Shown here: one piece after another, positions 1 through 64,000 of the stretch
How positions within the stretch are numbered: position 1 is the first letter of the stretch
How the letters are laid out: the number at the start of each line of letters is the position of its first letter
NCBI RefSeq assembly: GCF_003710805.1
Contig: NZ_RHHB01000006.1
Location: 1-64,000, forward strand
Origin: Agromyces tardus
GTDB taxonomy: Bacteria; Actinomycetota; Actinomycetes; Actinomycetales; Microbacteriaceae
Length of the DNA stretch: 64,000 nucleotides
Reading direction: 5' to 3'
The notes under the pieces: model-generated
The model's input: only the letters and a program-made list of their open reading frames with translations
The model's database searches: none
Told to the model about the DNA's origin: nothing
Translations under genes and position numbers: made by a program

Positions 1-1037
1 CACCGGCCGCTGCACCTGCGCCGGCCGCCGCACCTGCTCCGGCCGCTGCCGCTGCTCCCGCGCCTGCCGCCGCTCCCGCGCCTGCCGCCGCTCCGGCCCC
101 TGCGGCCGCACCCGCGCCGACGGCTGCCAGCACTGGCGCGCATGCGGCATCGTCGGGCTACGTCACCCCGATCGTGCGCAAGCTCGCGAACGAGCAGGGC
201 GTCGACCTCGCGTCGGTCACCGGCACGGGCGTGGGCGGCCGCATCCGCAAGCAGGACATCCTGTCGGCCCAGGCTCCGGCCGCAGCCGAGGCGCCCGCGC
301 GCCAGCAGCTCGAGACGTCGCCGCTCCGCGGCACGACCGTGCCGATGACGCGCCTGCGCAAGGTCGTCGCCGAGCGCGCCGTCGTCTCGATGACGTCCAC
401 CGCGCAGCTCACGAGCGTGGTCGAGGTCGACGTCACCCGCATCGCGCGCCTGCGCGACAAGGTGAAGGGCGCGTTCCTCGAGAAGACCGGCAACAAGCTG
501 TCGTTCCTCCCGTTCTTCGCCCTCGCCGCCGCCGAGGCGCTGCGCGCCTACCCGATCATCAACTCGACGGTCGACGGCGACAGCATCGTCTACCCGGCCA
601 CCGAGAACATGAGCATCGCGGTCGACACCGAGCGCGGCCTGCTCACCCCGGTGATCCGCGACGCCGGTGAGCTCGACATCGCGGGCCTCGCCGCCCAGAT
701 CGCCGACCTCGCCGAGCGCACCCGCAACAACCAGCTCAAGCCCGACGAGCTCTCGGGCGGCACCTTCACCCTCACCAACACGGGGTCGCGCGGCGCGCTC
801 TTCGACACTCCCGTCGTGTTCCTGCCGCAGTCGGCGATCCTCGGCACGGGTGTCGTCGTGAAGCGCCCGGTCGTCGTGAGCCAGGACGGCTCGGAGGCGA
901 TCGCGATCCGCTCGATGGTCTACCTTGCCCTGTCGTACGATCACCGCATCATCGACGGCGCCGACGCGGCCCGCTTCCTGACGGCCGTCAAGGCCCGCCT
1001 CGAGGAGGGCGCATTCGAGGGCGACCTCGGCCTCTAG
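1..1037 (+). CDS. sucB: Dihydrolipoamide acyltransferase (E2) of a 2-oxo acid dehydrogenase, 5' truncated by window
   Basis: This is the C-terminal 344 residues of a lipoate-dependent acyltransferase that moves an acyl group from the lipoyl arm to CoA. The reading frame is open from base 3, so the lipoyl domain(s) and true start lie upstream. Residues 1-50 are an Ala/Pro linker. An E3-binding domain follows at about 55-92 (GYVTPIVRKLANEQGV, then GTGVGGRIRKQDI). The catalytic domain fills the rest, with the HxxxDG signature (SYDHRIIDG) near residue 314. A weak internal GTG at 174 is inside the E3-binding domain and is not the start. lipB-lipA lie 1.7 kb downstream and would make its cofactor. 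The symbol is the usual actinobacterial one; whether it serves pyruvate or 2-oxoglutarate dehydrogenase cannot be told here. Confidence 0.9.
   Translation, partial: PAAAPAPAAAPAPAAAAAPAPAAAPAPAAAPAPAAAPAPTAASTGAHAASSGYVTPIVRKLANEQGVDLASVTGTGVGGRIRKQDILSAQAPAAAEAPARQQLETSPLRGTTVPMTRLRKVVAERAVVSMTSTAQLTSVVEVDVTRIARLRDKVKGAFLEKTGNKLSFLPFFALAAAEALRAYPIINSTVDGDSIVYPATENMSIAVDTERGLLTPVIRDAGELDIAGLAAQIADLAERTRNNQLKPDELSGGTFTLTNTGSRGALFDTPVVFLPQSAILGTGVVVKRPVVVSQDGSEAIAIRSMVYLALSYDHRIIDGADAARFLTAVKARLEEGAFEGDLGL
54..107 (+). repeat. 18-bp tandem repeat in the Ala/Pro linker of E2
   Basis: The unit GCTCCCGCGCCTGCCGCC occurs exactly at 54-71 and 72-89, with a third diverged copy at 90-107. It encodes APAPAA. 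It is the usual flexible swinging-arm linker of E2 proteins and is prone to slippage and length variation. Confidence 0.8.
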
Positions 1038-2602
1038 TCGAACAGCTCACGCAGACGCCAACCGGCCTCGCTCCGCATCATGAGGAGCGAGGCCGGTTCG
1101 CGTTCGGCGTCGGCGTAGGGCACCTCGAGCAGCACGGCCGAACCCATGTCCGCGACCAGCATGATCGCACCGAGGTCGAACGGGTCGAGCGCACGATCAC
1201 CGTCGGCCGCGAGCATCGCCGCACGGTCCGAGGCCGCGATCGGGGAGCCCGCCTGCGCCACCGCCCCGACGCAGTCGACGTCTCGGGCGGCCAGGCAGCT
1301 CCCCCGCACCTCCAGCAACTCCGCGGCAGCCCGGACGGGGTCGACGTCACCCACGACTGCGCTCGCATCGATGACCTCGGCGGGCCGATCGGCCGGGGCG
1401 GACGGCGCGACGGCCGCCGCATCGGCAACCGGCTCGGATTCCGCGACGGACGCGGTGCCGCCGCTCGGTGGAACGAGCGTCAGCAGCACCGCGAGCATCG
1501 CGGCCCCGACGCCTCCGGCGACGACGAGCTGCCGACGGCGTGACGACACGATCGCGGCCATGCGCCCGCGCAGCGCCCGGGTCGACAGTCCGTCGGCCGC
1601 GGCAGCAGCTTCGTCGACGAGATGGGCGGGCAGCTGAGCGAGCGATGCCATCTGCCGAAATCGAGTGGTGCTCGGCGCGCCAGTGACCATGCCGGCGGCG
1701 GGGTCGAGCAGCTCCGCGCGCCGGACGACGGCCGCCGCGGGCGACACGCGAGCCGGCACGGCCGGTGCGCGCCCGGGCGCTGCGACGCCGGAGATCGGTG
1801 CCGCCGGTGCGACCTCGAAGATCGCTCGCTCGAGCTGCTCGCCGCACGTCTCGAACGGACGACGGTCGAGTGAGGCGCGGATCACCCGCTCGCAGCCGGC
1901 CAACGCTCCGGCGGGGATCGTCGCGGCGGCGACGTCCTCGACGAGTCGGAGCAGTGCAGTCTCACCCTCCCGCAGGAGCGCGACACGACCCGGGCCGGCG
2001 GGAGCCTCGGTGAGCCGTCGGACCGAGCCGAGACCGATGACACGCGGACGGCCCCGCTCGTCGAGCAGGACGTCGGCCGCCGAGAGCCGGGCGTGCACGA
2101 ATCCGCGGCGCTCGAGCTCGCGCAGGGCCTGCACGATCGGCGCGAGCAGGGTGACCGCCTCGCCGGCCAGGAACGTGCGCTCCCCCAGCAGCTGCGCGAG
2201 CGCCGGCCCGGGGATCCGCTCGACGGCGAGGCAGGTGCGGCCGTCGTCGAGGGCGGCGACGTCGACGAGCGAGGGCGTCGAGCCCGAGGCATCCGACGCC
2301 ATCACCTCGATCTCGGTCGCGATGACCTCGTCGGACGCCGACGCGTCGTACACGCGGAGCGCGACGAGCGGCCGGGCGGCCGGCGGCGTGTCGGGCTCGG
2401 ACCGCCCGAACGCGCCGCCCGGATCCACCGTCGCGAGGTACACGTCGGCCCGATCGCCGGACGCGATGCGTCGCAGCACGCGGTATCCGGCCACCGCTCC
2501 CTCGATCGGAGGGGACTCGTTCCGGGTCCAGCGGGACTGCGCGGACGACGGCGCCGCATGGTCGACGGGCGGGCGCGCGCTTCTCCGGCTCGAACGGCTC
2601 AT
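1034..2602 (-). CDS. Membrane-anchored protein kinase-like protein (degenerate kinase fold)
   Basis: This 522-residue protein has an N-terminal kinase-like domain (about 41-290), a single transmembrane helix (about 357-377, [19 protein letters not shown]) and an outer C-terminal domain of about 140 residues. The kinase fold is recognisable but catalytic positions are altered. The glycine loop reads [12 protein letters not shown], the VAIK lysine is replaced in VALRV, the HRD loop is [11 protein letters not shown] and DFG is GLG. It therefore probably binds partners rather than phosphorylating them. The start at 2602 is chosen because AGGAT lies 6 nt upstream; an ATG at 2647 would add 15 mostly Arg residues. 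Its stop overlaps the sucB stop in a shared CTAG. A strong inverted repeat lies inside its last codons. Confidence 0.8.
1060..1098 (+). terminator. Inverted repeat, probable sucB terminator
   Basis: A perfect 15-bp stem (1060-1074 with 1084-1098) has a 9-nt loop. It begins 22 nt after the sucB stop and lies within the 3' coding part of the opposing gene. There is no U-tract, as is usual for high-GC actinobacteria. Confidence 0.6.
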
Positions 2603-2697
2603 GGTGCGATCCTCACGCCGACGCCGCGCCCGTCGCATCCGTCGCACTCGCCGGTGGAAGCGGCCCGAAGGCGGCCGGATGTCGAGGAGGAGTCGCC

Positions 2698-2709
2698 TAG
2701 ACTTGGCCC
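2698..2709 (+). promoter_or_regulatory. Leaderless promoter of lipB
   Basis: TAGACT at 2698-2703 matches an actinobacterial -10 element and ends 6 nt before the lipB ATG. There is no usable ribosome binding site, so the transcript probably starts at or next to the start codon. Confidence 0.55.
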
Positions 2710-3345
2710 ATGCTCGACTTCGTCGTCGCGGGGCTAAGCGCCAACTCCGTGCCGTACAGCGAGGGACTCTCCCTGCAGCGCGCCGTCCATCAGGCGGTGG
2801 TCTCCGGTCAGCGGCCGGACACCGTCATCCTCCTCGAACACGATCCCGTGTACACCGCAGGCAAGCGCACGTCGCCCGACGAGAGGCCGACCGACGGCAC
2901 TCCCGTCGTCGACGTCGATCGCGGCGGCAAGATCACGTGGCACGGTCCGGGCCAGCTCGTCGGCTACCCGATCCTGCGCCTGTCGGAGCCCATCGACGTC
3001 GTCGGCTACGTGCGGCGCCTCGAGGGGATCCTCATCGACGTGCTCGCCGAGTTCGGCATCGAGGGCAGCCGCGTCGACGGCCGCTCCGGAGTGTGGATCG
3101 TCGGCGACGGCCGCGACGAGAAGATCGCCGCGATCGGCATCCGCGTCGAAGGGGGCGTGACCATGCACGGCTTCGCCCTCAACTGCAGCAACTCCCTGGA
3201 GCCGTACGGGCGCATCGTCGCGTGCGGCATCCGGGACGCGGGCGTCACCACCATGTCGCGCGTGCTCGGCCGCACGGTCGAGCCGTCGGAGCTCGTCGAG
3301 CCCGTGCAGCGCCGCCTCACCGCCGAGCTGGCGGTGACGGCATGA
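2710..3345 (+). CDS. lipB: Octanoyl-ACP:protein octanoyltransferase
   Basis: LipB moves the octanoyl group from acyl carrier protein to the lysine of lipoyl domains, the first step of lipoate assembly. The 211 residues show the [17 protein letters not shown] motif, the catalytic lysine region [11 protein letters not shown] and the catalytic cysteine region VACGIRDAG. It starts with ATG directly after a -10-like element and overlaps lipA by ATGA. With sucB nearby, the locus makes and uses lipoate. Length and motifs are normal for the family. Confidence 0.95.
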
Positions 3346-4331
3346 GCGCCGCACCCGACGGGCGGCGGATGCTGCGCCTCGAGGTCCGCAACGCGCAGAC
3401 CCCGATCGAGCGCAAGCCCGAGTGGATCAAGACCCGCGCGAAGATGGGCCCCGAGTACCGCCAGCTGCAGCAGCTCGTGAAGAGCGAGGAGCTCCACACC
3501 GTCTGCCAGGAGGCGGGCTGTCCGAACATCTACGAGTGCTGGGAGGACCGCGAGGCCACCTTCCTCATCGGCGGCTCGCAGTGCACGCGGCGCTGCGACT
3601 TCTGCCAGATCGACACGGGCAAGCCCGCCGACTACGACGTCGACGAGCCGAGGCGGGTCGCCGAGTCGGTCGTACGGATGCAGCTGCGATACTCCACCGT
3701 GACGGGCGTCGCGCGCGACGACCTCCCCGATGAGGGCGCCTGGCTGTACGCCGAGACGATCCGGGAGATCCACCGCCAGTCGCCCGGCACCGGCGTCGAG
3801 ATCCTCGTGCCCGACTTCTCCGGGAACCCCGAGCTGCTCGCCGAGGTCTTCTCCGCGCGGCCCGAGGTGTTCGCGCACAACGTCGAGACGGTGCCGCGCA
3901 TCTTCAAGCGGATCCGGCCTGCGTTCCGCTACGAGCGCTCGCTCGACGTCATCACGCAGGGCCGCGACGCGGGCCTCATCACGAAGTCGAACCTCATCCT
4001 CGGCATGGGCGAGGAGCGCGCCGAGGTCTCGCAGGCCCTGCAGGACCTGCACGACGCGGGGACCGACATCATCACGATCACGCAGTACCTCCGGCCCAGC
4101 CCCCGACACCTCCCGGTGGACCGCTGGGTGCGGCCCGAGGAGTTCGTGGAGCTCAAGGAGGAGGCGGAGCAGATCGGATTCCTCGGTGTGCTCGCGGGCC
4201 CGCTCGTGCGCTCCTCCTATCGTGCGGGGCGTCTCTGGGCGCAGTCGATGCACGCGAAGGGTCGCGCGCTCCCCGAGGAACTGTCCCACCTCGCCGACGC
4301 GTCCCTCGGGTTCGCGCAGGCGGTCGGCTGA
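3342..4331 (+). CDS. lipA: Lipoyl synthase (radical SAM)
   Basis: LipA inserts two sulfurs into protein-bound octanoyl groups. The 329-residue protein has the auxiliary cluster motif ([13 protein letters not shown]), the radical SAM motif CTRRCDFC and the C-terminal RSSYRA motif. Its start codon overlaps the lipB stop (ATGA), so the two are translationally coupled. The frame stays open far upstream, over the preceding antisense gene and lipB, but that extension has no homology. Function is assigned with high certainty from motifs and neighbour. Confidence 0.96.
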
Positions 4332-4338
4332 CGCCGGC

Positions 4339-4382
4339 GGGGACCCCGTCGCCGTCGGCGAACACGTCGGGACGGGGCCCCC
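4339..4382 (+). terminator. Inverted repeat after lipA
   Basis: A 12-bp stem with one mismatch (4339-4350 with 4371-4382) has a 20-nt, partly self-complementary loop. It lies between the lipA stop and the leaderless promoter of the next gene. Confidence 0.45.
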
Positions 4383-4403
4383 ACCGCCGCTATCCTTGAC
4401 ACC

Positions 4404-5126
4404 ATGGCACGCACCAAGGACGCATCGTCCGCTCCGAAGGCTCCGAAGGAGCCCGGCCGCATGAAGCAGATGTGGCAGGTCTTCCAGATGACCCGCCGCT
4501 ACGACTCGAGCGCGCAGTGGCTCATGCTGCTCGGCTTCCTCGGCCCGATCGTCCTCAGCCTCGTGCTGGCGCTCTGGCTCGGCGAGGGCAACGGCCTCAT
4601 CATCGCCCTCTGGATCATCTCCGGCGTGCTCGCCGGCCTGCTCCTCGCCCTCGTCATCCTCGGCCGTCGCGCCGAGCGCGCCGCGTACTCGCAGATCGAC
4701 GGCCAGCCCGGCGCGGTCGGCGCGGTGCTCCGCAGCGGCCTCCGCGGCGGATGGGTCGGCAACGAGATGCCCGTCGCCGTGAACGGCAAGACACAGGACG
4801 CCGTGTACCGCGCCGTCGGGCGCGGCGGCGTCGTGCTCATCAGCGAGGGCCCGCAGTCGCGCACGAAGCGCATGCTCGACGACGAGCAGCGCAAGGTCGC
4901 CCGCGTGCTCCCCAACGTGCCGATCACGCAGGTCTCGGTGGGTCACGAAGAGGGATCGGTGCAGCTCTACAAGCTCGCCGCCACGCTCCGCAAGACCAAG
5001 CGCTCGCTCACGAAGCCCGAGGTGCTCGCGGTCTCGAACCGCCTCAACTCCCTGCAGTCGTCGCTGCCGATCCCCAAGGGCATCGACCCGATGAAGGTGC
5101 GAGCGCAGCGCGGCAAGATGCGCTGA
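4404..5126 (+). CDS. DUF4191-type integral membrane protein
   Basis: This 240-residue protein of unknown function has a basic, Lys/Pro-rich N-terminus (about 30 residues) and two adjacent transmembrane helices (about 34-54 and 59-80). A long cytoplasmic C-terminal domain follows, containing the conserved stretch RTKRMLDDEQRKVARVLPNV. In actinobacteria this family typically sits directly after lipA, as it does here. TATCCT at 4391-4396 ends 7 nt before the ATG, so the mRNA is probably leaderless. It ends at a hairpin shared with the convergent RDD gene. Confidence 0.85.
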   Translation: MARTKDASSAPKAPKEPGRMKQMWQVFQMTRRYDSSAQWLMLLGFLGPIVLSLVLALWLGEGNGLIIALWIISGVLAGLLLALVILGRRAERAAYSQIDGQPGAVGAVLRSGLRGGWVGNEMPVAVNGKTQDAVYRAVGRGGVVLISEGPQSRTKRMLDDEQRKVARVLPNVPITQVSVGHEEGSVQLYKLAATLRKTKRSLTKPEVLAVSNRLNSLQSSLPIPKGIDPMKVRAQRGKMR

Positions 5127-5149
5127 CCACTCTCCTTCGGCGTCACGCA

Positions 5150-5180
5150 CGCGGCATCCGTTCACCGAGCGGATGCCGCG
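5150..5180. terminator. Bidirectional terminator hairpin
   Basis: A perfect 11-bp stem (5150-5160 with 5170-5180) has a 9-nt loop. It sits between two converging genes, and both stem arms carry the locally common GGCATCCG word. Confidence 0.65.
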
Positions 5181-5187
5181 CGGTCGT

Positions 5188-5622
5188 TCACCCGCGGATG
5201 AGCACCGTTCCCGCCACCTTGTCGTGGAACCCGCGCTGGTCGGAGTCCCACACGAGCGCCGGCAGCACGATCACGAGCAGGAGGGTGCGTACGATGGGGC
5301 GCCACGGACCGACCCAGCCGCCGCCGACCGGCACGACGCGCATGCCCAGCACCCGGTGTCCGATGCTGCCGCCGATCGTCGGGATGAAGAGGATCTGCAT
5401 CACGGCGAACACGCCGAGGGTCGCCCATGACTGCGCCGTGCTGGCGTAGGGGCCGGCGAGCAGCGCGATGACGTTGGCGATCGCCCAGTCGACGGCGATG
5501 GCCGCGAGCCGTCTGCCGACGCGGCCTACGGAGCCCACGCCCTGCTCGGGAAGTCCGAGCCGCTCCCCCGGCCAGCGACTCGGTTCGATGGCTCCGGACG
5601 CGGGGGCAGCGGGGTCGGGCAT
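5188..5622 (-). CDS. RDD-family membrane protein
   Basis: This 144-residue protein has three predicted hydrophobic segments (about 40-60, 67-90 and a segment near 105-125). The RDD arrangement is visible: a conserved Arg in the first segment (VGRVGRRLAAIAVDWAIA) and an Asp/Lys pair near the end (RGFHDKVAGTV). RDD proteins are small membrane proteins of poorly known, possibly transport-related function. The ATG is preceded 6 nt upstream by TAGAAT (5629-5634), suggesting a leaderless transcript. It sits between DUF4191 and glnA on the opposite strand, a common actinobacterial order. Confidence 0.85.
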   Translation of the reverse strand: MPDPAAPASGAIEPSRWPGERLGLPEQGVGSVGRVGRRLAAIAVDWAIANVIALLAGPYASTAQSWATLGVFAVMQILFIPTIGGSIGHRVLGMRVVPVGGGWVGPWRPIVRTLLLVIVLPALVWDSDQRGFHDKVAGTVLIRG

Positions 5623-5760
5623 TGATCGATTCTACCGATCGACGACGGCGTAACATGGCCGAAACATTCCGGTCACGGTCGGGAAACCGCCTCGGGCTAG
5701 CGTCAGTCACGGTCGAACGACTGCGATTCGCCCCCTACCCGCCTCTTGGAGCTGCTTCAC

Positions 5761-7185
5761 ATGTTCAGTGATTCATCCGAAGTCCTCAAGTTCATCAAGG
5801 AGACGGACGTCAAGTTCCTTGACATCCGCTTCACCGACCTCCCGGGCGTGCAGCAGCACTTCAACATCCCGGCGTCGACCGTCGACGAGGAGTTCTTCAC
5901 CGTCGGCCAGCTCTTCGACGGCTCGTCGATTCGCGGCTTCGCGAACATCCACGAGTCCGACATGCAGCTCATCCCCGACGTGTCGACCGCGTACATCGAC
6001 CCCTTCCGGGCCGAGCGCACGCTGATCATGGTGTTCGACATCTACAACCCGCGCAACGGCGAGATCTACGCCAAGGACCCGCGCCAGGTCGCCAAGAAGG
6101 CGGAGAAGTACCTTGCGTCGACGGGCATCGCCGACACGGCGTTCTTCGCTCCCGAGGCGGAGTTCTACATCTTCGACGACGTGCGCTACGAGGTGAAGCA
6201 GAACGCGAGCTTCTACTCGGTCGACTCGGAGGAGGGCGCGTGGAACTCGGGCCGCACCGAAGAGGGCGGCAACCTCGGCAACAAGACCCCGTACAAGGGC
6301 GGGTACTTCCCGGTCTCCCCCGTCGACAAGCAGGCCGACCTGCGCGACGACATCTCGCTCAAGCTCATCGAGGCGGGACTCATCCTCGAGCGCGCGCACC
6401 ACGAGGTGGGCACGGGCGGACAGGCCGAGATCAACTACCGCTTCGACACCATGGTGCACGCGGCCGACGACATCCTGAAGTTCAAGTACATCGTCAAGAA
6501 CACCGCCGACCAGTGGGGCAAGACCGCCACGTTCATGCCGAAGCCGCTCTTCGGCGACAACGGTTCGGGCATGCACACCCACCAGTCGCTCTGGAACGAG
6601 GGCAAGCCCCTGTTCTACGACGAGGCCGGCTACGGCGGCCTGTCCGACGTGGCTCGCTGGTACATCGGCGGCCTGCTCAAGCACGCGCCGGCGGTCCTCG
6701 CGTTCACCAACCCCACGGTGAACTCGTACCACCGCCTGGTGCCCGGCTTCGAGGCACCCGTCAACCTCGTGTACTCGGCCGGCAACCGCTCCGCGGCGAT
6801 CCGCATCCCGATCACGGGCACCAACCCCAAGGCCAAGCGCATCGAGTTCCGCGCACCGGATGCCTCGGGCAACCCGTACCTCGCCTTCGCGGCGCAGCTC
6901 ATGGCGGGCCTCGACGGCATCAAGAACCGCATCGAGCCGCACGAGCCCGTCGACAAGGACCTCTACGAGCTCCCGCCCGAGGAGGCCAAGTCGATCCCGC
7001 AGGTTCCCGGCACGCTCGACGCCGTGCTCGACGCGCTCGAGGCCGACCACGACTTCCTCCTCGAGGGCGGCGTGTTCACCCGCGAGCTGATCGAGACGTG
7101 GATCGACTACAAGCGCGAGAAGGAGATCAAGCCGCTCGCGCAGCGTCCGCACCCCTTCGAGTTCGAGCTGTACTACGGCGTCTGA
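5761..7185 (+). CDS. glnA: Type I glutamine synthetase
   Basis: It makes glutamine from glutamate, ammonia and ATP as a dodecamer, the main ammonium-assimilating enzyme. At 474 residues it is full length. Visible motifs are DGSSIRGF (about 53), the ATP-binding [12 protein letters not shown] (about 260) and NRSAAIRIP (about 343). The adenylylation loop has Tyr at about 402 ([10 protein letters not shown]), which fits control by the glnE product encoded convergently. The ATG at 5761 follows a TTGGAG ribosome site; an in-frame codon at 5746 is less likely. A long perfect palindrome follows the stop. Confidence 0.96.
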
Positions 7186-7205
7186 TCCCCGACAGACCCC
7201 CCAGG

Positions 7206-7243
7206 ACGAGGGCCCGCATCGCGATCGCGATGCGGGCCCTCGT
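7206..7243. terminator. 38-bp perfect palindrome between glnA and glnE
   Basis: Bases 7206-7224 are the exact reverse complement of 7225-7243. As RNA this folds into a 17-bp stem with a GATC loop in either direction. It lies 20 nt after the glnA stop and about 60 nt past the convergent glnE stop, so it can end transcription from both sides. Confidence 0.75.
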
Positions 7244-7304
7244 TCGTCGTGCGGCCGCCGCAGCTCGGTCGAGCATCGTCACCCGGGGCCGCGACCCGCG
7301 GCAG

Positions 7305-10300
7305 TCAACCGGTGGTGGGCTCGCGACGCGCCTCGAGGCCGTAGAACCCGCGGTCGAAAACGGCCCTCGCCCGGCGGGTCACCTGCAGGTAGTCGGTCTC
7401 GAGCCGAGTGGCGGAGCCGGGCGGGTACCCCATGATCCGGGCGACGCCTTCGAGCTGCGTGCGCTCCACCGGGAGCACGTCGGTCGTACGATCGAGCCAG
7501 AGCGTGAGCGCCGAGCGAGCCCGTGACGCGAACACCCAGGCCGTGCGGAGCGTGTCCGCGTCGGAGTCCTCGACGAGCCCGGCGACGACCGACTCGTGCA
7601 GCGCGTCGAGCGTCGACGTGGTGCGGAGCGCCGGGATGGTGGCCGCGTGCTCGAGCTGGATCAGCTGCACGAACCACTCCACATCGCTCAGTGATCCGCG
7701 GCCCAGCTTGAGGTGCCGCGTGGGATCGGCGCCCTGCGGCAGCCGCTCGTTCTCGACGCGCGCCTTGATGCGCTTCACCTCGCGGATGTCGGTCTCGGAG
7801 ATCTGCGCGGGATAGCGCACGCTGTCGGCGAGCTCGGTGAAGTCGCGGATCAGCGGCTCGTCGCCCGCCACGCCGCGCGCTCGGAGCAGCGCCTGCGCCT
7901 CCCAGGTGAGCGACCAGCGGGCGTAGTACGCGCGGTATGCGTCGAGGGAGCGCGCCACGACGCCGTTGCGTCCCTCGGGGCGCAGGTCGGCGTCGAGCTC
8001 GAACGGCAGCCGCGCGTCCTCGCTGAGCCGCACGAGCTCGGCGACGATGCGCAGCGCCCGCGAGTGCGCGGCGTCGGGCGCGGCATCCGCCGGGCGGTAG
8101 ACGTAGATGATGTCGGCGTCGGAGCTGATGCCGAGCTCCCGGCCGCCGAAGCGGCCCATGCCGATGACGGCGAACTCGATGCCATCGGGATCGTCGCCTC
8201 GGATCGCGTGCACGAGCGACGCGATGTGGTTCTCGGTGACGTCGCTCAGCCCATGGCCGAGCTCTTCGACCGTGCACACGTCGAGGATCGCGGAGAGCGC
8301 GAGCCGGAGCACTTCGCGCCGGCGCACGGCGCGCAGCACCTTCGCGGCGGCGTCGACCTCGGTGTGGCGGGCGAGGACGGCGCGCGTCTCGTCACGGAGC
8401 GACGCGAGCGACCGCGGCCGGAGCTCCTCGAGGTCCTCGAGCCAGGCGACCGCCTCGGGGATGCGCTCGAGCAGCTCGCCGACGAACCGGGAGCCCGACA
8501 GGACGCGCGTGAGCCGCCGCGCGGCATCCGACGAGTCGCGGAGGAGCCGGAGGTACCAGTGCGTCGTGCCGAGCGCGTCGCTGAGCCGGCGGAACGCGAG
8601 GAGGCCGTAGTCGGGGTCGGCGCCCTCGGCGAACCAGGAGATGAGCACCGGCATGAGGTGCCGTTGGATCGTGGCCCGACGGGAGACGCCCGCCGTGAGG
8701 GCGCCGATGTGCGCGAGCGCGCCCTTCGGGTCGCGGAAGCCGATCGCGGCGAGCCGGGCCTCGGCCTGGCTGCTCGTGAGCCCGAGCCCGCTCGCCGGCA
8801 GCGCCGCCACCGCCGACAGGAGCGGGCGGTAGAAGAGCCGTTCGTGCAGGCCGCGGACCCGCTGCCGCGTGGTCATCCACAGTGCCGACAGGTCGCCGGC
8901 GGTGCGGGCGAGTCCCGACGCGCGCGCGAGCACTCGCAAGCCGTCCTCGTCGCGCGGCATGAGGTGCGTGCGCCGCAGCCGGGCGAGCTGCAGGCGGTGC
9001 TCGAGCACCCGGAGGATGCGGTAGTCGCGCGAGAACTCGGCGGCCTCCTCGCGGCCCACGTACCCGTGCTCGGCCAGCGCCGCGAGGGCCGGCAGGGTGC
9101 CCGGCTGTCGGATCGCCTCGTCGCCCGCGCCGTGCACGAGCTGGAGCAGCTGCACGGTGAACTCGATGTCGCGCAGGCCGCCCGGTCCGAGCTTCAACTG
9201 CACGTCGATCTCGTCGGCGGGGATGTGCTCGGTGACGCGCTCGCGCATGCGCTGCACGGATTCCACGAAGCCGTCGCGGCTCGAGCTCGACCACACCTTG
9301 GGCGCGACCCCCGCCGCGTATCGTTCGCCGAGCTCGAGGTCGCCCGCGAGCGGGCGCGCCTTCAGCAGCGCCTGGAACTCCCAGCTCTTGGCCCACCGCT
9401 CGTAGTACTGCAGGTGGGAGTCGAGGGTGCGCACGAGTGCGCCGTCCTTGCCCTCGGGGCGGAGGTTCGGATCGACCTCCCAGAGCGGCGGCTCGATGCC
9501 CGGTTCGCTGATGACGCGCATCGTGACCATGGCGAGTCGCGTGGCGATGTCGAGGGCGCGCGGCGTCGACACCGCCTCCTCGTCGGCGGATGCCGCGACG
9601 AAGATCACGTCGACATCGCTGACGTAGTTGAGCTCCCGGGCGCCCGCCTTGCCCATGCCGATGACGGCCAGCCGGGTGGCGGCGACCTCGGCTGCCGGAT
9701 ACCGGCCCGGGCCCGCAGGTTCGCCCTCGCCGCGGGCGACGACGCGTCGCGCGACCGCGATCGCCGCGTCGAGCACGGCTCCGGCGAGATCGGCGAGTCC
9801 CGTCGCGACGGCGTCGACCACCTCGACCGCGTCGGCGGCGCCCAGGTCGTAGGCCGCGAGTTCGGCGAGCAGGCGCCGGTACCGCACGCGCACGGCCTGC
9901 GCCGCCGGCTCGACGAGCGCCGTGCCCGACCCGGGTACGGCCTCGGCCGCCGCCAGGAGTTCGGCGCGAGCCGCCTCCACCGCGCGCGGCGGCGCCGGAT
10001 GCCGCTCGAGCACGTCGAGCTCGGCGGGATGCCGCGTGAAGAAGTCGGAGAGGCCACGGGACGCACCGACGACACGAGCGAGCCTCGTGGCGGCGTCGGG
10101 CACGGCGAGCAGCGCCGCGACGCGGTCGGGAGCGCGGTCGCGCAGGCGTTCGACGTCGGCGAGTGCCGCATCGGGATCGGCGGCGCGACCGAACGCCTCG
10201 AGCAGGGACTCCTGCTCGACGCCGGTCGCGTCACCCAGTCGCTCGAGTGCGGCAGCCGCCCGATCGAGGTCGAAGAACCCCGCGCGAGCGAGTCCGCCGA

Positions 10301-10322
10301 GGGTGGGCGCCTGCCGCGACAT
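7305..10322 (-). CDS. glnE: Bifunctional glutamine synthetase adenylyltransferase/deadenylase
   Basis: GlnE adds AMP to, or removes it from, the regulatory tyrosine of glutamine synthetase. This is a 1005-residue protein with two nucleotidyltransferase domains. The first has ELNYVSDVDVIFV near residue 230 and the second has ELGISSDADIIYVY near 734; each is followed by a helical regulatory region with LKLGPGGLRDIEF or LKLGRGSLSDVEW. The ATG at 10322 is 8 nt after the glnA2 stop; the frame is open further upstream but only as antisense to glnA2. It is co-transcribed with glnA2. Confidence 0.95.
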   Translation of the reverse strand: MSRQAPTLGGLARAGFFDLDRAAAALERLGDATGVEQESLLEAFGRAADPDAALADVERLRDRAPDRVAALLAVPDAATRLARVVGASRGLSDFFTRHPAELDVLERHPAPPRAVEAARAELLAAAEAVPGSGTALVEPAAQAVRVRYRRLLAELAAYDLGAADAVEVVDAVATGLADLAGAVLDAAIAVARRVVARGEGEPAGPGRYPAAEVAATRLAVIGMGKAGARELNYVSDVDVIFVAASADEEAVSTPRALDIATRLAMVTMRVISEPGIEPPLWEVDPNLRPEGKDGALVRTLDSHLQYYERWAKSWEFQALLKARPLAGDLELGERYAAGVAPKVWSSSSRDGFVESVQRMRERVTEHIPADEIDVQLKLGPGGLRDIEFTVQLLQLVHGAGDEAIRQPGTLPALAALAEHGYVGREEAAEFSRDYRILRVLEHRLQLARLRRTHLMPRDEDGLRVLARASGLARTAGDLSALWMTTRQRVRGLHERLFYRPLLSAVAALPASGLGLTSSQAEARLAAIGFRDPKGALAHIGALTAGVSRRATIQRHLMPVLISWFAEGADPDYGLLAFRRLSDALGTTHWYLRLLRDSSDAARRLTRVLSGSRFVGELLERIPEAVAWLEDLEELRPRSLASLRDETRAVLARHTEVDAAAKVLRAVRRREVLRLALSAILDVCTVEELGHGLSDVTENHIASLVHAIRGDDPDGIEFAVIGMGRFGGRELGISSDADIIYVYRPADAAPDAAHSRALRIVAELVRLSEDARLPFELDADLRPEGRNGVVARSLDAYRAYYARWSLTWEAQALLRARGVAGDEPLIRDFTELADSVRYPAQISETDIREVKRIKARVENERLPQGADPTRHLKLGRGSLSDVEWFVQLIQLEHAATIPALRTTSTLDALHESVVAGLVEDSDADTLRTAWVFASRARSALTLWLDRTTDVLPVERTQLEGVARIMGYPPGSATRLETDYLQVTRRARAVFDRGFYGLEARREPTTG

Positions 10323-10330
10323 CCGCCTGG

Positions 10331-11668
10331 TCAGAGGATCTCGAGATTGCGCTGCAGCTCGAAGGGCGTGACCTGCGAGCGGTAGTCGCGCCACTCGGCA
10401 CGCTTGTTGGCGAGCACGTAGTTGTAGACCTGCTCGCCGAGCGTCTCGGCGACGAGCTCGGACTCCTCCATGTACTCGATCGCGTGGTCGAGGCTCGCCG
10501 GCAGCGGGCTGTAGCCGAGCGCCCGTCGCTCGCTGTCGGTGAGGGCCCACACGTCGTCCTCCGCCTCGGGCGGTAGTTCGTAGCCCTCTTCGATGCCCTT
10601 CATACCCGCTGCGAGCAGCAACGAGAAGGCGAGGTACGGGTTGGCGGCGGAGTCGATCGCGCGGTACTCGACCCGCGCGCTCTGGCCCTTGTTGGGCTTG
10701 TAGAGCGGCACGCGCACGAGCGCGGAGCGGTTGTTGTGGCCCCAGCAGACGAAGCTCGGCGCCTCGTCGCCGCCCCACAGGCGCTTGTAGGAGTTCACGA
10801 ACTGGTTCGTGACGGCGGAGATCTCGTTCGAGTGGCGCAGCAGGCCCGCGATGAACTGGCGGCCGATCTTGGAGAGCTGGTACTGGGCGCCGGGCTCGTA
10901 GAAGGCGTTCGCGTCGCCCTCGAAGAGCGAGAGATGGGTGTGCATGCCGGAACCCGGCTTGTCGGAGAAGGGCTTCGGCATGAACGTGGCGTACACGCCC
11001 TGCTCGATCGCCACCTCCTTGATGACCGTGCGGAAGGTCATGATGTTGTCGGCCGTCGTGAGCGCGTCGGCGTACCGCAGGTCGATCTCGTTCTGGCCGG
11101 GGCCCGCCTCGTGGTGGCTGAACTCCACCGAGATGCCGAGGTCTTCCAGCATGCGCACCGAGCGGCGGCGGAAGTCGTGCGCCGTGCCGCCCGGGACGTT
11201 GTCGAAGTAGCCGGCGGAGTCGACCGGGACCGGCCCCTCCTCGCCGTACTTCGACGACTTGAGCAGGTAGAACTCGATCTCGGGGTGCGTGTAGAACGTG
11301 AACCCGCGGTCGGCGGCGCGCGCGAGCGTGCGCTTCAGCACGTTGCGCGGGTCGGCCACGGCGGGCTCCCCGTCGGGCGTCGTGATGTCGCAGAACATGC
11401 GGCCGGTGGGGTCGATGTCTCCGCGCCAGGGCAGCGTCTGGAACGTGCTGGGGTCGGGATAGGCGAGCAGGTCGGACTCGTACGTGCGGCTGAGCCCCTC
11501 GATCGCCGAGCCGTCGAATCCGATGCCCTCGGTGAAGGCGCCTTCGACCTCGGCCGGGGCGATCGCCACGGACTTCAGGGTGCCGACGACGTCGGTGAAC
11601 CAGAGCCTGACGAACTTGACCCCTCGCTCCTCGATCGTGCGAAGAACGAAGTCGCGCTGCTTATCCAT
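10331..11668 (-). CDS. glnA2: Glutamine synthetase, second type I copy
   Basis: This 445-residue protein has the full GS core: [10 protein letters not shown] (about 50), ATP motif [13 protein letters not shown] and [10 protein letters not shown]. It lacks the roughly 25-residue insertion found in the first copy, so it is the shorter alpha-like form. A Tyr is present where the adenylylation loop would be ([12 protein letters not shown]), but whether it is modified is unknown. The ATG at 11668 is preferred over GTG at 11674 because AGAGGG is 5 nt upstream of the ATG. It is first gene of a two-gene unit with glnE. Glutamine synthesis is the likely function; other gamma-glutamyl ligase activity cannot be excluded. 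Confidence 0.9.
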
Positions 11669-11753
11669 CCACACCCTCTCTCGCTTCCCTCAGCGTACCG
11701 TTCCGCAGGGCCGTGGCGGGCCGACCCCCGCGCCCGTGTGCGAGACTGGCGGC

Positions 11754-12641
11754 ATGTCCGAGCAGCCCGTCAACGCCGCCGCATCCGACGCCGAGGCCGG
11801 TGTCGTCGTGAACCCCTACGGCGGCGGATCCACGTCCGCCGGCGGCCCCAAGCGGGTCCGCACCCGACACTTCCAGAACGCGAAGCGCGAGGGCATCAAG
11901 ATCACGGGCCTCACGAGCTACGACCAGCTCACCGCCCGCATCTTCGACGAGGCCGGCATCGACTTCCTGCTCGTCGGCGACTCGGCCGGCAACAACGTGC
12001 TCGGCTACGAGACCACCCTGCCGGTCACGGTCGACGACCTCATCCCCCTCACGCGCGCCGTCGCGGGCGCCGTGAAGCGCGCGTTCGTCGTGGCCGACAT
12101 GCCGTTCGGCTCCTACGAGAACGGCCCCGAGCAGGCCCTCGAGACGGCCGTGCGCTTCATGAAGGAGACGGGCGCTCACGCCGTGAAGCTCGAGGGCGGC
12201 GAACGCAGCCAGAAGCAGATCCGGCGCATCGTCGCCGCCGGCATCCCCGTGATGGCGCACATCGGCTACACCCCGCAGAGCGAGCACGGCCTCGGCGGCC
12301 ACATCATCCAGGGTCGTGGCGAGGGCATCAAGCAACTGCTCGCCGACGCCGAGGCGGTGCAGGAGGCGGGCGCGTTCGCGGTCGTCCTCGAGATGGTGCC
12401 CGCCGACGCGGCGCGCCAGGTCACCGAGCGGCTCGAGATCCCCACGATCAGCGTCGGCGCCGGCCCGCACACCGACGGCCAGCTCCTCGTCTGGACCGAC
12501 TGGGCCGGGCTCACGATCGGCCGCATCCCCAAGTTCGTGAAGCAGTACGCGAACCTCGCCGGCATCCTGAGCGATGCGGCGGCGGCATGGCGGCAGGATG
12601 TCACGAACGGCGCCTACCCCACCGAGGAGCACTCGTACTGA
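11754..12641 (+). CDS. panB: 3-methyl-2-oxobutanoate hydroxymethyltransferase
   Basis: PanB makes ketopantoate from 2-oxoisovalerate and methylene-tetrahydrofolate, the first committed step to pantothenate and CoA. The 295-residue protein has an extra N-terminal tail of about 35 residues, then the TIM-barrel core. Visible motifs are [19 protein letters not shown], the metal-site [15 protein letters not shown] and [10 protein letters not shown]. It stands alone, transcribed away from glnA2. No panC or panD is next to it. Confidence 0.95.
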
Positions 12642-12717
12642 GCGAGATTCCTGCGACCGAGCGAGTGCGCTGAGACCGCCGATCCGTCTGGTGCGGTCGC
12701 GGCCGGAGCGCTGCGGT

Positions 12718-12903
12718 TCAGTCCTCCGCGGCCTCCTCCTCGGCCCACTTCGCGCTGTTCGCGCGGAGGATCTCGAGCGCCTGCTCGGCCTCGGCGCGGG
12801 TCTCGAACGGACCCACGCGGTCGACGGCGGGCGACAGGAATCCCTGCTCGACCTCGCCGGTCTTCATGTTGTACCAGAACTGGTGCTCGACGTCCTCCGA
12901 CAT
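12718..12903 (-). CDS. Small SPOR-like protein
   Basis: This 61-residue acidic protein (FWYNMKTGEVEQG, then RVGPFETRAEAEQALEIL) matches the short single-domain SPOR-like proteins annotated in actinobacteria. No signal peptide or membrane anchor is seen, so it does not look like a classical cell-wall SPOR protein. Its start codon is separated from that of map by only 11 bp, and TAGGAT 6 nt upstream suggests a leaderless mRNA. Its role is unknown; the back-to-back arrangement with map may mean co-regulation. Confidence 0.8.
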   Translation of the reverse strand: MSEDVEHQFWYNMKTGEVEQGFLSPAVDRVGPFETRAEAEQALEILRANSAKWAEEEAAED

Positions 12904-12917
12904 AGGGTGATCCTATG
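12901..12917. promoter_or_regulatory. Overlapping divergent leaderless promoters, SPOR-like gene and map
   Basis: The 17 bp CATAGGGTGATCCTATG is nearly self-complementary. Rightward it gives TAGGGT, six bases, then ATG of map. Leftward it gives TAGGAT, six bases, then ATG of the SPOR-like gene. Each -10 element touches the start codon of the other gene, so each -35 region lies in the neighbour's coding sequence. Confidence 0.55.
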
Positions 12918-13778
12918 CCCAAGGATGCCGCCGGTCACCTGATTCCCGGCCGACTGTCGCCTGCCCGAGAGGTGCCCCCGTCGATCCCGCGCCCCGAGTA
13001 CGTGGGCCGTCGCGAGCCCGCCCGCAACACGGGCGGCGACGTCTACTCGCCCGACGAGGTCGAGCGGATCCGGGCCGCCGGACGGATCGCGGCGGGCGCC
13101 ATCGAGGCGGCCGCGGCCGCGATCCGACCCGGCGTCACGACCGACGAGCTCGACCGCATCGCGCACGAGTTCGTCGTCGCGCACGGCGCCTATCCCTCGA
13201 CGCTCGGCTACCGGGGCTACCCGAAGTCCTCCTGCACCTCGGTGAACGAGGTCATCTGCCACGGGATCCCCGACGACACGGTGCTCGCCGACGGCGACCT
13301 CGTGAACATCGACGTCACCGCGTACCTCGACGGCGTCCACGGCGACCTCAACCACACGTTCCTCGTCGGCGAGGCGAGCGAGGAGGCGGCACTGCTCGTG
13401 GAGCGCACGCGCGAGGCGCTCGCCCGCGGCATCCGGGCCGTCGCACCCGGCCGCGAGGTCAACGTGATCGGCCGCGCGATCGAGGCGTACGCGAAGCGGT
13501 TCGGCTACGGCGTCGTGCGCGACTACACGGGCCACGGCGTCGGGCGGGCGTTCCACACCGGGCTCGTCATCCCGCACTACGACGCACCCCGGTTCGACAC
13601 CGTGATGGAGCCCGGCATGGTCTTCACGATCGAGCCGATGCTGACGCTCGGCACCACCGAGTGGGACCTCTGGCCCGACGACTGGACCGTCGTGACCCGC
13701 GACCGCTCGCTCACGGCGCAGTTCGAGCACACCCTGGTCGTGACCGAGCGCGGCGCCGAGATCCTCACGCTGCCCTGA
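12915..13778 (+). CDS. map: Methionine aminopeptidase, type I
   Basis: It removes the initiator methionine from new proteins. This 287-residue protein has a 35-40 residue N-terminal extension (IPRPEYVGR) typical of the actinobacterial long form, then the pita-bread fold. Metal ligands are visible: [10 protein letters not shown] and VHGDLNHTF (two Asp), GHGVGRAFH (His), FTIEPMLT (Glu) and TAQFEHT (Glu). It starts at ATG 12915 with a -10-like TAGGGT only 6 nt upstream. The function is secure. Confidence 0.95.
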
Positions 13779-13843
13779 CCAGGAGGCCGGCGAGCACCCG
13801 CGGCGTGCGGCGCCCGACCGGCCGCTCGCGATAGTGTGGCGCA

Positions 13844-14596
13844 ATGGCGACTGACCACGCGATCGGCATCGACATCGGCGGCACGGGCATCAAGGGGGCG
13901 GTCGTCGACCTCGGCACCGGCGAGCTCGTCACCGAGCGATTCAAGGTGCGCACGCCGGCGGGCGGGCGCCCCGCCGACATCCTCGAGGCCACCCGCGAAC
14001 TGCTCGACGACGTCGCCGAGCACGCGGGCGCCTCGCTCCCGCTCGGGGTCTGCTTCCCCGCGATCGTGCGGCACGGTCGCACGCTCTCCGCGGCCAACAT
14101 CTCCGACGAGTGGATCGGCCTCGAGGCCGAGCGACTGTTCGAGCAGGAGCTCGGCCGCGAGATCCACTTCATCAACGACGCGGATGCCGCCGGCTACGCC
14201 GAGTCGCGATTCGGCGCGGCGCGCGGCGCGGACGGCCTCGTCATCCTGACCACCCTCGGCACGGGCATCGGATCGGCCATGATCTACGACGGCGTGCTGG
14301 TGCCGAACTCCGAGCTCGGACACCTCGAGATCGACGGCCACGACGCGGAGCGGCGCGCCGCCTACTCGGCGATGGAACGCGAGTCGTTGAGCTGGACGGA
14401 GTGGGGCGCGCGACTGCAGCGCTACTACTCCCACGTCGAGTTCCTCTTCTCCCCCGACCTGTTCGTCGTGGGCGGCGGCGTCTCGAAGTACCACGAGGAG
14501 TTCCTGCCGCTCCTCGACCTGGCGACGCCGATCGTCCCGGCATTCTTCCGCAACAACGCCGGCCTGCTCGGCGCGGCGGCGCTCGCGGCGCGGTAG
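13844..14596 (+). CDS. ppgK: Polyphosphate/ATP glucokinase (ROK family)
   Basis: It phosphorylates glucose, with polyphosphate as preferred donor in actinobacterial homologues. The 250-residue protein has the ROK phosphate motif GIDIGGTGIKGAVVD at residue 8, the catalytic FINDADAAGYAE near 110, TTLGTGIGSAM near 137 and ELGHLEIDG near 158. It lacks the zinc-binding cysteines of most ROK kinases, as is normal for PpgK. TAGTGT ends 6 nt before the ATG (leaderless). It could phosphorylate glucose released by the GH3 enzyme encoded about 40 kb away, but that link is inferred. Confidence 0.92.
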   Translation: MATDHAIGIDIGGTGIKGAVVDLGTGELVTERFKVRTPAGGRPADILEATRELLDDVAEHAGASLPLGVCFPAIVRHGRTLSAANISDEWIGLEAERLFEQELGREIHFINDADAAGYAESRFGAARGADGLVILTTLGTGIGSAMIYDGVLVPNSELGHLEIDGHDAERRAAYSAMERESLSWTEWGARLQRYYSHVEFLFSPDLFVVGGGVSKYHEEFLPLLDLATPIVPAFFRNNAGLLGAAALAAR

Positions 14597-14628
14597 CGGA
14601 ACGGGAATCGCGCCTGCGGGCGGGGTGC

Positions 14629-15025
<397 letters not shown>

Positions 15026-15036
15026 GCTCAGCCAGA

Positions 15037-15459
15037 TTACAGCCCGAAGCTGGATCGCAGGTCCATCGCCCGGTTCGCGAGGGCATCGGCTCGGGCGTTG
15101 TCGGCCCGCGGGACCCACTCGAACGTGACGTGGCGGTGGCCGATGAGCTCACGCACCTGGCGGGCGAGGTGCTGCAGGTCGGGGTGCTTGATCTTCCAAC
15201 GCCCCGACATCTGCTCGACGAGGAGCTGCGAGTCGAGGCGCACGTGCACGGCCGCCCCGGGGTCGAGGTGGTACGCGCGGCGCAGCCCCTCGAGCATGCC
15301 GTGGTACTCGGCGACGTTGTTCGTGGCGACGCCGACGTAGACGCCCAGCTCGGCGAGCACCTCGCCGGTCTCGCCGTCGATCACGAGCGCGCCGCCTGCG
15401 GCGATGCCCGGATTGCCGCGGGATCCCCCGTCGGCTTCGACGATGAGGGAGCGTGTCAT
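15037..15459 (-). CDS. RNase HI-like ribonuclease
   Basis: This 140-residue protein has the RNase H fold with all acidic catalytic residues visible: Asp in IVEADGGSRGNPG (residue 8), Glu in NNVAEYHGMLEG, Asp in VHVRLDSQLLVEQMSG and Asp in PRADNARADALA. It would cut RNA in RNA-DNA hybrids. Many actinobacterial homologues are fused to a C-terminal acid phosphatase domain; this one has only the RNase H part. Its start is 4 nt after the zinc-ribbon gene stop. The rnpB RNA begins 12 nt past its stop. Confidence 0.88.
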   Translation of the reverse strand: MTRSLIVEADGGSRGNPGIAAGGALVIDGETGEVLAELGVYVGVATNNVAEYHGMLEGLRRAYHLDPGAAVHVRLDSQLLVEQMSGRWKIKHPDLQHLARQVRELIGHRHVTFEWVPRADNARADALANRAMDLRSSFGL

Positions 15460-15463
15460 GGGG

Positions 15464-16201
15464 TCAAAGGCCGGACTCGTCGGTGCGCACGAGGATGCGG
15501 TCGCACTCGGGGCACTGGAGCACGGCGTCGGGCGCCGCGGAGCGCACGGCGGCGAGGTCGGCGCCTGTGAGGGTGATGGTGCAGCCGCTGCACGTGCGCT
15601 GGCGCAGCAGGGCCGCTCCGACCCCGCCGCCGCGCACGCGGCGCTGGTCGTAGAAGGCGACGAGCTCGGGCGGGAGCCCGCCTGCGACGACCGCGCGGTC
15701 GCGCTCGGCGTGGTCGCGCTCGGTGGCCAGGCCGGCCGCGGCCTCGTCACGATCGGCCTCGAGCCGGGTCACGTCGACGGCGATGGCCGCGCGCTCCACA
15801 TCGATGGCGGCGACGACGCCTTCGGCCGACTCGACCTTCTCCATGACGGCGAGCTCCTGGTCCTCGAGGTCGGAGAGCCGGCGACGCAGCGACACGAGCT
15901 CCGACTCGAGGGCGGCGACGTCCTTCGTGGAGGACGTGTGCTGCAGCCGGTCGCCGTCGCGGGCGATGCGCGCCTCCACGACGGCGACGTCGGACTCGAT
16001 GCGGCCGAGCTCGGCGCGGGCGTCCTCGAGCGCACCCACCGCCTCCGCACGGGTGCGCCGCACGGCCTCGTCGCGACCCGCGAGCTCGGCGAGCGGCGCC
16101 GCCTGCGGCATGCTGCCGAGTCGGTGCGCCAGCTGCTGCAGGCGGGTGTCGATCGACTGGAGGCGAAGCAGCTCCTGCTGCTCGGCGGGGCTGGCCTTCA
16201 C
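15464..16201 (-). CDS. Coiled-coil protein with C4 zinc ribbon (DUF164/CdsZ type)
   Basis: This 245-residue protein is a long coiled coil (about 1-170, rich in Glu, Arg, Leu and Ala) ending in a zinc ribbon with CSGC and CPEC (about 200-235). Such proteins are widespread in bacteria and sit between Nif3-like and RNase H-like genes in actinobacteria, exactly as here. Their function is not well defined; nucleic-acid or protein binding is inferred from the fold. The gene is 34 bp after the nif3-like gene and 4 bp before the RNase H-like gene, so all three are probably one transcript. Confidence 0.88.
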   Translation of the reverse strand: MKASPAEQQELLRLQSIDTRLQQLAHRLGSMPQAAPLAELAGRDEAVRRTRAEAVGALEDARAELGRIESDVAVVEARIARDGDRLQHTSSTKDVAALESELVSLRRRLSDLEDQELAVMEKVESAEGVVAAIDVERAAIAVDVTRLEADRDEAAAGLATERDHAERDRAVVAGGLPPELVAFYDQRRVRGGGVGAALLRQRTCSGCTITLTGADLAAVRSAAPDAVLQCPECDRILVRTDESGL

Positions 16202-16235
16202 GTGGTGCTCCTCGGGTGGTTCGGTTCGGGACGGG

Positions 16236-17057
16236 TCATTGCACGACCTGGAAGTCCCAGGGGTCGGTGCGGAGGTCGCTCACGACGACCTCGAGTTCGG
16301 GGTGCGCCGCCCGCAGCTCCGCCGCGGCGGCGTCGAGCCACAGCCACTCGCTCGCCCAGTGCGACACGTCGATGAGCGCGGGCCCGCCGCCGTGCGCGGC
16401 CTGCTCGCGCGCCTCGGATGCCGGGTGGTGGCGCAGGTCGGCGGTGATGAAGACGTCGGCGGCGCGCACGGCGGGATCGGCCAGGAGCGAATCGCCGGCG
16501 CCCCCGCACAGCGCGACGGTGCGCACCGGGTCGTCGTAGCCGCCGGCGACGCGGACGCCCGTGGCGGTCGGCGGCAGCAGGTCGGCGAGCTGCCGGGCGA
16601 GCCGGCCGAGGGTGGTGGGCTCGGCGAGGGCGCCGACGCGACCGAGGCCGCGCGCGGCATCCGTCGCACTCGGCACGATGGGTCGCGCGTCGACGAGCCC
16701 CAGCCGATCGGCGAGCACCGCGGAGGTGCCCGTCTCGACGACGTCGGCGTTCGTGTGCGCGGCGACGAGCGCGCAGTCGGCGCGGATGAGCCGGGCCAGC
16801 AGCGCGCCCTTGTAGCGGTCCTCGGCGATGCTCGTGACCCCGCGCAGCAGCAGCGGATGGTGCGCGACGAGCAGGTCGGCGCCCGAGTCGACGGCTTCGT
16901 CGACCGTGGCCGCGACCGCGTCGACGGCGAGCAGCACGCGGGCGACGGATGCGACGGGGTCGCCGGTGACGAGCCCCGGCGCGTCCCACGGCTCGGCTCC
17001 CCCGAGCGGCCACAGTCGATCGACCGTCGTCAGGATGTCGCGGAGTTCGGCGGGCAC
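16236..17057 (-). CDS. Nif3-like dinuclear metal-centre protein
   Basis: This 273-residue member of the NIF3 family has metal-site motifs LLVAHHPLLLRG (about 85-96), AAHTNADV (about 120) and near the C-terminus DVSHWASEW. The family forms hexamers with two metals. Some members have been linked to GTP cyclohydrolase I type 2 activity, but the general role is unsettled. It starts at GTG 17057 with TAGGCT (17064-17069) 6 nt upstream, so it is probably leaderless. It is first gene of the nif3 / zinc-ribbon / RNase H unit. Confidence 0.9.
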   Translation of the reverse strand: MPAELRDILTTVDRLWPLGGAEPWDAPGLVTGDPVASVARVLLAVDAVAATVDEAVDSGADLLVAHHPLLLRGVTSIAEDRYKGALLARLIRADCALVAAHTNADVVETGTSAVLADRLGLVDARPIVPSATDAARGLGRVGALAEPTTLGRLARQLADLLPPTATGVRVAGGYDDPVRTVALCGGAGDSLLADPAVRAADVFITADLRHHPASEAREQAAHGGGPALIDVSHWASEWLWLDAAAAELRAAHPELEVVVSDLRTDPWDFQVVQ

Positions 17058-17097
17058 CCGCCCAGCCTAGCGTCGGGCGCACGCCACGGCGCCGGTG

Positions 17098-17173
17098 TGG
17101 TGGGCCCTGCCGGGCTCGAACCGACGACATCCACGGTGTAAGCGTGGCGCTCTACCAACTGAGCTAAAGGCCC
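17098..17173 (-). tRNA. tRNA-Val (anticodon TAC)
   Basis: The minus strand reads GGGCCTTTAGCTCAGTTGGT for the acceptor and D arm, an anticodon stem CCACG/CGTGG with loop CTTACAC (anticodon TAC, valine), a T arm with GGTTCGAGCC and acceptor end AGGGCCC-A-CCA. All arms pair and CCA is encoded. It lies upstream of, and on the same strand as, the nif3-like gene. Confidence 0.97.
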
Positions 17174-17271
17174 CCGCGCCGACGGCGCAGGTCCATGGTA
17201 TCCGAGCCGCTCGCGCCGCAGCCGCGCGCGCCGCGGAGTCGCCGCCCGCCCGGATGCCTAGACTCTCGCGC

Positions 17272-17973
17272 ATGGAGCCGATGCAGCAGCATCCGAGCCG
17301 CAGCGCCCCCTCGGAGCACCGCTGGCCCGTCGTCATCGCCTTGCTCGTCACGCTCGGTCTGTACGCCGCGCTGCCCAGCGCGTTCCTCGGCGTGGAGCGC
17401 TTCGCCGTCGTCGTCATCGGCCTGGCGCTGCTCGTCCCCCTCGTGATCGTCAACCCGCACCGCCTCACCCGCCAGTCGCCCTGGTCGCGTGCCCTCGCGG
17501 TGACGCTGGCGGTCGGTCTCGTCGCCGCCAACCAGCTCACGCTCGTACTGCTGATCGTGCAGCTGCTGAACGCCCACTCCCAGGACGCCCCCGGGCTGCT
17601 GCGCGCCGCCCTGCAGGTGTGGGTGGCCAACGTCATCGGGTTCGCCGCCCTCTACTGGGAGCTCGACCGCGGTGGTCCGGTGCTGCGCACCATGGCGGCC
17701 CGCGATGAGCTGCCGCCCGCCGACTTCCGCTTCCCGCAGGACGAGGACGACGACGCCGTCGCGGAGGTGGCGGCCCGCTCGTCGGTCGTGCGCGACTGGA
17801 CGCCGCGGTTCGTCGACTACCTGTACTCGTCGCTGTCGAACTCGATGGCGTTCAGCGCCACCGACGCGATGCCGCTCTCGCCGCGGTTCAAGCTGCTCAT
17901 GGGCCTGCAGGCGTTCGGCTGCTTCCTGATCCTCGCGCTCGTGATCGCGCGGTCGGTGAACATACTCGGCTGA
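17272..17973 (+). CDS. DUF1345-like integral membrane protein
   Basis: This 233-residue membrane protein has about five hydrophobic helices (about 19-38, 42-60, 75-97, 110-125 and 208-230). The C-terminal third (VDYLYSSLSNSMAFSATDAMPL, then SVNILG) resembles the end of DUF1345 proteins, whose function is unknown. TAGACT at 17259-17264 ends 7 nt before the ATG, suggesting a leaderless transcript. It stands alone between tRNA-Val and the convergent peroxiredoxin gene. A small 6-bp hairpin (17996-18012) follows its stop. Confidence 0.75.
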   Translation: MEPMQQHPSRSAPSEHRWPVVIALLVTLGLYAALPSAFLGVERFAVVVIGLALLVPLVIVNPHRLTRQSPWSRALAVTLAVGLVAANQLTLVLLIVQLLNAHSQDAPGLLRAALQVWVANVIGFAALYWELDRGGPVLRTMAARDELPPADFRFPQDEDDDAVAEVAARSSVVRDWTPRFVDYLYSSLSNSMAFSATDAMPLSPRFKLLMGLQAFGCFLILALVIARSVNILG

Positions 17974-18034
17974 TTCGCCCCGCTGACGCCGGCACCGCCG
18001 CGTGCTGCGGCGCGCGGATGCCGCGGAGCCGGGC

Positions 18035-18508
18035 TCAGAGCGTCGCGAGCGCGTCGCGGTACGCCGACAGGGGCCGGGCCTCCCCCGGGCCGGTGGCGAA
18101 GTGCGAGCGGATGACGCCGGCGCGGTCGATCGCGAACGTCGACCGGGTGGCGAAGCCCGAGTCCGCCGAGAACGCGCCGTAGGCGTCGGCCACGGCGCCG
18201 TGCGGCCAGAAGTCGGAGAGCAGGCGGAACCCGTAGCCCTCCGCCTCGGCCCACGCGCGGAGGGCGTACTTCGAGTCGACGGAAGCGATCAGCAGCGCGG
18301 CATCCGCTCGATCGAAGAGCGCGGCGTGATCGCGCAGCTCCCCGAGCTCGCCCGTGCACGTGCGCGAGAAGGCGAACGGCACGAAGACGAGCACCACCGG
18401 ACGCACGCCCCGGAACCCCGAGAGCCGCACCGGCGCGCCCCACTGGTCGGGCAGTTCGAAGTCGGGGGCGGCTGTGCCGAGTGCCGGGATCACGCGTTCC
18501 TCCTCCAT
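18035..18508 (-). CDS. 1-Cys peroxiredoxin (AhpE/BCP-like)
   Basis: It would reduce peroxides through a reactive cysteine. The 157-residue protein has the family motif PFAFSRTCTGELGELRD with the peroxidatic Cys near residue 44. No other cysteine is present, so it is a 1-Cys enzyme like AhpE that needs an outside thiol to recycle. The start at 18508 is chosen because the conserved N-terminus (IPALGTAAPDFELPD) begins there; an upstream in-frame codon at 18619 would overlap the aceE promoter region. It is divergent from aceE. Confidence 0.88.
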   Translation of the reverse strand: MEEERVIPALGTAAPDFELPDQWGAPVRLSGFRGVRPVVLVFVPFAFSRTCTGELGELRDHAALFDRADAALLIASVDSKYALRAWAEAEGYGFRLLSDFWPHGAVADAYGAFSADSGFATRSTFAIDRAGVIRSHFATGPGEARPLSAYRDALATL

Positions 18509-18657
18509 GCCCGCGGGCGTTCGCGCGGGCCAGCCTAGTGCCGTCACACCGGGCATAGAATCACTAGGATGGCGTGGTGCCCGCGACCGCAACCCGGTCG
18601 TTTCGTCGTGCGCACGCACAGAACGCAGGCACGATCTGCTGAAGAGAGAGGTCGAGT

Positions 18658-21384
18658 GTGACTGTCAACGACCAGGACCCCTATTCGGTCGAGGCGATGG
18701 ACGCCGATCCCGAGGAGACGAGCGAGTGGGCCGAGTCCCTCGACGCCCTCGTGGCCGAGAAGGGGCACCAGCGCGGGCGTGAGATCATGCTCAGCCTGCT
18801 CAAGCGCTCCAAGGAGCTGCACCTCGGCGTGCCGATGGTGCCCACCACGGACTACCTGAACACGATCGCCCCCGAGAACGAACCCGACTTCCCCGGCGAC
18901 GAGGACATCGAGCGTCGCTACCGCGCCTGGATCCGGTGGAACGCGGCCATGCTCGTGCACCGCGCGCAGCGCCCCGGGATCGCCGTGGGCGGCCACATCT
19001 CGACGTACGCGTCATCCGCCGCCCTCTACGAGGTCGGCTTCAACCACTTCTTCCGCGGCCAGGACCACCCCGGCGGCGGCGACCAGATCTTCATCCAGGG
19101 CCACGCCTCCCCCGGCACGTACGCCCGCGCATTCCTCGAGGGCCGGCTCACCACCGACCAGCTCGACGGATTCCGCCAGGAGAAGTCGCACGCGCCGAAC
19201 GGCCTCCCGTCGTACCCGCACCCGCGGCTCATGCCCAACTTCTGGCAGTTCCCGACGGTGTCGATGGGCCTCGGTCCGATCAACGCGATCTACCAGGCGC
19301 AGCTCAACAAGTACCTCACCAACCGCGGCATCAAGGACGCCTCCGACCAGCACGTCTGGGCCTACCTCGGCGACGGCGAGATGGACGAGGTCGAGAGCCG
19401 CGGCCAGCTCCAGGTGGCGGCGAACGAGGGCCTCGACAACCTCACGTTCGTGATCAACTGCAACCTGCAGCGCCTCGACGGACCGGTGCGCGGCAACGGC
19501 AAGATCATCCAGGAGCTCGAGAGCTTCTTCCGCGGCGCCGGCTGGAACGTCATCAAGGTCGTCTGGGGCCGGGAGTGGGACGACCTGCTCGCGCGCGACC
19601 ATGACGGCGCACTCCGCAACCTCATGAACGTCACGCCCGACGGCGACTACCAGACCTACAAGGCGGAGTCCGGCGCCTACGTGCGCGAGAACTTCTTCGG
19701 CCGCGACCCGCGCGCCCTCGAGCTCGTGAAGGACCTCACCGACGACCAGGTGTGGGGCCTCAAGCGCGGCGGCCACGACTACCGCAAGGTGTACGCGGCG
19801 TTCAAGGCGGCCACCGAGCACAAGGGCCAGCCGACCGTCATCCTCGCGAAGACCATCAAGGGCTACGGCCTCGGTCCCTCCTTCGAGGGTCGCAACGCGA
19901 CCCACCAGATGAAGAAGATGACCCTCGAGAACCTCAAGACGTTCCGAGACACGATGCGGGTCCCCATCACCGACGCGCAGCTCGAGGAGAACCCCTACCT
20001 CCCGCCGTACTACCACCCCGGCAACGACGACGAGGCCATCCAGTACCTGCACGAGCGCCGTCGCGAGCTCGGCGGCTACCTGCCCGAGCGTCGCACGAAG
20101 CACACGGCGATCTCGCTGCCCGACGACTCGGCGTACGCGATCTCGAAGAAGGGCTCCGGCACGCAGGAGGTCGCGACGACCATGGCGTTCGTGCGCCTGC
20201 TGAAGGACCTCATGCGGGCGAAGGACTTCGGCAACCGCATCGTGCCGATCATCCCCGACGAGGCGCGCACGTTCGGCATGGACGCGTTCTTCCCGAACGC
20301 GAAGATCTACAACCCGCGCGGCCAGCACTACACCTCGGTCGACCGCGAGCTGCTCCTCGCCTACAAGGAGAGCCCGCAGGGGCAGATCATCCACGTCGGC
20401 ATCAACGAGGCCGGCGCGCTCGCCGCGTTCACCAACGTGGGCACCTCGTACGCGACGCAGGGCGAGCCGCTCATCCCGATCTACGTCTTCTACTCGATGT
20501 TCGGCTTCCAGCGCACCGGTGACGCGATCTGGGCGGCCGGCGACCAGATGACGCGCGGCTTCATGATCGGCGCGACCGCCGGTCGCACGACGCTCACCGG
20601 CGAGGGCCTCCAGCACGCCGACGGGCACTCGCCGCTGCTCGCGGCCACCAACACCGCGGTGGTCTCGTACGACCCGGCGTACGGGTACGAGATCGGCCAC
20701 ATCGTGCGCTCGGGCCTCGACCGCATGTACGGCGGCAACCACCCCGACCCGAACGTCATGTACTACATCACCGTCTACAACGAGCCGATGGTGCAGCCGG
20801 CCGAACCCGAGGGCGTCGACGTCGAGGGCATCAACCGCGGCATCCACCGCATCTCGGAGTCGCAGGTCGCGGGGCCGAAGGCCCAGCTGCTCGCGTCGGG
20901 TGTGGCCGTGCCGTGGGCGCTCGAGGCGCAGCAGCTCCTCGCCGACGACTGGGGCGTGTCCGCCGACGTCTGGTCGGTGACGAGCTGGACCGAGCTCAAC
21001 CGCGACGGCCTCGCGGTCGACGAGTACAACTACCTCAACCCCAACGCCGAGCGCCGCGTGCCGTACCTCACGCAGAAGCTCTCGGCAGCGCGAGGGCCGT
21101 TCGTCGCGGTGTCCGACTACATGCGGGCCGTGCCCGAGCAGATCCGGCCGTACGTTCCGGGCCAGTACGCGACGCTGGGCGGCGACGGGTTCGGGTTCTC
21201 CGACACCCGCGCGGCCGCGCGGCGCTACTTCAAGATCGACGGCCCGTCGATGGTCGTGCGCGCGCTGCAGCTGCTCGCCGACCGCGGCGAGGTCGACCGC
21301 TCGCTCCCCGCGAGCGCGATCGAGAAGTACCGGCTCCACGACGTGAACGCCGGCACCACCGGATCGGCCGGCGGCGAGAGCTAG
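18658..21384 (+). CDS. aceE: Pyruvate dehydrogenase E1 component, homodimeric
   Basis: It decarboxylates pyruvate with thiamine diphosphate and loads acetyl groups on the E2 lipoyl arm. At 908 residues it is the single-chain E1 type. The ThDP motif [14 protein letters not shown] ... NLTFVINCN is near residue 237. It starts with GTG after GAGAGAGG. The gene stands immediately upstream of fasR and the fab genes, so acetyl-CoA supply and fatty acid synthesis are physically linked. The PucR regulator begins 12 nt after its stop. Confidence 0.96.
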
Positions 21385-21396
21385 CAGGCATCCCAG

Positions 21397-22611
21397 GTGG
21401 CGACGAGGCCCAAGACCAAGGCGGAGACGCTCGCGTGGTTGCGAACCATCGCGGGTGAGTTGTCGACCCAGACGCTGAAGCGACTGGAGGACACGCTGCC
21501 CTGGTACGGCGACATGCCGCCGAGCCGACGCTCGGCGGTGGGCCTCGTCGCCCAGGCGGGCATCTCGTCGTTCATCTCGTGGTTCGACGATCCCCGATCC
21601 ACGCCGTGGATCGCGGCCGACGTCTTCGGCGCGGCTCCTCGCGAGCTGCTGCGCTCGGTGAGCCTGCAGCAGACGCTGCAGCTCATCCGGGTGACGGTCG
21701 AGGTCGTCGAGGAGCGCGTGAAGGACGGCAGCGAGGCGCTCCGCGAGGCGATCCTCCTCTACTCGCGCGAGATCGCGTTCGCCGCGGCCGACGTCTACGC
21801 CCGGGCCGCCGAGGCGCGCGGCCTCTGGGACGCCCGCCTCGAGGCGCTCGTCGTCGACTCGATCCTCTCGGGCGAGTACGACGACGAGCTCCCGAGCCGT
21901 ATCGCCGCGCTGGGCTGGCACGGTCACGGCGAGGTCGCGGTGCTCGTCGGCACGGCGCCGAAGCTCTTCGACGTCGACCAGGTGCGGCGCGCCGCACGGC
22001 ACATGCACGCCGACGTGCTCATCGGCGTGCAGGGCAACCGCCTCGTCGTGGTGATCGGTCGCGCCGATCCCCGAGGAGTCGAGGGCGAGGAGTCGGTCGG
22101 CACCGCCGCCGCCCTGAGCTTCATGGAGATCGCCACGCAACTCGAGCCGCATTTCGGCACGGGGCACCTCGTGCTCGGCCACGAGGTCGCGAACCTCGTC
22201 GATGCGAGCAAGAGCGCGAAGGCGGCCCTCGCGGGATTCGCGGTCGCGCGATCGTGGCGGCACGCCCCGCGCCCCGTGCACGCCGACGACCTGCTGCCCG
22301 AGCGCGCCCTCGCGGGCGACCCGCTCGCGCGTGCCACCCTCGTGCACCGCATCTACCGGCCCTTGCAGGCGCACTCGACCGAACTCCTCACCACGCTGTG
22401 GAGCTACCTCGACAACGGCCGGTCGCTCGAGGCGACGGCCCGCGAGCTGTTCGTGCACCCGAACACCGTGCGCTACCGCCTCAAGCGCGTCTCCGACGTG
22501 ATCGGGTGGGATGCCACGGGCGCGCGCGAGGCGCTCATCCTGCAGTCGGCGCTCATCATCGGATCGATGAGCGACCACGAGCTGCCGCCGCGCCGACGCA
22601 GCGGATCCTGA
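21397..22611 (+). CDS. fasR: PucR/CdaR-type transcriptional regulator of fatty acid synthesis (FasR-like)
   Basis: This 404-residue protein has a C-terminal PucR-type helix-turn-helix (about 335-395: ATARELFVHPNTVRYRLKRV) and a long N-terminal effector region. A protein of this type sits directly before fabD-fabH-acpP-fabF in Streptomyces, where it activates the fab genes; the identical order here supports the symbol. It starts at GTG 21397, 12 nt after the aceE stop, with AGCAGG upstream. A palindrome at 22660-22669 between it and fabD is a candidate binding site. Confidence 0.82.
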   Translation: MATRPKTKAETLAWLRTIAGELSTQTLKRLEDTLPWYGDMPPSRRSAVGLVAQAGISSFISWFDDPRSTPWIAADVFGAAPRELLRSVSLQQTLQLIRVTVEVVEERVKDGSEALREAILLYSREIAFAAADVYARAAEARGLWDARLEALVVDSILSGEYDDELPSRIAALGWHGHGEVAVLVGTAPKLFDVDQVRRAARHMHADVLIGVQGNRLVVVIGRADPRGVEGEESVGTAAALSFMEIATQLEPHFGTGHLVLGHEVANLVDASKSAKAALAGFAVARSWRHAPRPVHADDLLPERALAGDPLARATLVHRIYRPLQAHSTELLTTLWSYLDNGRSLEATARELFVHPNTVRYRLKRVSDVIGWDATGAREALILQSALIIGSMSDHELPPRRRSGS

Positions 22612-22655
22612 CCCCGGAGCTGTACCGCCGGCACAACGACTCCGCGAAGAGCTTG

Positions 22656-22669
22656 TAGTGTGTGCACAC
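22656..22669 (+). promoter_or_regulatory. Palindrome overlapping a -10-like element before fabD
   Basis: GTGTGCACAC (22660-22669) is a perfect 10-bp palindrome and overlaps TAGTGT (22656-22661), a plausible -10. It lies 33 bp before the fabD start in the fasR-fabD gap, so it could be an operator controlling the fab operon. No consensus is known to me for this regulator. Confidence 0.4.
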
Positions 22670-22702
22670 TCGCGCGCGCCCGCAGATTGGCAGACTGGGA
22701 CT

Positions 22703-23623
22703 GTGATCGTCGTCGTCTGCCCTGGACAGGGCTCTCAGACCCCCGGATTCCTCGCCCCCTGGCTCGCCGAATCCGCCTTCGCCGACCGGCTCGCCGGGCT
22801 CTCGGAAGCCGCCGGGCTCGACCTGGCCGCGCACGGCACCGAGAGCGACGCCGACACGATCCGCGACACCCGGGTGGCCCAGCCGCTCATCGTCGCCGCG
22901 GGGATCCTCACCCTCGGCGCACTGCTCGCCGACGGCCGTGACGCGCGCATCGGCGGGATCGCCGGCCACTCGGTCGGCGAGATCACCGCTGCCGCGGGCT
23001 CCGGCGTGCTCACCGACGCCGAGGCGATGCGCTTCGTCGCCGAGCGCGGGCGTGCGATGGCGGCCGCCGCGGCCGAGGTCGCCACGGGCATGAGCGCCGT
23101 CATCGGCGCCGACGAGGCGGAGCTCCTCGCGCGCCTCGCCGAGCTTGGCCTCGAGCCCGCCAACTTCAACGGCGGCGGCCAGCTCGTCGTCGCCGGCGCG
23201 CTCGACGCGCTCGAGCAGCTCAAGGCCGAGCCGCCCGCCGGCTCCCGGGTCATCCCGCTGCAGGTCGCGGGTGCATTCCACACGCGCTACATGCAGCCGG
23301 CCGCCGCGCGCCTCGGCGAGGTCGCGGCGACGCTCGCGCCCGCCGACCCCGCGATCCCGCTCTGGACGAACCACGACGGCTCCCGCGTGGCATCCGGCGC
23401 CGACTTCGTCGCCCTGCTCGTCGGCCAGGTCTCCTCCCCCGTACGCTGGGACCGCTGCATGGAGTCCTTCGGCGAGGCCGGTGTCACCGGCATCATCGAG
23501 GTCGCGCCCGCCGGCGCGCTCGTCGGACTCGCGAAGCGCGCGCTCAAGGGCGTGCCCACCGTCGCAGTCAAGACCCCCGACGACCTGCCCGCGGCCATCG
23601 AGCTCATCGAGCAGGCCGCGTAG
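22703..23623 (+). CDS. fabD: Malonyl-CoA:ACP malonyltransferase
   Basis: FabD loads malonyl groups onto acyl carrier protein. The 306-residue protein begins at GTG 22703 (VVVCPGQGSQTPGF); the frame is open 15 codons upstream but those residues do not resemble the family. It has the PGQGSQ motif at the start, the active-site GHSVGEITA near residue 92 and the catalytic-His region GAFHTRYMQPA near 190. It is first of the fabD-fabH-acpP-fabF cluster. Confidence 0.95.
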   Translation: MIVVVCPGQGSQTPGFLAPWLAESAFADRLAGLSEAAGLDLAAHGTESDADTIRDTRVAQPLIVAAGILTLGALLADGRDARIGGIAGHSVGEITAAAGSGVLTDAEAMRFVAERGRAMAAAAAEVATGMSAVIGADEAELLARLAELGLEPANFNGGGQLVVAGALDALEQLKAEPPAGSRVIPLQVAGAFHTRYMQPAAARLGEVAATLAPADPAIPLWTNHDGSRVASGADFVALLVGQVSSPVRWDRCMESFGEAGVTGIIEVAPAGALVGLAKRALKGVPTVAVKTPDDLPAAIELIEQAA

Positions 23624-23659
23624 CCCGCGGCATCCGCGAATCACACGAGAGAGCGCACC

Positions 23660-24664
23660 ATGACGAGACCCACCCTGCAGCAGTCGCACGGCCCCGCCTA
23701 CACCCGCATCTACGCGGTCGGGGCGGCCCGCGGCGCGAACGTCGTGCCGAACGACGACCTCGTCGGGCCGATCGACTCCTCCGACGAGTGGATCCAGCAG
23801 CGCACGGGAATCATCACGCGCACGCGCGCCGGCGCCGACGTCTCGGCGCTCGACCTGGCCACGGAGGCCGCGCGCGAGGCCATCGAGCGATCGGGCGTCG
23901 CGCCCGAGCTCATCGACCTCGTCATCGTGGCCACGATCTCGAACGTGCAGCAGACCCCGTCGATGGCGGCCGTCGTGGCCGACAACATCGGAGCGAATCC
24001 CGCGGCCGCATACGACACCAACGCAGCCTGCGCGGGCTACGCCTACGCCGTCGCCCAGGCGGACGCCCTCATCCGTTCGGGGGCCGCCCACTACGCGCTC
24101 GTGATCGGTGCCGAGAAGCTCTCCGACGTCGTCGACCCCACCGACCGCTCGATCTCGTTCCTCCTCGGCGACGGCGCCGGCGCCGTCGTGATCGGCCCCA
24201 GCGACTTCCCGGGCATCGCGCGCACCATCTGGGGCTCCGACGGGTCGAAGGCGGGCGCGGTCGGCATGGACCACACCCTCACCGAGTTCCGCGACGGCAC
24301 GGCCGCGTGGCCCACGCTCCGCCAGGAGGGTCAGACGGTCTTCCGCTGGGCGGTCTGGGACATGGCGAAGGTGGCGAAGCAGGCGCTGGATGCCGCGGGC
24401 GTGACGAGCGCGGACCTCGCGGCGTTCATCCCGCACCAGGCGAACATGCGCATCATCGACGAGTTCGCCAAGCAGCTGAAGCTTCCCGAATCGGTCGTGA
24501 TCGCCCGGGACATCGCGACGACGGGCAACACGTCGGCCGCGTCGATCCCGCTCGCGACGCACCGCCTGCTCGAGGAGCATCCCGAGCTCTCGGGGGGCCT
24601 CGCCCTCCAGATCGGCTTCGGCGCCGGCCTCGTGTTCGGCGCCCAAGTGGTGGTTCTGCCCTGA
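23660..24664 (+). CDS. fabH: 3-oxoacyl-ACP synthase III
   Basis: FabH starts fatty acid synthesis by joining an acyl-CoA primer to malonyl-ACP. This 334-residue protein has the catalytic triad visible: Cys in NAACAGYAY (near 122), His in FIPHQANMR (near 260) and Asn in TTGNTSAAS (near 290). An N-terminal extension of about 15 residues precedes the usual start. In actinobacteria the primer is often branched-chain acyl-CoA; specificity cannot be read here. It follows fabD by 36 bp with GAGAGAG upstream. Confidence 0.95.
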   Translation: MTRPTLQQSHGPAYTRIYAVGAARGANVVPNDDLVGPIDSSDEWIQQRTGIITRTRAGADVSALDLATEAAREAIERSGVAPELIDLVIVATISNVQQTPSMAAVVADNIGANPAAAYDTNAACAGYAYAVAQADALIRSGAAHYALVIGAEKLSDVVDPTDRSISFLLGDGAGAVVIGPSDFPGIARTIWGSDGSKAGAVGMDHTLTEFRDGTAAWPTLRQEGQTVFRWAVWDMAKVAKQALDAAGVTSADLAAFIPHQANMRIIDEFAKQLKLPESVVIARDIATTGNTSAASIPLATHRLLEEHPELSGGLALQIGFGAGLVFGAQVVVLP

Positions 24665-24730
24665 GCCGCCGTCCCCCGTCCCTCTAGACTGTTCCTCGGT
24701 CACACGAGACACCCCTCAAGGAGAAGAACC

Positions 24731-24979
24731 ATGGCATTGTCCACCGAAGAAGTGCTTGCCGGCCTGGCCGAGCTCATCAACGACGAGACCGGCATCGCGA
24801 CCGACACGGTTGAGCTGGACAAGTCGTTCACCGATGACCTCGACATCGATTCCATCTCGATGATGACGATCGTCGTCAACGCCGAGGAGAAGTTCGACGT
24901 CAAGATCCCCGACGAAGAGGTCAAGAACCTCAAGACCGTCGGCGACGCCGTCGACTTCATCGTCAAGGCCCAGGCCTAG
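24731..24979 (+). CDS. acpP: Acyl carrier protein
   Basis: This 82-residue acidic protein carries growing acyl chains on a phosphopantetheine arm. The attachment serine is in DLDIDSISMM near residue 41. AAGGAG lies 6-7 nt before the ATG, the best ribosome site in the cluster, matching the high abundance of ACP. A strong hairpin follows its stop, before fabF. Confidence 0.97.
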   Translation: MALSTEEVLAGLAELINDETGIATDTVELDKSFTDDLDIDSISMMTIVVNAEEKFDVKIPDEEVKNLKTVGDAVDFIVKAQA

Positions 24980-24989
24980 TCGCTGATCA

Positions 24990-25018
24990 GGATGGGCCGG
25001 CCGTGTGCCGGCCCATCC
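24990..25018 (+). terminator. Hairpin between acpP and fabF (attenuator or stabiliser)
   Basis: A perfect 12-bp stem (24990-25001 with 25007-25018) has a 5-nt loop. It starts 11 nt after acpP and ends 42 nt before fabF. It may end part of the transcripts or protect the 3' end of an acpP message. Confidence 0.6.
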
Positions 25019-25060
25019 CCTCGACGCGACCACCGTTCACCTCCCCTGGAGTGTTTTCGT

Positions 25061-26296
25061 ATGACCAAGAAGATCGTGATCACGGGCATCGGTGCGACCT
25101 CGCCCATCGGCGGCACCGCGCGTGACAGCTGGAAGGCGCTGCTCGCCGGCGAATCGGGCGCACGCACGCTCGAACACGACTGGGTGGCCGAGCTCGCGCT
25201 CCCCGTCACCTTCGCCGCGACGGCGAAGCAGAGCGCGGCCGACGTGCTCGAACGCCACGAGGTGAAGCGACTCGACCCGTCGAGCCAGTTCGCACTCATC
25301 GCCGGCCGCGAGGCCTGGGCGGATGCCGGGTCGCCCGAGGTGGCTCCCGAGCGGCTCGCCGTCGACTGGTCGACGGGCATCGGCGGCGTCTGGACGCTCC
25401 TCGACGCGTGGGACACCCTGCGCGAACGCGGACCCCGCCGCGTGCTGCCCATGACCGTGCCGATGCTCATGCCGAACGGTCCGGGCGCCGCGATCGGCAT
25501 GGACCTGCACGCCCGCGCCGGCATCCGCACCGTCGTCTCGGCGTGCGCCTCGAGCACCGAGGCACTCGTCAACGCCTACGACCACCTGCAGGCGGGTCTC
25601 GCCGACGTCGTGATCGCCGGCGGCTCCGAGGCGGCGATCCACCCGCTGCCCATCGCGGCGTTCGCGTCGATGCAGGCGCTCTCGCGTCGCAACGACGAGC
25701 CCGCGATCGCGTCGCGTCCCTACGACCTCGGGCGTGACGGCTTCGTGCTCGGCGAGGGCGCGGCCGCGCTCGTCGTCGAGACCGAGGAGCACGCCAAGGC
25801 CCGCGGCGCCCGCATCTACGCCGAGCTGCTCGGCGGCGCGGTCACGAGCGACGCGTACCACATCACGGCGCCCGACCCCGAGGGTTCGGCAGCCGCGCGC
25901 GCCATGAAGACCGCGATCGAGGGTGCGGGCGCGAGCCTCACGGATGTCGCGCACGTCAACGCGCACGCGACGAGCACGCCGGTCGGCGACATCGCCGAGT
26001 ACAACGCGCTCCGCCGCGTGTTCGGCGACCACCTCGACCGCATCGCGGTCACCGCCACCAAGGCGTCGACGGGTCATCTGCTCGGCGGCGCGGGCGCGAT
26101 CGAGGCGCTGTTCACCGTGATGGCGCTCCACGAGCGCACCGCTCCGCCGACGATCAACCTCACCGAGCAGGACCCCGAGATCCCGCTCGACGTGGTCACC
26201 TCGCCGCGCGCCCTCGGCGACGGCGACCTCATCGCGATCAGCAACTCGTTCGGCTTCGGCGGGCACAACGCGGTCGCCGCGTTCCGCTCGGCCTGA
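25061..26296 (+). CDS. fabF: 3-oxoacyl-ACP synthase II
   Basis: FabF elongates acyl-ACP by condensation with malonyl-ACP. This 411-residue protein has catalytic Cys in VVSACASSTEAL (near 169), His in NAHATSTPVGD (near 305) and His in TKASTGHLLGG (near 340). The ATG at 25061 is at the conserved N-terminus TKKIVITGIGATSPIG; upstream open frame is not conserved. It is last gene of the fab cluster and is followed by a strong terminator. Confidence 0.96.
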   Translation: MTKKIVITGIGATSPIGGTARDSWKALLAGESGARTLEHDWVAELALPVTFAATAKQSAADVLERHEVKRLDPSSQFALIAGREAWADAGSPEVAPERLAVDWSTGIGGVWTLLDAWDTLRERGPRRVLPMTVPMLMPNGPGAAIGMDLHARAGIRTVVSACASSTEALVNAYDHLQAGLADVVIAGGSEAAIHPLPIAAFASMQALSRRNDEPAIASRPYDLGRDGFVLGEGAAALVVETEEHAKARGARIYAELLGGAVTSDAYHITAPDPEGSAAARAMKTAIEGAGASLTDVAHVNAHATSTPVGDIAEYNALRRVFGDHLDRIAVTATKASTGHLLGGAGAIEALFTVMALHERTAPPTINLTEQDPEIPLDVVTSPRALGDGDLIAISNSFGFGGHNAVAAFRSA

Positions 26297-26337
26297 CGCG
26301 CGCAACACCCGCACCGCCGGATCACCGGCGGCACGCG

Positions 26338-26379
26338 TGCGAAGACCCCGGCCGCCCTGAGGGCGCCGGGGTCTTCGCA
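26338..26379 (+). terminator. Terminator after fabF
   Basis: A perfect 15-bp stem (26338-26352 with 26365-26379) has a 12-nt loop that is itself partly self-complementary. It ends the fab operon and sits before the convergent DUF3145 gene. Confidence 0.75.
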
Positions 26380-26459
26380 TCGCATCGGGGTTTCGATCGT
26401 GCACCGCCGGGACCAGGTCGACCGGCTGACGCGTCACGCCACCGCCATGATGCGATCCC

Positions 26460-26981
26460 TCACCCCACCTGGTGCAGCCAGACGACCGGCGCGAAGTCGC
26501 TCGCGTGGCGGAACGGCTCGAGCTCGTCGTCCCACGCCTGCCCGAGTGCGAGGCGCAGCTCGCGGTGCAGCTCGCGGGCGTCGAGGCCGGCCACCTCCAT
26601 GGCATAGCGCACGCGATCCTCGGGGATGACCATGTTGCCGGCGGAGTCGGTCTGCGCGTAGAAGACGCCGAGCTCGGGCGTGTGCATCCAGCGCGAGCCG
26701 TCGGAGCCCGGCCCCGGATCCTCGCTCACCTCGAATCGGAGGTGCTCCCAGCCGCGCAACGCCGACGCGAGTCGGGCGCCGCTGCCGGCGTCGCCCTCCC
26801 AGTAGAACTCGGCGCGCATGGCGCCACGCAGCACGGGCTGCTCGACCCAGTCGAAGTTCACCGGCGTGCCGAGCGCGCGCCCGGCCGCCCATTCGACGTG
26901 CGGGCACACGGCACGTGGTGCCGAGTGCACGAACAGCACTCCTCGCGCGGCGCGCAGTGCCCGCGTGTTCTGCTCCGCCAT
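26460..26981 (-). CDS. DUF3145 family protein
   Basis: This 173-residue soluble protein has the family's opening ARGVLFVHSAPRAVCPHVEWA and central GAMRAEFYWEGDAGSGARLASA. The family is confined to actinobacteria and often lies next to the fab genes, as here, but has no known function. Start ATG 26981 is preferred because GGAG lies 6 nt upstream; ATG 26987 and 27062 are alternatives. It is divergent from the PadR gene. Confidence 0.85.
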   Translation of the reverse strand: MAEQNTRALRAARGVLFVHSAPRAVCPHVEWAAGRALGTPVNFDWVEQPVLRGAMRAEFYWEGDAGSGARLASALRGWEHLRFEVSEDPGPGSDGSRWMHTPELGVFYAQTDSAGNMVIPEDRVRYAMEVAGLDARELHRELRLALGQAWDDELEPFRHASDFAPVVWLHQVG

Positions 26982-27163
26982 CTCCATCTCCGTTCGCTGA
27001 GGTTCGTCTTCCCCTACGACCTCGGAACGAGCGAGTGCGGCCTGTTCGATTGGCGACGGCATGCCGTCAGGGCGATTATGCCCGGTATTCCGGGCGCTGA
27101 CAAGGGTGCCACGCCAACTGTATGCTCGGTGAGGAGTTCATTCGTTCGATCGAGGAGGACCGG

Positions 27164-27754
27164 ATGGCGGTGCGCGACGCCCTGCTCGCCCTGCTGACCA
27201 CGGGGCCCGCGTACGGCTTCCAGTTGCACGGCGGGCTCGCCGAGCGCACCGGGGGCCGGCGGACGGTCAACGTCGGCCAGACCTACGCCACCCTCGAGCG
27301 GCTCGCGAAGCAGCGCCTCGTCGAGCCCGCCGGCGCGACCGACGACGGGCTGCCGCTGCATCGCCTCACCGCCGCCGGCGAGGCCGCAGCACAGGCCTGG
27401 CTGGCGGGCGCGGATGCTGCGGGCGCCGACCCGTGGGACGAGACCGTCGACCGGGTGCTCGTCGCGCTGTCCCTGCCGGGCATCGACGCCGCGTCGATCA
27501 TCGACGCCGAGGGCGCGAAGTGGCGAGAGCGTCAGTCGGCGGTCGGCGCGTCGGCCGCGGCATCCGAGGGGCCCGCGGATTCCGCGCACCGCGGACTCGT
27601 CGACCTCGCCTCGGCCGCGGAGGCCGCCCGCGCCCGCGCGGCCCTCGACTGGCTCGCTGCGGTCGCCGCGGTCGACGAGTCGGCGCTCTCGTTCGCCCCG
27701 AGCGGCACGCGCCCCAAGCGGGGCCGACGCCCCTCGGCCGCTCCGGCCGCGTGA
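27164..27754 (+). CDS. PadR family transcriptional regulator
   Basis: This 196-residue protein has an N-terminal winged helix (VRDALLALLTTGPAYGFQLHGGL, then TVNVGQTYATLERLAKQRLV) and a C-terminal helical dimerisation region, as in PadR-type repressors. The ATG at 27164 follows GAGGAGG by 5 nt; an upstream in-frame ATG at 27122 is less likely. No obvious target transporter or enzyme is next to it; the divergent neighbour is DUF3145. Confidence 0.85.
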   Translation: MAVRDALLALLTTGPAYGFQLHGGLAERTGGRRTVNVGQTYATLERLAKQRLVEPAGATDDGLPLHRLTAAGEAAAQAWLAGADAAGADPWDETVDRVLVALSLPGIDAASIIDAEGAKWRERQSAVGASAAASEGPADSAHRGLVDLASAAEAARARAALDWLAAVAAVDESALSFAPSGTRPKRGRRPSAAPAA

Positions 27755-27764
27755 CCGGGCGCGG

Positions 27765-29549
27765 TCAGGCGTCGGCCGCCGCGTAGCTGTCGACGATCGC
27801 GAGGTCGAGCGGGAAGTCGACGGGGAAGTCGCCGAAGAGCAGCTCGCCCGCGGCCTTCGCGGTGTCGAGCACCGCGGCCGCCACGGCGTCGGCGTGCTCC
27901 GCGGGCGTGTGCACGATCAGCTCGTCATGCAGGAAGTACACGAGGTGCGGCACGCGGTCGAAGGCCGGTCCGGATGCCGCAGCAGCATGCCTCGCCGGGG
28001 CGGTGTCGCCGATCGCGGTCAGCCGGGCTCGCAGCGCCGCCATCCAGCAGAGCGCCCACTCGGCCGCACTCCCCTGCACCACGAAGTTGCGCGTGAACCG
28101 GCCCCAGTCGCGTGCCGTCGAGCGCGCACGCCGCTCGTCGGCGGCCGTGGCATCCGGCTGGCTCGCCCGCGATTGCACCTCGTGCCAGGCCGGGCCGGGG
28201 CGAGGAGACGACCGGCCGAGCAGGGTCGTGACCGACCTGCCGCGCTCCCCCTCGCGGGCGGCGGCGTCGACGAGCGCCATCGCCTTCGGATAGGCGCGGG
28301 CGAGTCGCGGCACGAGCCGGCCGCTCTCCCCCGTGGTCGCGCCGTACATCGCGCCGAGCATCGCGATCTTCGCCTGCGAGCGCGTCTCGACGACGCGCGC
28401 ATCGACGATGCCGCCGTACAGGTCGCGTCCGCGCGCCGCCTCGGCCATGGCCGTGTCGTGCGACATGCCGGCGAGCACGCGCGGCTCGAGCTGCGCGGCA
28501 TCCGCCACGACGAGCCGCCAGCCGGGATCGGCGGTCACCGCGGCCCGCACGTTCTTCGGCAGCTGGAGTGCGCCACCGCCCGAGGTCGCCCATCGCCCCG
28601 TCGCGGTGCCGCCGGGCACGTAGTCGGGGCGGAAGCGCCCGTCGGCCACCCACTCCTCGATCCACGCCCAGCCGTTCGCGCCGAGCAGCCGGGCCAGCTT
28701 CTTGTAGGCGACGACCGGTTCGATGGCCGGATGCTCGTGCTCCCGCAACTCCCATCGGCTCGTGGAGGTCACCGGGAGCCCCACGCGCTGCAGGGCGCGC
28801 AGCAGGTCGACCTGCGAGTCGAGGTTGAGTGCCGGGGCAGCGAGTTCTGCGCGAACGGTGGCAGCGAGCTCCTCCATGCGGGCCGGCTTGCGGCCCACGG
28901 GCGGCCTCGGCCCGAGCTCGGCCTCGAGCACGCCCTCGTGCACCGCCCGATTCCACGGAAGGCCGGCGGCCTGCAGCTCCGCGCCGATGAGCGCCCCGGC
29001 GGACTCGGCGGCGAGCAGGAGCCGCAGTGCGGCGGGAGTCTCGCTGTCGCGCACGACCGCGAGCTGCCGGTCGTGCTCGGCGACGATCGCCGCGAGCGTC
29101 GGCGGCGCGGCATCCGCCGGCCCGTTCCAGGACGGGTCGCGGTTCGGACGGGGGGCGGGCGTGTCGTCGAGGTCGAACAGGGCCGGGCCGTCGACGGCTG
29201 CCGGCACGGGTGCCGCCGCCTCGACGGCGACGCCCTCGTTGGGACCGTGCGGCAACCAGTCCGGACGATCGCCGAGGCGCTCGGTCGCGACGGCGGCCCG
29301 GGTCGAGTTCGCGAGGATCGCGCCGCAGAGTCGCAGGTCATGGCAGCGCTCGACTCGCACCCCGGCCGCGAGCAGTTGCGGAAGGAACTCGCGGGTGTCG
29401 ATCCACACCCAGCGCGGGCGCTGCGGCTCGTACCTGTGCACGAGCGCTGCGAGGTCGAGGCGATCGGATGTCGCGAGCACCTCGCCGCCGCGGTCGGGAT
29501 CGACGAGGGACACCAGGCCGGCCCCGTCTGTTCCGACCACGATGCGCAC
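27765..29549 (-). CDS. PolA-like DNA polymerase with 3'-5' exonuclease-like region, no 5' nuclease domain
   Basis: This protein of about 594 residues covers the Klenow-like part of family A DNA polymerases. Motif A is VVADAAQLEPRVLAG (near 350), the O-helix is RSQAKIAMLGAMYG (near 391) and motif C is FLHDELIVHTP (near 543). The N-terminal 150 residues should hold the exonuclease fold, but I see no clear DxE motif there. It is a second, stand-alone family A polymerase as found in many actinobacteria, perhaps for repair. Start GTG 29549 is chosen at the conserved VRIVVGTDGAG; ATG 29627 is an alternative. It is divergent from a nuclease candidate. Confidence 0.8.
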   Translation of the reverse strand: MRIVVGTDGAGLVSLVDPDRGGEVLATSDRLDLAALVHRYEPQRPRWVWIDTREFLPQLLAAGVRVERCHDLRLCGAILANSTRAAVATERLGDRPDWLPHGPNEGVAVEAAAPVPAAVDGPALFDLDDTPAPRPNRDPSWNGPADAAPPTLAAIVAEHDRQLAVVRDSETPAALRLLLAAESAGALIGAELQAAGLPWNRAVHEGVLEAELGPRPPVGRKPARMEELAATVRAELAAPALNLDSQVDLLRALQRVGLPVTSTSRWELREHEHPAIEPVVAYKKLARLLGANGWAWIEEWVADGRFRPDYVPGGTATGRWATSGGGALQLPKNVRAAVTADPGWRLVVADAAQLEPRVLAGMSHDTAMAEAARGRDLYGGIVDARVVETRSQAKIAMLGAMYGATTGESGRLVPRLARAYPKAMALVDAAAREGERGRSVTTLLGRSSPRPGPAWHEVQSRASQPDATAADERRARSTARDWGRFTRNFVVQGSAAEWALCWMAALRARLTAIGDTAPARHAAAASGPAFDRVPHLVYFLHDELIVHTPAEHADAVAAAVLDTAKAAGELLFGDFPVDFPLDLAIVDSYAAADA

Positions 29550-29669
29550 CCCCTGATTCTCGCCCGAGCAGCCGACATCGGCGATCCCGCAGTCGGATGT
29601 CGGCGGTCGGCCGAAGAATGCGGTCATGCAACGGATGACGGCGAAGCCGAGGTTCAGGGGAACGCACGA

Positions 29670-30431
29670 ATGGTCGCGGTGAGCTTCGCCTGCGGCCACG
29701 GCGAGCAGGCGGGCGTGCCCGGGGTCGTCTCGCTACGGCGACCCTGCCCCGTGTGCATGCTCCTGCACGAGACGCAACGGTCGCGGTCCGAGCTCCTCGG
29801 GCGGGTGGCGCCGCCCGAACGCCGGGCGCTCGCCGGCGAGACCCGCGTCGGTGCACGATACACGTGGCGCTGCGCCCGTGGGCACGACCGGTACACGGCG
29901 ACCGTGCTCGACGTGCTCACGGGTCCGAGCTGCGCGAAGTGCATGGCGAACGCCGCGGCGCCCGGTGCGGCTCGCGAGGCGGGGATGGCGTTCATGAAGC
30001 CGGGGCTCCGCGTGGGCACCTCGATGACCGAGCAGCGGCTGCGGATGCTGCTCGGCGAGCGGATCCGGCTGCATCACCGCGTGAATGCGGTGCGCATCCG
30101 CCGTATGTTCTACGGCAAGCAGGAGGTGTGGCCCGACATCCTCGTGCCGCAGCTGCGGGTCGCAGTCGAGTACGACGATCCCGGCCGCTCGCGCCGCGCG
30201 CATCTCGGGCTCAAGGAGGCGTCCGATCTCGAGAAGGACGACGCGCTGCGCGAGGTGGGTTGGGAGGTCATCCGCATTCGGGCGGGCGGGCTCGAGTCGT
30301 TCGGTCCGTACAGCGTCGTCTGCCGCACGCTCACCGTCGAGGCGGTCGACGAGGTGGTGCGATTGATGGCCGAGATCCGCGGCCAGGCGGCGGTGGACGC
30401 ACTCCGCGTGGATGCGGCATCCGCCTCCTGA
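29670..30431 (+). CDS. Double zinc-ribbon protein with VSR/DUF559-like nuclease domain
   Basis: This 253-residue protein has two zinc-ribbon-like units (FACGHG...CPVC about 8-30 and WRCARGH...CAKC about 68-94), then a PD-(D/E)xK-like core (about 150-220): VWPDILVPQLRVAVEYDD, then DDALREVGWEVIRIRAGG. That order resembles DUF559 and very-short-patch-repair endonuclease relatives. The frame is open for 2 kb upstream, but only this part has protein-like composition and motifs. It sits 120 bp from the divergent PolA-like gene. Target and activity are unknown; a DNA-nicking role is inferred from the fold. Confidence 0.7.
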   Translation: MVAVSFACGHGEQAGVPGVVSLRRPCPVCMLLHETQRSRSELLGRVAPPERRALAGETRVGARYTWRCARGHDRYTATVLDVLTGPSCAKCMANAAAPGAAREAGMAFMKPGLRVGTSMTEQRLRMLLGERIRLHHRVNAVRIRRMFYGKQEVWPDILVPQLRVAVEYDDPGRSRRAHLGLKEASDLEKDDALREVGWEVIRIRAGGLESFGPYSVVCRTLTVEAVDEVVRLMAEIRGQAAVDALRVDAASAS

Positions 30432-30543
30432 CGGCGCGCCGCGACCGTCTGTGGAGGATCGCCGCACGGGTCGTCGTGGCTCGATAGGGTGAGAGCCGCC
30501 CTCGCCGTGCCGGCGAGGGTCTCGCGTGCAGAGAGGTCCTCGA

Positions 30544-31014
30544 GTGCTCCTTCCCTTCCTCATCGTGGGAGGCCTCGGCCTCGTGATCCTCGTCGTGTCG
30601 CTCGTGCTGGGCGACGTGTTCGATCACCTCGAGATCGGCGACGGCGCGATCTCCGGAACGGCCCTGGCGGTCGGACTCGTCGTCTTCGGGGCCGCGGGTG
30701 CCATCACCGCGAGCCTCGGCTGGGAGCTCGTCTGGGCGTACGTGCTGGCGGGTGTGCTCGCCGCCCTCGCGTACGCCTTCAGCGCCCTCGCGGTGCGTTC
30801 CCTCACCCGCAGCTCCGACGGCGTCCCGCAATCGGCGCTCGGCCTCACCGGCGTGACGAAGTCGTCGGTCTCCGCTGCGGGCGGCGAGGTCAGCCTCGAC
30901 GGTCCCGGCGAGCTCGAACGCCGGCTCGCGTACTCCGACCTGCCGATCCCCGAGGGCGTCCGCGTGCGAGTCGTCGAGCACGCGGGAACCCGGGTCAAGG
31001 TCGAGGCCGCGTGA
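30544..31014 (+). CDS. NfeD-like membrane protein
   Basis: This 156-residue protein has three to four N-terminal transmembrane helices (about 1-85) and a C-terminal beta-rich domain (about 95-156, LGLTGVTKSSVSAAGGEVSLD) like the OB fold of NfeD proteins. NfeD partners are normally encoded next to flotillins, and flotillin begins 70 bp downstream. GTG 30544 follows AGAGAGG. It would sit in the cytoplasmic membrane and help organise flotillin microdomains (inference). Confidence 0.8.
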   Translation: MLLPFLIVGGLGLVILVVSLVLGDVFDHLEIGDGAISGTALAVGLVVFGAAGAITASLGWELVWAYVLAGVLAALAYAFSALAVRSLTRSSDGVPQSALGLTGVTKSSVSAAGGEVSLDGPGELERRLAYSDLPIPEGVRVRVVEHAGTRVKVEAA

Positions 31015-31084
31015 CGGCCCGTCCCGTCCGCCGCCCAACCTGCACCGCCCCCACACGGCATCACCCGAACCCCCGGAAGGAACC

Positions 31085-32542
31085 ATGCTGACCCCCGAGC
31101 TCATCCAGGTCATCTCGATCGTCGCGATCGCGATCGCACTGCTCAGCCTGCTCGTCTTCATCGCACGACGCATCCGACGCGTGCCGCCCAACGAAGCACT
31201 CGTCATCGTCGGGCGCGGCGCCGGCCGCGCCGCATCCGGCGAGCCCGTCACGGGCCAGCGCGTCGTCATCGGCGGCCGTACGTTCGTGTGGCCGATCCTG
31301 CAGCAGGGCTTCGCGATCTCGCTCGAACAGCGCCAGATCGGCATCACGGTCGAGGGCGTCGACAAGAACCGCATCAAGATCGCCATCAAGGCGTCGATCA
31401 ACTTCAAGGTGAGCGGCACCGAAGACGGCGTGCGCCGCGCCGCCCAGCGGTTCCTCTCGCAGCAGGAACTGCTGACCGAGATCATCAAGGAGTCGCTCGA
31501 GGGCTCGCTGCGCTCGATCGTGGGCGACATGACGATCGAGCAGATCATCTCCGACCGCAAGAGCCTCTCGGACCGGGTCGTCGCCGAGACGAAGACCGAC
31601 CTCGTCGAGCAGGGCCTGCAGGTCGACCTCCTCAACATCTCCGACATCTCGACCCCGGGCAGCGACTACCTCGCGAACCTCGGCCGCGCCGAGGCCGCCC
31701 GAGCCCGCCAGGTCGCCGAGGTGAGCGAGGCGGAGGCCGCCCGTGCCAGCGAGTTCGCGCGCATCGAGGCGGCAGAGCAGATCGCCGAGCGGCAGAAGGC
31801 GCTGAGCCTCAAGCAGGCGATCATCAAGGCTGAGACCGACCGGGCGAACGCCGAAGCGGCCGCGGCCGGCCAGCTCGCGAAGGCCGAACAGGACAAGCTC
31901 GTGGCCGTGCAGGAGCGGGACGCTCTCTCGGAGCAGGCGCTCGTGACCCAGGAGCGCCTCGACATCGAGATCCGCAAGCCGGCCGAGGCCGAAGCATACG
32001 CCGAGGTGCAGCGCGCGACCGCGCAGCGCGACGCCGCGAACGCCAGCACCGAGGCCGAGGCGTACAAGCGCACCAAGATCGCCGAGGCGAACAAGGTCGC
32101 AGCGGTGCAGGACGCCGAGGCGGCCGCGACCTCCGTCCGCGTGTCCGGCGAGGCGGAGCGCGACCGACAGGTGGCGCTCGCCGCGGGCATCCGCGCCGAG
32201 GGTGAGGCGAAGGCCGCCGCGGTGCAGGCCGAGGGGCTCGCCGACGCGGCTGCGACCGACGCCAAGGCCGAGGCGCTGAAGAAGTACGGCGAGGCCGCAC
32301 TGGCGCAGGAGATCATCTCGCGGCTGCCCGAGATCGTGCGGGCCGCGGCCGAGCCCATCTCCAACATCAAGACGCTCACCGTCGTCTCGACCGACGGTGC
32401 GAGCGCCGTCACGAAGACCGTGGGCCAGGTGCTCGGCGAGGGCACCGAGGTCGTGAAGTCGCTCACGGGGCTCGATGTCGGCGCGATCCTCGCGGGTCTG
32501 GCCGGCGGACAGCTCGTGAAGGCCGACGCGCGCGCCGAGTAG
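31085..32542 (+). CDS. Flotillin / SPFH-domain membrane scaffold protein
   Basis: This 485-residue protein has an N-terminal membrane segment (about 7-29) followed by an SPFH/band 7 domain (about 35-205). A long Glu/Ala-rich coiled coil (about 210-405, with repeats such as AEAYAEVQRATAQRDAAN) and a short hydrophobic C-terminal part follow. This is the flotillin layout. Such proteins form membrane scaffolds. It is preceded by the NfeD-like partner gene and ended by a strong hairpin. Confidence 0.9.
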   Translation: MLTPELIQVISIVAIAIALLSLLVFIARRIRRVPPNEALVIVGRGAGRAASGEPVTGQRVVIGGRTFVWPILQQGFAISLEQRQIGITVEGVDKNRIKIAIKASINFKVSGTEDGVRRAAQRFLSQQELLTEIIKESLEGSLRSIVGDMTIEQIISDRKSLSDRVVAETKTDLVEQGLQVDLLNISDISTPGSDYLANLGRAEAARARQVAEVSEAEAARASEFARIEAAEQIAERQKALSLKQAIIKAETDRANAEAAAAGQLAKAEQDKLVAVQERDALSEQALVTQERLDIEIRKPAEAEAYAEVQRATAQRDAANASTEAEAYKRTKIAEANKVAAVQDAEAAATSVRVSGEAERDRQVALAAGIRAEGEAKAAAVQAEGLADAAATDAKAEALKKYGEAALAQEIISRLPEIVRAAAEPISNIKTLTVVSTDGASAVTKTVGQVLGEGTEVVKSLTGLDVGAILAGLAGGQLVKADARAE

Positions 32543-32553
32543 GAGCGGCGTCG

Positions 32554-32581
32554 ACGGGGAGCGGGCCGTCCGGCCCGCTCC
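32554..32581 (+). terminator. Terminator after flotillin gene
   Basis: A perfect 12-bp GC stem (32554-32565 with 32570-32581) with GTCC loop lies 12 nt after the stop. Confidence 0.75.
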
Positions 32582-32735
32582 CCGTTCCGCGTCCTCGGGA
32601 GCATCGGCCCTCGACCTCGGCAACCGCACGGTCGAGCTCCTCCCCCAGCCGCCCGCGCACACCGACACCCGATCTCGTCGTCTTCGCGGCCGCGGAGCCC
32701 ACGTTCGATCCTCGGCCCCCTCGACGCGCTCGCCG

Positions 32736-33392
32736 TCACGCGTTGTCGAGGAACGCGATCACGGCGAGCACCCGGCGATGGTCTCCGTCATCCTCGTCGC
32801 CGAGGTCGAGCTTGCCGAGGATGCGGTGCACGTGCTTCTCCACCGTGGTCTCCGAGACCGTGAGCACGCGGGCGATACCGAGGTTCGAGCGGCCCTGCGC
32901 CATCAGGGAGAGCACCTCGCGTTCGCGCGGGGTGAGTCCGGCGAGCGGATCCCGCGCCCGCCGCGCGAGGACGAGCTCCTGCACGAGCGCCGGGTCGATG
33001 ACCGATTCCCCCACCCTCACTCGCTCGAGGGACGAGAGGAAGTCGCTCACCATCGAGATGCGCTGCTTCAGCAGGTACCCGATTCGCGGACCGCTCGCGA
33101 GCAGCTCGATCGCATGCTCCACCTCTGCATACGACGACAACACCATGATCGCGATCGACGGCACCTCGGCCCTCACGGCTTTCGCCGCGATCAGGCCCTC
33201 GATCGTGTGGGTCGGGGGCATGCGGATGTCGATGATCAGGAGTTGCGGCTCGAGCTCCTGCGCGAGCTCGAGGATGCGTGTCGCCTCCGCGACCTGCGCG
33301 ACGACGTCGTAGCCCGATTGCGTCAAGAGGCTGGCGAGACCCTCCCTGAGCAGGACGTCGTCGTCGGCGATCATCGCGGTGATTCCCGGCAT
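32736..33392 (-). CDS. NarL/LuxR-type response regulator
   Basis: This 218-residue two-domain regulator has an N-terminal receiver domain with acidic pocket MIADDDVLLREG, phospho-acceptor Asp in LLIIDIRMP (near 54) and conserved Lys in YLLKQRI. The C-terminal LuxR helix-turn-helix is LTPREREVLSLMAQGRSNLG ... VSETTVEKHVHRILGKL (about 145-200). It is divergent from the histidine kinase gene 89 bp away, which is its likely partner. The ATG at 33392 is chosen at the conserved receiver start. Confidence 0.9.
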   Translation of the reverse strand: MPGITAMIADDDVLLREGLASLLTQSGYDVVAQVAEATRILELAQELEPQLLIIDIRMPPTHTIEGLIAAKAVRAEVPSIAIMVLSSYAEVEHAIELLASGPRIGYLLKQRISMVSDFLSSLERVRVGESVIDPALVQELVLARRARDPLAGLTPREREVLSLMAQGRSNLGIARVLTVSETTVEKHVHRILGKLDLGDEDDGDHRRVLAVIAFLDNA

Positions 33393-33481
33393 CACGTTCC
33401 CAGACCGTTTCTCGGTATTTGTGCCAGTCTGAGCGCGGACGGGGCTGGAGACAACAGGTCGGAGCCGTATCGAGGTACTGC

Positions 33482-35632
33482 ATGCAGGAAATCTTCCCGA
33501 GCACTGACGTGATCGCCGCCGAGCTGGCGGCGCTGCGGACCGCGGCCGCCCTGGTGGCGCGAGGGGCATCGCCGCGGGTGGTCCTCGAGAGCGTGGCGCG
33601 TCACGTCGCCGTCGCAGTGGAAGCGGACTTCCTGGAGATCCTGCAGTTCGATGAACACGATCGACCCCGGGTCATCGCCGCGTGGGCGTCACGAGGCGAC
33701 CGCGTGCTCGCCCTGGAGCGATGGGCGCTCGACGACGACCGTGCCGCGCGACGGATCGCCACGACGCGCGCCCCCACCCGGGAGGACGCCGGCGATGGCG
33801 GTCCGGATGCGACGTCCGAGAACGCCGGCGAACGGCACGGCATCAGGTCGTCCGTCGGCGTGCCGGTGCTGCTGCAGGACCGGGTATGGGGAGCGATCTT
33901 CGTGCACTCGATCGGCGACCAGCCGCTGCCCGACCAGACCGAAGCCCGCCTGCTGGGGCTGACCCAGCTCATCGCCTCGGCAGTGGCAAACAGCCACGCG
34001 AACACTGCGGTGGAGGAGCTCGCAGCGGATCAGGCCGCGCTGCTGCGCGTCGCGGAGTTGGTGGCTCGCGGCGCGCCGCCGGTGGAGGTGTTCGCGGCCG
34101 TCGCCGAGGAACTCGGGCGGGTCGTGAACGCCGCCGGTGCGAAGATGCTCCGCTACGAGAAGGACGGAATGGCCACGTTCCTCGCCAGCTGGGGCTCCCT
34201 CGAGGCAGGGATACCGGCCGGCACCCGGCTCAGCATCACCGGCACCAGCGTGACCGGGCAGATCTTCGCCACCGGCCGTCCCGCACGCGTGGACGACTAC
34301 GGCACTGCGACCGGGGCGATCGCCGCCCTCCAACGATCCGCGGGGATGCGCTCGGCGGTCGGCGCCCCCATCGTCGTCGACGGCGGCCTCTGGGGCGCAC
34401 TGGTCGTCGGCACCGTCGCCGCCGATCCGCTGCCACCGCACACCGAGCAGCGCATCACGAAGTTCGCCGACCTCGTCGCCGTCGCACTCTCGAACCTGGA
34501 GGCGCGCGTCGCGCTGCACGCCCTCGCCGACGAGCAGGCGGCGCTGCGGCGGGTGGCCACGGTCGTCGCACGAGGAGAGTGGGATGTCACCTCCGCCACC
34601 ATCGTCCGCGAGGTGGCGCTCCTCCTGGAGGTCGACGGGTCCGTACTGCTCCGATACGAAGCAGACGAGACAGTGACGGTCCTCGCCGCGTGGGGATCGC
34701 CCGACATGACCGACTACGTCGGCCAGCGGCTGGCGTTCGACGGCGACAATCCGGCGGCGCAGGTGTGGCGCACCCGGCGACCCGCCAGGCAGGAGGATTT
34801 CGGGGACGCCCGGGGGACGCTCGCCGAGCTCACTCGACGTGAAGGCATCACCTGCGTGGTCGCCAGCCCGGTGATCGTCGAGAACCAGCTGTGGGGCGCG
34901 GTCGTCGTGGTCAGCACCGAGCCGGAGAAGCTCCCGGCCGACACGGAGGAGCGCATCGGGCAGTTCACCGAGCTCGTGGCCACCGCGATCGGGAACATGA
35001 AGTCGCGGCTGGACCTGATCGAGTCCCGAGCCCGGATCGTGCAGACGGCCGACCTGACCCGCCGGCGGTTCGAGCGCGACCTGCACGACGGCATTCAGCA
35101 ACGCCTGGTGAGTATCGCGCTCGACCTCCACGGCGCGCGCGAATCACTTCCGCCCGAGCTCGAACGCTCCCGGGCGAAGCTCTCCGGGGTCGCCACTCAA
35201 CTCGCGGACGCGCTCGAGGACCTTCGGGAACTCTCGCGGGGCCTGCACCCGGCGATCCTCTCCGAGGGCGGACTCGAACCCGCGATCCGTTCCCTGGCAC
35301 GCCGGTCTCCCGTGCCGGCGAGCGTGCGGCTCGAGCACCTGCCGAGGCTCGCCGATCCCGTCGAGGTCGCCGCGTACTACGTCGTCTCGGAATCGCTCGC
35401 GAACGCCGGGAAGCATGCGCACGCAGCGCTGGTCGACATCACCGTGCGCTGCCACGACGGCCGTCTCGAAGTCACCGTGGTGGACGACGGCGCCGGGGGT
35501 GCCGATCCCTCCCTCGGGACCGGGTTGACCGGCCTGGTCGATCGCGTCGAGGCGCTGGGCGGCTCGATCAGCGTCCGGAGTCCCAAGGGACAGGGCACCC
35601 GCCTGATCGCGACGTTGCCCATCACGGGCTAG
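33482..35632 (+). CDS. Triple-GAF sensor histidine kinase (HisKA_3/HATPase)
   Basis: This 716-residue soluble kinase has no membrane segment. Three consecutive GAF-type sensory domains (about 12-170, 180-345, 350-515) each begin with a related helix such as AALVARGASPRVVLE. The HisKA_3 phospho-acceptor region is RRRFERDLHDGIQQRLVSIA (His near 535), and the HATPase domain includes ESLANAGKHAHAA and VVDDGAGGADPS (about 620-716). It resembles DevS/NreB-type kinases, but no heme ligand or Fe-S cysteines are evident in the GAF domains, so the signal is unknown. The likely partner is the divergent LuxR-type regulator. Confidence 0.9.
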   Translation: MQEIFPSTDVIAAELAALRTAAALVARGASPRVVLESVARHVAVAVEADFLEILQFDEHDRPRVIAAWASRGDRVLALERWALDDDRAARRIATTRAPTREDAGDGGPDATSENAGERHGIRSSVGVPVLLQDRVWGAIFVHSIGDQPLPDQTEARLLGLTQLIASAVANSHANTAVEELAADQAALLRVAELVARGAPPVEVFAAVAEELGRVVNAAGAKMLRYEKDGMATFLASWGSLEAGIPAGTRLSITGTSVTGQIFATGRPARVDDYGTATGAIAALQRSAGMRSAVGAPIVVDGGLWGALVVGTVAADPLPPHTEQRITKFADLVAVALSNLEARVALHALADEQAALRRVATVVARGEWDVTSATIVREVALLLEVDGSVLLRYEADETVTVLAAWGSPDMTDYVGQRLAFDGDNPAAQVWRTRRPARQEDFGDARGTLAELTRREGITCVVASPVIVENQLWGAVVVVSTEPEKLPADTEERIGQFTELVATAIGNMKSRLDLIESRARIVQTADLTRRRFERDLHDGIQQRLVSIALDLHGARESLPPELERSRAKLSGVATQLADALEDLRELSRGLHPAILSEGGLEPAIRSLARRSPVPASVRLEHLPRLADPVEVAAYYVVSESLANAGKHAHAALVDITVRCHDGRLEVTVVDDGAGGADPSLGTGLTGLVDRVEALGGSISVRSPKGQGTRLIATLPITG

Positions 35633-35644
35633 CTCCCCGTGGGC

Positions 35645-35665
35645 ACCCCCCTGCCAGCCGGGGGT
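35645..35665 (+). terminator. Short inverted repeat after the histidine kinase
   Basis: ACCCCC (35645-35650) pairs with GGGGGT (35660-35665) around a 9-nt loop, 12 nt after the stop. It is a weak terminator candidate. Confidence 0.35.
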
Positions 35666-35781
35666 CCGATCCTCCCGCTGGGATGCAGCCAAGACGGATG
35701 CTGGCGTGATCGACGCGCCGCTCCCCCGTCGCGATGCTGGAGCGGTCCGGAGACTCCGGCAGAACGACGGCGAGGACCACC

Positions 35782-36525
35782 ATGAGCATCACCGCGACAT
35801 CCCCGACCCGGCCAACCATCGTGCTCGTGCACGGCGCGTTCGCAGAGTCCTCCAGTTGGAGCGGGCTGATCGCGATCCTGCTGCGCGAGGGCTATCCGGT
35901 GATCGCGGTCGCGAATCCGCTCCGGGGCGTGCGACTCGACGCCGACTACCTCCGAGCCGTCCTCGATGACGTCTCCGGGCAGATCATCCTCGTCGGCCAC
36001 TCCTACGGCGGCACGGTGATCACGAACGCGGCGACGGGAAACGCCGACGTGAGGGCGCTCGTGTACATCGGGGGATTCGCTCCCGACGCGGGAGAGACCG
36101 CCGCCGAACTCGCCGGCCGGTACGAGGGCGGTACCCTCGGCGACACGTTGACCGCGGTCGCGCTTCCCGACGGCGGCAACGACCTGTACATCGTCCAGGG
36201 CAAGTACCGCGCCCAGTTCGCAGCCGACTCCTCCGAGGCGGATGCCGCGCTCATGGCCGCGACGCAACGACCCATCGTCGAAGCCGCACTCAACGAGCCG
36301 TCCGGCGAACCCGCTTGGAAGTCGATTCCCTCGTGGTTCCTGTTCGGCTCCGACGACAGGAACATCCCCGCCGCCAGCCACCGCTTCATGGCGGACCGAG
36401 CCGGCGCTCGCAAGACGGTCGAGCTGCAGGGCGGCTCCCACAGCGTGGCGGTACCCGAGGCGGCCACGGTGGCCGACCTCATCCGCGAGGCGGTCGCCGC
36501 CGTCGCCCACGACGACGGCGCGTAG
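35782..36525 (+). CDS. Alpha/beta hydrolase (first of a tandem pair)
   Basis: This 247-residue alpha/beta hydrolase has oxyanion motif LVHGAFAESSSW, nucleophile elbow VGHSYGG (Ser near 75) and catalytic His in GGSHSVAVPE near the end. The start at 35782 follows GAGGA. It is closest to small EstC/salicylate-esterase-like hydrolases. Its neighbour 48 bp downstream is a diverged paralogue with the same motifs. Substrate unknown; the pair and the following cupin suggest a small-molecule ester or lactone pathway, but this is inference. Confidence 0.85.
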   Translation: MSITATSPTRPTIVLVHGAFAESSSWSGLIAILLREGYPVIAVANPLRGVRLDADYLRAVLDDVSGQIILVGHSYGGTVITNAATGNADVRALVYIGGFAPDAGETAAELAGRYEGGTLGDTLTAVALPDGGNDLYIVQGKYRAQFAADSSEADAALMAATQRPIVEAALNEPSGEPAWKSIPSWFLFGSDDRNIPAASHRFMADRAGARKTVELQGGSHSVAVPEAATVADLIREAVAAVAHDDGA

Positions 36526-36572
36526 ACGCATCCACCCTCGCCAGCAGAGACTGAGGAGACTGAGGAGACATC

Positions 36573-37304
36573 ATGATGGCATCGCACCCGGGGTCGACGA
36601 CCGTCGTCCTCGTGCACGGCGCGTTCGCCGACGCGGGCAGCTGGGGACCGGTCATCGATCGGTTGCTCGCCGCCGGCATCCCCGTGCGAGCACCTGCAGT
36701 CCCGCTCCGCGGGCTCCGTTCCGATTCCGCGTACATCGCGAGCTTCATCTCCCAGATCCCCGGGCCCGTGCTCGCCGTCGGGCACTCCTACGGGGGTGCG
36801 GTGATCAGCAACGCCGCCACCGAGGCCACCAACGTCACCGGGTTGGTGCTCGTGTCCGGCTTCGCGCCCGAGCAGGACGAGGCCCTGAGCGAGGCCGAGG
36901 GCACCTCGCGCGACAGCGCCCTGGCCCCCGCCCTCGTGCAGGCGCAGTTCCCGACCGGCGTCGGCGACGAGACGGCGATCGAGCTCTACGTCGATGCCGA
37001 CGAGTTCCCGGCGGTCTTCGCTGCGGATCTCCCGGCAGCGCTCGCCGCGACGCTCGCGGCGTCACAGCGGCCGATCGCCGCATCCGCCTTCGACGAGAAG
37101 TCCGGCGCCCCGGCCTGGAAGAGGCTTCCGACCTGGTCGGTCGTCGCCACGGGCGACAAGGCGGCAGGTTCCGACGTGCTGCTCTCGATGGCGCGACGGG
37201 CCAACGCCGAGACCCTCCAACTCGAGGGCTCGCACCTCATCATGATGTCCCAGCCCGAGCCGGTGACCCAGGTCATCCTCACCGCGCTCGAGACGGTCGG
37301 GTGA
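36573..37304 (+). CDS. Alpha/beta hydrolase (second of tandem pair)
   Basis: This 243-residue paralogue of the preceding gene has LVHGAFADAGSW, VGHSYGG (Ser near 73) and C-terminal His in EGSHLIMMSQPEP. Strong GAGGAGA ribosome site before ATG 36573 (second ATG at 36576). The next gene starts at or just after its stop, so this hydrolase and the cupin are translationally coupled. Confidence 0.85.
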   Translation: MMASHPGSTTVVLVHGAFADAGSWGPVIDRLLAAGIPVRAPAVPLRGLRSDSAYIASFISQIPGPVLAVGHSYGGAVISNAATEATNVTGLVLVSGFAPEQDEALSEAEGTSRDSALAPALVQAQFPTGVGDETAIELYVDADEFPAVFAADLPAALAATLAASQRPIAASAFDEKSGAPAWKRLPTWSVVATGDKAAGSDVLLSMARRANAETLQLEGSHLIMMSQPEPVTQVILTALETVG

Positions 37305-37309
37305 GCGCC

Positions 37310-37669
37310 ATGTCGAACCCGCGACCCCCCGACGAACTGGCGTCCAAGCTCAAGCGGACCGAACTGCAGCGCGAGCACTCCTCGATCCCCGGCCGGGACA
37401 TCGTGCAGGTGCTCACCGAGATTCCCGTCGGCGTCGAGTCGGGTTGGCACATCCACCCCGGTGAAGAGGTGGGCTACATCCTCGCCGGAACCGTCGAGAT
37501 GCGCATCGAGGGGCAGCCCACGCTCAGCCTGAACGCCGGCGACCCATTCCTGATGCCGCCCGGCACGGCCCACAACGCGCGCGACCTGGGTCCCGGTACC
37601 GGCATGATGCTCTCCACGTACATCGTCGACGCCGAGCAGGCCCTGGCCACGTTCGTGCACGTCGACTGA
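37310..37669 (+). CDS. Cupin-domain protein
   Basis: This 119-residue protein is a single cupin barrel. Metal-binding motif 1 is seen in SGWHIHPGEEVGYILAGTVE (two His and a Glu) and motif 2 in DPFLMPPGTAHNARDLG (His). Such small cupins can be oxygenases, isomerases or sensors; no specific role can be given. GTG at 37301 is in frame and overlaps the previous stop (GTGA), so the protein may begin three codons earlier. It belongs to the hydrolase operon. Confidence 0.8.
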   Translation: MSNPRPPDELASKLKRTELQREHSSIPGRDIVQVLTEIPVGVESGWHIHPGEEVGYILAGTVEMRIEGQPTLSLNAGDPFLMPPGTAHNARDLGPGTGMMLSTYIVDAEQALATFVHVD

Positions 37670-37724
37670 GCCCGGACGGCCGGCCAAAGCTCACGCCGGA
37701 TCGGCCGAGGAGGGAACGGCGAAC

Positions 37725-38672
37725 ATGGCGCATCCGGAACTCGGCCCACTGCGCAGCATCCGCACCCGGGACCTGGAAGTCGGGTACCTCGACGCGGGGC
37801 CGGACGGTGGGAAGCCGGTCATCCTCCTGCACGGGTACCCCTACGACATCCACAGCTACTCGGAGGTCGTTCCGCTGCTCGCCGCCCGGGGGCGACGCGT
37901 CATCGTCCCCTACCTCCGTGGGCACGGACCCACCCGGTCCCTCACCGACGCCGGCCGCTCAGGACAGCAGGCCGCACTCGGCGCCGACCTCGTCGCCCTC
38001 ATGGATGCCCTCGGTCTCGACCGCGCCACCTACGCCGGGTACGACTGGGGCGGCCGAGCGGCCTGTGTCGCCGCAGCGCTCTGGCCGGAGCGGTGCGACG
38101 GCGTCGTGAGCGTGAACGGGTACCTCATCCAGGACATCCAGGCCGCCGCACGGCCGATCGCCCCCGCCCTCGAAGCCGGGTTCTGGTACTTCTACTACTT
38201 CGCCACCGAACGGGGCCGAGCCGGCCTCACCGCGAACCGCGCCGAGATCGCTCGGATCATCTGGACTCGCAACTCACCGCGTTGGTCGTTCACCGACGCC
38301 GACCTGCAGGAGGCGGCGCGCGCGTTCGAGAACCCCGACTACGTCGAGGTCGTGATCCACTCGTATCGCCACCGGCTCGGCCTCGCGCCGGGTCACCCGG
38401 ACTATGCGGCACTCGAGCGACGCCTCGCGCTCGCGCCGCCCGTGACGGCACCGGCGGTGACCCTCGACGGCGCCGCCGACGGCAATTTCCCCGCGACCGA
38501 CGGCACCGGTTACGCCGCCCACTTCACTGGCCGTCATGCGCACCATGTCGTGCCCGACGCAGGACACAACCTCCCGAGGGAGGCGCCGCACGCGTTCGCG
38601 GACGCGGTGCTCGAACTGGCCGTGCTCCGGAGCGACGCACACGACGCTCCGGAGCACGCGAACGGGGTCTGA
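37725..38672 (+). CDS. Alpha/beta hydrolase, haloalkane dehalogenase/epoxide hydrolase-like
   Basis: This 315-residue hydrolase has HGYPYDIHSYSE as oxyanion segment, and the nucleophile elbow reads GYDWGG, so the nucleophile is Asp rather than Ser. The catalytic His is in DAGHNLPREAP. Asp-nucleophile members hydrolyse C-halogen or epoxide bonds. GAGGAGG precedes ATG 37725. A hairpin lies within its last 17 codons. The Tag gene starts 4 bp after its stop. Confidence 0.85.
   Translation: MAHPELGPLRSIRTRDLEVGYLDAGPDGGKPVILLHGYPYDIHSYSEVVPLLAARGRRVIVPYLRGHGPTRSLTDAGRSGQQAALGADLVALMDALGLDRATYAGYDWGGRAACVAAALWPERCDGVVSVNGYLIQDIQAAARPIAPALEAGFWYFYYFATERGRAGLTANRAEIARIIWTRNSPRWSFTDADLQEAARAFENPDYVEVVIHSYRHRLGLAPGHPDYAALERRLALAPPVTAPAVTLDGAADGNFPATDGTGYAAHFTGRHAHHVVPDAGHNLPREAPHAFADAVLELAVLRSDAHDAPEHANGV
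38622..38657 (+). terminator. Inverted repeat inside the end of the hydrolase gene
   Basis: A perfect 13-bp stem (38622-38634 with 38645-38657) has a 10-nt loop and lies just before the stop codon at 38670. It could stall or end transcription before the tag gene, although it is within coding sequence. Confidence 0.4.
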
Positions 38673-38676
38673 ACTC

Positions 38677-39336
38677 ATGGCGGGGTGGGAGTCGAGTGCG
38701 GTCTCGGTCGGCTCAGACGGCAGGACGCGATGCGAGTGGGCGACCCTGCATGAAGCGGATGCCGCGCTGCTGGCCTACCACGACCAGGAGTGGGGAACGC
38801 CGCGCTCCGAGACGGCGCCGGTGTTCGAAGCACTGTCGCTCGGGATCTTCCAGGCGGGTCTCGGCTGGTTGACGGTCTTCCACAAACGCGAGGCATTCCG
38901 TGCCGCGTTCCACGGCTTCGACCCGGCCCGAGTGGCAACCATGACCGAGCGGGACGTCGCCGCGCTGCTGCAGGATGCGTCGATCATCAGGAACGAAGCG
39001 AAGATCAGGGCGACCGTGCACAACGCCGGGGTGCTGGTCGGGGCCCGTGACGCGCTCGCGGATGTCGCGTTCTCGTTCCGGGCGGCCGGCCTGGGGCGAC
39101 CGACTCGGGGCGTCGACGTCCCCTCGCGCACCGACGCGTCGGACGCGCTGAGCCGTCGGCTGAAGGCCGAGGGGTACGCCTTCATCGGCCCCACGAGCAC
39201 CTACGCGTTCATGCAGACGATCGGCGTCGTGAACGACCACGTCGCGGGGTGCTTCCGCGGTGACGAGCTCGATGCGCGTGGCCGTGTCCGGGTTCCGGAC
39301 GAGGAACCACCCCACGGCTCCGGGCTCCCCCGCTGA
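38677..39336 (+). CDS. tag: DNA-3-methyladenine glycosylase I
   Basis: Tag removes 3-methyladenine from alkylated DNA. The 219-residue protein keeps the zinc-snap residues: Cys and His in RCEWATLHEAD ... AYHDQEWG at the N-terminus and His/Cys in VVNDHVAGCF near the C-terminus. The ATG at 38677 is 4 bp after the previous stop. Why a base-repair glycosylase follows hydrolase genes is unclear. It converges with the molybdoenzyme operon 7 bp away. Confidence 0.9.
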   Translation: MAGWESSAVSVGSDGRTRCEWATLHEADAALLAYHDQEWGTPRSETAPVFEALSLGIFQAGLGWLTVFHKREAFRAAFHGFDPARVATMTERDVAALLQDASIIRNEAKIRATVHNAGVLVGARDALADVAFSFRAAGLGRPTRGVDVPSRTDASDALSRRLKAEGYAFIGPTSTYAFMQTIGVVNDHVAGCFRGDELDARGRVRVPDEEPPHGSGLPR

Positions 39337-39343
39337 CCGGTCG

Positions 39344-39805
39344 TCACCTCGCCGCGATGAGGGCCTGGGGTGCTGCCTGCTTCATCCGGGACTGCAGCCA
39401 GCGGAGCTGCACTTCGATGTCGCGCTCGCTGTCGGCGACGAGGTCGAGCAGTTCGACGTCCCTCAGGGCCTGCGCCGCCTGCTTCACCATCATCCACGTG
39501 ACATCGGCGAAGCTCGCGAGGAGGTACACGTCCTGCAGGTCGCGCAGCAGGCCGAGCGGGCCCGTGCGAGGCTCCCCCAGCCCTTGGGTGTGGAGCCGTT
39601 CGGGTTCGTCGTCCGCCGGGGCCGCACCGTAGCGCGCGATCACCGCTGCGAGACGCTCACGGCGGGCGTCGCACTGCGTGGCGAGCGTCAGGCAGAGGAA
39701 GTGCACGTCCGGCTCGTCGCCGTGGGCTTCGGCGACCTGACGGTACGAGTCGGCGAGGGTCTGCTCCGACCCGGCGAGCAGGGACAGGTAGACCGGGAGC
39801 TTCAT
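39344..39805 (-). CDS. Small helical (ferritin-like?) partner of molybdoenzyme
   Basis: I do not recognise this 153-residue protein with certainty. It is almost entirely helical, with four long amphipathic helices and acidic and His positions (LLAGSEQTLADSYRQVAEAHGD, then LVADSERDIEVQLRWLQ), suggesting a four-helix bundle. No signal peptide is seen. Its start overlaps the stop of the molybdopterin oxidoreductase gene (ATGA), so the two are made together and it may be a subunit or maturation factor. Confidence 0.7.
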   Translation of the reverse strand: MKLPVYLSLLAGSEQTLADSYRQVAEAHGDEPDVHFLCLTLATQCDARRERLAAVIARYGAAPADDEPERLHTQGLGEPRTGPLGLLRDLQDVYLLASFADVTWMMVKQAAQALRDVELLDLVADSERDIEVQLRWLQSRMKQAAPQALIAAR

Positions 39806-42171
39806 CGCTCGACCTCGACTCGGGTCACCCGGACGGCGGCCGTCTTGAACACCGGCTGCTTCGAGACGGGATCCCATTCGGTGATCGTCAGCTCGTTCGC
39901 GGCGGTCGGGCGGCGCTGCTCGGCACTCTCGGGTGCGTCCCAGTAGCCGTAGTGGAAGGGCGCGAAGACCGTGCCCGGCCGGATGCCCGTGACCCGAACG
40001 GGTGCGACGAGTCGGCCCCGACGCGACCGCACCTCGACCATGTCGCCGTCGCCGAGACCCCGCGCTGCGGCATCCGCCTCGGCCAGCTCGACCCACACGG
40101 ACGGAGCGGCGGCATCGAGCTCGGGTGACCGCGCCGTCTTCGTGCGGGTGTGGAAGTGGTACACCGAACGACCGGTCGTGAAGCGCAGCGGGTACCCGTC
40201 GTCCGGCGGTTCGTGCGGACCGGAGTACGCGGCGGCCTTGAGGAACGCGCGACCGTCGGGCCGCTGCGCCGAGAACGCCTGCTCGCCGACGTCCGCCCCG
40301 GTTGCCAGGTCATGGCCGTAGGTCTCGCAGTACTCCGGGTACGTCGGGAAGTCGGCGTCGGCGTAGAGCCGCCGGATGCTCGTCGTCTCGCCCTCGCGGC
40401 GCGGCCACTGGATGCCGCTCTCACGACGGAGGTCGTCGTAGGAGATGCCCGTGTAGTCGCACGGCCGCCCGCGCGAGCACTCCTGCCAGGCACGGTAGGC
40501 GTCGTCGGGTCCGGCCCACTCGAGCAGTGGGCGGCCGTCGTCGCGGCGGAAGTCCATGCGCCGGGCGTAGTCGAGGAAGATGTCGAGGTCGGCGCGCGCC
40601 TCGCCGGGCGGCTCGACGGCCTGCTCGGAGAGGTGCACGGTGCGCGTCGCATTGGTGAAGGTGCCGGTCTTCTCCCCCCATCCCGCCGCGGGCAGCACCA
40701 CGTCGGCGAGTTCGGCGGTCTCGGTGAGGAAGAGGTCCTGCACGACGACGAACGTCTCGGGCTTCGCGAGGATGTCGCGGATGCGCGAGAGCTGCGGCAG
40801 CGAGACCGCCGGGTTGGTGGCCGAGATCCACAGGAAGCGGATGGAGCCCTGTTCCACGTAACGGAAGAGCTGCATCGCGTGCGTCGGGGGCGCCCAGTGC
40901 GGGATCACGAGCGGGTCGACGCCCCAGAGCCGCGCGAGTTCGGCGACGTGGTCCGGGTTCTCCCAGTTGCGGAATCCGGGAAGGTCGCCGTCGGCGCCGG
41001 TCTCGCGGTTGTTCTGCGCGGTCGGCTGGCCGTTCATCTGCAGGATGCCCGCGCCGGGCCGGCCGATCATGCCGCGCAGCAGATGCAGGTTGTTGACCTG
41101 GCACGACGCGGCGGTCGCCTGCGACGACTGGTAGAAGCCCTGCAGCACGGTCGACAGCACGCGCTCGGAGGTGCCGAAGATGCGGGCGGCCTCGCGGATG
41201 TCGGATGCCGCGACCCCGCACACCTCGGCCGCGCGCTCGGGCGACCACTGCTCGGCCTCGCGGCGAAGCGCGTCGAGGCCGAGGGTGTGGGCGGTGACGT
41301 ACGCGTCGTCCGCCCAACCGTTGGCCAGGACCTCGTGCACGAGGGCGAGCATGAGCGCCAGGTTCGTCCCGGGGTTCACCGCGAGGTGCACCACGGCGCG
41401 CTTCGCGACCGGCGTCTCGCGCGGGTCGACCACGACGAGCACGGGCGGTTCGGGGCCGTCGAGGCGATCGAGCACGCGCGACCACAGCACGGTCTGGGTT
41501 GCGGCCATGTTGTGGCCGAAGAGGAACAGCGCGTCGCACTCGTCGATGTCCTCGTAGCAGCCCGGCTGGCCGTCGGCGCCGAACGTCTCCTTCAGCGACG
41601 ACGCGGCCGTGGCGGTGCACAGCCGGGTGTTGCCGTCCATGTGCGGCGTGCCGATGCCGGCCTTGCCGATGACGGCGAGCGCGTAGTACTCCTCGAGGAA
41701 GAGCTGGCCGCTCGTGTAGAAGCCGTGGCTCAGCGGGCCGACCTCGTCGAGGAGCGCGCGGCTTCGTTCGACGATCATGGCCATCGCCTCGTCCCAGCTC
41801 GCGGGGACGAGCTCGCCGTCGCGCCGCACGAGCGGAGTGGTGAGCCGGTCGTGATGCTCCATGCCCTGCCAGCTCGCGTACAGGCCCTTCGGCCCGAGGC
41901 GGCCGTGGTTGATCGCATCGTCGATGCGGCCGCGGATGCCGACCATGCGGCCGTCCTTCACTGCGATGTCGCAGCCGCATCCGTTGCTGCACAGCGCGCA
42001 CGCCGAGCGCACCCATCGGTCGACGTCCTCCTCGGCGATGCCCTCGGCGAGGAGCTGGTCAGCACGGTCCGGCCAGCGGTCGCCGCGGCCGAACGGGGTC
42101 CGGTGGCCCCACACATCCCGCACCCGGCCGCGCGCAGCTCCGGTCGTGACGGTCGTGCCTTCGTCGGTCAT
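39802..42171 (-). CDS. Molybdopterin oxidoreductase (nitrate reductase/formate dehydrogenase class)
   Basis: This 789-residue bis-MGD enzyme of the DMSO reductase superfamily has an N-terminal 4Fe-4S motif ACALCSNGCGCD near residue 55. The Mo-site region GNTRLCTATAASSLKETFGA offers Cys as ligand, as in NapA/NasA. A C-terminal dinucleotide-binding domain is about 680-789. There is no Tat signal, so it is cytoplasmic. The usual fourth cluster Cys in GRLCxKG is Gly (HGRLGPKGLY). No nitrite reductase, transporter or cofactor genes are adjacent; the real substrate is open. Start ATG 42171 is chosen over upstream open frame. Confidence 0.82.
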   Translation of the reverse strand: MTDEGTTVTTGAARGRVRDVWGHRTPFGRGDRWPDRADQLLAEGIAEEDVDRWVRSACALCSNGCGCDIAVKDGRMVGIRGRIDDAINHGRLGPKGLYASWQGMEHHDRLTTPLVRRDGELVPASWDEAMAMIVERSRALLDEVGPLSHGFYTSGQLFLEEYYALAVIGKAGIGTPHMDGNTRLCTATAASSLKETFGADGQPGCYEDIDECDALFLFGHNMAATQTVLWSRVLDRLDGPEPPVLVVVDPRETPVAKRAVVHLAVNPGTNLALMLALVHEVLANGWADDAYVTAHTLGLDALRREAEQWSPERAAEVCGVAASDIREAARIFGTSERVLSTVLQGFYQSSQATAASCQVNNLHLLRGMIGRPGAGILQMNGQPTAQNNRETGADGDLPGFRNWENPDHVAELARLWGVDPLVIPHWAPPTHAMQLFRYVEQGSIRFLWISATNPAVSLPQLSRIRDILAKPETFVVVQDLFLTETAELADVVLPAAGWGEKTGTFTNATRTVHLSEQAVEPPGEARADLDIFLDYARRMDFRRDDGRPLLEWAGPDDAYRAWQECSRGRPCDYTGISYDDLRRESGIQWPRREGETTSIRRLYADADFPTYPEYCETYGHDLATGADVGEQAFSAQRPDGRAFLKAAAYSGPHEPPDDGYPLRFTTGRSVYHFHTRTKTARSPELDAAAPSVWVELAEADAAARGLGDGDMVEVRSRRGRLVAPVRVTGIRPGTVFAPFHYGYWDAPESAEQRRPTAANELTITEWDPVSKQPVFKTAAVRVTRVEVER

Positions 42172-42398
42172 CGCCTCACTCTCCGCGCGGTGCCGGCGCG
42201 GTTCAACCCCCTTGCGCCGGGCGGTCGCACCCGTCCCACGCCCGGCGGTAGAGGGTCGGATGCCGCTGATGCGCGCTGCCACGACCCCGGGGGTCACCAG
42301 TAGCCACGACCAGTGACGACGACGGGCGCGACGAACGGATGCGACGGGCAGGCTCGATGCTGTCACCAGACCCACGAGGTCACCGAAAGGAAATCATC

Positions 42399-43595
42399 AT
42401 GAGCACCATCATCGATCGCACCACCGCCATCCGGCCGTTCGCCGTCGAGTTCTCTCAGGAGCAGATCGACGACGCGCGCCGGCGCATCGCGGCGACTCGG
42501 TTCCCGAGCCGGGAGCTCGTCCCGGACCGCTCGCAGGGGGTGCAGCTCACGACGCTGCAGGCGCTTGCGCGGTACTGGTCGGGCGAGTACGACTGGCGCA
42601 GGGTCGAACGTCGGCTGAACGCGCTGCCGCAGTTCACGACCGAGATCGACGGGGTCGAGATCCACTTCATCCACGTTCGGTCGCCGCACGAGAACGCGAT
42701 GCCGCTGATCATGACGCACGGCTGGCCCGGTTCGGTCGTCGAGCTGCTGGACACCATCGGCCCGCTGACCGACCCGACCGCGCACGGCGGCTCGGCCGAG
42801 GACGCGTTCCACGTCGTGCTGCCGTCCCTGCCCGGCTACGGCTTCTCCGGCGAACCGACCGAGCTCGGCTGGGAGAACGGCCCCATCGCGAGCGCCTGGG
42901 CCACGCTCATGGACCGCCTCGGCTACACGCGCTACGTCGCCCAGGGCGGCGACGTGGGCGCCGCGGTCACCGACGCGATGGGCCGCCAAGGACCCGACGG
43001 GCTGATCGGCATCCACATGAACCTGCTCGCCCTCGCGATCGGCGTCAAGGACATCCTCCCGGCGGAGTCGGAGCCGGAGCGCGCCGCGCACGCGGCCCTC
43101 GACGCGTTCACCACGGACGGCTTCGGCTACTTCCTCGAGCAGTCGACGCGTCCGCAGACGATCGGCTACTCGCTGCTCGACTCGCCGATCGGCCTCGCCG
43201 CCTGGATGCTCGACCACGACACCGACAGCTACCTCAAGATCAGCCGCGCGTTCGTCGACGGCGACCCCGTCGGCAACCTCACCCGAGACGAGATCCTCGA
43301 CAACATCACCCTGTACTGGATGACCGGTACCGGCGCGTCGGCCGCCCGGTGGTACTGGGAGTTCGGCCGGTTCCTGGCCGCCTCCCACGGCCAGACCCCG
43401 CCACCCGTGCAGGTGCCGGTCACGTTCACGACCTTCCCGGGCGAGCTCTTCGCGTCTCCGCGCTCGTGGGTCGAGACGGTCTACCCGACGACCACGTACT
43501 TCAACGAGGCCGACCGCGGTGGCCACTTCGCGGCCTGGGAGGAGCCCGAGCTCTTCACGGCCGAGGTGCGGGCTGCGTTCAGGTCGCTGCGCTGA
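42399..43595 (+). CDS. Epoxide hydrolase with EHN domain
   Basis: This 398-residue protein begins with the epoxide-hydrolase N-terminal domain (FAVEFSQEQIDDARRRIA ... TRFP). The alpha/beta hydrolase domain follows: THGWPGSVVEL, nucleophile Asp in QGGDVGAAV (near 190) and catalytic His in GGHFAAWEEPELF near 375. AAAGGA precedes ATG 42399. Its stop overlaps the start of the MDR reductase by one base (TGATG), so the two act together, perhaps on the same epoxide/diol compounds. Confidence 0.9.
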   Translation: MSTIIDRTTAIRPFAVEFSQEQIDDARRRIAATRFPSRELVPDRSQGVQLTTLQALARYWSGEYDWRRVERRLNALPQFTTEIDGVEIHFIHVRSPHENAMPLIMTHGWPGSVVELLDTIGPLTDPTAHGGSAEDAFHVVLPSLPGYGFSGEPTELGWENGPIASAWATLMDRLGYTRYVAQGGDVGAAVTDAMGRQGPDGLIGIHMNLLALAIGVKDILPAESEPERAAHAALDAFTTDGFGYFLEQSTRPQTIGYSLLDSPIGLAAWMLDHDTDSYLKISRAFVDGDPVGNLTRDEILDNITLYWMTGTGASAARWYWEFGRFLAASHGQTPPPVQVPVTFTTFPGELFASPRSWVETVYPTTTYFNEADRGGHFAAWEEPELFTAEVRAAFRSLR

Positions 43596-44539
43596 TGTTC
43601 GCGCTCCGCGCCTACGCACCGGGCGAGCCGGAACGGCTCGCCTTCGAGAAGGCCCCGTCGCCCGACCTCGGCCCGCGGGATGTCCTGGTCCGAGTGCACG
43701 CCAGCGCCGTGAGCCCGGGCGAGCTGGACTGGCCGGGTGCGTGGCTCGACCACGACGGCACGCCCCGCGTGCCGCCGATCATCCCGGGGCATGAAGTCGC
43801 GGGCCTCGTCGTGGCCGTCGGCCCGGACGCGACGGGCTTCGCCCTCGGCGACGAGGTGTTCGGGTACATCGACGCCCATCGTGACGGATCCGACGCGGAG
43901 TACGTCGCAGTCAGGTCGGACGCCGGCGAACTCGCCCAGAAGCCCGCGACGCTCACCCACGCGGAGGCGGCGGCAGTCCCGCTGTCCGCCCTGACGGCGT
44001 GGCAGGCGCTCTTCGATCACGGAGACCTGCAGTCGGGTCAGCGCGTGCTCGTCCACGGCGGTGCCGGGGGCGTCGGGACGTTCGCCGTCCAGTTCGCCCG
44101 CTGGCGGGGCGCTCACGTCCTGGCGACGAGTTCCGAGCGCGATCGTTCGTTCGTGGGCGAACTCGGAGCCGACGAGGTCATCGACTACCGCGGCACGCGG
44201 TTCGAGGACGTTCTGACGCACGTGGACCTGGTCTTGGACACCGTCGGAGGGGACACGTGGTCGCGATCGTGGGACGTGATCCGCCCCGGTGGGCGACTCG
44301 TGTCGATCGCCGTCCCGCGTCCGCCCGACCGTGAGGTCGTCGACGGACGCCGGGCGATCTGGTTCGTCGTCCGGCCGGATGTCGGCCAGCTGGCCGAGAT
44401 CGGCCGGTTGCTCGACGCCGGCCACGTCCGGTCGATCGTCTCGGACGTCCTGCCGCTCGCCCGTGGCGCGGAAGCGTACGGGCCGGGCGCCCGGCGCAGC
44501 GGGCCGGGCAAGGTGATCCTGTCCGTGACCGGCGGCTGA
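43595..44539 (+). CDS. MDR-family NADPH-dependent oxidoreductase (quinone oxidoreductase-like)
   Basis: This 314-residue member of the medium-chain dehydrogenase/reductase superfamily lacks the zinc-binding cysteines of alcohol dehydrogenases. GroES-like N-terminal fold with IPGHEVAGLVVAVGPDATGF, and nucleotide-binding VHGGAGGVGTFAVQ near residue 150. It would use NAD(P)H to reduce quinones, enones or aldehydes. It is translationally coupled to the epoxide hydrolase. A strong hairpin follows. Confidence 0.88.
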   Translation: MFALRAYAPGEPERLAFEKAPSPDLGPRDVLVRVHASAVSPGELDWPGAWLDHDGTPRVPPIIPGHEVAGLVVAVGPDATGFALGDEVFGYIDAHRDGSDAEYVAVRSDAGELAQKPATLTHAEAAAVPLSALTAWQALFDHGDLQSGQRVLVHGGAGGVGTFAVQFARWRGAHVLATSSERDRSFVGELGADEVIDYRGTRFEDVLTHVDLVLDTVGGDTWSRSWDVIRPGGRLVSIAVPRPPDREVVDGRRAIWFVVRPDVGQLAEIGRLLDAGHVRSIVSDVLPLARGAEAYGPGARRSGPGKVILSVTGG

Positions 44540-44564
44540 CGGCTGACCGAGAGGCCGAATCCCG

Positions 44565-44602
44565 GCCGGCTGGCGCTGCCGCTTCGGGCAGCGTCAGCCG
44601 GC
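44565..44602. terminator. Bidirectional hairpin between converging genes
   Basis: A 16-bp stem (44565-44580 with 44587-44602) has one G-T pair and a 6-nt loop. Its right arm includes the stop codon of the LuxR-type regulator gene. Confidence 0.65.
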
Positions 44603-47356
44603 GATCGGCTCGTGCTTCGGGAGGGCGGTTCGCAGCGCCCGGCGCGAGTTGATCTGCAGCTTGAGGAACACCTTCTTGAGGTGCCATTCGACCGTACGGG
44701 GACTCAGGTACAGCGTGGCGCCGATCTCGGCGTTCGTCCTCCCGTCGGCAGCCAGTCGCGCCACGTGCGCCTCTTGGGGGGTGAGCTCCTCGTGCTGTGC
44801 TTCCGTCCGCTTGCGCACCGTCGCCCCGGTCGCGAGCAACTCGTCCCGGGCGCGTTCCGCGAAGCTCTCGGCGCCGAGATCGGTGAACATCGCGTGTGCA
44901 AGGCGGAGTTGCTCGCGGGCGTCGACCCGCCGGCCCTCGCGTCGAAGCCACTCGCCGTACACCAGATGCGATCGCGCCACCTCCGGACGAAGTCGAGTCG
45001 TGCTGAGCCGTTCGATCGCCGTGACATAGTGCGGTTCCGCCTCCGCCGGGTCGCTGAGCAGGGCGGTCGAGCGCTCCGAGATGCCGATCGCCCACTCGGT
45101 GCCGCCCACCTTCGCGCTCGCCATGAGTCGCCGGAGCGAATCCGCGGCTCGCTCCGGTCGGCCGAGCCTCGCGGCCGCCTCGATGAGCTCCGCCGAGGCG
45201 AAGACGGAGACGAACCAGTCGGGCCAGGCGTCCCAAGCTCGCTGAGCGGCATCCAGTGCCTCGTCGTATCTCCGCAGGCCGTTCAGGAACATCGCGCCCG
45301 TCCAGTGCGCCCACTGGAGCCCGAACCCGGATCCGCTCGCACGGGCCCTCCTGGTGGCGTCCTCCAGCAGGCTGGAACCCTCGGACTCGCGGCCGCGAAG
45401 GGCCGCAAGCAACATCGCTCCGAACGCCGGGACCCGGCTTCCGATCGCCTCGTTGACGGCATCCGCCTCGGCGCACAGGCGCAGGGCGGCTTCGAACTGC
45501 CCCGTCAGCGCCATGGTGATCGCGGAGCCGTTCAGGCCGAACGCAAGGGGGGTCAGAGCACCCGCTTCACGCGCCAGCTGCAGCTGCCTGGTCGTGATCT
45601 GGTTCCGGCTCTCGAAGTCCCAGAGCTCGAGCGCGGCGCACGAGGCGATCACGTTCCACCGCATGCCGCGGTCCACGGGAATGTCCTCCACCAGGAACGC
45701 GCTGAGCGCGCGACGGAGGGCGGGCGCCGCCGCCTCGCGTCCATCGGTCATCAGCACGGACATCCCGTGCAGGAGGAGATCCGTGCCGTGCGGATCGCCT
45801 TGGAAGCGCTGCCGCCCGCGCACGACGCGCGAGACCTCGCGCATGTCGGCTTCGGCGCGGTCGCCCGCGAAGAGCGCCGCTCCCCACGCATCGAGATAGG
45901 CCTCGCGAGCCACGACCGGATCGAGCGGCTCCAGCCGCTCCGCCGCGGCGAGCAGGAGGGCGGGCACCTCCTCGAGCGCTCCCGAAGCGGACACGATCTG
46001 GGCTCGCATCAGGTCGGCGCGAGCACGCTGCAGTTCGTCGGGCGCGGATGCGTCGACCGCCTGGAGCACGTGCAGCGCGGACGCGAACTCGCCTGCGTGC
46101 AGGCTCGCCTGCGCCGCCGCGAGGGCGCGGTCCGCCCGCGCTGCGGGGTCGTTCGTCAACTCGACCGAGCGCGCGAGGAACGCTGCGGCCGCGGAGAGAC
46201 CACCTCGGGCCCGAGCGCGATCCGCGGATCGCTCCAGCTCCGCGGCGACGGCCTCGTCGGGTCCGATGGTCGCAGCAGCGAGGTGCCACGCGCGCCGATC
46301 GGGATCGGCCTGCGGGTCGAGGGACTCCGCGAGCGCGAGGTGCGCGGCTCGCCGGTCCCGCGGCGACGCTCCCCGGTAGATCGCCGACCGCACGAGCGGA
46401 TGCCGGAACCGCACGCCGCTGTCGACGGCGAGCAGTCCCTCGCTCTCGGTGGCCTCCGCGGCGGAGGCGTCGATGCCGAGGCGTTCCGCGGCCCGCCAGA
46501 GCAGCATCGGGTCGTCCGCGGGCTCGGCCGCCGCGAGGAGGAGCAGAAGTCGCGCCTGCGTTGAGAGTGCCTCCAGGCGAGCGAGGAAGACCTCCTCGAT
46601 CCGCTCGGGCAGCTCTCGCTCGTCGTGCAGGACGAATGCACCCGGGAGTTGCGTCGAGCTCAGTCGCCGCGGCAGCTCGAGCAAGGCGAGCGGATTGCCC
46701 CGCGTCTCGGCGAGCAGGCGATCACGCACCCGCGCGTCGAGTCGGCCGGGGATGACCGTGCGGAGGAGGGCGCGAGCATCGCCCTCGGCGAGACCCTCCA
46801 ACCGCAGCTCGGGCAGGCCGTCGAGTTCGCGGTTCGCGGCGGGCTCTCGCACGGCGAAGACCATGGCGATCGAATCGGCGAGCAGCCGTCTCGCGACGAA
46901 CGCGAGCGCCTGGGCTGAGGCGCTGTCGACCCACTGCGCATCATCGATGAGGCAGAGCATCGGCTGCTGCGCAGCGGACTCCGAGAGCAGGCTCAGTGCA
47001 GCGAGCGACACGAGGAACGGGTCCGGGGTCGCCCCGTCCATGAGCCCCAGCGCAACGCTGAGCGCCACCTCCTGCGGTCGAGGGAGTGAGCCCACTCGAT
47101 CGAGGATCGGCCGACAGAGCTGATGCAGCGACGCGAAGGGCAGTTGCATCTCCGATTGCACGCCGGCCGTACGGCGAACCTGGAGGCCGGTGGCGTGCTC
47201 GGCGCAGTGGCGCAGGAGGCTCGTCTTGCCCACCCCGGCTTCACCGCGGAGCACCAGCACCGCCCCATGACCGCCTCGTGCTTCGGCCAGCAGATCGTCC
47301 AGCAGCTTCACCTCGCGGGCACGACCGAGCAGGAGCTGTTCGTCGTGCACGCCCAT
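44594..47356 (-). CDS. Large ATP-binding LuxR-family regulator (LAL type)
   Basis: This 920-residue protein has an N-terminal AAA/STAND-like ATPase with Walker A GEAGVGKTSLLR (38-49) and Walker B LCLIDDAQWVD (near 130). A long helical repeat region (about 380-840, TPR-like) follows, then a C-terminal LuxR helix-turn-helix (EAHVARLAADGRTNAE ... SPRTVEWHLKKVFLKL). These act as ATP-controlled activators that sense a ligand. ATG 47356 follows GGAGG. It faces the epoxide hydrolase/reductase pair and may control nearby catabolic genes, but no target is shown. Confidence 0.9.
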   Translation of the reverse strand: MGVHDEQLLLGRAREVKLLDDLLAEARGGHGAVLVLRGEAGVGKTSLLRHCAEHATGLQVRRTAGVQSEMQLPFASLHQLCRPILDRVGSLPRPQEVALSVALGLMDGATPDPFLVSLAALSLLSESAAQQPMLCLIDDAQWVDSASAQALAFVARRLLADSIAMVFAVREPAANRELDGLPELRLEGLAEGDARALLRTVIPGRLDARVRDRLLAETRGNPLALLELPRRLSSTQLPGAFVLHDERELPERIEEVFLARLEALSTQARLLLLLAAAEPADDPMLLWRAAERLGIDASAAEATESEGLLAVDSGVRFRHPLVRSAIYRGASPRDRRAAHLALAESLDPQADPDRRAWHLAAATIGPDEAVAAELERSADRARARGGLSAAAAFLARSVELTNDPAARADRALAAAQASLHAGEFASALHVLQAVDASAPDELQRARADLMRAQIVSASGALEEVPALLLAAAERLEPLDPVVAREAYLDAWGAALFAGDRAEADMREVSRVVRGRQRFQGDPHGTDLLLHGMSVLMTDGREAAAPALRRALSAFLVEDIPVDRGMRWNVIASCAALELWDFESRNQITTRQLQLAREAGALTPLAFGLNGSAITMALTGQFEAALRLCAEADAVNEAIGSRVPAFGAMLLAALRGRESEGSSLLEDATRRARASGSGFGLQWAHWTGAMFLNGLRRYDEALDAAQRAWDAWPDWFVSVFASAELIEAAARLGRPERAADSLRRLMASAKVGGTEWAIGISERSTALLSDPAEAEPHYVTAIERLSTTRLRPEVARSHLVYGEWLRREGRRVDAREQLRLAHAMFTDLGAESFAERARDELLATGATVRKRTEAQHEELTPQEAHVARLAADGRTNAEIGATLYLSPRTVEWHLKKVFLKLQINSRRALRTALPKHEPIAG

Positions 47357-47443
47357 ACCGAGGCCTCCGTGCGGAGTGTAATCCGGGCGCGCGATCCGCC
47401 GCAAACACGTCCGACCAGCGGTTCCGCGGGGCGCGGGTCGCGG

Positions 47444-48776
47444 TCAGGCGAGCGTGATGTCCGGGAGCACCCACGTCTTGTCGCGAAGGGCTGCCGTGGG
47501 TCGGTAGAAGCGGAAGAGCACTTCGAACTCGGCATCAGGCGCCGTGGGGATCCAGTTGCTCTCGGCGCCCTGGGGGGCCGTGGGCGCGAAGGTCAGGGTG
47601 ATGGTTCCGTCGGGGTTCGACTGCAGACCGGGGGTCACAGATGACCTGCTGGACCAGGGCGTGTGCCGGATGAGTGTGTGCCGGGTGCGGTCGAACGCGG
47701 TTGCCGACCAGAACGCCTCGACGGGGGCGCCGGCGGGAACCGTGAGCGTGTACGTGTTCGCTCCGCGAAGGGGCGCGCCCGCGGCATCCTGGATGCTCAT
47801 GAGGGAGAACTGGCCGGCGCCGAGGTGACGGGCGGAGAAGAACCCGTAGTGGAACGGGATGGCACGGGCGTCGACCGGGTACGTCTCCGGTCCGGCGAAT
47901 CCGGTGGCGGTGGCGTCCAGGTAGTCGGGGTCGATGGGGACGGACCACCGCGCCCCCGACGCGAAGGGGGTGTTCAGCGATTCGTAGGTGTCGTCGAGCC
48001 ACTCATGAGCCTCGCTCGCAGCGCGATCGAAGATCACCTGGGTCGCCTCATCGGGTTGGATCGGCTCGCCCTTCCGGATGCCGAGCGTCCGCAGCTGATC
48101 GATCATGACGCGGTCGCGCTCGAGCCACGGCTCGCGTTGCACGTACTCGTGGAGGTATGGAGAAGAAGCGACGATCGTACGGGATTGCGGAGTCCACGAG
48201 CACTCCGGCGAGGTCGACGAACACCGTCTCCGGCGGGTCGTCCACCTCGGACAGTGGGTAGAGCCGTACCTGCCTGGCATCGGCGACTGCCGCTGCGACG
48301 TCGTCGTCGCTGCCGCTGCGCAGAAGCGCGGGCAGCAGCGCGTACACCTCGAAGGTGTCGGACGGCATGGCGATGAAGCCCTCCGGGATCGGTTCGACGT
48401 GTCCCGGGGGGCAGAATCAGGTACTTGCCTCCCCTTCCGGAATCCACGCCGGCCGGCCCGACATCCTCGATCGGTGCCTGCCATGCGTCCATCACCGAAC
48501 CGTTGATCGCGCCGCCGACGGCTGCGGGAATCTCCACACCATCGGTCCGGTCGTCGTCGTGTCGATGAACGGCATCAGGTAGACGACGTCGGGATTGGGT
48601 GTCAGCGTCTGGTTGCGCCAATCGAACAGCCGTGACCAGAATACGATCTGATTCGCCGAGGCGCCCGCCTCCTCGGCCGCTGCCGCCATGAGGCGGTAGT
48701 TCACGTACGGGATCCCCCAGATCACCGCTTCGACGGCCCGGCGGGCGACCGACTTGTCGTGCACAGTCACATCCAT
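47444..48776 (-). pseudogene. DUF1254/DUF1214 family gene broken by three frameshifts
   Basis: Family-like sequence runs through four segments in different frames. It starts with IWGIPYVNYRLMAAAAEEAG and NQTLTPNPDVVYLMPF (48776 to about 48540). A shift leads to INGSVMDAWQAPIEDVGPAG and GGKYLILPPG. A second, at the C-run 48406-48411, leads to EGFIAMPSDTFEVYALLP and AIPYDRRFF. A third, near 48150-48160, leads to QREPWLERDRVMIDQLRTLG and the DUF1214 end (stop 47444). Removing one base at each +1 site, or adding one at the first, restores the expected order. It is a true pseudogene or an assembly with indel errors. The intact family is of unclear enzymatic role. Confidence 0.8.
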
Positions 48777-48809
48777 GCCCACAACATGACGAATGCCCGG
48801 CGGTGCGGC

Positions 48810-49808
48810 TCAGGACCCCGGGCTCGCGCGGTGCTCCAGGGCTTCGATGACGGTCTCGGCGATATCGATGTCGTAGAGCCGCTCGACGCTCTGGAACCCG
48901 CCGGGGCTCTCGGCGTTGATCTCCACCACCTGGCTGCCGATCACATCGATGCCGACGAGGAACATGCCGTCCGCGACGAGCTTGTCGCCGATCGCCTCGA
49001 CGATGCCGAGCTCGGCCGCACCGACCTCGAGGGGCACCGACCGACCGCCGGTGCTGATGTTGGCGCGCGGGTCGTTGCCGGTGGGAACGCGTCGGAAGGC
49101 TGCCGGCCTCCCGTCGCGTTCGAGGATTCGGCCCTCGAGCAGGAAGATCCGGGCGTCGCCGTCCCGGGCTCCCTCGATGAACTCCTGGATGATGGCGTAG
49201 CCGTCCTGCAGGACCGCCTCCGTCATCTGCGCGAGGTTGGTCTCGTCCGGGCCCTCGATCATGAAGACGTTGCGGCCTTTTGCCCCGTAGAGCGGCTTGA
49301 CGACGCAGTGGCCGACTTCGTCGACGAACCGCTCGATCGCCTCCGGGTTCCGCGTGACCAGCGACCGTGGTCGCACCTGCTCGGGGAACTCCTCGAGGTA
49401 GAGCTTGCTGGTCGCTCGATGGAGGGTGTTCGGGTCGTTGACGACCGTCACACCGCGGTCCGCGAGCATCTGCCCGAACACCACGCCCATCGGGCTGGCC
49501 CACGGGCGCTCCTGCAGGTCGTCGATCGACTCGTTGCGCAGGAAGAGCGCATCCAGGTCGTCCATGACGATCCGCTCGGCGTCGCGCGCCTTGATCCCCT
49601 CCATGAAGCTCGCGAGGGTGTCGCCGCTCTTCCACCTCGCGGCGCGAGCCATGGCCGCGAACCGCCCGTCGCTGCTGCCGAGCTCGAGGTCGCCGACGCC
49701 GAGATACCAGGTCTCGTGCCCGCCCCTGGCTGCGGCCCGGGCGAGTCGGGTGGTCGCGTACTCGTCCACCTCGGTGGCGACGTCGTTGACCAGAAATGCG
49801 AGCCTCAT
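48810..49808 (-). CDS. Glutathione synthase-like ATP-grasp ligase
   Basis: This 332-residue ATP-grasp protein resembles prokaryotic glutathione synthases. It has an N-terminal substrate region (RLAFLVNDVATEVDEYATTR), the ATP-grasp core with HCVVKPLYGAKGRNVFMI (near 165) and Mg-binding FLVGIDVIGSQVVEINAESPGG-like C-terminus (near 290). It would join a carboxyl group to an amine using ATP. Its ATG overlaps the stop of the DUF1704 gene (ATGA), so the two are coupled. No glutamate-cysteine ligase is in the window, and actinobacteria mostly lack glutathione, so glutathione is not the assured product. Confidence 0.85.
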   Translation of the reverse strand: MRLAFLVNDVATEVDEYATTRLARAAARGGHETWYLGVGDLELGSSDGRFAAMARAARWKSGDTLASFMEGIKARDAERIVMDDLDALFLRNESIDDLQERPWASPMGVVFGQMLADRGVTVVNDPNTLHRATSKLYLEEFPEQVRPRSLVTRNPEAIERFVDEVGHCVVKPLYGAKGRNVFMIEGPDETNLAQMTEAVLQDGYAIIQEFIEGARDGDARIFLLEGRILERDGRPAAFRRVPTGNDPRANISTGGRSVPLEVGAAELGIVEAIGDKLVADGMFLVGIDVIGSQVVEINAESPGGFQSVERLYDIDIAETVIEALEHRASPGS

Positions 49809-51001
49809 GCCGCCACGTCTCCTTCGTACAGGTCGGTGACCGTCGCGCCCGCGCGCAGCCGCTCCAGGCGCTCGGAGGCGCCAGGCACGTCCAGCCAGCG
49901 TGGCCGAACCCACGGCGCGTGGAGCACCTCGCGGTCGAGCAGGTCCTGCACCAAAGGGATCTGGTCCAACGCGAGCTTGCCGACGAGCAGGACGTCGAGG
50001 CGGCTGCCCTCGGCGAGGGCGTCGAGGATGCGCGTGATCCCGCGCAGGTAGATCGCGTCCTTCACCGAACCGCCCCCGACGACGACCCGGATGGCGATGG
50101 ACCACGCGGTCCGTGCCGGAATGCGGTAGTCGGCCCGCAGCGACTCGAAGATGTCGAGGAAGCCGGCGCCGCCGAGCATCTTGCCGACCGCGACCACTCG
50201 CGCCGCGAGCACGCGCAACCGCCGCGGGTCCAACCCGCCGGTCAGGTACTCGGCGAGGACGGCGAGGCCCTCCTGGGTCTCGTCGTAGCCGGGCAGGCCG
50301 ATGGTCAGCAGCGTCAGTGGCTGCCGGGCACCGTTCTGGTAGGTGACCACGTGCGTGCCGACCTCATGGTGCAGCAACGGATCGACCCGGTCGGCGCGGA
50401 AGGCGGCGGACTCCGGGATGAGCAGGCGGCCGAACGACACCATCAGCTCGGAGATGTCGTTTCGCACCTCGACGCGGACCGGGAAGTCCGGGTACACGGC
50501 GCGATAGCGCTCGAACTCCGCACGGGCGGCGTCGGCGAACGCCCCGGCCGTGACGGTCTGGGTGCTCGGCGCCTGCGGCGGGATGGTCTCGAGCAGCTCC
50601 TCCGCGGTCGCGGCCAGCGGAGCGGCCACCGTGCCGTAGAGCTGGAGCGACCCGTAGAGGAACCGTGACGTGTCGCGGTCCTCCAACGCGGTGATCTGCC
50701 GGGCGATCTCGTCCCGCTTCGCGCGGAAGAGGGTGTGCAGCGCGGGGTCGTCGACCTTCTCGACCTCGAGGTCGTACAGGTCGCGCTGCGCCAGGTCCGG
50801 GTCGAAATCCAGCGGCCGCAGCCGCAGCGTGGGGGCCGTGCCGAAGTCGCTGCGTTCGAAGTCCGCCCACGCCTCCGCCGCGTTGAGCGGCGTGACGTTG
50901 ACAAGGAGGTTCACGCGGCGCTCGATCTCGGTGAGCCGGGCGTCGATCTCGAGCGCCGGGGCCAGCCGCTCGATCGGCGATGACATCGTTCGACCGCCCA
51001 T
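49805..51001 (-). CDS. DUF1704 protein with HExxxH motif (QEGLA, MATCAP-like carboxypeptidase fold)
   Basis: This 398-residue protein has HHEVGTHVVTY near residue 210 and the family signature DETQEGLAVLAEYL near 245. Together these mark DUF1704, called 'flavohemoglobin expression-modulating QEGLA motif protein' in annotation pipelines. Eukaryotic relatives (MATCAP/KIAA0895L) are zinc tyrosine carboxypeptidases using HExxxH and a downstream Glu. Start ATG 51001 is preferred because AGGA lies 5 nt upstream; ATG 50986 and 51067 are alternatives. It is directly coupled to the ATP-grasp ligase gene. No flavohemoglobin gene is nearby. Confidence 0.85.
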   Translation of the reverse strand: MGGRTMSSPIERLAPALEIDARLTEIERRVNLLVNVTPLNAAEAWADFERSDFGTAPTLRLRPLDFDPDLAQRDLYDLEVEKVDDPALHTLFRAKRDEIARQITALEDRDTSRFLYGSLQLYGTVAAPLAATAEELLETIPPQAPSTQTVTAGAFADAARAEFERYRAVYPDFPVRVEVRNDISELMVSFGRLLIPESAAFRADRVDPLLHHEVGTHVVTYQNGARQPLTLLTIGLPGYDETQEGLAVLAEYLTGGLDPRRLRVLAARVVAVGKMLGGAGFLDIFESLRADYRIPARTAWSIAIRVVVGGGSVKDAIYLRGITRILDALAEGSRLDVLLVGKLALDQIPLVQDLLDREVLHAPWVRPRWLDVPGASERLERLRAGATVTDLYEGDVAA

Positions 51002-51739
51002 GCGTTCCTGGCCCGGACCCGTCGCGTGGTTCGACGTGACGTGAACCTCTGAGCTGGGCTGGATCATGATTCGAACTTCGCACGGCTGACGTCGCCAGTC
51101 CATCGGGTTGCAGTTCGACCCGGATCGTGCTCCGCCGTCGCGATCCGCGACCTCCAGACGCTCGGGACGCTCGGGACGCTCGGAAGCGGCGGCTTGCGGA
51201 GCCGTCGCTTCCGAGCGTCTGCGCTCAGGCCCGCGCCACGGTGGCTGTGCGTCCCTGTGCGGGCTGTCCGAGCGCCCGGTACTCCCAACCTGCAGCGCGA
51301 TAGGTGTCGGAGTCGAGCGCGTGGCGACCGTCGCCGAGCCGTCGATCGGACGCACTGGCGAAGCCGCAACCCGCATCTTCGCTCTGCCGCCGAAGCGCGG
51401 CGGCGACCCGCACCGTCGTTGAGCCGGTGCGCGGACGCGGACGCCCAACACAGAAAGCTCTGGGAACCGGAGGGTCGACTCCACTCTGGTCACACCACCC
51501 GCCGACGGGGTCCGAGCGGATGCGTTGACGATCGCCGCGTGCGGCAGCGCGGGACGAGCATCGAGGTGACCCCACCCTGCCATCCAGACGCCGGTTCGGA
51601 CAGGACGGGAACGGCGACCCTGACCCCGCGCAGACATACGGGCCGATGGCAAGCCCCTGTTCGGCGGCAGCCCTCGTGGGCGACGCTGAGATCCACGCCG
51701 AGGGCAGTCGCCTCGCGGCACCTGCGAAAGGACACCCAG
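51002..51739. other. Gene-free stretch with triplicated motif and hairpin
   Basis: No open frame here has family motifs or a ribosome site. The left part contains three head-to-tail copies of a GACGCTCGG-like unit (about 51155-51181). They are followed by a 14-bp inverted repeat with one G-T pair (51181-51194 with 51200-51213) and a 5-nt loop. It is the upstream region of both the leftward DUF1704 operon and the rightward DUF892 gene, so it should hold their promoters, but I cannot place them. Confidence 0.5.
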
Positions 51740-52222
51740 ATGGTCCAACAGACCCTGACGAACCCGTCCGAGCTGCTCCACTACCAGCTCCGTACGGCGA
51801 TGACGATGGAGAACGACTCGCTCGCGGCGCTCGGTGAGCTGGCGCGCGCAGCGAAGTCCGCTGAGATCAAGAAGCTCTTCCGGCACCACGCGGATGAGAC
51901 GAAGGAGCAGATCGCGAACCTGCAGCAGGTGTTCCGACTGCTCGAGGTCAAGGAGTCGACCGCTCCCTCGCCGAGCACGAAGGGCATCTCGAAGCAGGCA
52001 GTGTCGCTGCTGGAGCGCAGTGCACCGAAGCTGCGCGACCAGGTCGCGCTCTCCAGCGCGCTGGGCAACGAACACTACGAGATCTCCGCGTACCAGGCGT
52101 TGATCGCACCGGCCTCGGCCATGCGGCTCTCCGATGTGGTGAGCCTGCTCCAGGCGAACCTCGACCAGGAGCTCCACACGAGCGAGGAACTGCAGTCCAC
52201 GCTCCAGGAGATCCTCTCCTGA
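51740..52222 (+). CDS. DUF892 (YciE/YciF) ferritin-like protein
   Basis: This 160-residue all-helical protein has NPSELLHYQLRTAMTMENDS, then KLFRHHADETKEQIANLQQVF and LGNEHYEISAYQALI, the four-helix-bundle pattern of YciE/F proteins with Glu/His ligands for a di-iron site. Related proteins are stress-induced and of uncertain function. AAAGGA lies 10 nt before ATG 51740. It is transcribed alone, away from the DUF1704 operon. Confidence 0.85.
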   Translation: MVQQTLTNPSELLHYQLRTAMTMENDSLAALGELARAAKSAEIKKLFRHHADETKEQIANLQQVFRLLEVKESTAPSPSTKGISKQAVSLLERSAPKLRDQVALSSALGNEHYEISAYQALIAPASAMRLSDVVSLLQANLDQELHTSEELQSTLQEILS

Positions 52223-52254
52223 TCGCAGCGCTGATCAGACTGGCGCTGGGCTTC

Positions 52255-52995
52255 TCACGACCACCGCGAGCCATCGGCTCCAAGATCTCGTGAGTGCCGG
52301 GCCCCGACCTGACGAGAGGGCCCGAGAGCCGGTGTGATGAACGCACGGATGGCCGAGGCAACGGTCGGCGCCGCGCTGAACTGCACGACATGCCGATGCC
52401 CCGGGACCTCGACGAACGATCCGTCAGGGGCGCGCGACCGCAACTTCCGGCACCACTCCGTTCCCGCGATCGGATCATTCCCTCCTCGCATCACGAGGAA
52501 TGGGACGTGTATCTCCGGAACGCGCTCCTCGATCGGATACGCGATCATGTGCCGGAGTTGAGTCAAGAACCAGACGGGTCCGCATCGGAGGTAGTCACGC
52601 AACACGACCGCGTTCGCACCTGGAGGCTCCCAGATGGTGTCCCGGACAAGTGCGGCAGCCTGCGCGAACACTGTGCGATGGGTGTCATCCGCAACCGGAC
52701 CGATGAGCACGACCCCGGCTGCAAGGTCTGGCCGGGAGGCCGCGAGTTCGACGACCCACTGAGCGCCCATCGAATGACCCACCAGCACCGCCGATGTGAC
52801 GCCGAGATGATCGAGCACCCTCGCGAGCGCCGCCGCCATGCTGCGAACGCTGAGCGCGGACCCCGGCTTCGGCAGCCCGTGGAGCAGGACGAACACCGCG
52901 TGCCCGATCGGTAAGGGCTTCGTCGACGACAGGACTCGGAAGGTGGCGTCGTCGAATCGCACGACTCGCTCGACGATCGTGACCTCGCTCTCCAT
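52255..52995 (-). CDS. Alpha/beta hydrolase with apparent internal deletion
   Basis: This 246-residue hydrolase keeps its nucleophile elbow (VGHSMGAQWV, Ser near 75) and catalytic His (VPGHRHVVQFS near 210). The segment from the oxyanion strand to the elbow is too short. FVLLHG runs directly into LPKPGSALSVRSMAAALARV, whereas family members have about 25-35 residues between these motifs, covering the oxyanion loop and a core strand. The reading frame is kept. It is probably inactive or strongly altered. Alternatively this reflects an assembly collapse. It converges with the DUF892 gene. Confidence 0.75.
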   Translation of the reverse strand: MESEVTIVERVVRFDDATFRVLSSTKPLPIGHAVFVLLHGLPKPGSALSVRSMAAALARVLDHLGVTSAVLVGHSMGAQWVVELAASRPDLAAGVVLIGPVADDTHRTVFAQAAALVRDTIWEPPGANAVVLRDYLRCGPVWFLTQLRHMIAYPIEERVPEIHVPFLVMRGGNDPIAGTEWCRKLRSRAPDGSFVEVPGHRHVVQFSAAPTVASAIRAFITPALGPSRQVGARHSRDLGADGSRWS

Positions 52996-53166
52996 GCCGC
53001 ACCTCGCGCTCGAACGCCGACGTGGCGTGACACCTCACTCTGCACGTGCGTGCCGCAGCCTGGCAGGGGCTTGCCATCGGCGCAGACGTCTGCGCCGCCC
53101 CGGTGTCGCCTCAGGAATTCGGGGTTGTCGGGGAAGCTCGCTCAGCGGAAGCTACTCCCGGAGTCG

Positions 53167-53178
53167 TAGGCTGCGATC
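53167..53178 (+). promoter_or_regulatory. Leaderless promoter of the DUF7882-type gene
   Basis: TAGGCT (53167-53172) ends 6 nt before ATG 53179, the same spacing as at lipB, RDD, map, ppgK and the nif3-like gene. There is no ribosome site. Confidence 0.55.
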
Positions 53179-53529
53179 ATGGGCACACTGTTCTACGGCG
53201 ACTCGGGCACGCCGATCGGTATCGATGATGTGGTCCTGGCGCACCTGAAGATCGCGATCACGACCAAGCTGCGGCGTAATGAGCCCCTGATGATCTCGTG
53301 GCGACATGCCGATGACCAGCCGCGTGGCAGGAGCTCGCTGTGGCTGCATCCCGACATCCCCCTCAGGTTCGTATTCGACGAGCCCGAACCGCCGACCCTG
53401 GATCGCGAATGGATCGAGGACCTGATGCGCGCCGCCAACACCGCCGGCGGCGTCCAACTCGACCCACAGCACATCGACACCCGCCCCATCGCGCGCGACA
53501 CCCAACCCATCGACGCGCAACCGGAGTAG
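53179..53529 (+). CDS. DUF7882-type small protein of Microbacteriaceae
   Basis: This 116-residue protein has the family pattern MGTLFYGDSGTPIGIDD, then AHLKIAITTKLRRNEPLMIS and SSLWLHPDIPLRFVFDE, ending in REWIEDLMRAANTAGG. These proteins are abundant and lineage-specific in Microbacteriaceae and are sometimes mislabelled as DNA-ligase-like. Function unknown. The last 20 residues are low complexity. It is single, with its own leaderless promoter. Confidence 0.85.
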   Translation: MGTLFYGDSGTPIGIDDVVLAHLKIAITTKLRRNEPLMISWRHADDQPRGRSSLWLHPDIPLRFVFDEPEPPTLDREWIEDLMRAANTAGGVQLDPQHIDTRPIARDTQPIDAQPE

Positions 53530-53600
53530 CGGCTGCATCTCCAGATCAACGGCGACGGGATCCCGCTGCTTCAGCGCGGGCTGATTCGTGCGACCGACCA

Positions 53601-55844
53601 TCACGCACTCTGCGCAGCCTTGCTCGCCTCGATCAGTCGCTCGAGGGCCTCGACGGGGACCGCCTCGCCGAGGAAACCCAGGAACTGCTTCATCGGCATC
53701 GACTCCACCATCCGCAGCTGATCCTGCTGCTCGACGGCGTGCTCCTTCTGCTCGTCGGTCATCGCTGCGACCATGCCCTCCATCAGGGCGGGCCCGGCGA
53801 TGGGGTGGGCGAACCACTCCCCCACCGTCGACTCGAAGGACAGCACGGGGACGATCACGTCTCCGATGAGGGTCACGGTCTCCTCGGCGAGGACGGTCGA
53901 AGCGTCGCGTGCGACCTGGATGCGGTACCCGCCGGGCGCCACGGTCCAGCCGCCGAGCTCGACATCCCAGTACGCGAAGGCGCGGCGATCGAGGTCGAGA
54001 ACGACCGAGCGGCTCTCGCCCGGCTCGAGCGCGACCTTGCGGAAGGCGCGAAGCTCACGTGCGGGCCGGCGCACCGGCCCCGCCTCAGTGGCGACGTAGA
54101 CCTGGACGACGTGCTTACCGGCGCGCTGTCCCGTGTTCGTCACCGTCACCCTCACGACGGCGGTGGCGTCCCCGGTCACCTCGACCGCGAGGGCGCTCGT
54201 CTCGAACGACGTGTAGCTCAGGCCGTGGCCGAACGGGTACCGCACGGCGGCCGCGACGGTCTCGTAGTGGCGGTAGCCGACCATGACACCCTCGCCGTAG
54301 CGGACGTGCCCTTGCTCGCCCGGGAAGTTGAGGTAGCTGGGGGTGTCCTGAAGGCGGAGCGGGATCGTCTCCGCGAGGTGTCCCGACGGGTTGGCGCGGC
54401 CGAACAGGAGGTCGGCGATGGCGGAGCCGCCGGCTTGACCGAGGAGGAAGCCCTCGAGGATCGCGTCGACGTCGTCGTGCCAGCCCTCGAGCGACACGAC
54501 GCCGCCGTTGCTGAGCATGACCACCGTCTTCTCGGCCGCCGCGGCGACGGCACGAATGAGATCGACCTGCACCGCGGGGAGGTCGAGAGTCGTGCGGTCG
54601 AAGCCCTCCGACTCATCCTTCTCCCCCAGTCCCGCGAAGATGACCGCGACATCGGCCGACCCGGCCATCTGGACCGCAGCAGCGCGCAGCTCGACGGGGT
54701 CGCCCGCCCCGTCGACGGCGAAGCCGGGCGCGTAGCCGACCTGCTGCCCGCGTTGCCCGGCCAGGGCGCGAATCGCGTCCAGAGCTGCATCCGTGCGGGT
54801 GGGGTTGATGTGCGAGCTGCCGCCGCCCTGGAAGCGCGGCGTCTGGGCGAAGCCGCCGATCACGGCGATGGTCGTCGCGTCATCCAGCGGCAGCACGTCG
54901 CCGTCGTTCTTGAGCAGCACCACGCTCTCGGTCGCGAGCGACCGGGCGAGCTCGTGCTGGGTGACGGCGTCGATCGGGGCACCCTCGGCCGGCGCACGGT
55001 CGGCGAGCGCGACGACGCGCCGGACGGCCTCGTCGACCACGGCCTCGTCGAGTCGTCCCGACCGGACCGCGTCGACGATCTCCCGGTCGGTGACGCCGCC
55101 GGTACCTGGCATCTCGAGGTCGAGACCGGCGGCCAGCGCAGCGACCCGGTTGCCCACGGCTCCCCAATCCGAGACGACGGCCCCGTCGAAGCCCCACTCG
55201 CCGCGGAGCAGGTCGGTGAGCAGCCACCGGTTCTCCGATGAGTACACGCCGTTGATCTTGTTGTAGGAGCACATCACGGTGGCGGGCCGGGCCTCTGTGA
55301 CGACGCGCTCGAAGGCGGGCAGGTAGATCTCGCGGAGCGTCCGCTCGTCGACGTCCGCGCTGACGCGCATCCGATCGGTCTCCTGGTTGTTCGCCGCGAA
55401 GTGCTTCACCGAGGCGCCCACGCCCGCGCGCTGCTGGCCGCGGACGTGCGCGGCCCCGAGCACACCGGAGAGCAGCGGGTCCTCCGAGTAGTACTCGAAG
55501 TTGCGACCGCACAGGGGCGAACGCTTGATGTTGATTCCCGGCCCGAGGAGCACCGTCACGCCGAGGGCGCGGGCCTCGGCGCCGACCGCCGCACCGACCT
55601 TCTCCGCGACCTCGGGGTCCCACGATGAGCCGACGGCGACGGCGGGCGGGAAGCAGGTGGCCGGGACGCTCTCGTGAATGCCGAGATGGTCCGCATCTCC
55701 GCGCTGCAGGCGTACGCCGTGCGGTCCATCGGTGAGGGTCATCGCCGGGATGCCGGCCTCGTCGACCGGCGTAGTGGCCCAGAAGCCGGCCCCCGACAGG
55801 AGCGAGGCCTTCTGCTCGAGGGTGAGGGTCGTCAGGTGGGGCAT
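53601..55844 (-). CDS. GH3 beta-glucosidase
   Basis: This 747-residue glycoside hydrolase family 3 enzyme has an N-terminal TIM-barrel domain with KHFAANNQETDRM and the nucleophile Asp in GAVVSDWGAVG near 227. A second sandwich domain (GGGSSHINPTRT) follows, then a fibronectin III-like domain (about 570-640) and a 90-residue C-terminal tail. There is no signal peptide. It would remove terminal beta-glucose inside the cell. AAGGAG precedes the ATG, which overlaps the stop of the rhamnosidase gene. It is the last enzyme gene of the operon. Confidence 0.93.
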   Translation of the reverse strand: MPHLTTLTLEQKASLLSGAGFWATTPVDEAGIPAMTLTDGPHGVRLQRGDADHLGIHESVPATCFPPAVAVGSSWDPEVAEKVGAAVGAEARALGVTVLLGPGINIKRSPLCGRNFEYYSEDPLLSGVLGAAHVRGQQRAGVGASVKHFAANNQETDRMRVSADVDERTLREIYLPAFERVVTEARPATVMCSYNKINGVYSSENRWLLTDLLRGEWGFDGAVVSDWGAVGNRVAALAAGLDLEMPGTGGVTDREIVDAVRSGRLDEAVVDEAVRRVVALADRAPAEGAPIDAVTQHELARSLATESVVLLKNDGDVLPLDDATTIAVIGGFAQTPRFQGGGSSHINPTRTDAALDAIRALAGQRGQQVGYAPGFAVDGAGDPVELRAAAVQMAGSADVAVIFAGLGEKDESEGFDRTTLDLPAVQVDLIRAVAAAAEKTVVMLSNGGVVSLEGWHDDVDAILEGFLLGQAGGSAIADLLFGRANPSGHLAETIPLRLQDTPSYLNFPGEQGHVRYGEGVMVGYRHYETVAAAVRYPFGHGLSYTSFETSALAVEVTGDATAVVRVTVTNTGQRAGKHVVQVYVATEAGPVRRPARELRAFRKVALEPGESRSVVLDLDRRAFAYWDVELGGWTVAPGGYRIQVARDASTVLAEETVTLIGDVIVPVLSFESTVGEWFAHPIAGPALMEGMVAAMTDEQKEHAVEQQDQLRMVESMPMKQFLGFLGEAVPVEALERLIEASKAAQSA

Positions 55845-58800
55845 CAGCGGGCTCCTTCGAGGGTGAGGGCGCGGCGGAACTCGTCCGCGAGGGTCGGAGG
55901 CGCGCCGGGGATGTATTGGAGCATGACGTTGAGGGACATGCCTGCCGCCCCGGGCGCCGTGCCGTCGAGCGGGATGCCCGGGAAGTGGGTCTGGAACACC
56001 TCCGTGATCGCCCGCCACACCTGGGGGTCGTCGGCCAGCGTCTTCAACGGGGTGTCCATCGAGTATTCGGGCCGTTCGGGCTGCTCGGGCAGGGCGTATC
56101 GCCAGGAGTGCGACCCGGGCGCTGCCTGCTCCACCACGCCGGCCGGGTGCAGCGGGAGCACGACCTCCGCGGAGGTGCCCTCGGGGATGGTGACGTCGAG
56201 GAACATCTCGCCGTCCTCGATGCGCCAGTCCACCTCGGCGCGGCCGTGCACGGTGTCGTGCGCGACATGGGCGGAGGTGAGTCCGCCGCCGGGTTGCGGC
56301 GCGATGCGAATCCGCCGGTAGCCGGGCTCCATCCGCTGCAGCCCGCCGACGATGCGGTGCAGCCAGTCGGCCACGGCGCCGAGCGCGTAGTGGTTGAGGG
56401 AGGTCATGCCCGTGGCGTTGAGGGTGCCGTCGGGCAGGATCGAGTCCCAGCGCTCCCAGATCGTCGTCGCGCCCATGGTCACGGGGTAGAGGAAGGAGGG
56501 GCATTCCTTCTCCATCAGCAGGAGGTAGGCCTCGTCGAGGTGGCCGGTGCTGCTGAGCGCGTCGGTCACGAGCGGGGTGCCCGCGAACCCGGTGGAGATC
56601 TTGTAGCCCCCCTTCGCAACGAGCTCGGCGAGGCGGTCGCCGGCCTTCGCATTCTGGTCCTCGTCGAGGATCCCGAACGCGATCGCGAGTGCGTAGGCGG
56701 TGGTGGACTCGTTCACGACCCGGCCGGACTCGGTGACGTACTCGCGGCGGAAGGCCCGGCGGACGCGGTCGGCGAGCGCCGCGAAGTGTGCTGCGTCCTC
56801 CGCCTTGCCGAGCAGCCCTGCGGTCTCGGCCATCTCGCGGGTGGTCTTGCAGAGGTAGGCGGAGGCGACCAGGTGCCGGTCGGTCTTGCCGCCCGCCGGG
56901 TTGTCGGCCGGGGCATCCGGGTCGAGCCAGTCGCCGAACTGGAAGCCGCTGCTCCACAGGCCGCTCTCGTCGAGAAGATCCTCGACCTGGCGGATGAACG
57001 CCGTCATGGAGTCGTAGCTGCCGCGCAGGATGTCGAGGTCGCCGTACTCCTGGTACATCGCCCAGGGGAGGCTGACTGCCACGTCACTCCAGAGTGCGGT
57101 GGGCGAGGAGGGCGTGGACAGGATGTCGGGGACGACCCAGGGAACGTAGCCCCGTTCGGCCTGCTCGACGGCGAGGTCCTGCAGCCAGGAGCCGAGGACA
57201 CCGCGGACGTCGTAGAGGAAGGTCGCGGTCGGCGCGAAGGCGTTGATGTCACCGGTCCATCCCATGCGCTCGTCGCGCTGCGGGCAGTCGGTCGGGATGC
57301 CGACGAAGTTGTCGCGCATCGACCAGACCGCGTTCGCGTGCAGCTTGGTGACGAGCGGGTCCGAGGTCTCGAACCAGCCCGTGCGGGTCATCTCGCTGTG
57401 CACGACCACCGCGCGGACGGCATCCACCGACAGCTCGCCGGGCCAGCCGTCGACCTCGACGTAGCGGAACCCGTGGAACGTGAAGCGCGGCTCCCAGGTC
57501 TCCTCTGCACCGCCCCGCAACGTGTACCGGTCCGTTGCATCCGCCCGGCGGTTGCTCTCGGGCTCGAGCTCGCCGTCGGGGGTGAGTGCCTCGGCGTGGC
57601 GGAGCGTGATCGTCCATCCTGCCTCGCCGGTCAGAGTGATCCGGACCCAGCCGGAGATGTTCTGGCCGACGTCGACGATCGTCTTCCCGCTCGGGCTGGT
57701 GAGGATCTCGACGGGGGCGAGCTCGTCGATGCGGCGGATCGGCGGGGCGATGCCGACTTCGAGCGCCTCGAGGTTCCACTCGATCGGCTCAGCAGACGCC
57801 CAGTCGCTGTCGTCGAACCCGGCGCTGCTCCATCCCTCGGGCTCGAGGGGCGCGTCGTAGGTCTCGCCGTCGTAGATCCCATTCGCCCGCACCGCCCCGG
57901 TCCCGACCCGGAACTCGGGGCCCGTGCCGATCACTTCCGTCCGGTCACCGTACTCGAGCTCGAGCTGGAGGAACAGGGCGGGCCGGTCGGCGTAGTGTAC
58001 CCGCCGGTCCTCCCAGCCCAGTCGACCGACAGCCCAGCCCTCGCCGACGATCGCGCCGACCGCGTTCTCGCCCGCGGCGATCAGGTCCGTCACGTCGTGG
58101 CTGCTCACGTTGATGCGGTGACGGTACGAGGTCCAGCCGGGAGCGAGCACCTCGTCACCGACGCGGACGCCGTTGAGGTAGGGCTCGACGATGCCCAGTG
58201 CGGTGACGAGCAGGGTCGCACGCCGGAGCCCCTCGGCGACCGCGAACTCGCGCCGGAAGTACGAGGCGGGGTCACCGGGGCGGGCGGGAGAGCCGCCACT
58301 GATGAACGAGGCGTGCCACTGGGAGACCATGGCGCAGTTCCTTTCTTGAGGGTGAACCAGGCTGGCGGGACGCCGACCGGTTCGCGGCGCGAGTCCAGCC
58401 ATCACGAGCCGCTCGGGCTCGTCGGTATCGGAGACGGGGGAAGCACCAGCCCGCGCCGAGGCGGCGCGGAGAAATCGGCCGAGTGACCTCTTCCCTTCGG
58501 GAACCGGCAGCATCACGTGCACGTGGATCATGCCGGGATCCTCCAGGTAGGTCACGGGAACGCCCGCCTGGGCCAGCGCATCGCGGAGCCGCCGACTCTG
58601 GTGGACGAGGACGTCGTCGCCCCCGGTGATGATCCACGTCTCAGGCAGACCATCCATCCGGCCGAAGAGCGGGCTCACCCGCGGATCGGTGCGCGGGAGA
58701 GTTCCCGCGTACGCTGCGGCAGACTCGGCCAGCCGCCCGGAGTCGAGCATGGCGTCCGACTCCGTGTCCTGTTCCGCGGGGTCCGACATGGTGAGGTCGA

Positions 58801-59353
58801 CCCACGGCGCGAACAGCCCGAGCAGCGCCGGCGCACGCTCCCCCGCTGCGACGGCGGCCTGCACGGTGGCGAGGGCGAGGCCTCCGCCGGCCGAGTCGCC
58901 CGCAACGGTCGCCCGCGCCGGATCCCACCGCTCGCCGAGCGCCCGGTAGATCTCAACCATCGCGGCGACCGTGGTCTGCGCGGTCGAACGCGGAGCAAGC
59001 CGGTAGGCGGGCACCCAGACTTCCGCTCCAAGCTTCGTCGCGAGCCTCGCGACGAGCTGCCACGTGCCGATCGAGGCGTCCTCGATGTAGCCGCCGCCGT
59101 GCAGGTACAGCACCGCCGAAGTCGGCGGAGTGCCGTCCGGGCGGAGGACGACCACTGTCGTGTCGCCGATCCGCGTACGAGACACCCGCAGCCCTCGCAC
59201 GGCGAAGGGGGTCGGCAGCGGTTCCGGGCGGCCGTCGATCTCCGCCGCGGCGGCGGCGGCGACGGTCGCGGCGATGGGAGCGGTGTTCTTGCCTCGAGCG
59301 ATCATCGCGCGGAGGAGGCGGGAACGCAGCGAGACCCGCGCGGATGCCCTCAT
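55844..59353 (-). CDS. In-frame fusion: HSL-type esterase plus GH78 alpha-L-rhamnosidase
   Basis: One uninterrupted frame of 1169 codons encodes two enzymes. Residues 1-300 are a hormone-sensitive-lipase-type esterase: LYLHGGGYIED near 85, nucleophile GDSAGGGLA near 155, and His in IHVHVM near 275. After a linker of about 40 residues, residues 342-1169 are a GH78 rhamnosidase with GIPTDCPQRDERMGWTGD (general acid Glu near 693) and TTIWERWDS. An internal ATG at 58330 has AAGGAA 8 nt upstream, so a separate 828-residue rhamnosidase may also be made. The first ATG overlaps the stop of the next gene upstream. No signal peptide. Confidence 0.82.
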   Translation of the reverse strand: MRASARVSLRSRLLRAMIARGKNTAPIAATVAAAAAAEIDGRPEPLPTPFAVRGLRVSRTRIGDTTVVVLRPDGTPPTSAVLYLHGGGYIEDASIGTWQLVARLATKLGAEVWVPAYRLAPRSTAQTTVAAMVEIYRALGERWDPARATVAGDSAGGGLALATVQAAVAAGERAPALLGLFAPWVDLTMSDPAEQDTESDAMLDSGRLAESAAAYAGTLPRTDPRVSPLFGRMDGLPETWIITGGDDVLVHQSRRLRDALAQAGVPVTYLEDPGMIHVHVMLPVPEGKRSLGRFLRAASARAGASPVSDTDEPERLVMAGLAPRTGRRPASLVHPQERNCAMVSQWHASFISGGSPARPGDPASYFRREFAVAEGLRRATLLVTALGIVEPYLNGVRVGDEVLAPGWTSYRHRINVSSHDVTDLIAAGENAVGAIVGEGWAVGRLGWEDRRVHYADRPALFLQLELEYGDRTEVIGTGPEFRVGTGAVRANGIYDGETYDAPLEPEGWSSAGFDDSDWASAEPIEWNLEALEVGIAPPIRRIDELAPVEILTSPSGKTIVDVGQNISGWVRITLTGEAGWTITLRHAEALTPDGELEPESNRRADATDRYTLRGGAEETWEPRFTFHGFRYVEVDGWPGELSVDAVRAVVVHSEMTRTGWFETSDPLVTKLHANAVWSMRDNFVGIPTDCPQRDERMGWTGDINAFAPTATFLYDVRGVLGSWLQDLAVEQAERGYVPWVVPDILSTPSSPTALWSDVAVSLPWAMYQEYGDLDILRGSYDSMTAFIRQVEDLLDESGLWSSGFQFGDWLDPDAPADNPAGGKTDRHLVASAYLCKTTREMAETAGLLGKAEDAAHFAALADRVRRAFRREYVTESGRVVNESTTAYALAIAFGILDEDQNAKAGDRLAELVAKGGYKISTGFAGTPLVTDALSSTGHLDEAYLLLMEKECPSFLYPVTMGATTIWERWDSILPDGTLNATGMTSLNHYALGAVADWLHRIVGGLQRMEPGYRRIRIAPQPGGGLTSAHVAHDTVHGRAEVDWRIEDGEMFLDVTIPEGTSAEVVLPLHPAGVVEQAAPGSHSWRYALPEQPERPEYSMDTPLKTLADDPQVWRAITEVFQTHFPGIPLDGTAPGAAGMSLNVMLQYIPGAPPTLADEFRRALTLEGAR
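58328..58347 (-). promoter_or_regulatory. Internal ribosome site and ATG at the esterase/rhamnosidase junction
   Basis: On the minus strand AAAGGAACTGCGCC precedes ATG 58330, the natural GH78 start (VSQWHASFISGG). It suggests the two enzymes were, or still are, translated separately although no stop codon parts them. Confidence 0.6.
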
Positions 59354-61686
59354 CCGGTGATCCGGTGGATTCCGGGCCCCACGTCGTGGTGGGTGCCGCT
59401 GGGGAGGATCACCCGCGCCGAGCAGCCCGCGGGAATGGCCACGCTCAGGTGGAAGCGTCCGTCGCGCTCCATGCGCCAGTCGGAGCTGACTCTCCCCTGA
59501 CGGGTATCGATGTGGGCGCGGGCGAAGGTGAGGTCGTGGCCCGGGCGAGGTGCGATCGTCACGCGCCGGTAGCCCGGCTCGTCGCTTCTGATGCCCGCGA
59601 CGTAATCGTGCAGGAACCGGATGACTCCGCCCTTGGAGTAGTGGTTGAGAGACTCGTGCGGGTTCCCGTCGTCGTCGATGCCACCCCAGGACTCCCAGAT
59701 CGTCGTCGCGCCTCGGTCGAGCATCGCCATCCAGCTCGGTTCGCTCCGCTGGAACAGCAGCTCGTAGGCCAATTCGAGCTCGCCGTTGTCGGCCAGCGTC
59801 GGAAGCAGCAGTGCAGTGGAGAGGAACCCGGTGGACAGGTGGGTGTCCTTCTCGCGGATGAGCTCGACCAGCCGTGCCGTGCTGGGCGATCGCAGCGCTT
59901 CGGGGATGAGCCCGAAGGCGAGACCCCTGACGTAGTTCGCCTGCGATTCGACGCTCAGGCGTCCGTCGTCGCCGAGGAACTCGGTCCGCCAGGCGTCTCT
60001 GGCGTGTTCGGCCAGATCTGCGTATGACACCGCGAGGTGATCGTGGCCGAGCACGGCGGCCGACCTGCTCGTGATCTCGGCGGATCGGACGAGATACGCG
60101 GTGGCGATGATGCCCTTGTCGGCGAAGAAGTCGAAGACCGCGTCGGGTTCCGCCCATTCCCCCCAGTGGAAGCCGCTGTCCCAGAGGTACCGCTCATGCG
60201 GAGCGGGCTCAGCGGTGCGGGCGATGCGGCTGTCGTGGCGCCCGGTCGCCGCGACGGCGGCCGCATAGTCGACCCAGCGCCTCATCATGTCGAAGGTCTC
60301 GGCCAGTACGGCCGGGTCCCCGTAGGTCTCGTAGATCTGCCACGGCACGATGGTGCAGGCGTCGCCCCAGCCGGCCGATCCGTCGAAGGAGAACGGCAGG
60401 GCGGGGCTCTTGACGATGCCCGTGTTCGGGGCGACGTTGGTGACGCAGCCGTCGTCTCGTTGATCGTCCGCGAGTGAGCGCAGCCACTTTCGCGAGAAGC
60501 CCTCGATGTCGTCGAGGAACGCCGCACTGCGGACGAAGATCTGGTAGTCGCCGGAATATCCCCATCGTTCGCGTTGCGGGCAGTCGGTGGGGACGTCGCA
60601 GGCGTTGGAGTGCCAGCTCGCCACGGCGATCTCATGGAGGCGGTTCAGGCGCTCATTGGAGCTGACGAAGTCACCGGTCGCGACCAGGTCGCTGTGGACG
60701 AAGACGGCGGTGATCGCGTCGGGGGCGAGGTCGTCGTCGAGCCCGTCGACGGCGACGTACCGGAAGCCGTGGGTCGTGTGCCGCGGCTCGAAGACGTCGG
60801 CCGCATTCCCGCGGGAGATGACGACGTCGATCTGACCGGTGGGCAGGGGCTCGGGGTCCGGGTACTCGGTGTACGCGAGGTGCGCCATGGTGAGGTCGCC
60901 ATCCTGGTCGAGAGCCTCACCGTGGCTGAGCGTGATGCGGGTTCCCTCGGCACCCAGCTGCGTGAGCCGTACCCATCCGTTGAGGTTCTGGCCGAAGTCC
61001 ACGATCTGTCGTCCGGTCTTCAGCCGGGTGACCGAGGTCGGGCTGAGCTGCCGGATCCGCCGGACCGGCGGAGCCGGCGAGAACGCGAGTCGGGTCCGGT
61101 CGATCGCGAGCGGGTCCTCGTATCCCGTCGCGGCCTGCCATCGGATGCGGTCGCTGCGCCGGAAGTCGACGGTCTGGCCGTCCATGAGGTCGGCTGCGAT
61201 GATCTCTCCCACGCCGACCTCCCAGCTCCGGTCGGTGCTGATGTGGCGGGTTCCCGTGTGCTCAGTGAGGGCGAGTGACGCGATCACGCCGGTACGGGTG
61301 CCGAAGTTGTCGGGCACGCGGCTGGGGCCGGACCGACCGCGGAACCACCCGTCGGACAGCACCAATCGAAGCTCGTTGCTACCCAGGAGGAGGATGTCGC
61401 GCACGTCGTACCGTTGCACGTACAGCGTCTTGCGATAGCTCGTCAGGCCCGGTGCGAGTTCGTGGTCGCCGACGCGCTGCCCGTTCAGGTAGGCCTCGTA
61501 GATCCCGTGCGCCGTGGCGGAGAGTTCCGCTGCAAGGGGAAGCTCCTCGAGTGCGAACGTCGTCCTGAAGACGTAGGCAGGCCGACTTCCGGCGGGCGCC
61601 GGTTCGGCTTCCGCCGCAGCGATCCACTCGGCGGAGGCGAGAAGGTCCTCCGCGGTGGCGACGGTGGCGGTGGCTGGTGTCGACAT
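59350..61686 (-). CDS. GH78 alpha-L-rhamnosidase
   Basis: This 778-residue enzyme has the GH78 domain order: N-terminal beta-sandwich domains (YLNGQRVGDHELAPGLTSYR near 68; VDFGQNLNGWVRL near 235), the (alpha/alpha)6 barrel with VPTDCPQRERWGYSGDYQ (Glu acid near 368) and TTIWESWGG near 655, and a C-terminal sandwich. It is only distantly similar to the other GH78 here, so they likely differ in linkage preference. No signal peptide. The gene lies 148 bp after the transporter gene on the same strand; its stop overlaps the esterase start. Confidence 0.93.
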   Translation of the reverse strand: MSTPATATVATAEDLLASAEWIAAAEAEPAPAGSRPAYVFRTTFALEELPLAAELSATAHGIYEAYLNGQRVGDHELAPGLTSYRKTLYVQRYDVRDILLLGSNELRLVLSDGWFRGRSGPSRVPDNFGTRTGVIASLALTEHTGTRHISTDRSWEVGVGEIIAADLMDGQTVDFRRSDRIRWQAATGYEDPLAIDRTRLAFSPAPPVRRIRQLSPTSVTRLKTGRQIVDFGQNLNGWVRLTQLGAEGTRITLSHGEALDQDGDLTMAHLAYTEYPDPEPLPTGQIDVVISRGNAADVFEPRHTTHGFRYVAVDGLDDDLAPDAITAVFVHSDLVATGDFVSSNERLNRLHEIAVASWHSNACDVPTDCPQRERWGYSGDYQIFVRSAAFLDDIEGFSRKWLRSLADDQRDDGCVTNVAPNTGIVKSPALPFSFDGSAGWGDACTIVPWQIYETYGDPAVLAETFDMMRRWVDYAAAVAATGRHDSRIARTAEPAPHERYLWDSGFHWGEWAEPDAVFDFFADKGIIATAYLVRSAEITSRSAAVLGHDHLAVSYADLAEHARDAWRTEFLGDDGRLSVESQANYVRGLAFGLIPEALRSPSTARLVELIREKDTHLSTGFLSTALLLPTLADNGELELAYELLFQRSEPSWMAMLDRGATTIWESWGGIDDDGNPHESLNHYSKGGVIRFLHDYVAGIRSDEPGYRRVTIAPRPGHDLTFARAHIDTRQGRVSSDWRMERDGRFHLSVAIPAGCSARVILPSGTHHDVGPGIHRITG

Positions 61687-61765
61687 GTGCGCTCCGGTTG
61701 GACGTGCGTGTGTGATCGTGGGGAATCGGCTCCGCCTGCGAGAACGTGAACCGGGCCGGTGGGAT

Positions 61766-61794
61766 CCGAGGGCGCCGCTGGGCGACGCCCTCGG
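61766..61794 (-). terminator. Hairpin between transporter and rhamnosidase genes
   Basis: A perfect 9-bp stem (61766-61774 with 61786-61794) has an 11-nt loop, about 40 nt after the transporter stop. It could lower expression of the downstream enzymes relative to the transporter, or protect mRNA ends. Confidence 0.45.
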
Positions 61795-61834
61795 AAGTCG
61801 CCGACGCGATCCGCCGGCCGGCTTCTCAAGCGGC

Positions 61835-63178
61835 TCAGCGCACCGAGCGGATGCGGAGGATGACGAGCCCGCCGGCGAGCACGAGACCCGCCGCGATGAA
61901 GAAGAGCAGCGAGTAGTTCTTCTCGTCGCCGGTCACGCCGACGAGCAGGATCGACGACGCGATGAGCGGGGCGGCCGACTGCGGGATCGAGGTGGCGAAG
62001 CCGGTGATGCCCATGAAGCGTCCGGCGTCCGTGGTCTTCTCGGGCAGGACGTCGAGCAGCAGTGCCTGGTCGACCGCGGAGAACATGCCGATGCCGGTCG
62101 AGACGATGAGCGAGCCGGCGATGAGCGCGGGCAGGTCGGTCGAGATCGCCATGAGCACCATGCCCGCGGCCATGAGCGCGCCGCCGGTGACGACGAACAC
62201 CTTGCGGCGGCGGAACCGGTCGGAGAGGAAACCGCCGCCGAGCGCGCCTGCGGTCACGGCGAGGACGCCGACGCCGCCGAGCGTGGCGATGATGCCGGCC
62301 ACCTCGGTCACCTCCACCCCCAGCCGGCTCGCGAAGAAGAACGCCGTGAACGTCGTGTTGAGCGTGAGACCGAAGTAGAAGAGGAATCGCCCGAGCCAGT
62401 TCAGGGAGAAATCGGGGTACTGGGCGGGGTTGTAGAGGTACTTGCGCAGCAGGCCCCCGACGGTGAGCGTGTCCTTCGGGAGGCCGCGGCTGTCGTCCTC
62501 GTGCACGAGCGCGACGAAGAGGGTGACGAGCACGACACCGACGATGCCCGGGATCAGGAAGAGCAGCAGCGCGTTGCCGACGAAGCCCACTGTCAGGATG
62601 ACACCGAAGACGGGCGCGACCTGCGTGGCGAACCCGGTGAGGCCGGCGACCTTGCCGCGCTGCTCCTCGGGCAGGCGGTCGGCCGTCGAGATCTGCAGGT
62701 TGCTGAGCACAGTGCCCCAGCCCCATTGGGCGAGTACCCAGCCGAATCCGAGCAGCAACACGTTCGGCGCGAGCGCCATGACGACGAGCGAGATCACGCC
62801 GACGAACATGCCGCCGATCATGAACGGGCGGCGGCGGCCGATGCGCGTGCGCGTGCGATCGCTCCACACACCCATGAACGGCGCCGTGAGCATCACGAAG
62901 AGCGCGCCGGCGCCGGTGATGTAGCCGAGCAGCTCTTCGCGGCCGGGGGCCAGTTCGTTCACGCGGACGGAGAGCGAGATCGCGAGGGGGGTGATGAAGG
63001 CCATGAAGACGCCGAACTGCGCCAGCACCATGAACCAGATGTAGCGGGCGTTCACCTTGGGCAGGTCGGGCGCGGCGTCGTGCTCCTCGACGATGACCTC
63101 GGGATCGACGGTGGCGGTGGGGAAGGGGGACGGCACCGGGGTGACGATCGGCTCGTCGTCGCGGTCGGTCGGATTCAT
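61835..63178 (-). CDS. MFS glycoside/sugar transporter (GPH-like)
   Basis: This 447-residue membrane protein has about 12 transmembrane helices after a 45-residue charged N-terminus. The loop motif between helices 2 and 3, GVWSDRTRTRIGRRRPFM, is typical of GPH/MFS sugar symporters. It would bring a rhamnosyl-glucoside into the cell for the GH78 and GH3 enzymes. ATG 63178 is favoured because GGAG is 5 nt upstream; a GTG or ATG up to 63214 is possible. It is divergent from the LacI-type regulator with operator-like repeats in between. Confidence 0.9.
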   Translation of the reverse strand: MNPTDRDDEPIVTPVPSPFPTATVDPEVIVEEHDAAPDLPKVNARYIWFMVLAQFGVFMAFITPLAISLSVRVNELAPGREELLGYITGAGALFVMLTAPFMGVWSDRTRTRIGRRRPFMIGGMFVGVISLVVMALAPNVLLLGFGWVLAQWGWGTVLSNLQISTADRLPEEQRGKVAGLTGFATQVAPVFGVILTVGFVGNALLLFLIPGIVGVVLVTLFVALVHEDDSRGLPKDTLTVGGLLRKYLYNPAQYPDFSLNWLGRFLFYFGLTLNTTFTAFFFASRLGVEVTEVAGIIATLGGVGVLAVTAGALGGGFLSDRFRRRKVFVVTGGALMAAGMVLMAISTDLPALIAGSLIVSTGIGMFSAVDQALLLDVLPEKTTDAGRFMGITGFATSIPQSAAPLIASSILLVGVTGDEKNYSLLFFIAAGLVLAGGLVILRIRSVR

Positions 63179-63242
63179 GGGGACTCCATTGTCGTGTGGG
63201 GAGGGCTGTGACATCCGCTCGCCGGTTCGGACCGAAGCGTTA

Positions 63243-63256
63243 CTAGCGCGTGCTAG
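63243..63256. promoter_or_regulatory. Operator-like inverted repeat 1 (LacI type)
   Basis: CTAGC-GCGT-GCTAG is a perfect 5-bp inverted repeat with CG-rich centre, as LacI-family operators usually are. It is nearest to the transporter gene in the 145-bp divergent region. Confidence 0.6.
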
Positions 63257-63283
63257 CGGATGTCGTCGATGCTACAGTGAGGA

Positions 63284-63299
63284 ACTAGCGCGCGCAAGT
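63284..63299. promoter_or_regulatory. Operator-like inverted repeat 2 (LacI type)
   Basis: ACTAGCGCGCGCAAGT is a 16-bp palindrome with one mismatched pair, sharing ACTAGCGCG with site 1. It lies 24 bp before the regulator ATG, fitting autoregulation and joint control of the transporter operon. Confidence 0.6.
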
Positions 63300-63323
63300 A
63301 ACGTTTCAATCGGAGGCCAGCGG

Positions 63324-64000
63324 ATGTCGCAGACGACCAGCACTCGCCGGGTGACCGCGGCCGACATCGCCCGCTCGCTCGGCATCTCGCGAGCCACGGT
63401 GGGCTTCGTGCTGAACGACACGCCGGGCCAGACCATTTCGGAAGCGACCCGCACCCGCGTGCTCGATGAGGCCAAGCGCCTGGGCTATCGCACCAACATC
63501 GCGGCACGAGCCCTCGCGAGCGGTCGCTCCCGCATCGTGCTGCTCGTCCTGCCCGACTGGCCGCTCGACTTCAACCTGCGCCGCAACATCGAGGAGGCCT
63601 CGCTCGCCCTCGACGAGGCCGGCTACGCGCTCATCACCTACACCCCGCACCCCACCGGCCATTCCCGCCCCCTGTGGGAGACGCTCCAGCCCGACGTCGT
63701 CATGTCGATGACGCCGTTCGCTCCCGGCCAGGCGGAGTCCATCCGCGCCGCCGGCGTGACGCGACTCATCCCCGATCCCGACGCCCCGGTCGGCGAGGAG
63801 TACCCGGAGGATGGCCCGGTGCTGCAGGTACGGTACCTGTTCGAGCTCGGACACCGGTCGATCGCCTTCGCCGGATCTGCGGACCCACGCGTCGCCGACC
63901 TCGTGGCACTGCGCCGCCGCCGCGCGAACGATGCCGCGGCGGCGCTTGGCCTTCCGCCGTTGCCGTCAGCCGACATCCAATTGACGGATGCCTCGGCGGG
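63324..64000 (+). CDS. LacI-family transcriptional regulator, 3' truncated by window
   Basis: The first 225 residues show the LacI helix-turn-helix (VTAADIARSLGISRATVGFV, residues 10-29) with hinge helix RTNIAARALASGRS. The periplasmic-binding-like effector domain begins at about residue 63 (IVLLVLPDWPLDFN). ATG 63324 follows GGAGG by 8 nt. It is divergent from the transporter/enzyme operon and is its likely repressor, released by a rhamnoside or rhamnose-derived inducer (inference). The C-terminus lies beyond the window. Confidence 0.92.
   Translation, partial: MSQTTSTRRVTAADIARSLGISRATVGFVLNDTPGQTISEATRTRVLDEAKRLGYRTNIAARALASGRSRIVLLVLPDWPLDFNLRRNIEEASLALDEAGYALITYTPHPTGHSRPLWETLQPDVVMSMTPFAPGQAESIRAAGVTRLIPDPDAPVGEEYPEDGPVLQVRYLFELGHRSIAFAGSADPRVADLVALRRRRANDAAAALGLPPLPSADIQLTDASA

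Follow-up and report, generated by a model that had tools for sequence, protein, structure and literature searches.

A DUF1704 (MATCAP-family) gene paired with a GshB-like ATP-grasp ligase gene in Agromyces tardus: an apparently minimal form of a widespread bacterial module

In the window (the whole 64,000-nucleotide stretch of Agromyces tardus DNA that was analysed), a gene for a putative metallo-enzyme of the DUF1704 family overlaps the downstream gene for a GshB-like ATP-grasp ligase. The pair belongs to a real and widespread module, of which the window holds the smallest form. What the sequences establish is the gene order and the overlap, the conserved pairing, the families of both proteins and the conservation of catalytic-type residues. 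Family knowledge suggests that the two products would catalyse amide ligation and metal-dependent C-terminal hydrolysis, and the original prediction of an add/remove pair seems plausible. The reading we prefer, held tentatively and at somewhat less than an even chance, is that the ligase of this module builds, and its hydrolase trims, a small peptide of glutamyl type or a peptide-capped metabolite other than glutathione. The ligase and the metallo-enzyme, strictly paired across many phyla, are uncharacterised as a set, and their public names (glutathione synthetase and flavohemoglobin modulator) are not supported as a shared role. They offer a bacterial system for studying the role of MATCAP-family enzymes before tubulin; for reconstitution, the two-gene form in the window is the simplest version.

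Both predicted open reading frames were located (Table 1), and the ATGA overlap that joins them was confirmed, as were the HExxxH and QEGLA motifs in the translation of the DUF1704 gene. The DUF1704 protein and the ligase would be made by translational coupling. The true start of the DUF1704 gene may be Met6 (50986) instead of 51001; the ORF of a relative (locus L028) begins at about Met6. Among 11 loci of the window clade (a count that left out L034, of the same clade), nine overlap cleanly by ATGA and L031 by GTGA; L033 is uninformative.

Table 1. Features of the gene pair, in window coordinates
Feature	Position	Strand	Remarks
DUF1704/MATCAP-family (PF08014) putative metallocarboxypeptidase, 398 aa	49805..51001	minus	translation and Pfam
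GshB-like ATP-grasp ligase (332 aa); lacks the tail found at the C terminus of most operon ligases	48810..49808	minus	
HEVGTH (HExxxH motif), residues 212-217	50351..50368	minus	
QEGLA motif, residues 243-247; E244 is the putative third metal ligand	50261..50275	minus	
Shine-Dalgarno-like GAAGGAG	49819..49825	minus	inside the end of the DUF1704 gene, just upstream of the ligase start
ATGA start/stop overlap, DUF1704 gene to ligase gene	49805..49808	minus	

The DUF1704 protein scores 312 bits against the Pfam MATCAP family (PF08014; gathering cut-off 27). Residues H212, E213, H217 and E244 do not vary across the 64 sequences of alignment A3, nor do Q243, L246 and A247 of QEGLA. Human MATCAP is its best match among solved structures: the hit is weak with a single sequence (phmmer, E 0.0021) and clear with the A3 profile (PDB 7z5g, E 3.4e-14). 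In particular, HExxxH, the downstream Glu of EGLA, and the KD..YL.G and GK stretches align with MATCAP/TMCP1 and TMCP2 (KIAA0895L, KIAA0895; PDB 7z5g), although overall similarity is low and the operonic GshB-like ligase is a feature of bacteria. These alignments predict a putative metal site whose residues are conserved and aligned with MATCAP. MATCAP scores 55.8 bits with the 64-sequence profile and 28.4 bits with a 14-sequence profile; although the profiles differ in depth, the scores point to MATCAP possibly branching with operon-class DUF1704. The N-terminal domain of the long DUF1704 proteins had no match in Pfam or among solved structures. According to excerpts of PMC10499314, human DUF1704 relatives (TMCP) trim C-terminal residues and shorten polyglutamate chains; excerpts of PMC12393276 and PMC12612596 were also consulted.

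The partner is, as predicted, a glutathione-synthase-like ATP-grasp ligase, which matches GSH-S_ATP (PF02955) at 149 bits and GSH-S_N at 29 bits. Among solved structures, E. coli GshB is its best match (E 3.2e-31), and RimK-type chains follow at E 2e-4 or weaker. The match to GshB (PDB 1gsa) covers two domains (residues 21-327) and includes common ATP-grasp residues; in the alignment, the counterparts of E. coli K125, K160, R210, D273, E281 and N283 are kept, but N199 and T288 are replaced by E and G. Several conserved operon-ligase positions also differ from E. coli GshB, including an added R101/W103 segment. Moreover, the ligase falls below the equivalog cut-offs, and indeed below all three glutathione-synthetase cut-offs (TIGR01380, 185.1 against 299.05; NF003573, 192.1 against 272; NF009110, 335.6 against 408). 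The tail-bearing ligase of L042 exceeds NF009110 (487 against 408) and lies below both equivalogs, which suggests that this NCBI subfamily largely corresponds to the operon ligase.

The DUF1704-ligase pairing goes beyond chance. Genome contigs yielded at least 539 DUF1704 relatives, only the best 80 of which were kept, so the set leans to window-like proteins; in 73 of these 80 best-scoring relatives a ligase lies within 300 bp of DUF1704, and the pairing spans at least ten phyla (as given in record titles). In the other seven, the ligase lies 0.75 and 1.3 kb downstream (L051 and L093), FGase and ligase are convergent just downstream (L047, L055, L067), the ligase is approx. 5 kb away on the other strand (L037), or no ligase was found at the locus (L090). 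PF08014 was found in 12 of 296 sampled genomes of the window's phylum, and two listed genomes of the same genus are not among the 12. A ligase accompanies DUF1704 at seven of these 12 loci; at the other five, one of them near a contig end (L019), no match was found at E 1e-3 within the 10-15 kb fetched. L034 is probably the same contig as the phylum-sample locus L005/L018. A less biased check came from a gammaproteobacterial class sample (321 genomes, 48 with PF08014, 45 loci examined), which left out G309, G323 and G327 (already in the 80-locus set) and G367 (fragmentary match); L152 and L158 are probably the same records as L097 and L095. Thirteen loci formed an operon class (303-546 bits with an in-house profile), 12 of them with a ligase; none was found within 7 kb at L149. 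The other 32 formed a solo class (102-168 bits), in which no same-strand ligase was found beside DUF1704 within flanks of only 1.5-3 kb; at L124 a ligase-like ORF lies on the opposite strand. The survey proposed with the prediction thus found the pair well outside close relatives (73/80, 7/12 and 12/13 loci), and its spread across phyla supports the view of a conserved functional unit.

The distance matrices of DUF1704 and ligase correlate (r 0.672, 84 pairs; at most 0.119 in 999 shuffles), which, with species relatedness still contained in r, argues for co-inheritance. Tandem DUF1704 and ligase copies occur in one cluster at L051, L062, L069, L092 and L146, and the ligases of L069 and L104 span two frames. 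DUF1704 matches were found in 124 plasmid records, 79 of them Sinorhizobium, and in no phage record.

Four features go beyond the original prediction: a third gene, its fusion to DUF1704, a tail on the ligase, and the solo DUF1704 branch without ligase. The third gene, FGase, resembles N-formylglutamate amidohydrolases, whose name refers to hydrolysis of N-formylglutamate, and is usually present in most bacteria with the operon. FGase-like ORFs cluster at 63 of 86 loci (80 relatives, five phylum-sample loci and the window), or 46 groups after lumping near-relatives, and some loci without FGase are cut by contig ends. One member is named by Pfam (PF05013, 65 bits). The order FGase-DUF1704-GshB appears in independent annotation of the Shinella CP069302 and Aminobacter NZ_CP062119 plasmids and, by tblastn, on pSymB of Sinorhizobium meliloti 1021 (L111). 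In the Shinella and Aminobacter operon, DUF1704 (QEGLA) is directly upstream of the ligase on the same strand, near or overlapping it, as in the window; the window differs in being without FGase, the approx. 250-aa N-terminal region of DUF1704 and the ligase tail. A separate FGase was found in nine of the 13 gammaproteobacterial operon-class loci and none in the 7.4 kb of L146. FGase and DUF1704 share one ORF at L147-L149 (gammaproteobacterial, in-house profiles) and in Photobacterium sp. DA100 (L113 5407-7392, minus strand), where a 662-aa ORF confirmed by Pfam (366 and 54 bits) adjoins the ligase.

Given the L113 arrangement, a gene pair of Photobacterium damselae is likely this operon. In excerpts of an RNA-seq study (PMC10308900), adjacent-tag genes called GshB and QEGLA are up 38.4-fold and 27.5-fold at 1% relative to 3% NaCl, RimK is up 52-fold in the same table, and the authors treat GshB as glutathione synthetase. 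Similarly, an excerpt of PMC3091676 lists VV2_1203 (COG3930) and VV2_1204 (glutathione synthetase) of Vibrio vulnificus as adjacent tags. A 'gshB' annotation next to a QEGLA gene in a transcriptome study need not point to glutathione. No paper on function was found among the open-access papers listed for the operon or the family names.

The window carries a minimal two-gene form common to one actinobacterial clade. In one FastTree tree it groups with L022, L028-L036 and L039, none of which has FGase or a tail; the members are also without the N-terminal DUF1704 region, L031 being labelled otherwise because of a mechanically assigned early start. No FGase was found in the window's own genome. 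Five ORFs flanking the window pair have no match in L028, L029 and L039, where the pair itself is kept. The window ligase ends with HRASPGS after E325. In an alignment of 94 ligases (92 operon-linked, the window and E. coli), 66 extend at least 18 residues beyond the E325 column, and 62 of the 66 end, exactly at the stop codon, in a motif of roughly F-x-N-x-x-[MLI]-A-[TMV]-L, with N at position -7 in 62 of 66 (e.g., L042 6160-7203). Many of these rows are near-relatives (ten from Pontibacter), so they do not represent 66 independent events. The idea that tail, FGase and N-terminal domain always go together was rejected: L023 and L024 keep FGase and tail without the domain, and in Sphingobacterium and Parapedobacter only the tail is missing.

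The conventional names lead to two explanations of a different kind. In the first, which we consider very unlikely, the ligase would simply make glutathione and the neighbouring peptidase would have nothing to do with it. This would agree with the NCBI family name of the ligase, with its E. coli GshB fold and ATP-site residues, and with the window's own genome, which has two GCS2 genes, one over the curated glutamate-cysteine ligase cut-off (NF010042, 535 against 427 bits); they sit on contigs C42 and C23, in line with the predicted lack of such a gene in the window. GCS2 is also present in the other window-clade genomes searched and in 23 of 45 operon-bearing genomes, so gamma-glutamyl substrates are possible there. 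Three of the remaining 22 have Glu_cys_ligase (PF04262), and neither family was found in 19 of the 45, many of them MAGs and possibly incomplete, with five named isolates among them (Sphingobacterium L066, L076 and L102, Parapedobacter L094, Marixanthomonas L104). This genome content and the missed cut-offs make glutathione synthesis unlikely as the shared role; it was rejected as the main reading, and the small-thiol option of the original prediction is weakened with it. Also against it, five of 40 genomes have a second, canonical-scoring ligase copy (238-267 bits; the copy found on the DUF1704 contig is the lower-scoring one in G323 and G327), and FGase and DUF1704 are not unrelated neighbours but conserved partners. 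A mycothiol-family search gave a best match of 272 bits (cut-off 485), and the same family matches all 14 control genomes. Least probable of all is a mainly regulatory DUF1704. It derives from the name of NCBIfam TIGR02421 (QEGLA hypothetical equivalog), 'flavohemoglobin expression-modulating', the source of which was not found in the open-access papers searched; the window protein scores 306.4 bits, below the cut-off of 338.65. The invariance of the metal-type residues and the enzymatic nature of MATCAP argue against such a role. The position of the sole globin-family gene found in the genome, on another contig (C3), also counts against it and agrees with the predicted lack of a flavohemoglobin in the window.

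A bolder idea, unlikely in our judgement and less likely than a small peptide, is a cycle on a cellular protein: the ligase would attach an amino acid to its C terminus or to a side-chain carboxylate and DUF1704 would take it off, like TTL and MATCAP on tubulin or RimK, which adds Glu to S6. The tubulin cycle likewise combines an ATP-grasp ligase (TTL) with a MATCAP-family carboxypeptidase; TTL is, however, to our knowledge not GshB-like, and the bacterial pair forms an operon with no target found near it. The ligase's far greater closeness to GshB than to RimK-type chains and the tail-less window form also count against it, and we know of no action of FGase on proteins. It gains from MATCAP being the closest solved relative of DUF1704, from the trimming activity of that family (excerpts of PMC10499314), from the conserved tail, a possible docking or substrate peptide, and from the rise of RimK with pair-like genes in P. 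damselae (PMC10308900, in part). At the loci compared, neither a conserved gene for a protein target nor one for a precursor was found near the pair. This fits a diffusible substrate, but the neighbourhood would look the same if a protein target were encoded elsewhere. It is also doubtful that the enzymes share one biosynthetic route in which the hydrolases work on other bonds than the ligase, with the carboxypeptidase freeing a carboxylate for the ligase to cap; that a ligase is co-translated with one or two hydrolases makes more sense for ordered steps, and the FGase-DUF1704 fusion is in keeping with this, but no other biosynthetic gene is conserved nearby: besides the three operon genes and ORFs judged to be shadows, no neighbour family occurs in more than seven groups at the 86 loci. 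Likewise rejected was the idea that a small substrate peptide is conserved next to the operon; when 2389 small ORFs (22-95 aa) were clustered, the only group wider than two consisted of Arg/Ser-rich frames that look like high-GC artefacts.

A ligase and a carboxypeptidase, with FGase elsewhere, working on glutamyl-type peptides would be the best fit to family chemistry, and we infer the substrate from it. In the preferred small-peptide reading, the GshB-like enzyme would form an ATP-dependent amide bond at a carboxylate and so build the peptide, the MATCAP-like metallo-enzyme would trim it from the C-terminal side, and the FGase-type amidohydrolase would be the third member in most bacteria, with the window form as the two-enzyme core. 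We guess that one and the same molecule, a small glutamyl-type peptide, is acted on by both. Against this, without some control a coupled ligase and hydrolase would only undo each other's work on a shared bond, and solo DUF1704 exists (all 32 solo-class loci and five of 12 in the phylum sample). Quite improbably, the pair could reversibly alter the C terminus of a protein and so be what corresponds in bacteria to the tyrosination/detyrosination cycle of eukaryotes, and possibly its origin; in tail-bearing lineages the ligase's own tail would enter the carboxypeptidase as substrate or tether, so that trimming controls the ligase, and the window clade would have switched to a target without a tail.

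Some neighbouring genes were recorded in passing. On the minus strand of the window, 28 bp past the ligase stop, one protein is apparently split over two frames (47444-48484 and 48492-48782); it is presumably DUF1254/DUF1214-like. L040 and L078 have in common an ORF of approx. 80 aa with conserved Cys residues, upstream of FGase and on the operon strand. At L051, approx. 2-6 kb upstream of DUF1704, three genes upstream of FGase resemble, by eye, ATP-grasp and PLP-decarboxylase types. On a Pseudoalteromonas plasmid (L112 5419-6699), a solo DUF1704 lies between betaine (bet) and arginine-succinyltransferase pathway genes.
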